Shown one piece after another: positions 1 through 42,310 of a stretch of DNA of 42,310 nucleotides (its first letter is position 1; every line of letters starts with the position of its first letter). This DNA is from Paracidovorax anthurii (GTDB lineage: Bacteria > Pseudomonadota > Gammaproteobacteria > Burkholderiales > Burkholderiaceae_C): contig NZ_QLTA01000044.1 in NCBI RefSeq assembly GCF_003269065.1, positions 1 through 42,310 of the forward strand, written 5' to 3'. The position numbers were made by a program, and so were the translations under genes. The notes under the pieces are model-generated. The model did no database searches. It saw nothing but the letters and a program-made list of their open reading frames with translations, and had not been told where the DNA came from.

Positions 1-3
1 GAA

Positions 4-1194
<1,191 letters not shown>

Positions 1195-1216
1195 TCGCCA
1201 AGTCGAGGAACTTGCC

Positions 1217-1528
1217 ATGTCCAAGCAAAAAATCCGCATCCGCCTCAAGGCTTTCGATTACAAGCTGATCGACCAGTCCGCCGCTGAGATCGTCGATACC
1301 GCCAAGCGCACCGGCGCCATCGTCAAGGGCCCGGTGCCCCTGCCGACGCGCATGAAGCGTTTCGACATTCTGCGTTCGCCGCACGTTAACAAGAGCAGCC
1401 GCGACCAGTTCGAAATCCGCACCCACCAGCGCTTGATGGACATCGTGGATCCCACCGACAAGACCGTGGATGCCCTGATGAAGCTCGACCTGCCGGCTGG
1501 TGTGGACGTCGAAATCAAGCTCCAGTGA
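1217..1528 (+). CDS. rpsJ: 30S ribosomal protein S10 (NusE)
   Basis: S10 is a 30S head protein and, as NusE, joins transcription antitermination complexes. The 103-aa product starts [13 protein letters not shown] and carries the conserved GPVPLPT and RTHQRLMDI segments; its length is normal. I chose the ATG at 1217 because it follows GAGGAA at normal spacing; an in-frame upstream extension overlaps the end of tuf and encodes no S10 sequence. It is followed by 250 bases without a gene that contain a promoter-like hairpin, so rpsJ seems transcriptionally closer to tuf than to rplC. Confidence 0.98.
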
Positions 1529-1581
1529 TTTCCCTCCTGTGATGGGTTAGCTGGGTCCGGGTGATTCACTCGATGGCTTGC

Positions 1582-1621
1582 ATAACGCGGACTTGCTTGA
1601 AAAAGCAGTCCGCGTTATACT
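1582..1621 (+). promoter_or_regulatory. Promoter-like element inside a hairpin, upstream of rplC
   Basis: A near-perfect inverted repeat (arms 1582-1598 and 1603-1618, one bulged T) overlaps a plausible sigma-70 promoter. The -35-like TTGCTT is at 1593-1598, followed by 17 bases and then TATACT at 1616-1621. Transcription would start near 1628 and leave a leader of about 150 nt before rplC. The right arm has no T-run after it, so it does not look like an ordinary terminator. A second control of the large ribosomal block from here is inferred. Confidence 0.6.
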
Positions 1622-1627
1622 TTGCGG

Positions 1628-1778
1628 CTTCGCCTTTTGTGCATGTCGAGCCTCGGTTCGAGGTGTGTCAAGAGGCGGAGTTTTATCAACCTTCTTTCGC
1701 GCACGTCAGGGTGCAAACCGCCCGTGCAAACGCTTTGGCCAATTGAAGTCGGGGCGGTGAAAGTTTTGGAGAAAATCA
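1628..1778 (+). promoter_or_regulatory. Putative rplC leader (possible autoregulatory mRNA leader)
   Basis: This is the gene-free stretch between the putative promoter and rplC. It contains a small hairpin (CCTCG-GTT-CGAGG, 1651-1663) and a more distant pairing of an ACCGCCC segment (about 1718) with GGGCGGT (about 1753), just upstream of the GGAG that serves rplC. In E. coli L4 controls the S10 operon through a leader in front of rpsJ; whether this leader does something similar is speculation based on position only. Confidence 0.3.
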
Positions 1779-2450
1779 ATGAGTCAGAGCAACTCCCAAG
1801 GGTTGCTGGGCCGCAAGGTGGGCATGATGCGCCTGTTCACCGATGACGGGGACGCTGTGCCCGTCACGGTGGTGGACGTGTCCAACAACCGCGTGACCCA
1901 GATCAAGACCCAAGAGAACGATGGCTACGTGGCCCTGCAGGTCACGTTCGGTTCGCGCAAGGCTTCTCGCGTGACCAAGCCCGAAGCCGGCCATCTCGCC
2001 AAGGCGGGTGTCGAAGCCGGTGAAATCATCCGTGAATTCCGCGTGACCGCTGAAGCCGCCGCCAACTACAAGGTTGGTGATTCGGTGCCCGTGTCGCTGT
2101 TCTCCGTGGGCCAGAAGGTCGATGTGCAAGGCACCTCGATCGGTAAGGGCTACGCTGGCACGATCAAGCGTCACAACATGGCTTCGCAGCGCGCATCGCA
2201 CGGTAACAGCCGTTCGCACAACGTGCCCGGCTCCATCGGCATGGCGCAGGATCCCGGCCGTGTGTTCCCCGGCAAGCGCATGACGGGCCATCTGGGCGAC
2301 GTCACCACCACCACGCAGAACCTCGACGTGATCCGCGTCGACGAGGCGCGTCAACTCCTCCTGATCAAGGGTGCGATTCCCGGATCCAAGGGCGGGTTCG
2401 TGACCGTGCGTCCCGCCGTCAAGGCCAAAGCTTCCCAGGGAGCGAACTAA
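1779..2450 (+). CDS. rplC: 50S ribosomal protein L3
   Basis: L3 is an early-assembly 50S protein that reaches toward the peptidyl transferase centre. The 223-aa product begins near [13 protein letters not shown] and carries the internal loop region with [11 protein letters not shown] and [14 protein letters not shown], both diagnostic of L3. GGAG lies a few bases upstream of the ATG. Its stop overlaps the rplD start (TAATG), so the two are translationally coupled. It is the first gene of the large block and follows the leader described above. Confidence 0.98.
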
Positions 2451-3070
2451 TGCAGCTCGAACTCCTGAATGACCAAGGTCAGGCCGCGTCGAAGATCGAC
2501 GTGCCCGAAACCGTGTTCGATCGTCAATACAACGAAGACCTGATCCACCAGATCGTCGTGGCCTACCGCGCCAATGGCCGCCAGGGCACGCGCGCTCAGA
2601 AGGACCGCGAGCAGGTCAAGCACTCGACCAAGAAGCCCTTCAAGCAAAAGGGCACCGGCAACGCACGTGCCGGTATGACCTCCTCGCCGCTGTGGCGTGG
2701 GGGCGGTCGCATCTTCCCGAACCTGCCTGAAGAAAACTTCACGCAGAAGATCAACAAGAAGATGTACCGTGCCGGTATGGCCTCCATCCTGTCGCAGCTG
2801 GCCCGCGAAGGCCGTCTGGCCGTGGTGGACTCGCTCAAGGTCGATACGCCCAAGACCAAGGTGCTCGCCGACAAGTTCAAGGCGATGAACCTGCAATCGG
2901 TGATGGTGATCGCCGATGAAGTGGACGAAAACCTGTACCTCGCTTCGCGCAATCTGAAGAACGTGTTCGTCGTCGAGCCGCGCTATGCAGATCCCGTGTC
3001 GTTGGTTCACTTTAAGAAAGTGCTCGTCACCAAGGGCGCTATCGACAAACTCAAGGAGATGTTCGCATGA
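2450..3070 (+). CDS. rplD: 50S ribosomal protein L4
   Basis: L4 lines the peptide exit tunnel and in E. coli also represses its own operon. The 206-aa product has the extended tunnel loop with [22 protein letters not shown], summarised here as the KGTGxARxG motif at about residues 66-75, and a normal length. The start overlaps the rplC stop by one base and its end overlaps the rplW start (ATGA). Whether it acts as an autorepressor here cannot be read from the sequence. Confidence 0.98.
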
Positions 3071-3381
3071 GCACGCTCAAGTTTGACGAAGGCCGTCTGA
3101 TGCAAGTGCTGGTCGCTCCCATCGTGTCCGAGAAGGCCACGATGGTTGCCGAGAAGTCCAATGCTGTGACGTTCAAGGTGCTGCAGAACGCAACCAAGCC
3201 CGAAATCAAGGCCGCTGTGGAATTGATGTTCAAGGTCGAGGTCAAGGGCGTTTCTGTGGTGAACACCAAAGGCAAGGCCAAGCGCTTTGGCAAGACCATG
3301 GGTCGCCGCGACAACGTTCGCAAGGCCTATGTGACGCTGAAGGAAGGCCAGGAGCTGAACCTGTCCGGGGAGGCCGCTTAA
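3067..3381 (+). CDS. rplW: 50S ribosomal protein L23
   Basis: L23 sits at the tunnel exit and is the docking site for trigger factor and SRP. The 104-aa product contains [19 protein letters not shown] near the N-terminus and [13 protein letters not shown] near the C-terminus, both typical. The ATG overlaps the rplD stop and rplB follows its stop immediately, as in a tightly coupled operon. Confidence 0.97.
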
Positions 3382-4206
3382 ATGGCAGTCATCAAGATGA
3401 AACCGACCTCGCCGGGCCAGCGCGCCGTGGTGAAGGTCACGCGTGACCACCTGTACAAGGGCGAGGCATTTGCTGCGCTGCTGGAACCCCAGCACCAGAA
3501 GTCTGGCCGTAACAACAACGGTCACATCACCACCCGCCACAAGGGCGGTGGTCACAAGCACCACTACCGCGTGGTGGATTTCCGTCGCAACAAGGACGGC
3601 ATCCCCGCGAAGGTCGAGCGCATCGAATACGACCCGAACCGTACGGCCCACATCGCCTTGGTGTGCTATGCCGACGGCGAGCGTCGTTACATCATCGCTC
3701 CGCGCGGTCTGGAAGTGGGCGCGACCTTGCTGTCCGGCTCCGAGGCTCCGATCCGTGCCGGCAACACGCTGCCGATCCGCAACATCCCCGTGGGTTCGAC
3801 GATCCACTGCATCGAGCTCAAGCCCGGTGCCGGTGCCCAGATCGCCCGTTCCGCCGGTACGTCGGCCACGCTGCTGGCCCGCGAAGGCACGTACGCCCAG
3901 GTGCGTATGCGCTCCGGTGAAGTGCGCAAGATCCACATCGAATGCCGTGCCACCATCGGTGAAGTCGCCAACGAAGAGCACAGCCTGCGCCAACTGGGCA
4001 AGGCTGGTGTGAAGCGCTGGATGGGTATTCGTCCGACCGTTCGCGGCGTGGCCATGAACCCGATCGACCACCCGCACGGTGGTGGTGAAGGGCGCACCGG
4101 CGAAGGCCGCCATGCTGTCGATCCTTGGGGCAATCTCACCAAGGGTTATCGCACCCGCAACAACAAGCGCACACAAGTGATGATTGTGTCGCGCCGCAAG
4201 AAGTAA
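3382..4206 (+). CDS. rplB: 50S ribosomal protein L2
   Basis: L2 is an rRNA-binding protein needed for subunit association and peptidyl transferase activity. The 274-aa product is full length. It shows the [16 protein letters not shown] segment near residues 37-52 and the C-terminal motif [15 protein letters not shown] that contains the conserved histidine. It starts directly after the rplW stop codon. Confidence 0.98.
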
Positions 4207-4216
4207 GGGATAACAA

Positions 4217-4495
4217 ATGACTCGTTCTCTCAAAAAGGGTCCGTTTGTTGACCACCACTTGCTGGCCAAGGTCGAGAAGGCCATCGCCACCAAGGACAAG
4301 AAGCCAGTCAAGACCTGGTCGCGTCGCTCCATGGTCATTCCCGAGTTCATCGGTCTGACCATCGCCGTGCACAACGGCAAGCAGCACGTGCCTGTCTATA
4401 TCACCGACCAGATGGTGGGCCACAAGCTGGGCGAATTCGCCCTGACGCGCACCTTCAAGGGTCACCCCGCGGACAAGAAGGTCCAGAAGAAGTAA
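4217..4495 (+). CDS. rpsS: 30S ribosomal protein S19
   Basis: S19 binds 16S rRNA in the 30S head next to S13. The 92-aa product starts [15 protein letters not shown] and has [19 protein letters not shown] and [13 protein letters not shown], all family hallmarks. It starts 10 bases after rplB and ends 9 bases before rplV. Confidence 0.98.
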
Positions 4496-4504
4496 GGAGT
4501 AGAC

Positions 4505-4837
4505 ATGTCTGAAACACGTGCTGTCCTCCGTGGTGTCCGCCTGTCGGTGGACAAGGGCCGTCTGGTTGCGGACCTGATCCGCGGCAAGAAGGTCGACCAA
4601 GCCCTGAACATCCTGGCGTTCACGCAGAAAAAAGCTGCCGTGATCGTGAAGAAGGTGCTGGAGTCTGCCATCGCCAACGCCGAGCACAACGACGGCGCCG
4701 ATATCGACGAACTGAAGGTCAAGACCATCTACGTCGAGCAAGGCACCACGCTCAAGCGCTTCACGGCCCGTGCCAAGGGTCGCGGCAATCGCATCAGCAA
4801 GCCTACCTGCCACGTGTACGTGACGGTCGGCAACTGA
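4505..4837 (+). CDS. rplV: 50S ribosomal protein L22
   Basis: L22 binds 23S rRNA and its hairpin lines the exit tunnel near L4. The 110-aa product has [18 protein letters not shown] in the N-terminal half and the C-terminal [14 protein letters not shown] segment of the tunnel hairpin. A GGAG precedes the ATG. It is the usual length and sits in the conserved rpsS-rplV-rpsC order. Confidence 0.98.
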
Positions 4838-4852
4838 GGCCAAAGGAAGAAT

Positions 4853-5734
4853 ATGGGACAAAAAATCCATCCTACCGGCTTCCGCCTGGCCGTGAGCCGC
4901 AACTGGGCCAGCCGCTGGTATGCGAGCAACCGTGACTTCGCAGGCATGCTGGCTGAAGACATCAAGGTGCGTGAATACCTGAAGGCCAAGCTCAAGAACG
5001 CCGCCGTCTCGCGCATCCTGATCGAGCGCCCCGCCAAGAACGCCCGCATCACGATCTACTCGGCACGTCCGGGCGTCGTGATCGGCAAGAAGGGCGAAGA
5101 CATCGAGAACCTGAAGAAGGAACTCGCGACCCGTCTGGGCGTGCCGGTGGCCGTGAACATCGAAGAAGTGCGCAAGCCCGAAATCGATGCCAAGCTGATC
5201 GCCGACTCGATCACCCAGCAGCTCGAGAAGCGCATCATGTTCCGCCGTGCCATGAAGCGCGCGATGCAGAACGCCATGCGTCTCGGTGCCCAGGGCATCA
5301 AGATCATGTCCGCAGGCCGTCTGAATGGCATCGAAATCGCGCGTACCGAGTGGTACCGCGAAGGCCGCGTGCCGCTGCACACCCTGCGCGCCGACATCGA
5401 CTACGGCACCTCCGAAGCCAAGACCACCTATGGTGTGATCGGTGTGAAGGTGTGGGTCTACAAGGGCGATACGCTGGGCCGCAACGATCTGCCGGCCGTG
5501 GAAACGCCGCGTCCTGAAGAAGAGCGTCGTCCCCGCGGCCCGCGCCGTGATGGCCGCCCGGGTGGCGACCGTGCCGGTGCAGGCCGTGGCGCCCGTCGTC
5601 CCATGGGTGGCAATGCCGCTCCGGCCGATGGCAGCGACAAGCCCGCAGGTGCCGGTGGCGCCGACAACACCGCCGTTAAGCGCGTTCGCAAGGTTGACGC
5701 GCCCGCTACAGCAGCGGACGGTAAAGGAGAATAA
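4853..5734 (+). CDS. rpsC: 30S ribosomal protein S3 with extended C-terminus
   Basis: S3 sits at the mRNA entry channel of the 30S head. Residues 1 to about 215 form the normal S3 body: [12 protein letters not shown] at the start, a KH-type segment with [14 protein letters not shown], and [17 protein letters not shown]. The 293-aa product is about 60 residues longer than E. coli S3. The extra C-terminal part is a low-complexity tail rich in Arg, Gly, Pro and Ala, with [19 protein letters not shown]. Such tails are common in betaproteobacterial S3. It is followed 2 bases later by rplP. Confidence 0.97.
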
Positions 5735-5736
5735 AG

Positions 5737-6153
5737 ATGCTGCAACCTGCTCGTCGCAAATTCCGCAAGGAGCAAAAAGGCCGCAACACCGGCATTGCCA
5801 CCCGGGGTAACTCGGTGGCTTTCGGTGACTTCGGCCTGAAGTGCACGGACCGTGGCCGCCTGACGGCCCGCCAGATCGAGGCCGCACGCCGTGCGATCTC
5901 TCGCCACGTGAAGCGTGGTGGTCGCATCTGGATTCGTGTGTTCCCCGACAAGCCGATTTCCACCAAGCCCGCAGAAGTGCGGATGGGTAACGGCAAGGGC
6001 AACCCCGAGTACTACGTGGCCGAGATCCAGCCCGGCAAGATCGTCTTCGAAATTGTTGGCGTTCCTGAAGAGCTGGCACGCGAAGCGTTCCGCCTGGCTG
6101 CTGCCAAGCTGCCGCTGCGCACCACGTTCGTAGCCCGCCAGATTGGCGCCTGA
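5737..6153 (+). CDS. rplP: 50S ribosomal protein L16
   Basis: L16 helps organise the A-site side of the 50S subunit. The 138-aa product starts [17 protein letters not shown] and contains [16 protein letters not shown] and the [15 protein letters not shown] segment, typical of L16. GGAG lies upstream within the end of rpsC. It ends 16 bases before the rpmC start. Confidence 0.98.
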
Positions 6154-6169
6154 TCAGGAGAATCGACAA

Positions 6170-6367
6170 ATGACGAAAGCTGCTGAACTGCGCCAGAAAG
6201 ACGTTGCCGGCCTGGAAGCCGAAATCAAGTCCTTGCAAAAGGCCCATTTCGGTCTGCGCATGCAGAAGGCCACGCAACAGCTCGGCAACACGAGCACGCT
6301 GCGCTCCACGCGCCGTGCCGTTGCCCGCGCCAGAACCATTCTTGCTGAGAAGCAAGCCGCCAAGTAA
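6170..6367 (+). CDS. rpmC: 50S ribosomal protein L29
   Basis: L29 is a small helical 50S protein at the tunnel exit beside L23. The 65-aa product starts [11 protein letters not shown] and has the [16 protein letters not shown] signature in its second half. I chose the ATG at 6170, which follows AGGAG at good spacing; an in-frame upstream ATG would overlap rplP and add residues that do not belong to L29. Confidence 0.97.
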
Positions 6368-6376
6368 GGAGCCGAC

Positions 6377-6646
6377 ATGACGGAAGCTAAAAAATCCCTC
6401 AAGCGCACCTTGGTTGGCAAGGTGGTCAGTGACAAGCGCGCCAAGACCGTCACGGTGCTGGTCGAGCGCCGTGTGAAGCACCCGATCTACGACAAGATCG
6501 TGATGAAGTCGAGCAAGTACCACGCGCACGACGAAAACGGCGATTACAAGCTCGGCGACACCATCGAGATCACGGAGAGCCGTCCGCTGTCCAAGACCAA
6601 GAACTGGGTGGCAACGCGCCTCGTGCAAAAGGCCGTGCTGGTCTGA
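6377..6646 (+). CDS. rpsQ: 30S ribosomal protein S17
   Basis: S17 is a primary 16S rRNA-binding protein of OB-fold type. The 89-aa product has [30 protein letters not shown] and a [18 protein letters not shown] segment. GGAG precedes the ATG. In E. coli rpsQ also closes the S10 operon; here a strong terminator follows and the next gene is unrelated, so rplN and the spc genes must lie elsewhere. Confidence 0.98.
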
Positions 6647-6676
6647 GCCTTCGACGGCTTCGGCTGCATGCCCTCA

Positions 6677-6712
6677 AAAAACGGCCCACAATCGTGGGCC
6701 GTTTTTCTTTTT
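6677..6712 (+). terminator. Rho-independent terminator of the ribosomal block
   Basis: A perfect 13-bp stem has arms 6677-6689 and 6694-6706, with a four-base loop AATC. It starts with an A-run and ends with a T-rich tract (to 6712). It lies 30 bases after rpsQ and closes the ribosomal transcription unit. The A-run on the left arm makes it potentially bidirectional. Confidence 0.93.
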
Positions 6713-6771
6713 GGGCGTTCGCGTGCCGCGGACGCTTTTACACCCCCGCTCGAACCATAGGAGAAGAGAGC

Positions 6772-7278
6772 ATGATCAAAGTTGGAGATACCCTGCCCGC
6801 TGTGACCCTGATGGAGTACTCGGAGGTCGAGGGCGAAGGCTGCAGCATCGGCCCGAATCCCGTGGCGGCCGACAAGGCCACGGCCGGCAAGACCATCGCC
6901 CTGTTCGCCGTACCGGGCGCATTCACGCCCACCTGTTCCGCGAAGCACGTGCCCGGCTATGTGGAGCAGGCCGATGCTTTCAAGGCCGCCGGCGTCGATG
7001 AAATCTGGTGCCTGAGCGTGAACGATGCCTTCGTCATGGGGGCATGGGCGCGCGACCAGAAGACCAGCGGCAAGGTGCGCATGCTGGCGGATGGAGATGC
7101 TGCCTTCGCCAAGGCCACGGGCCTGACGCTGGATCTCAACGGCAAGGGCCTGGGCCTGCGCAGCAACCGTTATTCAATGCTCGTGAAAGACGGCAAGGTG
7201 GCATCGCTGAACATCGAGGCCCCCGGCAAATTCGAAGTGAGCGACGCCGCCACGCTGCTGGCGCAGGCCAAGGGCTGA
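6772..7278 (+). CDS. Prx5-type peroxiredoxin
   Basis: Thiol peroxidase of the peroxiredoxin-5 (AhpC/TSA-like redoxin) family that reduces hydroperoxides using glutathione or thioredoxin. The 168-aa product has the family motif PGAFTPTCSAKHVPGY with the peroxidatic cysteine at residue 55, and the later LGLRSNRYSMLV segment. There is no signal peptide, so it is probably cytoplasmic. The ATG at 6772 follows a purine-rich GGAGAAGAG. An in-frame ORF extends upstream through the terminator, and I rejected that longer start. It seems monocistronic. Confidence 0.92.
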   Translation: MIKVGDTLPAVTLMEYSEVEGEGCSIGPNPVAADKATAGKTIALFAVPGAFTPTCSAKHVPGYVEQADAFKAAGVDEIWCLSVNDAFVMGAWARDQKTSGKVRMLADGDAAFAKATGLTLDLNGKGLGLRSNRYSMLVKDGKVASLNIEAPGKFEVSDAATLLAQAKG

Positions 7279-7501
7279 TCGCTTTTCTTCTGCCTGCGTG
7301 CATTTCTTGATGCCCTGCGCACTTGCGCGATGGGCGGCTCGGACGATGTCGGGGCGTGCCCCGCACGCGGACGAACGCGGATCACTGTGATGTGACCGCG
7401 TTCTCCGGCGCAGGAGAGGGCAAACCGCGGTGCTGTCTGCGGGCGGGGGGCGCGCACGGTGCGACGAGGCAACGCGGCCACCCCCCGGATGGCAGAGCCG
7501 G
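7279..7501. other. Gene-free spacer between convergent genes
   Basis: The stretch lies between two convergent genes. It has a short GC hairpin (GGGGC-GT-GCCCC near 7351-7362) without a T-run. I see no convincing gene, repeat or terminator here. Confidence 0.5.
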
Positions 7502-7999
7502 TCAGTCGATATCGACCTTGAGGTAATGCGACCCCGCCACGGGGTTGTGGTAGTAGGGCGGGATTTCTTCGAAGCCCAGATCGGCGTAGAGCGCGCGCGC
7601 CGATTCCATGCCGTCCAGCGTATCGAGCAGCACGCAGGCATACCCGGCCTGGCGGGCCACGTCCAGCATGGCTTCGGCGAGCTGGCGGCCCAGGCCAAAG
7701 CCCCGGAAGGCCTTGCGGACGTAGAGCCGCTTCATCTCGGCGGCATTGGGGTAATCGGCCGTGTCGAGCGGCCTGAGCGCGCAGCAGCCCGCGATGGCGC
7801 CTTCGACTTCCGCCAGCAGGATCTGTCCGCGAGGTGGTGCGTAGTCGGCTGGCAACTGGGCGAGTTCGGCATCGAAGTCCTGGAACTGCAGGTCGATGCC
7901 CAGGCTGTCGCCATACTCGCGGAAGATGTCGCGCACGGCGTCCATCTCGGCGGGGGCGATCGGCTTCAGCAGAGTGATAGAAGGCTGGTCCACGGGCAT
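7502..7999 (-). CDS. GNAT-family N-acetyltransferase
   Basis: Predicted acetyl-CoA-dependent N-acyltransferase of unknown substrate. The 165-aa product has the GNAT layout: an N-terminal helix-strand part, a central strand with AEVEGAIAGCCALRPL, the acetyl-CoA pyrophosphate-binding motif A KAFRGFGLGRQLAEAML, and a C-terminal segment ARALYADLGFEEIPPYY. There is no signal peptide. It converges on the peroxiredoxin gene, and 75 bases separate it from the redoxin gene upstream on the same strand. The substrate cannot be read from the sequence. Confidence 0.88.
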   Translation of the reverse strand: MPVDQPSITLLKPIAPAEMDAVRDIFREYGDSLGIDLQFQDFDAELAQLPADYAPPRGQILLAEVEGAIAGCCALRPLDTADYPNAAEMKRLYVRKAFRGFGLGRQLAEAMLDVARQAGYACVLLDTLDGMESARALYADLGFEEIPPYYHNPVAGSHYLKVDID

Positions 8000-8074
8000 G
8001 GCGGGAATGGGGCGAAAGACCAGTCTAGCGGGGCACCTTGGCTGGACCGGCTGGGTGGGCGGGTGTCGACCTTC

Positions 8075-8578
8075 TCAGGTTTCGGCCAGCAGCCGCTCGA
8101 TCAACTGGTGCAGCTCGGGAAAGTCGGGCGCGCCCACATAGCTTTTCACGATCTCGCCGCGCTTGTTCACGATGAAGGTGGAGGGGGTGAGGCGCACGTC
8201 GCCCCAGGCCTGGGCGACGGTGCCGGTATTGTCGATGGCGACCTTGAAGGGCAGCTTGCGGGTTTCCGCGAAGTTCACCACGTAGCTCGGTGGGTCGTAG
8301 CTCATGGCGACGGCCAGCGTTTCGAAGCCGCGCTCGCGGTACTTGCCGTAGGTGGCGACGATCTCCGGCATTTCGGCCACGCAGGTGGTGCAACTGGTGG
8401 CCCAGAAATTCACGAGGGTGACCTTGCCGCGCAGGTCCGCGGTGGTCTGGCGGGTGCCGTCCAGCAGAACGAAGGTGGATTCAGGGGCCTGCGCGCGGCC
8501 TGCACCCAGGAAAACGAAGGCTCCCACGCCCACGAAGGCCGCCACTGCGGCCGCGCCGATCCAATGCTTCATGCCCAT
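8075..8578 (-). CDS. TlpA/ResA-like membrane-anchored thiol-disulfide protein
   Basis: Thioredoxin-fold protein, probably anchored in the inner membrane and facing the periplasm. It would act in thiol reduction, for example in cytochrome c maturation. The N-terminus is one hydrophobic segment (about residues 4-27). The active site is FWATSCTTC with cysteines at about residues 63 and 66, and the cis-proline region RLTPSTFIVNKRG follows. I chose the start at 8578 because AAAGGA lies 8 bases upstream; ATGs at 8587 and 8572 are alternatives with worse spacing. CTTC is an unusual CXXC dipeptide. The partner is unknown. Confidence 0.85.
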   Translation of the reverse strand: MGMKHWIGAAAVAAFVGVGAFVFLGAGRAQAPESTFVLLDGTRQTTADLRGKVTLVNFWATSCTTCVAEMPEIVATYGKYRERGFETLAVAMSYDPPSYVVNFAETRKLPFKVAIDNTGTVAQAWGDVRLTPSTFIVNKRGEIVKSYVGAPDFPELHQLIERLLAET

Positions 8579-8787
8579 GGCTGCCATCCTTTGCTGTGCT
8601 TGCTGCCGGTCGCGATGCGCCGCTCCCGGCCGACATTGTGCCGGACCCGGGTGGACGCCGCTCGGGGGAGGGCGCGTGGCGGCCAGGGGAGAGCCTGTCC
8701 CTTGATGTGCCTCAAGGCATCGGCGTGCGCTGGCGGGCGCGGCCGACGTGGCGCTTGCGCGCGGGGGGCGCCGCCCATAATGCGCGG

Positions 8788-9345
8788 ATGCCCCGTTTTT
8801 TCGCCCCCGCCCTGCTGGCTGCCACCCTGTCGCTGGCGGGGTGCAGCCCGTCGCTGGATTGGCGCACGGTCGATCTGGAGGGGGCGGGCCTGGGCGTCAT
8901 GCTGCCGTGCAAGCCGGACCGCGCCGTGCGCACGGTGGCGTGGGACGGCCGCTCCATGGAGCTGGCGATGGCAGGCTGCGATGCCGATGGCGCCACCTTT
9001 GCCGTCTCGCACATGGTGCTGCAGGGCGAGGCCGGCGCTGCCCAGGCCGATGCGGCGCTGGGCCGGTGGCATGAGGCGGTGCGCGGCCGGATGCAGGCGT
9101 CCGCGGATGCGGCGGCGCCGTTCACGCTGCCCGGGGCGCTGGCGCTGCCACAGTCGGTGCGCGCGGAGATCCACGGCGTGCGGCCCGGGGACGGGCGCGC
9201 GGTGGTGGCGCACGCAGTCTGGTTCGCCCGGGCCGAAGCGACGGGGGCCGAGCCCCGGATGCGGCTCTACCACGCCGTTGTCTACGCGCCCGAGCCCCGC
9301 CCGGCCGTGGCGGACACCTTTTTCGCGGGGCTGGTGCTGCGGTGA
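8788..9345 (+). CDS. Predicted outer-membrane lipoprotein, uncharacterised
   Basis: I do not recognise the family. The 185-aa product starts with a lipoprotein signal peptide whose lipobox LAGC places the lipidated cysteine at residue 19. The rest has no membrane segment and is rich in Ala, Gly and Arg. A CATAAT hexamer at 8776-8781 lies too close to the ATG for an ordinary leader. Its stop overlaps the GTG start of the MFS gene, so the two are translationally coupled and may work together. Confidence 0.7.
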   Translation: MPRFFAPALLAATLSLAGCSPSLDWRTVDLEGAGLGVMLPCKPDRAVRTVAWDGRSMELAMAGCDADGATFAVSHMVLQGEAGAAQADAALGRWHEAVRGRMQASADAAAPFTLPGALALPQSVRAEIHGVRPGDGRAVVAHAVWFARAEATGAEPRMRLYHAVVYAPEPRPAVADTFFAGLVLR

Positions 9346-10634
9346 GCGCGCCGGCGCGCGCCCTTCCTCCCCTGGCGCCCCAGGCCGGGCCGGGTTCCAT
9401 GCTGGAGTCCCACGCCGCCATCGCGGTGTTCCTGGCGTTCGCGTTCGCCTATTTCCTGTCCGCGGCCTCCCGGGCCGTCACGGCCACGCTGGCGCCGTCG
9501 CTGGTGGCGGAGTTCGCGCTGCAGCCACGCGATCTCGGGCTGCTGGCGGGCGGCTATTTCCTCGGTTTCGCGGCCATGCAGTTGCCCATGGGGCAGTGGC
9601 TCGACCGCCACGGTCCCCGGGCCGTGGTGCTGGGGTTCCTGGGCGTGGCGGTGGCCGGGTGCGCCGTGTTCGCGGTGGCCAGCGGATTCAGCGGCCTGCT
9701 GGCGGGCCGCGTGCTTTGCGGTGCGGGCGTGAGCGCCTGCCTGATGGCGCCGCTCACGGGCTTTCGCCGCTGGATGGCACCCGAGACCCAGTTGCGGGCC
9801 AATTCCTGGATGCTGATGACTGGCTCGCTGGGCATGGTGGCCTCGACGCTGCCGGTGCAGTGGCTGCTGCCGCTGGCGGGATGGCGGCCGCTTTTCTGGG
9901 CGCTGGCGCTGCTGCTGTTGCTTTCGATGCTGCTGATCGCGTGCCGGGTCCCGCCATGGAGTGGGGCACCCGGCCTCGAAGACCGGGAGGCGCTGCCGCC
10001 GTCCGGCTATGGCGCCGTATGGCGCCATCCGTACTTCCGGCGGCTGGCGCCGCTGGGGTTCTTCACCTATGGCGGCATGGTGGCCATGCAGACGCTCTGG
10101 GCCGGCCCGTGGATGCAGCGGGTGTCGGGGTATTCGCCGCTGGAGGCCGCGGCCGGGCTGTTCGCGATCAATCTCGCCATGCTCTGTGCCTACTGGGCCT
10201 GGGGCATGGTCAATCCCTGGCTGATGCGGCGCGCGGGCGGCGCCGATCCGGTGATGGCGGTGCTGTTGCCGCTGCCGCTGGTGGTGCTGGCGGGCATCGT
10301 GCTCGCGGGCGGCTCCGCGGGGGGCGGCGCGTGGGCGCTGTACTGCGTGGCCACGTCCTGCGTCACGCTGTCGCAGCCGGCGCTGGCCATGGCGTTCCCG
10401 CAGGCCATGGCGGGGCGGGCGCTCTCGGCGTTCAATCTCGTGATGTTCCTGGGCGTCTTCTGCGTGCAGTGGGGCATCGGCCTGGCGGTGGATGCGTTCG
10501 TGGCCGCGGGGTGGTCCGAGCCCTCGGCCTTCCGTGCGACCATGGCGGCCTTTGGCGTTTGCAGTGCCTTGTCCTATGCGTGGTTCATGGTTCGGGGCCG
10601 GCGCCATAATGCGGTTCACCCGATCACCCCATGA
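9342..10634 (+). CDS. MFS transporter
   Basis: Inner-membrane secondary transporter of the major facilitator superfamily with unknown substrate. The 430-aa product has about 12 hydrophobic segments. A loop motif GQWLDRHGPR after the second segment corresponds to the MFS GxxxDRxGRR signature. The GTG at 9342 overlaps the upstream stop; an ATG at 9399 is an alternative start that would drop a 19-residue tail. The gene ends by overlapping the next start (ATGA). It sits in a coupled run of genes that leads into the PTS genes. Confidence 0.86.
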   Translation: MSAPARALPPLAPQAGPGSMLESHAAIAVFLAFAFAYFLSAASRAVTATLAPSLVAEFALQPRDLGLLAGGYFLGFAAMQLPMGQWLDRHGPRAVVLGFLGVAVAGCAVFAVASGFSGLLAGRVLCGAGVSACLMAPLTGFRRWMAPETQLRANSWMLMTGSLGMVASTLPVQWLLPLAGWRPLFWALALLLLLSMLLIACRVPPWSGAPGLEDREALPPSGYGAVWRHPYFRRLAPLGFFTYGGMVAMQTLWAGPWMQRVSGYSPLEAAAGLFAINLAMLCAYWAWGMVNPWLMRRAGGADPVMAVLLPLPLVVLAGIVLAGGSAGGGAWALYCVATSCVTLSQPALAMAFPQAMAGRALSAFNLVMFLGVFCVQWGIGLAVDAFVAAGWSEPSAFRATMAAFGVCSALSYAWFMVRGRRHNAVHPITP

Positions 10635-11083
10635 GCACGCGCATCCTCCTCATCGCCCACGCACCGCTGGCCCATGCCCTGCGCGCCTGCGCCCTGCACG
10701 TCTTCCCCGACTCCGCCGACGACATCCTGGCACTCGACGTGCATCCCAATGCACCGCCCGAGGACACGCTCGCGGCCGCGCGCATCCTGCTCTCGGCGGA
10801 GCGCGGCGATGGCGCGACGCTGGTGTTGACCGACGTGTTCGGCGCCACGCCCTGCAATGTGGCGCAGCGGCTCGTGGACGGCGAGCGCTCGCGCCTGGTC
10901 ACCGGCGTGAACCTGCCCATGCTGCTGCGCACCGTGAGCTACCGCCACGAGCCGCTGGACGCGCTCGTCGCCCGCGCCGTGGTGGGGGGCACGCAGGGGG
11001 TGATGCAAGTGGCCGCCACGGCCCCCCAGAACCAGATCCGACGCTCCCACCATGATCAAGACGAATATCACCATCAGCAATAA
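10631..11083 (+). CDS. PTS mannose-type EIIA component
   Basis: EIIA of the mannose class, a cytoplasmic phosphocarrier that accepts phosphate from HPr. The 150-aa product starts MSTRILLIAHAPLAHAL, with the likely phospho-histidine at residue 10, followed by a Rossmann-like body with VLTDVFGATPCNVAQRL. No EIIB, EIIC or EIID gene is nearby. In betaproteobacteria this EIIA-HPr-EI trio is thought to be regulatory rather than a sugar uptake system. The ORF runs 32 bases into ptsH, and its last 15 or so residues are His/Gln-rich. Confidence 0.88.
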   Translation: MSTRILLIAHAPLAHALRACALHVFPDSADDILALDVHPNAPPEDTLAAARILLSAERGDGATLVLTDVFGATPCNVAQRLVDGERSRLVTGVNLPMLLRTVSYRHEPLDALVARAVVGGTQGVMQVAATAPQNQIRRSHHDQDEYHHQQ

Positions 11084-11321
11084 GCTGGGCCTGCATGCCC
11101 GCGCCTCGGCCAAGCTCACGAAGCTGGCGGGCAGCTTTCCCTGCGAGGTGTGGATGAGCCGGGGCGACCGCCGCGTCAATGCCAAGAGCATCATGGGCGT
11201 GATGATGCTGGCCGCCGGCATCGGCACCGAGGTGGCGCTGGAGACCGACGGCGCCCAGGAGCAGGAGGCGATGGACGCGCTGCGCGCGCTCATCGACAAC
11301 AAGTTCGGCGAGGGCGAGTGA
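11052..11321 (+). CDS. ptsH: Phosphocarrier protein HPr
   Basis: HPr passes phosphate from enzyme I to EIIA proteins. The 89-aa product has the catalytic His at residue 15 in KLGLHARASAKL and a Ser at position 46 in RRVNAKSIMGVMML, the site used by HPr kinase where that enzyme exists. The ATG at 11052 lies inside the end of the EIIA gene. ptsI follows 43 bases later. Confidence 0.95.
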   Translation: MIKTNITISNKLGLHARASAKLTKLAGSFPCEVWMSRGDRRVNAKSIMGVMMLAAGIGTEVALETDGAQEQEAMDALRALIDNKFGEGE

Positions 11322-11364
11322 GCCCCGGCATGGCCCCCGCCCAACCCCGCTCCGGAGCGCCGCG

Positions 11365-13143
11365 ATGACGTTCGCGATCCATGGCCTGGCCGTCGCCCGG
11401 GGCATCGCCATCGGGCGCGCGGTGCTGGTGGCGTCGAGCCGGGTGGACGTGGCCCACTATTTCATCGAGCCCGGCCAGGTGAAGGCCGAGATCGTGCGCG
11501 TGCGCAATGGCCGCAATGCCGTGGTCGAGGAGCTGCAGCGCCTGCAGGCCGAGATGCCCGCCGACGCGCCCCACGAACTCGCCGCGCTGCTGGACGTGCA
11601 CCTGATGCTGCTGCAGGACGAGGCGCTGGTGAGCGGCGTCAAGCACTGGATCACCGACCGCCTCTACAACGCCGAGTGGGCACTGACCACGCAGCTGGAG
11701 ATCATCGCCCGCCAGTTCGACGAGATGGAGGACGAGTACCTGCGCGAGCGCAAGGCCGACCTGGAGCAGGTGGTCGAGCGCATCCTGCGGCACATGAAGG
11801 GCGTGGCGGGCCCGGTGGCGCCGCCGCCCTGCAGCCCGCGCCGGGGCAGTGCCGCGCTGGGGCTGCAGCAGGACCTTTTGCCCGGCGACATGGTGGACGT
11901 GCCGCTGGTGCTGGTGGCGCATGACCTGTCGCCGGCCGACATGCTGCAGTTCAAGCAGAGCGTGTTCGCGGGTTTCGTGACCGACGTGGGCGGCAAGACC
12001 TCGCACACGGCCATCGTGGCGCGCAGCATGGACATCCCCGCCGTGGTGGGCGCGCGTGCCGCGAGCCAGCTCGTGCGGCAGGACGACTGGGTCATCATCG
12101 ACGGCGACGCGGGTGTCGTCATCATTGATCCGTCGCCGATCATCCTGGCCGAATACGGCTTCCGCCAGCGCCAGACCGAGCTGGAGCGCGAGCGGCTCTC
12201 GCGGCTGCGGCACACGCCGGCCGTGACGCTCGACGGCGAGCGCATCGAGCTGCTGGCCAACATCGAGCAGCCCACCGATGCGGCCGTGGCCGTGCGGGCC
12301 GGCGCCGCCGGCGTGGGGCTCTTCCGCAGCGAGTTCCTCTTCATGGGCCGGGGCGGCAACCTGCCGGGCGAGGAGGAGCAGTACCAGGCCTACCGCACTG
12401 CCGTGGAGGGCATGAACGGCCTGCCCGTCACGCTGCGCACCATCGACGTGGGTGCCGACAAGCCGCTGGACAACAAGGCCTCCAAGGACAGCGCGGGCTA
12501 TCTCAACCCGGCCCTGGGCCTGCGGGCGATCCGCTGGAGCCTGGCCGATCCGGCGATGTTCCGCACCCAGTTGCGCGCGGTGCTGCGCGCGGCCGCGCAC
12601 GGGCCGGTGAACCTGCTCTTCCCGATGCTGGCCCACGTGAGCGAGATCCGCCAGACGCTCACCCAGGTGGACATGGCCCGCGCCGAGCTGGACGCGCGCG
12701 GCGTGGCCTACGGCGCGGTGCAGCTCGGCGCCATGATCGAGGTGCCGGCGGCGGCGCTCATCGTGCGCCGCTTCCTGAAGTATTTCGATTTCCTCTCGAT
12801 CGGCACCAACGACCTGATCCAGTACACGCTGGCCATCGACCGCGCCGACGAGGGCGTGGCCCATCTCTACGATCCCCTGCACCCGGCGGTGCTGCAGCTG
12901 GTGGCCGACGTGATCGCCGAGGGCCACCGGCAGGGCAAGAGCGTGTGCCTGTGCGGCGAGGCGGCGGGCGACGTGGCGATGACGCGGCTGCTGCTGGGCC
13001 TGGGCCTGCGCAGCTTCTCCATGCACCCCGCGCAGATCCTGGCCGTGAAGCAGGAAGTGCTGCGCGCCGACACCCGCAAGCTCCAGCCCTGGGCCCAGGG
13101 GGTGATCGACTCCGACGAGCCGGCGAACGGCCTGACCCCCTGA
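11365..13143 (+). CDS. ptsI: PTS enzyme I (phosphoenolpyruvate-protein phosphotransferase)
   Basis: Enzyme I uses phosphoenolpyruvate to phosphorylate HPr. The 592-aa product has an N-terminal HPr-binding part, the phosphohistidine motif GGKTSHTAIVAR with His at residue 214, and the C-terminal PEP-binding barrel with GLFRSEFLFM and DFLSIGTNDLIQYTLAIDR. A proline-rich insertion with PVAPPPCSPRRGS before the phosphohistidine domain is longer than in E. coli. It closes the EIIA-HPr-EI run; a dispersed palindromic repeat follows the stop at once. Confidence 0.95.
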   Translation: MTFAIHGLAVARGIAIGRAVLVASSRVDVAHYFIEPGQVKAEIVRVRNGRNAVVEELQRLQAEMPADAPHELAALLDVHLMLLQDEALVSGVKHWITDRLYNAEWALTTQLEIIARQFDEMEDEYLRERKADLEQVVERILRHMKGVAGPVAPPPCSPRRGSAALGLQQDLLPGDMVDVPLVLVAHDLSPADMLQFKQSVFAGFVTDVGGKTSHTAIVARSMDIPAVVGARAASQLVRQDDWVIIDGDAGVVIIDPSPIILAEYGFRQRQTELERERLSRLRHTPAVTLDGERIELLANIEQPTDAAVAVRAGAAGVGLFRSEFLFMGRGGNLPGEEEQYQAYRTAVEGMNGLPVTLRTIDVGADKPLDNKASKDSAGYLNPALGLRAIRWSLADPAMFRTQLRAVLRAAAHGPVNLLFPMLAHVSEIRQTLTQVDMARAELDARGVAYGAVQLGAMIEVPAAALIVRRFLKYFDFLSIGTNDLIQYTLAIDRADEGVAHLYDPLHPAVLQLVADVIAEGHRQGKSVCLCGEAAGDVAMTRLLLGLGLRSFSMHPAQILAVKQEVLRADTRKLQPWAQGVIDSDEPANGLTP

Positions 13144-13145
13144 TC

Positions 13146-13196
13146 GCTATATTTTTGATAGCTACTCGGCTAGCAAATTCGGCGACGTGGGGGCCA
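13146..13196 (+). repeat. Comamonadaceae-type dispersed palindromic repeat
   Basis: GCTAT (13146-13150), seven bases, then ATAGC (13158-13162), followed by CTCGGCTAGC and a GGGGGCC block near 13189-13195. This looks like a degenerate copy of a dispersed element I associate with Comamonadaceae; that link is from memory. Related cores occur at 38822-38838 and 40251-40267. It lies between ptsI and the convergent porin gene and could help to end either transcript. Confidence 0.6.
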
Positions 13197-13201
13197 AAAG
13201 A

Positions 13202-14023
13202 TCAGAAACTCTTCGCCAGGGAGGCGATGAAGCGCTGGTGGTTGGGTGAGTAGCGCGAAGCGCCCACGCCGGGGCCCGTGGCCGCGGCGTAGGCCGACTG
13301 CCGGGTGGCGCCCTGCAGGGCGCCCGTCAGCGTGAGGCCGCCGCCAAAGTCCCAGGCGGCGCCGAGCAGGTAGTCCGCATAGCTGGGCAGGCCGAGCGAC
13401 CGGATGTCGCCGGACATGCGGGTGTAGCCCACGCTGGCCTTCAGGGTCAGGTGGGGCGCCAGTTCGCGGCTGTAGGCGAGGTTGAGATAGCCGGTGCCGC
13501 GTCCGGAGAGCCCCGAGCCGCCGCTGGCGCCGGCATAGCCGAAGTAGTCGCGCGAGACGGTGTGCGAATACTTCAGCGTGAACTGGCCCAGGGTTTCGTC
13601 GCCGTAGCCGGCGCTGGCGTACAGCTCGCGCGTGTTGCCGCTGCGGTTGCCGGGATAGACGTAGGCGAGGGCGCCAAGGTCCAGGTCGAAGGGGCCGGCC
13701 TTGAAACGGTAGCCGCCGTAGAGGTCGCTCTCCAGGCTGTTGCCGCGCAGCCAGTCCACGCTGGAGTTCCAGTTGCCCACGTACCAGCCGCTGTCGCCGA
13801 AGGCGTAGTCGAGGCCGCCCTGCACGGCGGGCTTGAAGGCGCCGCGCTTGGCGAAGCCGCCCGCGTTCAGCATGTCCTGGTCCTGGCCCCGGAACTTGTA
13901 GTTGGTGGTGAGCGCGATGTTGCCGGTGAACTGCGCGCGGGCGGAGAGCGGCGCGGCCATGCAGGCGGCCAGGAGGGCGGTGGAAAGGGCGACGGGGAGG
14001 GCGGTGCGTGTGGGAAAGGTCAT
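13202..14023 (-). CDS. TorF-family putative outer-membrane porin
   Basis: Predicted outer-membrane beta-barrel protein. The 273-aa product has an N-terminal signal peptide ending ARAQ at about residue 31. The mature part has alternating amphipathic strands with many Gly and aromatic residues, for example NYKFRGQDQDM, YVGNWNSSVDW and YGGYRFKAGPFDLDLG, and ends in Phe. This pattern matches the TorF-type (TIGR02001) porin family as I remember it. It is divergent from kdp and its promoter region carries the same four half-site array as the kdp promoter, so it is probably induced with Kdp at low potassium. Its substrate is unknown. Confidence 0.8.
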   Translation of the reverse strand: MTFPTRTALPVALSTALLAACMAAPLSARAQFTGNIALTTNYKFRGQDQDMLNAGGFAKRGAFKPAVQGGLDYAFGDSGWYVGNWNSSVDWLRGNSLESDLYGGYRFKAGPFDLDLGALAYVYPGNRSGNTRELYASAGYGDETLGQFTLKYSHTVSRDYFGYAGASGGSGLSGRGTGYLNLAYSRELAPHLTLKASVGYTRMSGDIRSLGLPSYADYLLGAAWDFGGGLTLTGALQGATRQSAYAAATGPGVGASRYSPNHQRFIASLAKSF

Positions 14024-14087
14024 GGGACAGGGCCGCCGGGCGGCGGCGTGAAAGCACCTGTGTGGCGGTGCGGAAAACGAAGCCGCC

Positions 14088-14154
14088 AGCGTAGGAGGGT
14101 GCCCGTCAAAACGGTGTCAAAAGAGCGGGGCGCCGCATCAAGGCGCCATCAAGG
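14088..14154 (-). promoter_or_regulatory. Four-half-site response-regulator array, porin promoter
   Basis: On the minus strand, half-sites start at 14152 (TTGATG), 14141 (TTGATG), 14120 (TTGACA) and 14109 (TTGACG), spaced 11, 21 and 11 bases. A -10-like TACGCT begins at 14093, 16 bases after the last start. The same geometry recurs upstream of the kdp operon and of the gene after kdpE. OmpR-family regulators such as KdpE bind direct repeats spaced 10-11 bases, so KdpE is the probable binder; that assignment is inference. Confidence 0.75.
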
Positions 14155-14172
14155 CCTGCGGCCGCCCGTGGG

Positions 14173-14239
14173 TTTTTACGCCGCGTTTACGCCCCCCCTC
14201 CCAAGCTGTGCACACTTTTTACGGGCGCTTTTCCAGAAT
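14173..14239 (+). promoter_or_regulatory. kdp operon promoter with half-site array
   Basis: TTTACG half-sites start at 14175, 14186 and 14218. A degenerate position at 14207 (TGTGCA) completes the 11-21-11 grid. The -10-like CAGAAT begins at 14234, 16 bases after the last half-site start. The 28-base block from 14213 matches 22731-22758 at 23 of 28 positions. E. coli KdpE binds T-rich direct repeats in the same arrangement before kdpF. Transcription would start near 14246. Confidence 0.8.
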
Positions 14240-14277
14240 GCCTTCCATCGCCCGGCAGGGCTGATGGAGTGCAAACA

Positions 14278-14385
14278 ATGGATATCCTGTGGATTGCCGC
14301 GATCGCGGCGTTGTGGGTCGCCATGGCCGAGGCCGTGGTGCTCCTGGGTCGCCACGATGGCCGGCCGCGGGGAGAGACGCGATGA
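14278..14385 (+). CDS. Small predicted membrane peptide, first cistron of kdp
   Basis: A 35-codon ORF with GGAG 8 bases before its ATG. It encodes one hydrophobic segment (IAAIAALWVAMAEAVVLL) followed by a basic tail, and overlaps the kdpF start by ATGA. It is not KdpF itself, which lies directly downstream. It could be a Kdp accessory subunit or a translational coupler. I do not recognise a family. Confidence 0.6.
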   Translation: MDILWIAAIAALWVAMAEAVVLLGRHDGRPRGETR

Positions 14386-14480
14386 TCGGCATCGAAGTGC
14401 TCTACGGCTTCGGCGCGATCGTCGCCGTGCTGCTGTTCGCGTACCTGGTGTTCGCGCTGATCTGCGCGGAGGAGTTCTGA
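14382..14480 (+). CDS. kdpF: KdpF, small subunit of the Kdp K+ transporter
   Basis: KdpF is a single-pass lipid-like subunit that stabilises KdpABC. The 32-aa product has one transmembrane helix with [20 protein letters not shown], and the [13 protein letters not shown] end resembles the YLVYALINAEAF end of E. coli KdpF. It overlaps the upstream small ORF and lies 1 base before kdpA. Confidence 0.9.
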
Positions 14481-14481
14481 C

Positions 14482-16287
14482 ATGGATGCCTCCGCCTGGG
14501 GCCTGCTGGCCCTGTTCCTGATCGTTCTGGGCGTGCTCGCGTGGCCGCTCGGCAAGGTGCTGGCCGCCGTGTGCGAGGGCCGCCTGCCGGCCTGGATGCA
14601 CCGCGCCGAGGCGCCCCTCTACCGGCTGGCCGGCGTGCGGCCCGAGGTGGGCATGCACTGGCGCCACTACGCGCTGGCGCTGCTGGCCTTCAATGCGCTC
14701 GGCGTGTTCGTGGTCTATGCCCTGCAGCGGCTGCAGGCGCTGCTGCCGCTCAATCCGCAGGGCCTGGCCGCCATATCGCCCGATTCCGCCTTCAACACGG
14801 CGGTGAGCTTCGTCTCCAACACCAACTGGCAGGGCTACGTGGGCGAGAGCACGATGGGCTACCTCGTGCAGATGCTCGGGCTGTCGGTGCAGAACTTCTT
14901 CTCCGCCGCCACGGGCATCGCGGTGGCGTTCGCGCTCGCCCGGGGCTTCGCGGCCCGCCGCACGGACGGGCAGGGCCACGTGGGCAACTTCTGGGCGGAC
15001 CTGGTGCGCATCACCGCCTGGGTGCTGGTGCCGCTGTCGTTCGTGCTGGCCCTCTTTTTCGTGGGCCAGGGCGTGATCCAGAACTTCAAGCCCTACCAGG
15101 ACGTGGCCACGGTGGAGGTGACGGCCTTCCAGGACCCGCAGCTCGACGCGCAGGGCCAGCCCCTGAAGGATGCGTCCGGCAACCCCGTCACCAAGGACGC
15201 GAGCACCCACACCCAGACGCTGCCCATGGGGCCGGTGGCCTCGCAGGAGGCGATCAAGATGCTGGGCACCAATGGCGGGGGCTTCTTCAACGCCAACTCG
15301 GCGCACCCCTACGAGAACCCGACGCCGCTCGCCAACTTCGCGCAGATGCTGGCGATCTTCCTGATCCCCGCCGCGCTGTGCTTCACCTTTGGGCGCGTGG
15401 TGGGCGATCCGCGCCAGGGCGTGGCCATTCTGGCGGCGATGGTGCTGATGTTCGTGGTGGCCGTGATTCCGCTGACGGCCGCCGAGCAGGCCGGCAACCC
15501 GGGCCTGGGCGCACTGGGGGTGGACCAGGCCGCCTCGGCCGTGCAGGCCGGCGGCAACATGGAGGGCAAGGAGGTGCGCTTCGGCATCACCGCCTCGTCG
15601 CTCTTCGCCGCCATCACCACGGCCGCCTCGTGCGGCGCCGTCAACGGCATGCACGACTCGCTCACGCCCGCGGGCGGGCTGGTGCCCATGGTGCTCATGC
15701 AACTGGGCGAGGTGGTCTTCGGCGGCGTGGGGTCGGGGCTCTACGGCATGCTGATCTTCGCGATCCTCGCGGTGTTCATCGCGGGGCTGATGATCGGCCG
15801 CACGCCCGAGTACCTGGGCAAGAAGATCGAGGTGCGCGAGATGAAGCTCACCTCGGTGGCCATCCTGGTGACGCCCATCCTCGTGCTGGTGGGCACTGCC
15901 GTGGCCGTGAGCGCGGCCGCCGGCCAGGCCGGCATCGCCAACCCGGGCGCGCACGGCTTCTCCGAGATCCTGTACGCGCTCACCTCGGCGGGCAACAACA
16001 ACGGCAGCGCCTTCGCGGGCCTCTCGGCCAACACGCCCTTCTACAACGTGCTGCTGGCGCTGGCCATGTGGTTCGGCCGCTTCGGCGTGATCGTGCCCGT
16101 GCTGGCCATCGCCGGCTCGCTGGCCGCCAAGAAGCGCCTGCCGGCGAGCGTCGGAACCATGCCCACGCACGGCCCGCTGTTCGTGGCGCTGCTGATCTTC
16201 ACCGTGCTGCTGGTGGGCCTGCTGAACTACGTGCCTGCCCTGGCACTGGGCCCGGTGGTCGAGCACCTGATGCTCTGGGCACGCTAA
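14482..16287 (+). CDS. kdpA: KdpA, potassium-binding subunit
   Basis: KdpA forms the K+ pathway and is related to superfamily K+ transporters. The 601-aa product is a polytopic membrane protein with four pore-loop-like segments; [11 protein letters not shown] and [19 protein letters not shown] are the clearest. It is somewhat longer than the 557-residue E. coli protein; a polar loop after about residue 210 accounts for part of this. GAGTTCTG of kdpF ends 1 base before its ATG. Confidence 0.96.
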
Positions 16288-16305
16288 GCGGGCGAGGAGA
16301 ACGAC

Positions 16306-18411
16306 ATGACAACCCCCCAGACAACGACACCCAAGAATCTTTCGCTGTTCGATGCCGCGCTCGTGCGCCCGGCGCTGTGGCAGGCCTTCGCCAAGCTCAA
16401 GCCCAGCGTGCAGTGGCGCAACCCGGTGATGTTCATCGTCTACATCGGCAGCATCTTCACCACGCTGCTGTGGCTGCAGGCCCTGACCACCGCGCAAGAC
16501 CTGGGCATGCGCCCGGTCTTCATCCTGGCGGTGGCCGTGTGGCTGTGGTTCACGGTGCTGTTCGCCAACTTCGCCGAGGCGCTGGCCGAGGGCCGCAGCA
16601 AGGCGCAGGCCGCATCGCTGCGCGGGCTGCGCAAGGACACCTGGGCCAAGAAGCTCGCGGAGCCGCGCCACGGCGCGACCTTCCTGCCCGAGCAGGCCAC
16701 CAACCTGCGCAAGGGCGACGTGGTGCAGGTGGATGCCGGCGACGTGATCCCGCTCGACGGCGAGGTCATCGAGGGCGTGGCCTCGGTGGACGAGAGCGCC
16801 ATCACGGGCGAATCGGCGCCCGTGGTGCGTGAGTCGGGCGGCGACTTCTCCGCCGTCACTGGCGGCACGCGCGTGCTCTCCGACTGGATCGTGGTGCGCA
16901 TCACCGTGAACCCGGGCGAGTCGTTCCTCGACCGCATGATCGGCATGGTCGAGGCCGCCAAGCGCCAGAAGACGCCCAACGAGGTGGCGCTGACCATCCT
17001 GCTGGTGGCGCTCACCATCGTGTTCCTCGTGGTCACGGTGACGCTGCTGCCGTTCTCGATCTTCAGCGTCACGGCCTCGGGCGCCGGCATGGCGGTGTCG
17101 CTCACGGCGCTGATCGCGCTGCTGGTGTGCCTGATCCCCACCACCATCGGCGGCCTGCTCTCGGCCGTGGGCGTGGCGGGCATGAGCCGCATGATGCAGG
17201 CCAACGTGATCGCCACCTCGGGCCGCGCCGTCGAGGCCGCGGGCGATGTGGACGTGCTGCTGCTGGACAAGACCGGCACCATCACCCACGGCAACCGGCA
17301 GGCGAGCGCGTTCCTGCCCGCGCCCGGCGTGAACCGTGCGCACCTTGCGCGCGCCGCGCTCATGGCCTCGTTGGCCGACGAGACGCCCGAGGGCCGCAGC
17401 ATCGTGGAGTTGGCGCGGCGCGAGGGCGTCGAAGCCGAACGCGGCGCTGCCGAGGGCCTCGTGCTGGTGCCCTTCACGGCCCAGACGCGCATGAGCGGTG
17501 TGGACCTGCCCGCGCCGGGCGGCGGCGAGCCCGTGGCGCTGCGCAAGGGCGCCGTGCAGGCCCTCGCGCGGCACGTGGAAGCGCTCGGCGGCACCCTGCC
17601 GCCGGAGGTGGCGCGCGCCGCCGACGACGTGGCGCGGCGCGGCAGTACGCCGCTGGCCGTGGCCGATGGCGCGCGCGTGCTCGGCGTCGTGGAGTTGAAA
17701 GACATCGTCAAGGCAGGCATCAAGGCGCGCTTCGCCGAGCTGCGGCGCATGGGCATCAAGACCGTGATGATCACGGGCGACAACAAGCTCACCGCCGCCG
17801 CCATTGCCGCCGAGGCCGGCGTGGACGACTTCCTGGCCGAGGCCACGCCCGAGGACAAGCTGGCCCTCATCCGCCGCTACCAGTCCGAGGGCCGCCTCGT
17901 GGCCATGACGGGCGACGGCACCAACGACGCCCCCGCGCTGGCCCAGGCCGACGTGGCCGTGGCCATGGGCAGCGGCACGCAGGCCGCCAAGGAGGCCGGC
18001 AACATGGTGGACCTGGACTCCAACCCCACCAAGCTGCTGGAGGTGGTGGAGACCGGCAAGGCGCTGCTCATGACGCGCGGCTCGCTCACCACCTTCTCGA
18101 TCGCCAACGACGTGGCCAAGTACTTCGCCATCATCCCGGCGATGTTCGTGTCCACCTACCCGCAGCTCGGGGCGCTGAACGTGATGCGGCTGGCCAGCCC
18201 GTCCTCGGCCATCCTGTCGGCGGTGATCTTCAACGCGCTCGTCATCGTGTTCCTGATCCCGCTGGCGCTCCAGGGCGTGCGCTACCGCCCCGTGGGAGCC
18301 GCGGCCCTGCTGCGCCGCAACCTCGCCATCTACGGCGTGGGCGGCCTCATCGTGCCGTTCATCGGCATCAAGCTCATCGACTGGGCGCTCGTGGCCGTGG
18401 GCCTGGTCTGA
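16306..18411 (+). CDS. kdpB: KdpB, P-type ATPase subunit
   Basis: KdpB is the P-type ATPase that drives K+ uptake. The 701-aa product has the phosphorylation motif DKTGT with Asp at residue 321, the actuator motif [10 protein letters not shown], the nucleotide-binding segment with [11 protein letters not shown], and the hinge [17 protein letters not shown]. Length and order match KdpB (E. coli 682). GAGGAG precedes the ATG by a few bases. Confidence 0.97.
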
Positions 18412-18434
18412 GCGCGGCATCCGGAGGATCTTTC

Positions 18435-19091
18435 ATGACCACGACCCATTCCACCCACCCCGTCCCCGCGCCTGCGCCGTCCGGCGCTCCGGGCGATGCC
18501 GTTCCCGTCGCCGCCAAGGGCCCGCTGCTGCGGCCCGCGCTGGTGCTGTTCGCCCTGATGACGGTGGTCACGGGCGTGCTCTATCCGCTGGCCGTCACGG
18601 GCGTGGCGCAGGCCGTCTTTCCCCACCAGGCGGCGGGCAGCCTGGTGCAGGGCCGCGATGGCAAGCCCGTGGGCTCGGAGCTGATCGGCCAGAACTTCAC
18701 CGACCCCGGCCACTTCTGGGGCCGGCCCTCGGCCACCTCGCCCATGCCCTACAACGCGGGCGCCTCGGGCGGCTCTAACCTGGGGCCCCTCAATCCCGCG
18801 CTCGCCGACGCCGTGAAAGCCCGCGTGGAAGCCCTGCGCGCGGCCGACCCCGGCAACACCGCGCCCGTGCCGGTGGATCTGGTCACGGCCTCCGCCAGCG
18901 GGCTCGATCCGCACATCAGCCCGGCGGCGGCGCAGTACCAGGCCGCCCGCGTGGCTCGCGCGCGCGGCCTGCCGATCGAGCGCGTGCAGGCGCTGGTCCG
19001 CGCGCACACCGACGCGCCTGCCATGCCGTGGCTGGGCGAGACCGGCGTGAACGTGCTGGCGCTGAACCTCGCCCTCGACGCGCTGCGCTGA
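18435..19091 (+). CDS. kdpC: KdpC, accessory subunit
   Basis: KdpC anchors in the inner membrane by one N-terminal helix and has a large periplasmic domain. The 218-aa product has a proline-rich cytoplasmic start, one hydrophobic segment at about residues 34-55, then [17 protein letters not shown] and the C-terminal [13 protein letters not shown], both typical. GGAGG precedes the ATG at 18435. 83 bases separate it from kdpD. Confidence 0.95.
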
Positions 19092-19174
19092 ATCCGGGAG
19101 ACTGCGGGGCGGGGGGCTCTCCGTGCCCCTGCCGCCCCATCCTTTCCGCCAATCGCCCGTCCTTCTTCCGCCGC

Positions 19175-21966
19175 ATGCCCGACCACCGCCCCGACCCCGA
19201 CGCCCTCATCGCCCAGATGCGCGCGGAGGAGCAGCGCACCCAGCGCGGCAAGCTGCGCATCTACTTCGGAGCGAACGCCGGCGTGGGCAAGACCTGGTCC
19301 ATGCTCAGCGCCGCGCAGCGCGAGCGCCAGGCCGGCCGCGACGTGCTCATCGGCGTGGTGGAAACCCATGGCCGCAGCGAGACCGCGGCGCTGCTGGGCG
19401 ATCTGCCCGTGCTGCCGCTGCGCGCGTTCGACTACCGGGGGCGCGCGCGCACCGAGTTCGACCTCGACGCGGCCCTGCAGCGCCGGCCCGCCGTGCTGCT
19501 GGTGGACGAATTGGCGCACTCCAACGCGCCGGGATCGCGCCATGCCAAGCGCTGGCAGGACGTGCAGGAGCTGGTGGCCTCGGGCATCGAGGTCTGGACC
19601 GCGCTCAACGTGCAGCACCTGGAGAGCCTCAACGGCACGGTGGGCGCGATCACCGGCGTGCGGGTGCACGAGACCGTGCCCGACACGGTGCTGGACGAGG
19701 CCGACGAGGTCATCCTCGTCGATGCCACGCCCGACGAGCTGGCCGCGCGCCTCGCGGCCGGCAAGGTCTACGTGCCCCAGCAGGCCGAGCGCGCGGCGCA
19801 GAACTTCTTCCGCAAGGGCAACCTCATCGCGCTGCGCGAGATCGCGCTGCGCCGCACCGCCGAGCATGTCGAGGACGACGTGCGCGGCTGGCGCGTGGAG
19901 CAGTCCGGCGGCGGGCACGGCGTGCCGCCCGCGTGGAACACCTCCGGCGCGCTGCTGGCCTGCGTGGGCCCGCACGAGGAAGCCGCCCACACCGTGCGCA
20001 CGGCCGCGCGGCTGGCGGGGCAGCTCAACGTGCGCTGGCACGCGGCCTATGTGGAAACGCCGCGCCTGCAGCGCCTGCCGGCCCCGCAGCGCGACCGCAT
20101 CCTGGCGGTGCTGCAACTGGCCGAGGGCCTGGGCGCCGAGACCGCCGTGCTGACCGGCAACGCGGTGGCGCCCGCGCTGGCCGAGCACGCGGACCACCTC
20201 AACTGCGCCACCCTCGTGGTGGGCCGCGCGCGCCTGGCCTCCGGCTGGCGGCGATGGTGGCCGGTGCCCGGCACGGCCCAGGCCATCGCCGCCGCGGCGC
20301 CGGCCCTGGAGATCGTGGAGGCCGGCCGCCCGGGCAGCAGCCGCCGCCTCGCATCGACGCCCTGGCGCCAGGGCGAAGACCCGGCGGCCGCCACCGCGCA
20401 CGACGGCGAGGACCAGCAGGTCGCCCGCTGGCCCGGCTACGGCGCGGCCGTGGCGGCCAGCGTCGCGGTCACCCTGCTGACCCTGCCGCTGTCCGGCGTG
20501 CTGGAGCTGACCAACATCGTCATGCTCTACCTGCTCGGCGTGGTCGGCGTGGCCATGCGCTTCGGGCGCGGGCCGGCCGCGCTGGCGGCGCTGCTCAACG
20601 TGGCGGCCTTCGATTTCGTCTTCGTCTCGCCGCGCCTCTCGTTCGCCGTGAGCGACGTGCAGTACCTCGTCACCTTCGCCGTGATGCTGGGCGTGGGCCT
20701 GCTCGTGGGCCAGCTCACGGCGGGACTGCGTTTTTCCGCCGGCGTGTCGGCGGGGCGCGAGCAGCGTACCCGCTCGCTGTTCGAGCTCACGCGCGAGCTG
20801 TCGGCTGCCCTGGAGGCCGCGCAGATCGTGGAGATCGCCACGGCGGCGGTGCGCAAGCACTTCGGCGGGCAGGCCGTGGTGCTGCCGCTGGACGACGGCG
20901 ACCGCCTCGTGCTGCCGCAGCAGCCCCCGGCCGGCTTCGATACGAGCGTGGCCGACTGGACACTGCGCCATGGCCAGAGCGCCGGCCTGGGCACGGCCAC
21001 GCTGGCGGCGCAGAGCTGGCGCTACGTGCCGCTCACCGCGCCCATGCGCGTGCGCGGGGTGCTCGCCCTGGCGCCCGCGCGCCCGCGCTGGCTGCTCATC
21101 CCCGAGCAGGCGCAACAGCTCGAAACCCTTGCGCGGCAGATCGCCATCGCGCTGGAGCGCGTGCACTACGTGGACGTGGCCCAGCGCGCCGTGGTGGACA
21201 TGGAGTCCGAGCGCCTGCGCAACGCGCTGCTGGGCGCCATTTCGCACGATGTGCGCACGCCGCTCACGGCGCTCATCGCCCTGGCCGAATCCCTGCCCGC
21301 GCAGCCGGGCGAGGCCCTGGAGGCCGCCTCCCGCGCCATCATCCAGCAGGCCCACCAGCTCCATGCCCTGGTCAGCAACCTGCTGGACATGGCGCGGCTG
21401 GAGAGCGGCATCGCGGGCGGCAGCGTGAGCCTGCGGCGCGACTGGCAGTCGGTGGAGGAGGTCGTCGGCTCGGCCATCCGCGCCGCGCGGCCGGCCCTCG
21501 GCACGTGGGAGGTGCGCACCTCGCTGCCGCCGGACCTGCCGCTGGTGGAGTTCGACGCGGTGCTCATCGAGCGCGTGCTGGTGAACCTGCTGGAGAACGC
21601 CGCCAAGTACGGCGCGCCGCCCATCGAGTTGGCCGCCTGCGCCTTGCCGGGGAGCCTGCGGCTCACCGTGCGCGACCACGGGCCGGGTCTGCCCCTATCG
21701 CTGCGCGGGCGCGAGCACACCCTCTTCGACAAATTCACCCGGGGCCAGGCCGAATCCGCCACGCCCGGCGTCGGCCTCGGCCTGGCGATCTGCAAGGCCG
21801 TCGTGCTGGCGCATGGCGGCGACATCGCCGCCGCGAGCGCGGTGCGCGGCCCGGGCGCAGAATTCACCGTCACGCTGCCCCGGCGCGATCCGCCGGCCGC
21901 GCCCGAGGCCCTGGAGCCGGCGGATGCCGCGCTCTCCCCGCACCGACCCTTTTCCGCCCTTCCGCC

Positions 21967-21970
<4 letters not shown>
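19175..21970 (+). CDS. kdpD: KdpD sensor histidine kinase
   Basis: Senses low K+ or envelope and turgor cues and phosphorylates KdpE. The 931-aa product has, in order: the N-terminal KdpD domain with Walker A GANAGVGKT at residues 32-40 and Walker B-like VDELAHSN near 110; a USP-like domain; four hydrophobic segments; a GAF-like region; an H-box ISHDVRTPLTAL with His at about residue 691; and an ATP-binding region with NLLENAAKYG near 804 and VGLGLAICKAV. The ATG at 19175 is chosen over upstream in-frame starts that extend into kdpC. Its end overlaps kdpE by ATGA. Confidence 0.96.
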
Positions 21971-22677
<707 letters not shown>

Positions 22678-22692
22678 CGCCGGGGGCGGTCG

Positions 22693-22757
22693 TTGATGGA
22701 CGATTGACGCGGCACTCCGGTTTTTTTACGCACTTTTGACGGGCGCCTTCCTAGACT
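22693..22757 (+). promoter_or_regulatory. Third copy of the half-site promoter array
   Basis: Half-sites start at 22693 (TTGATG), 22704 (TTGACG), 22725 (TTTACG) and 22736 (TTGACG), spaced 11, 21 and 11. The -10-like TAGACT begins at 22752, 16 bases after the last start, as at the porin and kdp promoters. It lies between kdpE and a small gene of unknown function, so that gene probably shares the KdpE control inferred for kdp. Confidence 0.75.
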
Positions 22758-22832
22758 GAAGCCTGCTTCATCACTTGCTTCGGCGTGGCGGCCACCCTCT
22801 TGCATCCGGCTGCCGCGCGAAGCCCTACGATC

Positions 22833-23207
22833 ATGCTGCTGCACCGAAGCTTTCTCCGCGAGGAGGAGCCTTTCTCCAACGATCCTTTCGCCCGCCGGTC
22901 CGTGCTGCACGCCACCCCCTTCGTGGTGCTGCCGGTCAAGATGGCCAGGGAGCCCGCGCTGCGCGTGCGGCAACGCCTGCACGCTGCGCTGGGAAGCCGG
23001 CTGGGCACCTACCGCCTGTCGGTGGACGCAGTGCGGCCGGTCTGCACGGTCTATCTGCACCTGCGGGAGGGCGAGGTCGGCGAATGCATGGACCGGATCA
23101 TGGCGGCCCTGCCGACGGCGGAGTTCGGCCGCGTGTCCTGCCTGTTGCACGACACGGGCGCCGTGGAGCGCCCGGCGATGCGCGAGGCCTGCCGTGTCCA
23201 TGGCTGA
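22833..23207 (+). CDS. Uncharacterised small protein, probable KdpE target
   Basis: I do not recognise this protein. The ORF gives about 124 residues from the ATG at 22833. A GTG at 22785 is an alternative start that would add 16 residues. It has no membrane segment; the middle has VVLPVKMAREPALRVRQRL and an alternating hydrophobic stretch (RPVCTVYLHLREGEVGECM). It lies downstream of the third promoter array and overlaps the start of the next small ORF, so a link to K+ stress is inferred from context only. Confidence 0.55.
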   Translation: MLLHRSFLREEEPFSNDPFARRSVLHATPFVVLPVKMAREPALRVRQRLHAALGSRLGTYRLSVDAVRPVCTVYLHLREGEVGECMDRIMAALPTAEFGRVSCLLHDTGAVERPAMREACRVHG

Positions 23208-23397
23208 CATGGCCCCGGTGGGGCATGCCCTGGTGGCCGTCCTGGCCCTGTTCGCGCCGCTGGCCGTGGCGTGGTGCATCGTGCGCTGGTGCGGGCGGAA
23301 AGCGCCCGGACATCGGCGTGCCCGGCTCGGCCGTGGACCGGATGTCGAGATGGGCGTCTCCGCTGCCAAGGCGGCGCATGAACGGCGGCCTCATTGA
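23200..23397 (+). CDS. Small single-pass membrane protein, uncharacterised
   Basis: The ORF overlaps the end of the previous gene by 8 bases. It encodes about 65 residues: MADMAPVGHALVAVLALF at the start, one hydrophobic segment to about residue 25, then a basic tail with CGRKAPGHRRARLGRG. A GTG two codons earlier is also possible. No family is recognised. If real, it is the second cistron of the transcript that starts at the third array. Confidence 0.45.
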   Translation: MADMAPVGHALVAVLALFAPLAVAWCIVRWCGRKAPGHRRARLGRGPDVEMGVSAAKAAHERRPH

Positions 23398-23457
23398 CGC
23401 CAGGCGGGATGGCGTGATTTGCTCCGTTGGCGGACAACGCAACGGGAGCCAGGAAGC

Positions 23458-23843
23458 ATGCCGGCACATCACGCGCTCATCCCCATCCTGGCCACGGCGC
23501 TCGCCAGCGGCGCCCACGCTGACAACCGCACCGACACCGCGCCCCTCGATGGCTGGGCGAGCCAGGGCGGCGGCACCACGGGAGGCGCCGCCGCCACGGC
23601 CAAGTACATCAGCAAGGTCGGCTTCAGTTCGGCCTCGCAATTGAAAGCCGCACTTGGCGCTGGCGCGGTGCCCCGGACGTGATCCACGCTCTAGCGACTA
23701 CGTGACGGTATCAAACTTCGGGCTGCACGTTCGCCACCACGAACTGGGCCGTTCCCTATACCGGCTACCCGCTGGATCCCGCCGCCAGCGTCAAGGCCAA
23801 TATGACGGCCAACGCGGGGCCGGGCAAGCTCACGGTCCATTGA
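23458..23843 (+). pseudogene. Pectate lyase remnant (PL1-like), internally deleted and frameshifted
   Basis: Three fragments of a pectate-lyase-like gene survive in three frames. The N-terminus (23458-23682) encodes a signal peptide, PILATALASGAHA, and the segment LDGWASQGGGTTGGAAAT that I associate with secreted lyases of plant-associated Acidovorax. A short middle piece (from 23693) reads SDYVTVSNFGLHV, the conserved strand of PL1. The end (23730-23843) reads FATTNWAVPYTGYPLDPAAS and stops at 23841-23843. Most of the catalytic core is missing, so it cannot be active. AGGAAG still precedes the first ATG. The family call is from motif memory, not a search. Confidence 0.75.
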
Positions 23844-23863
23844 AGGGAAGGGTCGCCAGCGGA

Positions 23864-23925
23864 TTCGCTGGGGCCCGGATGTCTTCGCACGAAACACGCG
23901 TCCAGCGCCGCGGGCTCCGCACACT
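23864..23925 (+). promoter_or_regulatory. PIP box and -10 element before the effector gene
   Basis: TTCGC at 23864-23868, exactly 15 bases, then TTCGC at 23884-23888: a perfect match to the plant-inducible promoter box TTCGB-N15-TTCGB. After 31 bases comes CACACT (23920-23925), which fits the YANNNT -10 element expected 30-32 bases downstream. This arrangement is bound by HrpX/HrpB-type AraC regulators of type III secretion genes. The effector ATG lies 59 bases after the -10 element. Confidence 0.87.
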
Positions 23926-23984
23926 CGGGGGAGGCCTGTCGCCTGCGTCCTGCGGATTTCCCCGGGACTTCTTCTGGAGCATCC

Positions 23985-26015
23985 ATGGTGAAACCCGTTG
24001 CGCTATCCCCTCTGTCCACCACGTCCAGTACGCCTTCCTCTTCCGGAAGCGCCAGCGCCGGTCCCGCACTTGCCCGGTGCAGCAGCTCCATGCCTGACAG
24101 CGGGGCCCTGTCCCCCCTCAAAAGACGGCCTCCGGGCATCCAAGCCGAAAGCCCGGAAAACGCCCTACCCAAGGAGCATACCCTTGAGTTGCCGGCACGC
24201 AGGTCACTCAACGATTTACCAACCAACGCCCTTCGCAACATCGTCAACCGGCTGGCCTCCCAGCCGCGTGACTACGTCCGTGCCCGGACGATGTTGACGG
24301 TGATCGAGGCCAACGAAGAGGTCCGCAAAGAGGTGAGGTACAGCAGGCCGATCATCGACGCCAGATCCCGTGCGGTCAAGACGGAGGGGGATCTGCAGCG
24401 TGACTGGAAAAGCATCGACAGCCTGATCGAGACGTTCGAGACATTCAATGCCGGGGCGCCGCAAGCCGCCAAAGAATCTGTCGCGGCGCGGCTAGAAAAA
24501 GTGGCTTTCTCGAGAATGGAGCCGCTCCCGCCCACGGGGGGGGGGCTGCAGGGCCGGGAAGAAACCAGCAGTGCTCCCCCTCGTGCAACGCTGCAGGACA
24601 TCAAGCAGAGAATCAATGCATTCCATCAGTTGACTGAAAGACAACGCCATGATTTGGTGACTCGAGTGCTTCACCTGCCGAATGCCGAGGACTATGACGA
24701 GATGCGAGAGCTTCTGGCGCAGGAGCTTGCCGAGGAGCCGCGAAAAGAGCAGATAAAGTGGTCGGAGCAGATCTGGAGTCAAGATAAAAGCATCCGAAAG
24801 GCGAAGCAGGAGCTGTACAAGTCCACGGTTTCCGAGCTGGCGAATGCCCATGTTCGCGACCTGTTAGGAGCCGAGGCGCGGATCGCCGAAGACTTTCCCC
24901 ACCTCTTCGTGGAGTCCAGAAACGCGGTTTTCAAGGGCATTATGGGCGCCCGGGACGATCTGGCGCGACTCCGCGGCATCAATGCCATGGCGGGCCACGT
25001 CGATGTGCTGGACCCTGCGCAAAAGGCCAGCCTGTTCAAGGCCGTCAAGCATGCGGTGGCGCGCGGTCGCTTCTCCGACGTGCAGTTAACACTCGAAAAG
25101 ATGGCGCTGCATCTGAGCGAGTTCTCCGTGGCAGATCAGGAAAATTTCGTCCAGTTGGTATTGAAAGACCCCGCCGTCAAGCAGAAACTCCCCCTGATGG
25201 GCAGGCTCCTGAGCGGTAGCGACAAGCGCGTTCCAGGTAGCGTGTCCGCCAGCCTCCTGAATGCCCTGGAGCTGCGTTCCGGCGATCGGAAACGCCCGGC
25301 TGCTCTGAGCCAGGCGATACGGGAGGGGGCCGGGTTTCCGCACCTCGATGTCGGGCAGCGCAATCGGCTGGTCCGTATGGCCCATGCCGACATGAAGGTT
25401 GCCGACGCCTCCGAGGAGCTGTTGGGCGCACTCTCCTCTCGCTTCGAGCATCTGGACCGCGACCAGTGCCAGGCGGTGCTCGCCATCGTGCAGGGCGTTA
25501 GCCCCCGGGAGGCAGCCATGAATGCATCCCTCATCCTTGCTCAGGACGGGGTGCCGCTGTCGCCAACGGAAAGCGCCGCGCTCGTCAAGAAGCTGCACTA
25601 CCCCGGGATGAACGAGCCGACCATCAAAGTCATGGAGGCTCCGGGCTTTGCCAAGCTGTCGGAGGAGCACCGGCAGGCCCTCATCGATTTCATGGAAATC
25701 AAGTCACCAACGGGAATGTGGAGCGAGGGTTGGTCAAATCTGCCGAGAGAATCCCTCAAGGCCTTGGCGCATGGCATGTCCCACATGGATGCAGAGAACC
25801 TCCGGAAACTGGTCGACTCCCTGCCTGTCCGCATTCAGGAAGAGCTCGTGGCCGCATTCCTATCCAATCTCGAAAAGAGCAGCCTGTGGGGAGGATGGGA
25901 AGCCCAGGCGCGGTTGACGCAGGGCTTTGCGCATTTCGAGCAGGCTACTTCTCACGGCAGCGTGCGCGAAGCCATCAAGAAAGCGCAAGAAGAGATCCAG
26001 GCAAGGTACGCCTAA
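23985..26015 (+). CDS. Candidate type III effector, 676 aa
   Basis: Probably a type III secreted effector. The first 50 residues contain 14 Ser plus many Pro, Ala and Thr, with few acidic residues, typical of type III secretion signals. There is no Sec signal peptide or membrane segment. An F-box-like segment LPTNALRNIVNRL lies at 78-90. A repeated amphipathic motif with the pattern FxHLxxxQRxxLV recurs near 213-228, 339-354, 451-466, 487-502, 555-570 and 598-613. It has a perfect PIP box, GGAG 5 bases before the ATG, and looks less GC-rich than its neighbours. A relation to XopP/HLK effectors is possible but unverified. A G10 tract at codons 184-187 could frameshift it. Confidence 0.8.
   Translation: MVKPVALSPLSTTSSTPSSSGSASAGPALARCSSSMPDSGALSPLKRRPPGIQAESPENALPKEHTLELPARRSLNDLPTNALRNIVNRLASQPRDYVRARTMLTVIEANEEVRKEVRYSRPIIDARSRAVKTEGDLQRDWKSIDSLIETFETFNAGAPQAAKESVAARLEKVAFSRMEPLPPTGGGLQGREETSSAPPRATLQDIKQRINAFHQLTERQRHDLVTRVLHLPNAEDYDEMRELLAQELAEEPRKEQIKWSEQIWSQDKSIRKAKQELYKSTVSELANAHVRDLLGAEARIAEDFPHLFVESRNAVFKGIMGARDDLARLRGINAMAGHVDVLDPAQKASLFKAVKHAVARGRFSDVQLTLEKMALHLSEFSVADQENFVQLVLKDPAVKQKLPLMGRLLSGSDKRVPGSVSASLLNALELRSGDRKRPAALSQAIREGAGFPHLDVGQRNRLVRMAHADMKVADASEELLGALSSRFEHLDRDQCQAVLAIVQGVSPREAAMNASLILAQDGVPLSPTESAALVKKLHYPGMNEPTIKVMEAPGFAKLSEEHRQALIDFMEIKSPTGMWSEGWSNLPRESLKALAHGMSHMDAENLRKLVDSLPVRIQEELVAAFLSNLEKSSLWGGWEAQARLTQGFAHFEQATSHGSVREAIKKAQEEIQARYA
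24536..24545 (+). repeat. G10 homopolymer inside the effector gene
   Basis: Ten consecutive G encode Gly185-Gly187 plus the last base of codon 184. A one-base slip would shift the frame and stop translation early. It may be a phase-variation switch, or simply a place where assembly errors are likely. Confidence 0.9.
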
Positions 26016-26039
26016 ACCTGCTCGCCTGGCGCGCGAGAG

Positions 26040-26058
26040 GCTGGGGACCGGCTTTTTT
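26040..26058 (+). terminator. Probable terminator after the effector
   Basis: GCTGG-GGA-CCGGC (one G-T wobble) followed by six T (26053-26058), 24 bases after the effector stop. The stem is short, so confidence is moderate. A terminator at this place fits a monocistronic effector facing the opposite-strand lipA gene. Confidence 0.55.
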
Positions 26059-26121
26059 CGAGGGAGTAAACCAGGATGCAGCCTCTTGGCGGTGTTCTCC
26101 CCGCCTGGGCCCGATCCTGTT

Positions 26122-27120
26122 TTACCCCGCTTCGTCGATACGAACGCCGGCCGCGTGGGCCTGCTGGTCCGCGTGGTAGCTCGACCGCACCATGGCGCCC
26201 ACTGCCGCGTGGGTGAAGCCCATCCTGTAGGCCTCTTCCTCGTACATCTTGAAAGTGTCGGGGTGCACGTAGCGGCGCACGGGAAGGTGGCTGTTGGAGG
26301 GCGCGAGGTACTGGCCGATGGTCAGCATGTCGATGTCGTGCGCGCGCATGTCGCGCATCACCTGCAGGATCTCCTCGTCGGTCTCGCCCAGGCCCACCAT
26401 GATGCCGCTCTTGGTGGGCACCTGGGGGTGCAGTGCCTTGAACTTCTTGAGCAGGTTCAGGCTGAACTGGTAGTCGGAGCCCGGGCGCGCTTCCTTGTAG
26501 AGGCGCGGCGCGGTCTCCAGGTTGTGGTTCATCACGTCGGGTGGCGCGGCCTTGAGGATCTCCAGCGCCCGGTCGTCGCGGCCGCGGAAGTCGGGCACGA
26601 GGATCTCGATCTGCGTCTGCGGCGAGAGCGCGCGGATGTTCTGGATGCACTCCACGAAATGCCCGCTGCCGCCATCGCGCAGGTCGTCGCGGTCCACGCT
26701 GGTGATCACCACGTACTTGAGCCGGAGCGCCGCGATGGTGCGCGCGAGATTCAGCGGCTCGTCCTTGTCGAGCGGGTCGGGGCGGCCATGGCCCACATCG
26801 CAGAACGGGCAGCGGCGCGTGCACTTGTCGCCCATGATCATGAACGTGGCCGTGCCCTTGCCGAAGCACTCGCCGATGTTGGGGCACGAGGCCTCTTCGC
26901 ACACCGTGTGCAGCTTGTGCTCGCGCAGGATCTCCTTGATCTCGTAGAAGCGCGTGGTGGGCGAGCCGGCCTTCACGCGGATCCACTCGGGCTTCTTGAG
27001 CACTTCGCCCTGTTCGACCTTGATCGGGATGCGCGAGAGCTTCGCTGCCGCCTTCTGCTTGGCGAGCGGGTTGTAGGCGACGGTGGACTGCGCTTCGCGC
27101 ACGACTTCTGGAGTGCTCAT
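26122..27120 (-). CDS. lipA: Lipoyl synthase
   Basis: Radical SAM enzyme that inserts sulfur at C6 and C8 of protein-bound octanoyl groups to form lipoyl. The 332-aa product has the auxiliary cluster cysteines at residues 74, 79 and 85 ([12 protein letters not shown]), the radical SAM motif CTRRCPFC at 100-107, and the C-terminal RSSYHAD containing the serine ligand. It is full length. lipB lies 13 bases upstream on the same strand, so the two are probably cotranscribed. Confidence 0.96.
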
Positions 27121-27133
27121 GGCTGGTGTGAGG

Positions 27134-27823
27134 TCAGGGCGCGAGGCGAATGGCCAGTTGGCGGGCCAGCACGGAGGCGGCTTCGTCCCAGGTGGTGTGG
27201 ACGCCGATTGTAGAAAGATCGACGGTCGGCAGGCCTGCGTAGCCGCAAGGGTTGATGCGCGAGAAGGGTTCGAGGTCCATGTCCACGTTCAGCGCCACCC
27301 CGTGGTAGGTGCAGTGGCGCGTCACCTTGATGCCCAGCGCGGCGATCTTGCCCAGGCCGGCGAAGTCCGGTGCCAAGGGGGGCGATTCGCCCTCGACCCG
27401 TCGGCGCTGCGGCAGCGCCGCATGGCCGCCCGGGTCGTCCAGCCGGACGTAGATGCCGGGCGCGCCCGCCACCCGGTGGCCCGTGACGCCGAAGTGCGCC
27501 AGGGTGCGTATCGCGGCCTCTTCGACGCGGTACACGTATTCCTTTACGTAGTAGCCCGCGCGGCGCAGGTCCACGAGCGGGTAGGCCACCACCTGCCCCG
27601 GGCCGTGGTAGGTCACCTGTCCCCCGCGGTTGGTGGCCACGACGGGAATGTCGCCCGGGGCGAGGACATGGTCCGGCTTGCCGGCGAGCCCCTGGGTGTA
27701 GTGGGGGAGGTGCTCGCAAATCCACAGCGCATCGGCCATGTCCGCCGTCCGCCGTTCGGTGAATTCCTGCATGGCCCGCACCGTGTCGCGGTAATCCACC
27801 CGGCCCAAGAACTGCACCTGCAT
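27134..27823 (-). CDS. lipB: Octanoyltransferase
   Basis: Transfers octanoyl from acyl carrier protein to lipoyl domains, the substrate for LipA. The product (about 229 aa from the ATG at 27823) has the signature [21 protein letters not shown] and the catalytic region [17 protein letters not shown] with its cysteine. A GTG at 27838 is an alternative start but sits directly against its AAGG. It lies between lipA and the DUF493 gene, a conserved neighbourhood. Confidence 0.95.
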
Positions 27824-27844
27824 GGCGGGTTCTTTCACACCTTC

Positions 27845-28156
27845 TCAGAGCACGACCTTGACCATCGGGTGCGAGGACAGGGCGCGGTACAGGTCGTCGA
27901 GCTGTTCCCGGCTCGTGGCCGTCACGGTCAGGGTGACGCCCAGGTAGTTGCCTTCGCGGCTGTCGCGCAGTTCGATGGAGGAGGCGTCGAACGCGGGGTC
28001 GAACCGGCGAGCGACTTCCGTGAGCGCGTGCACGAAACCGTCCGCCTTGCGGCCCATGACCTTGATGGGAAAGCGCGAGGGATATTCGATGAGCGAATCC
28101 TTGCGCGGATCGCCGTCGGCTCCGATGACGGGAGGGAGGGAGGGGGGCTGGGTCAT
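27845..28156 (-). CDS. DUF493 (YbeD-like) protein
   Basis: Small protein of the DUF493 family, found next to lipB in many proteobacteria; the E. coli homologue is YbeD. The 103-aa product has YPSRFPIKVMGRKADGF at the start of the domain and a C-terminal LDDLYRALSSHPMVKVVL. The structural fold is an ACT-like ferredoxin type. Its biochemical role is unknown. I used the ATG at 28156 and left out a 14-residue upstream extension. Confidence 0.9.
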   Translation of the reverse strand: MTQPPSLPPVIGADGDPRKDSLIEYPSRFPIKVMGRKADGFVHALTEVARRFDPAFDASSIELRDSREGNYLGVTLTVTATSREQLDDLYRALSSHPMVKVVL

Positions 28157-28275
28157 GCGGTGGATTGTCTGCGATGCGCTGCCGTGCGCACGCACCATGT
28201 CGGCGTGCGGCCCGGTCCGCGTTCACCGGCGCGGAGCGCGGCGGCGCACCGCTTTTGCACATGCGTGCCAGGGCA

Positions 28276-28306
28276 TTGCTGGATGCAACGGGTTTTTACT
28301 TATAAT
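28276..28306 (+). promoter_or_regulatory. Probable atp operon promoter
   Basis: A perfect TATAAT at 28301-28306 lies about 50 bases before atpI. The -35 candidate TTGCTG (28276-28281) has a long spacer of 19 bases; CTGGAT at 28279 with 16 bases is another reading. The -10 is convincing, the -35 is not. Confidence 0.65.
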
Positions 28307-28355
28307 CAGCGGCTTTGTGAGAAGTTTCAGACCGTAAACGGGGCGTTATCGAACG

Positions 28356-28826
28356 ATGAAAACAGTCGTCCCGGACACTGAAACTGAGGCCGAAGATCCT
28401 GGCTTCAAGCCCCTCTCCGCCGCTGAGGCGCAAGAGTGGCGGAGGCGCCATCCACGGGTGTCCGTATGGCGCATCGTCGCGAGCCAGGTGTTGGTCGGAT
28501 TCCTGTCGGCCCTCGTGGCGTGGTGGGTGTCCGGGAAATCCCATGTCGCCTGGTCTGCGGGATATGGCGCGCTGGCGGTGGTGATCCCCGCGGCGCTCTT
28601 TGCCCGGGGCATGGCGCGCGAAAGGGCTTCTGCGGGAGCTGCGCTGGCGGGTCTCTTCGGCTGGGAGCTGGTCAAGATTGCGTTGACCGTCGCCATGCTG
28701 GCGGCGGCGCCCCGGCTGGTGCCGGGATTGAGCTGGCTGGCTTTGCTCGCCGGCATGGTGGTGACGATGAAAACGTACTGGATCGCACTCATGGTGCGGC
28801 CCGGTGTCCGCAAACCGATTGATTGA
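28356..28826 (+). CDS. atpI: ATP synthase subunit I
   Basis: AtpI is a small membrane protein that aids assembly of the c-ring. The 156-aa product has a polar N-terminus and about four hydrophobic segments. It holds the first position of the operon, as usual. It ends 15 bases before atpB. Confidence 0.88.
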   Translation: MKTVVPDTETEAEDPGFKPLSAAEAQEWRRRHPRVSVWRIVASQVLVGFLSALVAWWVSGKSHVAWSAGYGALAVVIPAALFARGMARERASAGAALAGLFGWELVKIALTVAMLAAAPRLVPGLSWLALLAGMVVTMKTYWIALMVRPGVRKPID

Positions 28827-28841
28827 GAGAAGAGTTGTCCG

Positions 28842-29720
28842 ATGGCCGCAGAAGCGCACGCCCCGACTGCCAGTGAATACATCGTTCACCACTTGCAGCA
28901 TCTCCAGAACATCAAGCAGAAGTCCATCGTCGATTTCTCCGTGGTCAACATTGACTCGGTGGTGGTCGGTTTGGTTCTCGGTTTTCTGGCTCTTTTCGTC
29001 TTCTGGCGCGCCGCGCGCACGGCCACGTCCGGCGTCCCCGGCCGGTTCCAGGCCGCGGTCGAGATCCTCGTCGAGATGGTGGACAACCAGGCCAAGGCCA
29101 ACATCCACAACGCCGAGAGCCGCAAGTTCATCGCTCCCCTGGCCCTCACGGTGTTCGTGTGGATCTTCCTCATGAACGCGATGGACATGCTTCCCGTCGA
29201 TCTGCTGCCCGCCATCTGGGCGCAGATCTACGGCGCGGCCGGCCATGATCCGCACCACGCCTACCTGCGCGTCGTGCCCACGGCCGATCTGTCCACCACG
29301 CTGGGCCTGTCAACGGCCGTGCTCATCCTCTGCTTCTATTACAGCGTCAAGATCAAGGGCGTGGGCGGCTGGGCGCACGAGCTGGTCACGGCGCCGTTCG
29401 GCACGAGCAAGAATCCCGTCTTCGCCCTGATCCTGGGTGTGATCAATCTGCTGATGCAGATCATCGAATACGTTGCCAAGACCGTGTCGCATGGCATGCG
29501 GCTGTTTGGCAATATGTACGCTGGTGAGTTGGTGTTCATGCTGATCGCCCTGATGGGCGGCGCGGCAGCCATGTCGCTTTCCGGTGTGTTGCTCCCCGTG
29601 GGGCACATCATTGCAGGCTCGATCTGGGCGATCTTCCACATCCTGGTGATCACCCTGCAAGCCTTCATTTTCATGATGCTGGCGCTGATCTACCTCGGCC
29701 AGGCACATGAAGCTCACTGA
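28842..29720 (+). CDS. atpB: ATP synthase subunit a
   Basis: Subunit a forms the proton half-channels of F0. The 292-aa product has the conserved helix with [14 protein letters not shown] that contains the essential arginine at residue 220, and the C-terminal [14 protein letters not shown] segment. The N-terminal polar part suits betaproteobacterial AtpB. atpE follows 54 bases later. Confidence 0.96.
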
Positions 29721-30023
<303 letters not shown>

Positions 30024-30058
30024 GCCCCCGTCCAACGCCCAACGAGAAAGGTGTTGCC

Positions 30059-30529
30059 GTGAGTATCAACGCGACCCTGTTCGTCCAAGCCATCGTCTTC
30101 CTGATCCTGGTGCTGTTCACGATGAAGTTCGTGTGGCCCCCGATCGCGAAGGCGCTGGATGAGCGAGCCCAGAAAATCGCCGAAGGCCTCGCTGCTGCCG
30201 ATCGCGCCAAGTCCGAACTCACCGCTGTGAACCAGCGCGTCGAGAAGGAACTCGCGCAGACGCGCACCGAGACGGCATCGCGTCTTGCGGACGCCGAACG
30301 CCGTGCCCAGGCCATCATCGAAGAGGCCAAGGCCCGCGCGACCGAGGAAGGCAACAAGATCGTCGCCGCCGCCCGCGCCGAGGCCGAGCAGCAGACCGTG
30401 CAGGCCCGCGAGGCCCTGCGTGAGCAGGTGGCCGCGCTGGCCGTCAAGGGTGCCGAGCAGATTCTCCGCAAGGAGGTCAATGCCGGTGTCCACGCCGATC
30501 TGCTGAACCGCCTCAAGACCGAGCTGTAA
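30059..30529 (+). CDS. atpF: ATP synthase subunit b
   Basis: Subunit b is the peripheral stalk. The 156-aa product has one N-terminal membrane segment ([20 protein letters not shown]) and a long charged coiled coil, then the end with [14 protein letters not shown]. Its length equals that of E. coli AtpF. It starts with GTG; AGAAAGG lies a few bases upstream and supports this start. Confidence 0.94.
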
Positions 30530-30544
30530 GTAAGGGACGCAACC

Positions 30545-31087
30545 ATGGCAGAACTCGCCACCATTGCCCGCCCTTACGCGGAAGCCCTGTTCAAGGCCAG
30601 CACCGCCCAGTCGGGCGCTGACCTGGGCGGCACCGCCGCCTGGGTGGACGAGCTGGCGGCGATCGCTGCCAACCCGCAGCTCCGGCTGCTGGCCGACAAC
30701 CCGAAGGTTTCGCCCGAGCAGCTGTTCGACGTGATCGCCGGTGTGGTTCGTGCCCCGCTGACCGATGCGGCCCGCAATTTCCTGCGCGTGCTCATCGACA
30801 ACGGCCGCCTGGAAGCGCTGCCCGAGGTGGCCGCGCAGTTCCGTGCCCTCGTCAATCGCCGCAATGGCTCGTCCGACGCCGTCGTCCACAGCGCTTTTCC
30901 GCTCGATGCCTCCGCGCTGGCGGATCTCGGCGCATCGCTCGAGAAGCGCTTCGGCCGCAAGCTGAACCTCTCCGTGCAGCTGGACGATTCGCTGATCGGC
31001 GGCGTTCGCGTGGTCGTGGGCGACGAGGTGCTCGACACCTCGGTCAAGGCCCGTCTGGAACAAATGAAAGCGGCCCTCGTCGCGTAA
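30545..31087 (+). CDS. atpH: ATP synthase subunit delta
   Basis: Delta connects the stalk to the F1 head. The 180-aa product has the N-terminal [15 protein letters not shown] motif and the C-terminal [19 protein letters not shown] motif, both typical. It lies 15 bases after atpF and 42 bases before atpA. Confidence 0.95.
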
Positions 31088-31129
31088 GCGCCCGAGGTTT
31101 CGGCTAACCCTAGAAAGAAGGAAAGAGTC

Positions 31130-32683
<1,554 letters not shown>

Positions 32684-32700
32684 ACCGGACGAGGAGCCAC

Positions 32701-32787
32701 ATGAGCGCAGCGCACAACCGCTTCACGCCCGCTCGCACCCCCCTCGGGGGTGGCGTAGCCGTGGCGGCGGCCAACGTAGGGGTCTAA
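32701..32787 (+). CDS. Possible 28-aa ORF between atpA and atpG
   Basis: An ATG at 32701 follows GAGGAG by 4 bases. The 28-residue frame ([19 protein letters not shown]...) ends at a TAA three bases before the atpG ATG. It spans a hairpin with 7-bp arms (32736-32742 and 32746-32752) and may be only a repeat-derived stem-loop. Without a hit elsewhere I cannot say whether it is translated. Confidence 0.35.
32736..32752 (+). repeat. GC hairpin in the atpA-atpG gap
   Basis: CACCCCC and GGGGGTG arms pair around a CTC loop. There is no T-run, so it is not an ordinary terminator. It may act as an mRNA stability element or be part of a dispersed GC-rich repeat. Confidence 0.55.
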
Positions 32788-32789
32788 GC

Positions 32790-33656
32790 ATGGCAGCAGG
32801 CAAGGAAATTCGCGGCAAGATCAAATCGGTGGAGAACACCAAGAAGATCACCAAGGCCATGGAAATGGTGGCCGCGTCCAAGATGCGCAAGGCGCAGGAC
32901 CGCATGCGTGCCGCCCGTCCGTACAGCGAGAAGATCCGCAACATCGCGGCGAATCTGGGCGAGGCCAATCCCGAGTACGTCCACCCCTTCATGAAGACGA
33001 ACGACGCCAAGGTGGCGGGCTTCATCGTGGTGACGACGGACAAGGGTCTGTGCGGCGGCATGAACACCAACGTGCTGCGCGCCGTGACGGCCAAGCTGCG
33101 CGACCTGCAATCGCAGGGCGTGTCCACGCAGGCCGTGGCCATCGGCAACAAGGGCCTGGGCTTCCTGAACCGTGTGGGTGCCCAGGTGGTCTCGCACGTG
33201 ACGGGCCTGGGCGACACGCCCCATCTCGACAAGCTGATCGGCCCCGTCAAGGTGCTGCTCGATGCGTATGCCGAAGGCAAGATCAACGGCGTGTACCTGT
33301 CGTACACCAAGTTCATCAACACCATGAAGCAGGAATCGGTCGTGGAGCAGCTCCTGCCGCTCTCGTCCGAGAAGCTGAAGGCGGAGAAGACCGAGCACGG
33401 CTGGGACTACATCTACGAGCCCGATGCCCAGAGCGTGATCGACGATCTGCTCGTGCGCTACGTCGAATCGCTGATCTACCAGGCCGTGGCCGAGAACATG
33501 GCCTCCGAGCAGTCGGCGCGCATGGTGGCCATGAAGGCCGCCACGGACAACGCGGGCAACGTCATCGGCGAACTCAAGCTGGTCTACAACAAGACGCGCC
33601 AGGCCGCGATCACGAAGGAACTTTCGGAGATCGTCGCGGGTGCCGCGGCAGTTTAA
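32790..33656 (+). CDS. atpG: ATP synthase subunit gamma
   Basis: Gamma is the central rotor shaft. The 288-aa product has the N-terminal helix with [20 protein letters not shown] and the C-terminal [16 protein letters not shown], both signatures of gamma. It has its own ribosome binding site (AGGGG about 7 bases upstream), so it does not need to couple with the small ORF before it. Confidence 0.97.
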
Positions 33657-35105
<1,449 letters not shown>

Positions 35106-35142
35106 GCGGCGCATACGGGCAGCCCGCGTCGTTGCCGTGCTC

Positions 35143-35160
35143 GCCGTACTTCCGTACGGC
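35143..35160 (+). repeat. Hairpin between atpD and atpC
   Basis: GCCGTAC-TTCC-GTACGGC: a perfect 7-bp stem with a TTCC loop in the 128-base gap between atpD and atpC. No T-run follows. It could set the lower amount of the epsilon subunit by mRNA processing; that is inference. Confidence 0.6.
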
Positions 35161-35233
35161 TGTGCGCGGCGCCTAGCGGGCCCTCCCGTCTGCTTGCTCA
35201 GTCCACCTTCTCCCAGAGCCCAGAGGAAAACCC

Positions 35234-35650
35234 ATGAACACCATCCACGTCGATGTGGTCAGCGCCGAAGAGTCCATCTTCTCGGGTGAGGCGCGCTTCG
35301 TCGCGCTGCCCGGCGAGGCCGGCGAGCTCGGCATCTATCCGCGCCACACGCCGCTGATCACGCGCATCAAGCCGGGATCGGTGCGCATCGAGACGGCCGA
35401 TGGCGGCGAAGAGTTCGTCTTCGTGGCCGGCGGCATTCTCGAAGTGCAGCCCGAGCGCGTGACCGTGCTGTCCGACACCGCCATCCGCGGCAAGGACCTG
35501 GACGACGAGAAGGCCGCAGCCGCCCGCGCGGCCGCCGAAGAAGCCCTCAAGAACGCCAAGAGCGACGTCGATTTCGCCAAGGCGCAGTCCGAGCTGGCCG
35601 TGATGGCCGCCCAGATCGCCGCGCTGCGCAAGTTCCGCCAGAAGCGCTGA
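35234..35650 (+). CDS. atpC: ATP synthase subunit epsilon
   Basis: Epsilon is the F1 regulatory subunit. The 138-aa product has the beta-sandwich with [18 protein letters not shown] and [11 protein letters not shown], then a C-terminal two-helix part. Last gene of the operon; its terminator has been interrupted by the MITE-like element described below. Confidence 0.96.
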
Positions 35651-35696
35651 CCGACCCTCGCGCCTGTCCGCGCATGCATGCAAGCCGCCTTCGGGC

Positions 35697-35819
35697 CAAT
35701 GCCAGTCAGTTAAGCGTTTGCGATCCAGCCAACCCTGCAAGAAGGAGCGCGAAATGCGCTCCTTTTTTGTTTCAAGCGGCCTCAAAGGCTGTCGGTCAGG
35801 GCTTAACTGACTGGCATTG
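35697..35819. mobile_element. MITE-like element, 123 bp
   Basis: Perfect 19-bp terminal inverted repeats (CAATGCCAGTCAGTTAAGC at 35697-35715 and its complement at 35801-35819) bound 85 internal bases without an ORF. It is flanked by the perfect 11-bp direct repeat CGCCTTCGGGC (35686-35696, 35820-35830), as made by a transposase. IS4-family transposons leave 10-13-bp duplications, so a nonautonomous IS4-like element is my guess. It carries its own terminator. Confidence 0.85.
35744..35768 (+). terminator. Terminator carried inside the MITE-like element
   Basis: GGAGCGC-GAAAT-GCGCTCC followed by six T (35763-35768). It would stop atp transcripts and replace the function of the terminator that the element disrupted. 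Confidence 0.85.
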
Positions 35820-35841
35820 CGCCTTCGGGCGGCTTTTTTTT

Positions 35842-36218
35842 GCCCTTTTGCCGGAGCGCGGCCGGACGGCGTTGCGCTCTGCGGAAACTGGACTCTCGGG
35901 TAGGTGCCCTCCGACATTCGCATGCGGTGCGCCCGACGGTGGTCGGGAAAGGGCGGGCGATAGCATTCCGCATGCAAGCGCACACCAGGGCTTTCTTCCT
36001 TCTACGTACGGCGCATTGGGCGGCGGGGTCAGCGGGGCGGCGGGTTGGCGCTTCCCCTCATTGTGTGGAGAGAGGCCTTTGCGTGGCGGCCTTTTCTTCT
36101 GTTCTGATGATTTGCTGATCGCGCGGGCCGAAGGGCTCTGAGGATTGCCGGGGGGTTTTGACCGGGTTGTCCATCGTCCTCGGTGGCTGTCTGTGGGACG
36201 GTTTGTGGGGGGATTGTT
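35842..36218. other. Gene-free region after the atp operon
   Basis: No gene with recognisable content. ORFs on both strands here lack ribosome binding sites and recognisable domains and lie beside or inside the palindrome. I see no clear promoter. Confidence 0.5.
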
Positions 36219-36924
36219 TTCCGGAGCCGGGTCTCGGCCCGGCGGCCGAGTTACTTTCTTTCGCTTCGCCGAAAGAAAGTAACCAAAGAAAGGGCGACCC
36301 TGCTGTCTGCGACCCCTTCGCTGCGCTACGGGGCAACCTGGGGTGCTCAGTCACGGGGTGCGCCGTGGAACTCGCTACGCGCTGCGCGCTTCGCTCGAAC
36401 AACCCCGGCGAGCTAGACAACGAAGCGGGTGTGTCCTTCGGCACACCCGCCACCCCGCGCCCTGCGCGCCCCAGGCGCATCCAGAAGGGGCGAGCCGGGC
36501 CGTCGCGTTGCTCGGCCCCAAACCCACACGGGCCATCGCTGCGCTCGGCCCTGGCTTGGCTCTGTATCCTTTCCGCGCTGCAGTGCGCGGTGCGAAGCAC
36601 TCGCGCATCGGGGGCCGAGCGCAGCGATGGCCCGTGTGCTCCCCACCCTTCTGGCTGCGCCGAGGAGCACAGGGCGCGGGGCGCGCGGATGTGCCGCAGG
36701 ACACATCCGCTTCGTGATCTGACTGGCTGCGGTTGTCCGAGCGGAGCGCGCAGCGCGCAGCGAGTTCCGCAGCCGCGCCCCGCGACCGAGCACCGCAGGT
36801 TGCCCCCTTCGCCCCACGGGCGAAGGGGGACGCAGACAGCAGGGTCGCCCTTTCTTTGGTTACTTTCTTTCGGCGAAGCGAAAGAAAGTGACTCGCCCGC
36901 CGGGGCGAAATCCCGGCCCCGGAA
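36219..36924. repeat. Large imperfect palindrome, about 0.7 kb
   Basis: The outer 65-bp arms at 36247-36311 and 36831-36895 are inverted copies with one mismatch and begin CGAGTTACTTTCTTTCGCTT. They continue outward to about 36219 and 36924 and, with more mismatches, inward to a centre near 36570, where GGGCCATCGCTGCGCTCGGC faces its complement. A core with GAAAGAAAGTAACCAAAGAA is a motif I recall as repeated in related genomes. No gene is evident; ORFs here are likely by-products of symmetry. Confidence 0.85.
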
Positions 36925-37235
36925 CGTAACCACCCAGCAACTACAAAAACAATAGCAAGAAACCCAGCAAATCCCGCGACATCCCCCAAAAAAGCCACTA
37001 CCCAGCCCCCCGGGGCCCGCGCGAAACCCCGAAGCCCGACCCATCATCCTCGGGTGTGCCGGCTGGGCTGCTTTCGCGGGGCCGCGAGCGGCCGGAATGT
37101 CGTACCGGGTCCAAGGAGCGCCTTTCTGCGGCACCTCGGGGCGCCAGCGTTGCGGCGATCTTGGGGCGCAACGGCAAAGGGGCCCAGCCGCCAACCGCAG
37201 GAACCTGCCGCCATGCGAAGCCGCGGCGCGAGAAA
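36925..37235. other. Gene-free spacer
   Basis: The stretch begins with an A-rich, C-rich part (about 36925-37020) and then becomes GC-rich. I see no gene, repeat or terminator that I can support. Confidence 0.5.
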
Positions 37236-37826
37236 CTACGCTTCGCGCAGTGCACTCCCCGCCAGCACCGGCGCGTCGGGCAGTTCGTTGCCGCCATGGG
37301 GGCCCGCGCCGCCGCCTGCCGGGAAATGCGCCACCAGCAGCGCCGACACCTCTTCCAGCGCTTGCGTGAGCCCGTCTTCGTAGTGCCCGGCGCGGAAGGC
37401 GCCGCCCATGCGCGCGACCATCGCGCGCCAGGTCTCGGGGGGCACGGTGCGGGCCAGGGCGCGGTCGGCCACGATCTCGATCGCCTGCTCGGCCAGCAGC
37501 AGGTAGATGAGCACGCCGTTGTTGTGCTCGGTGTCCCACACGCGCAGCTTGCCGAAGAGCGTCACGGCGCGCTCGCGCGCGCTGGCGCCGCGCCAGAGGT
37601 AGCTCGCGGGCAGGCCGCCTTCGGCGCAGATGCGGATCTGGCCCGTGTGGCGCGCCTCGCTCGCGGCCACGCGGCGGGCCAGGCGTTCCAGCAGATCAGG
37701 GGGCAGGGCGCGGTGCAGCCGGCCTTCCGCCCAGCGGTGGCGCAGGAGGCGCGCGATGCGGGCGACAAGCCGCCCCGGGCGCGGCGCGGGCGGAGGCGGG
37801 CGGTGCGGGGAAGCGCTGGAGGCCAT
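37236..37826 (-). CDS. TPM-domain protein, cytoplasmic-type
   Basis: Short TPM (YgcG/Psb32-like) domain protein. The 196-aa product has no clear signal peptide. It contains HTGQIRICAEGGLP, KLRVWDTEHNNGVLIYLLLAEQAIEIVADRAL and WRAMVARMGGAFRAGHYEDGL, the strand-helix pattern of the family. It is the last gene of a lemA - TPM - TPM run, with 103 bases to the upstream gene. The role is unknown. I used the ATG at 37826; the longer frame upstream overlaps the neighbouring gene. Confidence 0.8.
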   Translation of the reverse strand: MASSASPHRPPPPAPRPGRLVARIARLLRHRWAEGRLHRALPPDLLERLARRVAASEARHTGQIRICAEGGLPASYLWRGASARERAVTLFGKLRVWDTEHNNGVLIYLLLAEQAIEIVADRALARTVPPETWRAMVARMGGAFRAGHYEDGLTQALEEVSALLVAHFPAGGGAGPHGGNELPDAPVLAGSALREA

Positions 37827-37929
37827 GGGCGGTGCTCGGTGGGAGTCGAAAGGTGGAGGGGCGACGGGATGGAGGGGCGACGGGATGGACGGGCAACGGT
37901 GCGGGCGGTGGGGGCGCTCGGCCGGCGGG

Positions 37930-38871
37930 CTACCAGTCGCCCGAGGCGCCGCCCCCGCCGAAGTCGCCCCCGCCGCCGGAGCTGGACCCGCCGGAGTCAC
38001 TGCTGCTGCTGCCGCTGTCGCTGCTCCAACTGCCCAGGACAGCACCCGTGCCGACGCCAGTGGAGAAGCCCGCGCCCGTGCGCCGGCCCCGCCCGGCCGT
38101 CACGCCGCGCCCGCCGAAGAGCCCGGTGTAGAGCAGCGCCACTAGCCCGGCCGCGGCCGCGAGCCAGGGGCTGGCCGTGAAGAGGAACGCGAACAGCCCC
38201 ACCACGCCGCCCATGATCAGGCCGCCCAGGCGGTTGCCGAAGATGCCGCGTGCCACGGGGCCGCCGACCATCACGCCGAAGAAGAGGAAGATCGCGAAAT
38301 CGCCCCAGTCCGTGCCGCGCTCGCCGCGCGGGGCCTGCGGGGCCCCAGCCCCGACCCCGGGCGTGGGCAGGTTCTCGCCCTCGATGCGCGCGTCGAGCTG
38401 GCCGATGGCGGCGTCCAGCCCGCCCGCGTAGTCGCCAGCCCGGAAGCGCGGCTTCATGGCCTCGTCGATGATGCGCGCGGCGGCGATGTCGGGGATCGCG
38501 CCTTCCAGCGCCTTGGCCACCTCGATGCGCATGCGCCGATCGTCCCGCGCCACCACCACCAGCACGCCGTCGCCCACGTCTTTTCTGCCGATCTTCCAGG
38601 CGTTGCCCACGCGGTTGGCGAAGGCGGCGATGTCTTCGGGCGCGGTGGTGCGCACCATCAGCACGGCGATCTGCGTGCCCCGGCGCTGCTCGATGCCGGC
38701 AAGGCGCGCCTCCAGCCGCTCGCGCTCGGCGGCGCCGAGGGTGCCGGTCTCGTCGGTCACGTGGGCCGTGAAGGGCGGCACCGCGCGCTGCGCCCGCGCC
38801 GGGCCCGCACCGCATCCGATTGCTATGCAAAAGATAGCTAGAAAAGTCCGGAGGACGGCGACATGGAGCAT
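37930..38871 (-). CDS. YgcG-like TPM-domain membrane protein
   Basis: Predicted inner-membrane protein with a periplasmic TPM domain. The 313-aa product has a signal peptide ending ARAQ at about residue 28, the TPM domain with TDETGTLGAAERERLEARLA and GTQIAVLMV, then about two hydrophobic segments and a Ser/Gly-rich tail that ends GGGGASGDW, as in YgcG. A dispersed repeat contributes part of the signal peptide. It follows lemA by 28 bases. The pair LemA-YgcG is conserved but its function is unsettled. Confidence 0.85.
   Translation of the reverse strand: MLHVAVLRTFLAIFCIAIGCGAGPARAQRAVPPFTAHVTDETGTLGAAERERLEARLAGIEQRRGTQIAVLMVRTTAPEDIAAFANRVGNAWKIGRKDVGDGVLVVVARDDRRMRIEVAKALEGAIPDIAAARIIDEAMKPRFRAGDYAGGLDAAIGQLDARIEGENLPTPGVGAGAPQAPRGERGTDWGDFAIFLFFGVMVGGPVARGIFGNRLGGLIMGGVVGLFAFLFTASPWLAAAAGLVALLYTGLFGGRGVTAGRGRRTGAGFSTGVGTGAVLGSWSSDSGSSSSDSGGSSSGGGGDFGGGGASGDW
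38822..38838. repeat. Dispersed GCTAT palindrome inside the signal peptide region
   Basis: GCTAT-N7-ATAGC (38822-38838) falls in codons for the hydrophobic signal peptide of the YgcG-like protein. It is the same core as at 13146. Confidence 0.6.
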
Positions 38872-38899
38872 GAAAGGCGTGCCAACCAGGGGCGGCGGG

Positions 38900-39508
38900 T
38901 CAGCGGGAGGCCGCGGGGGCCGCCGGCCGGGAGAAATCCACCGCGGGCGGCGTGCTGATCTGCGCCTCGTTCTGCACGGCGAAGCTGGGCTTGGGGCTGT
39001 AGCTGAACACGCTGGCCGTGAGGTTGGTGGGGAAGCTGCGCGCGAGCACGTTGTATTCCTGCACGGTCTGGATGTAGCGGTTGCGCGCCACGGTGATGCG
39101 GTTCTCGGTGCCCTCCAGCGTCACGCGCAGGTCGCGGAAGCCCTGGTTGGCCTGCAGCTGCGGGTAGCGCTCGGCCACCACCATGAGGCGCGAGAGCGCG
39201 GAAGAGAGCTCGCCCTGCGCCTGCTGGAATTGCTTGAACGCCTCGGGGTTGTTCAGCGTCTCGGGCGTGACCTGGATCGACGTGGCCCTGGCGCGCGCCT
39301 CCACCACCTTGGTGAGCGTGTCCTGCTCGAAGGCGGCCTCGCCCTTGACGGTGGCGACGATGTTGGGCACGAGGTCGGCGCGGCGCTGGTACTGGTTGAG
39401 CACCTCGCTCCAGGCGGCCTTGCTCTGCTCGTCCAGGCGCTGGAAGTCGTTGTAGCCGCAGCCCGAGAGCGCGAGCACGGCGGCGAGGGTGGCGAGAAGA
39501 CGTTGCAT
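38900..39508 (-). CDS. lemA: LemA family protein
   Basis: LemA-family membrane protein of unsettled function. The 202-aa product starts with a lipobox-like segment LALSGC with Cys17, unlike the plain transmembrane helix in many LemA proteins. Then it has the family core with LDEQSKAAWSEVLNQYQRR, RRADLVPNIVATVKG, and YNVLARSFPTNLTASVF. It leads the minus-strand run with two TPM genes. The ATG at 39508 gives the usual length; the upstream extension is not LemA-like. Confidence 0.9.
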   Translation of the reverse strand: MQRLLATLAAVLALSGCGYNDFQRLDEQSKAAWSEVLNQYQRRADLVPNIVATVKGEAAFEQDTLTKVVEARARATSIQVTPETLNNPEAFKQFQQAQGELSSALSRLMVVAERYPQLQANQGFRDLRVTLEGTENRITVARNRYIQTVQEYNVLARSFPTNLTASVFSYSPKPSFAVQNEAQISTPPAVDFSRPAAPAASR

Positions 39509-39719
39509 GGTGGTGTTTGCCGGGCGGGGAAAGCGGAAGGGAGCGGACAGAAACCAGAGGGGCCGCGCCGGCGCCGGGCCATTCTGCCGCAGCCGGGCGG
39601 GGTGCGGCCGCGCCGCGGGCCGGAGCGCGGTTGTCACAAGAGGTTGGCGGGTGGGTGCGCATCCGGGCCGAATTCCCGACAATGGCCCTTTCCGTGCGCA
39701 AAGACCGTCCGCCAAGCCC

Positions 39720-40169
39720 ATGACCACCCGCACTCCCTACCGCGCCGCCCTCGTGGGCGGCTCCGCCGACGACATCGAGGCCGCGTTCTACGAGGCCATG
39801 CAGGCGGGCGACATCGACCGCTTCATGGCCTGCTGGGCCGAGGAGGACGACATCGTCTGCGTCAACCCCGGCGGCCCGCGCCTGCTGGGCGCCGGCGCCA
39901 TCCGCGCGGCCTTCTCCGCGATGTTCGCGCATGGCGGGCTGCGCGCGCGGCCCGCGCAGGTGCACCGCGTGCAGGCGCTCGCCAGCGCGGTGCACAGCGT
40001 GGTGGAGCACGTGGAGGTGCGCATCGACGGCGGCGTGCGCGAGGCCCTGGTGCAGTCCACCAACGTCTACCACAAGACCCCGCAGGGCTGGCGCCTCGTG
40101 GCCCACCACGCCAGCCCCGGCACCGTGCACGAGGCCGCGGCCGGCGCCGCGCCGCCCGTGCTGCACTGA
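39720..40169 (+). CDS. SnoaL/NTF2-like domain protein
   Basis: Small alpha+beta barrel protein of the nuclear transport factor 2-like class, often used for calcium/calmodulin-type association or small-molecule isomerases. The 149-aa product has DDIEAAFYEAMQAGDIDRFM, CWAEEDDIVCVNPGGPRLLG and KTPQGWRLVAHHASP. These are typical of the DUF4440/SnoaL-3 type. No substrate can be read from the sequence. Start chosen at the ATG at 39720. Confidence 0.82.
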   Translation: MTTRTPYRAALVGGSADDIEAAFYEAMQAGDIDRFMACWAEEDDIVCVNPGGPRLLGAGAIRAAFSAMFAHGGLRARPAQVHRVQALASAVHSVVEHVEVRIDGGVREALVQSTNVYHKTPQGWRLVAHHASPGTVHEAAAGAAPPVLH

Positions 40170-40250
40170 GCCTGAGGCCGCACGGAATCCCTCCGGCACG
40201 GTTTCTGGGGATCGAATAGCGCTCATGTCGCCGTGTTTGCTGAAGATGTT

Positions 40251-40267
40251 GCTATGAAATATGTAGC
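40251..40267. repeat. Dispersed palindrome at a start codon
   Basis: GCTA-N9-TAGC (40251-40267) contains the ATG (40254) of the following hydrolase, and a GGGGGCC block follows, as in the copy at 13146. It supplies the start codon and part of the N-terminus. Confidence 0.55.
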
Positions 40268-41324
40268 TCCCCGCTGGCTCCCCGGGGGCCATCTGCAGAC
40301 CATCTGGCCGGCGCTGGCCGCGCGCCGCGCGCTGCCGGGGCCGCCGGTCTACCGGCGCGAGCGCTGGACCGCGCCCGACGGCGACTTCGTGGACGTGGAT
40401 TTCCTGGAGGACGGCACCGGGTCGCCAGCGGGGCCGCGCCCGCTGCTCGTGCTCTTCCACGGGCTGGAGGGCTCCTCGCGCAGCCACTATGCCGAGGCCT
40501 TCGCCGGCGTGGCGCGCGAGCGTGGCTGGGACTGCGCGGTGCCGCATTTCCGGGGCTGCAGCGGCGAGCTCAACCTCGCGCCGCGCGCCTACCACTCGGG
40601 CGACCATGAGGAGATCGACTGGATCCTCGCGCGCATGGCCGCGCGCCAGCGCCCGGGCGGCGCGGGCGAGGGGCCGCGCGCGCCGGTCATCGTGGCGGGC
40701 GTCTCGCTGGGCGGCAACGCGCTGCTGCGCTGGGCGGCCGAGCATGGGGCGCTCGCGGCGCGCAGCGCCGACGCGGTGGCGGCCATCTGCTCGCCGCTGG
40801 ACCTCGCGGCAGGCGGGTTCGCCATCGGGCGCGGGTTCAACCGGCAGGTCTATACGCGCATGTTCCTGCGCACCATGGTGCCCAAGGCGCTGGCCAAGTG
40901 GCGCCAGCACCCGGGCCTGTTCGACCGCGAGGCGCTGCGGGCCGCGCGCGACCTGCATGCGTTCGACGACGTGTTCACGGCGCCGCTGCACGGCTTCCGC
41001 GATGCCGACGACTACTGGCGCCGCGCCTCGGCCAAGCCGCTGCTCGGGCGCATCCGCATCCCCGCGCTGGCCGTGAACGCGCTCAACGACCCCTTCGTGC
41101 CGGCCGCGAGCCTGCCGCGCGCGCACGAGGCGGGCCCGCACGTCACGCTCTGGCAGCCCGCGCACGGCGGGCACGTGGGCTTCACGCACGGCCGGCTGCC
41201 GGGCCACGTGCGGGCCATGCCCGAGGCCGTGGCCGACTGGCTGGCCCGGCGCGCGGGCATCGTGGCCGGCGCGCCCTCAGACGCGGGGGCGGGGGCCGGC
41301 GGCTTAGGATCGCCGCATGGATGA
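40254..41324 (+). CDS. YheT-type alpha/beta hydrolase
   Basis: Predicted alpha/beta-fold hydrolase of the YheT (UPF0017) family. The 356-aa product has the family N-terminus RWLPGGHLQTIWP, an FHGLEGSS oxyanion turn, the nucleophile elbow GVSLGGN with Ser at residue 151, a DPFVP acid and GGHVGFTHG containing the catalytic His. There is no signal peptide. GAAGA about 8 bases upstream of the ATG at 40254 supports that start over a GTG at 40233. It overlaps the next gene by 8 bases. The physiological substrate is unknown. Confidence 0.9.
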   Translation: MKYVAPRWLPGGHLQTIWPALAARRALPGPPVYRRERWTAPDGDFVDVDFLEDGTGSPAGPRPLLVLFHGLEGSSRSHYAEAFAGVARERGWDCAVPHFRGCSGELNLAPRAYHSGDHEEIDWILARMAARQRPGGAGEGPRAPVIVAGVSLGGNALLRWAAEHGALAARSADAVAAICSPLDLAAGGFAIGRGFNRQVYTRMFLRTMVPKALAKWRQHPGLFDREALRAARDLHAFDDVFTAPLHGFRDADDYWRRASAKPLLGRIRIPALAVNALNDPFVPAASLPRAHEAGPHVTLWQPAHGGHVGFTHGRLPGHVRAMPEAVADWLARRAGIVAGAPSDAGAGAGGLGSPHG

Positions 41325-41865
41325 CATCGTCAAGCAGGCCATCGCCCGGTGGCCCCACGTGCCCGACTGCTACGGCTGGCTGGGGCTGGACGCGCGGGGC
41401 CGCTGGTTCATGCGCGACGACGCCGTGCAGGCGCAGGGCCCGTTCCCCGGGGCGCGCGGCGCGCTGCTGCAGCACGAGAAGCTCATCGACTTCATCCACC
41501 GCAACTACGAGGCCGACGCCCAGGGCCGCTGGTTCTTCCAGAACGGTCCGCAGCGCGTGTATGTGGAGCTGGAGGCCACGCCCGTGGTGTGGCGCGTCGA
41601 GGTGTCTGCCACCGGGGATGGCGGGGAGGGCTTTTCCATCGCCGCGCACACCGGCATGCGCTCGGCCGTGCGCGAGTGCCTTCTCGACGAGGCGGGCCGG
41701 CTCTACCTGTTCGACGGCCGCGTGCTCGGCCTCGTGCACACCCTCGACATGGAACTGGCCGCCCGGGCCGTGGAGCGCGGCCTCTGGGTGCCCGCGCCCG
41801 TGCAGTCGGCCGACCTGCCGCGCCGCTATGGGTACGTGGTGCGGCCTTCGCAGTTCCAGGTCTGA
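41317..41865 (+). CDS. Uncharacterised conserved protein
   Basis: The family is not recognised. The 182-aa product has no signal peptide or membrane segment. It has several Trp- and Tyr-containing strands (HVPDCYGWLGLDARGRWFM, ADAQGRWFFQNGPQRVYVEL). The WLGLD-x-RGRWFM and ADAQGRWFFQNG segments look like an internal repeat. It overlaps the hydrolase end by 8 bases and is probably cotranscribed with it. Confidence 0.75.
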   Translation: MDDIVKQAIARWPHVPDCYGWLGLDARGRWFMRDDAVQAQGPFPGARGALLQHEKLIDFIHRNYEADAQGRWFFQNGPQRVYVELEATPVVWRVEVSATGDGGEGFSIAAHTGMRSAVRECLLDEAGRLYLFDGRVLGLVHTLDMELAARAVERGLWVPAPVQSADLPRRYGYVVRPSQFQV

Positions 41866-41985
41866 ACACGGAAGGGGTGGAGGCGGCCCGGCAATGAAAA
41901 GGGCGCTCACGCTCCCTCGCTGCGCGTGGCCGTTGCCCTCCACAGGGGGCACTGGGATGGCCCGGTGACCCGTCCTGATCTAGGT
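41866..41985. other. Gene-free spacer before the insertion sequence
   Basis: I see no gene or terminator here. The insertion sequence begins at about 41986. Confidence 0.5.
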
Positions 41986-42310
41986 TGACACCTGGATCAT
42001 TGAACAGACCGGCATTGGCCGGCCAGAGACGCCCGATGCACGGCATCGGGCGTTTGCATTTTCAACGACAGATGAGGCCGTTGGTTGTTGTAGATGGGAA
42101 CTGACTGGCTCACCATGCGCCGGGCCTGCGCCAGATCGGCAGGTCTGCACAGCAGGAACTCGCCTTTGAGAATGCCATTGACCCGCTCGGCCAGTGCGTT
42201 CTGGTAGCAATCGTAGCCATCGGTCATCGAGCAGGTCAGCCCGTGGCGATCGTGGATGGCCTGGTAGTAGCCAGAGCAGTACTGGATGCCCCGGTCGGAG
42301 TGATGCACCA
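41986..42310. mobile_element. End of an IS3-family insertion sequence (cut by window)
   Basis: From about 41986 (TGACACCTGGATCA, a likely terminal inverted repeat) to the window end. Contains the C-terminal part of the transposase on the minus strand. The other end lies outside the window, so the group within IS3 cannot be assigned. Confidence 0.8.
41997..42310 (-). CDS. IS3-family transposase OrfB, partial (C-terminal end)
   Basis: Integrase-catalytic-domain (rve) end of an IS3-type transposase, cut at its N-terminal side by the window edge. The visible part has HHSDRGIQYCSGYYQ, with the middle DDE Asp, QNALAERVNGILKGEF, with the catalytic Glu, and the end YNNQRPHLSLKMQTPDAV, all hallmarks of the family. 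The stop is at 41997. The start and the upstream helper ORF lie beyond the window. Confidence 0.92.
   Translation of the reverse strand, partial: VHHSDRGIQYCSGYYQAIHDRHGLTCSMTDGYDCYQNALAERVNGILKGEFLLCRPADLAQARRMVSQSVPIYNNQRPHLSLKMQTPDAVHRASLAGQCRSVQ

Follow-up and report, generated by a model that had tools for sequence, protein, structure and literature searches.

Regulators of the OmpR/PhoB family drive porin genes through tandem 10-11-bp repeats, as OmpR does at ompF and ompC and PhoB at phoE. Porins of the TorF family sit in ammonium loci together with glnK and amtB, where their neighbours are thus a PII protein and a transporter for a cation of about the size of K+. For KdpE, the described case is the kdpFABC promoter of Escherichia coli, where the passages on the site in PMC3264566 give two half-sites, TTTATA and TTTACA, a 5-bp spacer and a footprint from -72 to -50. 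In the passages of PMC7657598 on its targets, kdpFABC is called the sole one, and adeP, uxaA and uxaC are added by ChIP-exo combined with expression. The locus described here shares with the E. coli kdp promoter the half-site pair, its 5-bp spacer, the distance to a -10-like hexamer and the recognition residues of KdpE; it differs in that KdpE of E. coli acts mainly on a single target through an element described as two half-sites, whereas the arrays here also show a distinct proximal pair and occur at two promoters besides that of kdp. It resembles the OmpR and PhoB systems in its porin and repeats, but the regulator and signal are different, and those porins are trimers of 16-stranded barrels whereas a 12-stranded barrel is predicted here. 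The ammonium loci have the same porin family, but the transporter here is Kdp and the small protein has only a predicted fold in common with PII.

The window that we analysed is a stretch of 42,310 nt from Paracidovorax anthurii (GCF_003269065.1, contig NZ_QLTA01000044.1, forward strand, positions 1 to 42,310). It holds three arrays of 49 bp, all inside 9 kb, each composed of four half-sites with start offsets of 0, 11, 32 and 43 and followed by a -10-like hexamer at offset 59 (Table 1). They lie upstream of a TorF/Gcw_chp porin gene, of kdpFABC and of a small-protein gene behind kdpE, with the porin and kdp arrays placed back to back across a gap of 22 bp. A first-pass annotation of this DNA had located these elements and proposed that KdpE controls the porin, Kdp and small proteins as a set; all 12 of its half-site coordinates and its three -10-like hexamers are correct to the base, and the 23 identities that it counted between the 28-bp blocks 14213-14240 and 22731-22758 are exact. 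We conclude that the three arrays are probably KdpE operators through which KdpE controls all three units, and give this reading a probability of roughly 0.85. KdpE control is strongly supported by what the sequences offer, namely the geometry of the arrays, their conservation and their co-occurrence with kdp.

Table 1. Features of the porin-kdp-small-protein region in window coordinates. Half-sites are listed in the order of their offsets; on the minus strand a half-site or hexamer starts at its higher coordinate.
Feature	Position	Strand	Details
TorF/Gcw_chp putative porin, 273 aa	13202..14023	-	predicted 12-stranded barrel
Porin promoter -10-like hexamer	14088..14093	-	TACGCT, start 14093
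Porin operator (candidate)	14104..14152	-	TTGATG (14147-14152), TTGATG (14136-14141), TTGACA (14115-14120), TTGACG (14104-14109)
kdp operator (candidate)	14175..14223	+	TTTACG (14175-14180), TTTACG (14186-14191), TGTGCA (14207-14212, degenerate), TTTACG (14218-14223)
kdp promoter -10-like hexamer	14234..14239	+	CAGAAT
Hydrophobic 35-aa ORF before kdpF	14278..14385	+	similar ORFs there in Comamonadaceae relatives
kdpF	14382..14480	+	TIGR02115 2.7e-7
kdpA	14482..16287	+	
kdpB	16306..18411	+	
kdpC	18420..19091	+	start not fixed
kdpD	19193..21970	+	start not fixed
kdpE response regulator	21967..22677	+	NF007820 342.2 bits, over cut-off 325
Small-protein operator (candidate)	22693..22741	+	TTGATG (22693-22698), TTGACG (22704-22709), TTTACG (22725-22730), TTGACG (22736-22741)
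Small-protein promoter -10-like hexamer	22752..22757	+	TAGACT
Small protein, 124 aa	22833..23207	+	beta-alpha-beta-beta-alpha-beta core, PII/CutA-like predicted fold
Hydrophobic 67-aa ORF	23194..23397	+	overlaps small-protein gene end; similar ORFs behind some relatives' genes

The pattern TTKAYR-N5-TTKAYR-N26-TTKAYR, allowing up to one mismatch, occurs exactly three times in the window, each time without a mismatch, against an expectation of 0.01 from 100 dinucleotide shuffles, none of which reached three. We used a sequence-only model (R1), built from 34 aligned kdp-upstream arrays of other named genomes with no window sequence included, to look for arrays independently of this pattern; its training arrays were picked by a regular expression requiring sites 1, 2 and 4, and are thus the canonical ones among 80 loci. 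In the window, R1 recovered the three arrays at E values of 5.1e-10, 1.1e-8 and 9.3e-8. A weight matrix from the same 34 foreign kdp promoters scored the kdp, porin and small-protein arrays at 48.7, 46.8 and 40.1 bits and everything else in the window at -2.1 bits or less, that value coming from a shifted register of one of the three arrays, while the top score anywhere in the window for 200 column-permuted matrices was 16.6. Over the whole genome (5,466,943 bases in 130 contigs; 963 first-look candidates, of which 150 were scored), R1 gave the porin array at E 6.9e-8, the kdp array at 1.4e-6 and the small-protein array at 1.2e-5. The fourth match came only at E 0.51, and those beyond the three arrays lay at 0.51-0.63. 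The arrays noted at the outset are therefore the only three convincing matches in this 5.47-Mb genome. A search of plasmid records with the porin-kdp intergenic region gave no match.

At the same offsets, the E. coli K-12 kdpF promoter reads TTTATA, TTTACA, TTTGCG, TTTGCA and TACCCT, a degenerate form of the array geometry. Given the footprint at -72 to -50 in the passages on the site (PMC3264566), our own arithmetic places the hexamer at offset 59 at about -12. The comparison with E. coli KdpE made in the first-pass annotation holds, the distal half-sites matching the TTTATA-N5-TTTACA site proven there (PMC3264566, in the same passages): in the window, too, two TTTAYA-like half-sites with a 5-bp spacer stand upstream of kdpFABC. 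Since the E. coli distal pair matches and the proximal pair is additional, we view the distal pair as shared and the proximal pair as an extension, of which we found no description in the passages cited here (PMC3264566, PMC7657598). The regulator points the same way. The genome encodes a cognate KdpE that, when aligned with the E. coli protein, is identical over a stretch of the recognition helix (SHYLRIYMGHLRQKLE) and keeps the recognition residues R193, R200 and T215.

When kdp promoters were selected on a perfect distal pair only, 63 of 80 named kdp loci yielded 66 such pairs. Of these, 56 are followed by a half-site matching in at least 5 of 6 letters at offset 43, and 29 have one at offset 32. 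Other offsets had between 0 and 8, except for offset 41 (23/66), a count that we read as the T-run of the offset-43 site. The half-sites TTGACA and TTGACG look like a -35 box, and could in principle be -35 elements of overlapping sigma-70 promoters. However, their spacers to the -10 hexamer are 10 or 21 bp rather than about 17, and the offsets stay unchanged where the half-sites read TTTACG, TTTATA or TTGATG. We rejected this reading on its wrong spacers and regard it as highly improbable.

The arrays are conserved in the genus and follow the presence of the genes. Across 17 genus genomes R1 gave 35 matches (E up to 0.05), at least one in every genome, and all 35 lie upstream of one of the three targets and on the correct strand for it: 15 at the small protein, 11 at kdp and 9 at the divergent porin. 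KdpA is present in all 17, and a half-site scan found the kdp array in each, including six that R1 had missed. The small-protein gene occurs in 15 of the 17 (it is absent from G008 and G014) and has the array every time; its promoters keep a perfect proximal pair in 15/15, while 11 of the 14 promoters from relatives have an imperfect site 1 or 2. A porin adjoins kdp in nine genomes, each with an R1 array in which sites 3 and 4 are perfect and the hexamer is TACGCT, site 1 being poor in four (G010, G011, G012, G015). Among the eight genomes without a kdp-adjacent porin, seven have no array there and G004 has a decayed one, its sites matching 5, 4, 5 and 5 of 6 letters.

This distribution also bears on whether KdpE has its true operator at kdp only, with the porin and small-protein arrays being functionless copies left by duplication of the kdp promoter region. 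The closeness of the three arrays and the 23 shared positions of the two 28-bp blocks are what such a duplication would give. Against it stand the arrays at 15/15 small-protein genes and 9/9 porins, the decayed array of G004, which lacks the porin, and more cases in Achromobacter, Massilia and Rhodoferax. What decided us against relics is the set of small-protein genes that are unlinked from kdp, either separated from it by over 50 kb or placed on a different contig (G007, G010, G011, G012, G013, G015, G016), since all seven have kept the array; we consider this reading very unlikely. At the level of sequence, the proposed KdpE-controlled set of porin, Kdp and small proteins is supported, in that its arrays are conserved, follow the genes and persist when the small-protein gene is unlinked.

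We then examined 250 genomes of the family, using R1 with E up to 0.001, stricter filters and 20 candidates scored per genome. Arrays were found in 81 genomes and KdpA in 101, with both in 78 (Fisher 1.3e-39), so that KdpA is present in 78 of the 81 array-bearing genomes and in 23 of the 169 array-free ones; a KdpD-domain search likewise matched 101 of the 250. Because 23 of the 101 KdpA-bearing genomes gave no array under these settings, the array is either not universal or weaker in some genomes. Of 96 matches, 78 lie directly upstream of the KdpA match, at 37-312 bp.

Another regulator of the OmpR/PhoB family, for example PhoB, might own the arrays. Pho boxes, too, are made up of repeats of 11 bp that stand 10 bp 5' of the -10 element, the same period and position as in the arrays, but the arrays track KdpA over the 250 genomes, and no phosphate gene was recognised among the 15 assigned family targets other than kdp (by eye, with two Pfam-scanned). 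Cross-talk between PhoR and KdpE in E. coli is mentioned in a passage of PMC7657598, yet the half-sites resemble those proven for KdpE in the passages of PMC3264566. We rejected pho boxes on the co-occurrence with kdp and the known KdpE half-sites, and judge control by PhoB or a similar regulator quite unlikely.

The other 18 family matches include the porin and small-protein arrays of the window, one array at a porin (G019) and one at a small-protein gene (G055). In eight cases the gene downstream is like those of class-I glutamine amidotransferases (G019, G034, G091, G135, G142, G169, G195, G232), a label that rests on a Pfam scan for one gene and on resemblance for the rest, and this gene is a recurrent further candidate target of KdpE-type arrays. 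Locus L016 has an array (21070, minus strand) 5' of such a gene as well. In G208 the match precedes a small-protein-like ORF and then a TorF-like ORF, both assigned by eye, and G208 was listed by neither small-protein profile. Arrays also lie upstream of short KdpD-like kinase genes in G098 (L155) and G223 (L157), neither of which has a KdpA match; the G223 kinase has DUF4118 by Pfam, and that of G098, assigned by resemblance, is followed by a KdpE-like regulator gene. These are possible Kdp-less KdpDE systems. Three matches have no clear target (G083, G113, G252), and that of G113 (L156, about 2189-2253; E 3.7e-8), in a genome with no KdpA match, points at the 3' end of what by eye is a ROK-like gene and is perhaps a relic. 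Where the small-protein gene stands close behind kdpC (G114, G137, G147, G229) no array precedes it; G055, like L007, is the exception to the rule that such genes have no array of their own among the kdp genes, with the small-protein gene and its array before kdpD.

Taking the arrays as KdpE operators, we propose that at low K+ KdpD would phosphorylate KdpE, which would bind as two tandem dimers on one face of the DNA, the starts at 0, 11, 32 and 43 being spaced by nearly integral numbers of helical turns. With only 10 bp between the proximal pair and the -10 hexamer, KdpE would activate through contact with RNA polymerase, at a place where a -35 element appears to be missing. The sign of regulation does not follow from binding, and the annotation of KdpE in E. 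coli is that of a dual regulator, so at low K+ KdpE could bind all three arrays and yet act as a repressor of the porin and small-protein genes. Set against this is that their array-to--10 geometry equals that of the kdp promoter, where E. coli shows activation, and we consider repression unlikely. With activation, one low-K+ signal would induce three transcription units. The first is kdpFABC (with kdpDE); the second is the divergent porin, which may serve as a small outer-membrane channel feeding K+ to the periplasm; and the third is the two-ORF unit behind kdpE, encoding a soluble PII/CutA-like small protein, a putative post-translational modulator or sensor for Kdp, and a small hydrophobic protein. 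Pump, putative outer-membrane channel and small protein are thus probably switched on together when potassium runs out.

The porin scores well over the curated cut-offs of its families (119 bits against 24 for PF09694; 115.7 against 47.15 for TIGR02001), and has 9-12% identity to the small porins NanC and KdgM. A paralogue in the same genome adjoins glnK-amtB, and the porin family therefore seems to be paired both with NH4+ and with K+ uptake. Near kdp, Gcw_chp matches were found in 20 of 80 named loci, and in 13 of 19 such loci no good array of the porin's own was seen. At the level of the class none of 29 porin loci lay beside kdp, with about 1.5 kb of flank searched, and ten had no glnK or amtB, their neighbours looking mixed in the ORF lists. 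A further difference from NanC and KdgM is that the conserved charges in the strand columns are predominantly acidic, by 7 to 2. Context, predicted fold and this slight charge bias suggest a cation channel that passes K+ (NH4+ in the paralogue), a proposal that we hold at about even odds.

The small protein matched no Pfam or NCBIfam family, and hence no PII profile. PDB sequence profile searches with the small protein and the porin each returned a single poor match (E 0.28 and 0.79, respectively), not a convincing one for the former. Sixteen weak matches of a first profile of the small protein (E 4.9e-4 to 0.0095) were regarded as chance; at E 5e-4 none of them was listed by a second profile, built in part on the stronger matches of the first. 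PII and GlnK proteins have a long T-loop between strands 2 and 3, and it is absent from the model of the window protein, in which strand 2 extends to position 65 and strand 3 starts at 70; three aligned relatives have a longer insert near this junction. From predicted fold and linkage, the small protein could be a PII-like partner of Kdp, an assignment we regard as doubtful. Just 3' of its -10 hexamer (window 22758-22830) is a TGTTCCA/TGCTTCA-like motif that recurs in relatives.

More tentatively, Kdp in the Burkholderiales might form a two-membrane K+ module, with a KdpE-driven pump, a monovalent-cation channel of the TorF/Gcw_chp family and a PII-like protein, mirroring TorF-GlnK-AmtB. If so, the porin family has moved between K+ and NH4+ modules more than once, passage of these ions would be the so far missing function of a widespread family of porins, and an unrecognised PII-like Kdp regulator is revealed. 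Given a conserved multi-target regulon, high-affinity K+ uptake in a large Gram-negative group may involve a step at the outer membrane as well as a soluble partner of small size. What appears to be new is the multi-target KdpE regulon, the proximal pair beyond the known E. coli site, the porin with its glnK-amtB-adjacent paralogue and the predicted PII/CutA-like protein; among the titles and abstract openings listed by our searches of one open-access library, we recognised none that describes a Gcw_chp porin or the small protein as controlled by KdpE. A conserved regulon of several targets would stand against the nearly single-target KdpE of E. coli, as portrayed in passages of PMC7657598. 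The proposal also offers a testable function for PF09694/TIGR02001 porins, would tie the uptake of K+ to that of NH4+ by way of a single porin family and suggests a possible new PII-like protein family beside Kdp.

Neither the 35-aa ORF before kdpF nor the 67-aa ORF behind the small-protein gene matched Pfam or NCBIfam. Beyond the small-protein unit, a 676-aa ORF (23985-26015) had no Pfam match above the cut-off, and a short ORF (23434-23682), also without a Pfam match, is reminiscent of the N-terminal part of a pectate lyase and looks incomplete. On the other flank, beside the porin-kdp region, positions 10631-13143 encode what we take, from their signatures, to be three phosphotransferase-system proteins: a mannose-type EIIA, HPr and enzyme I.
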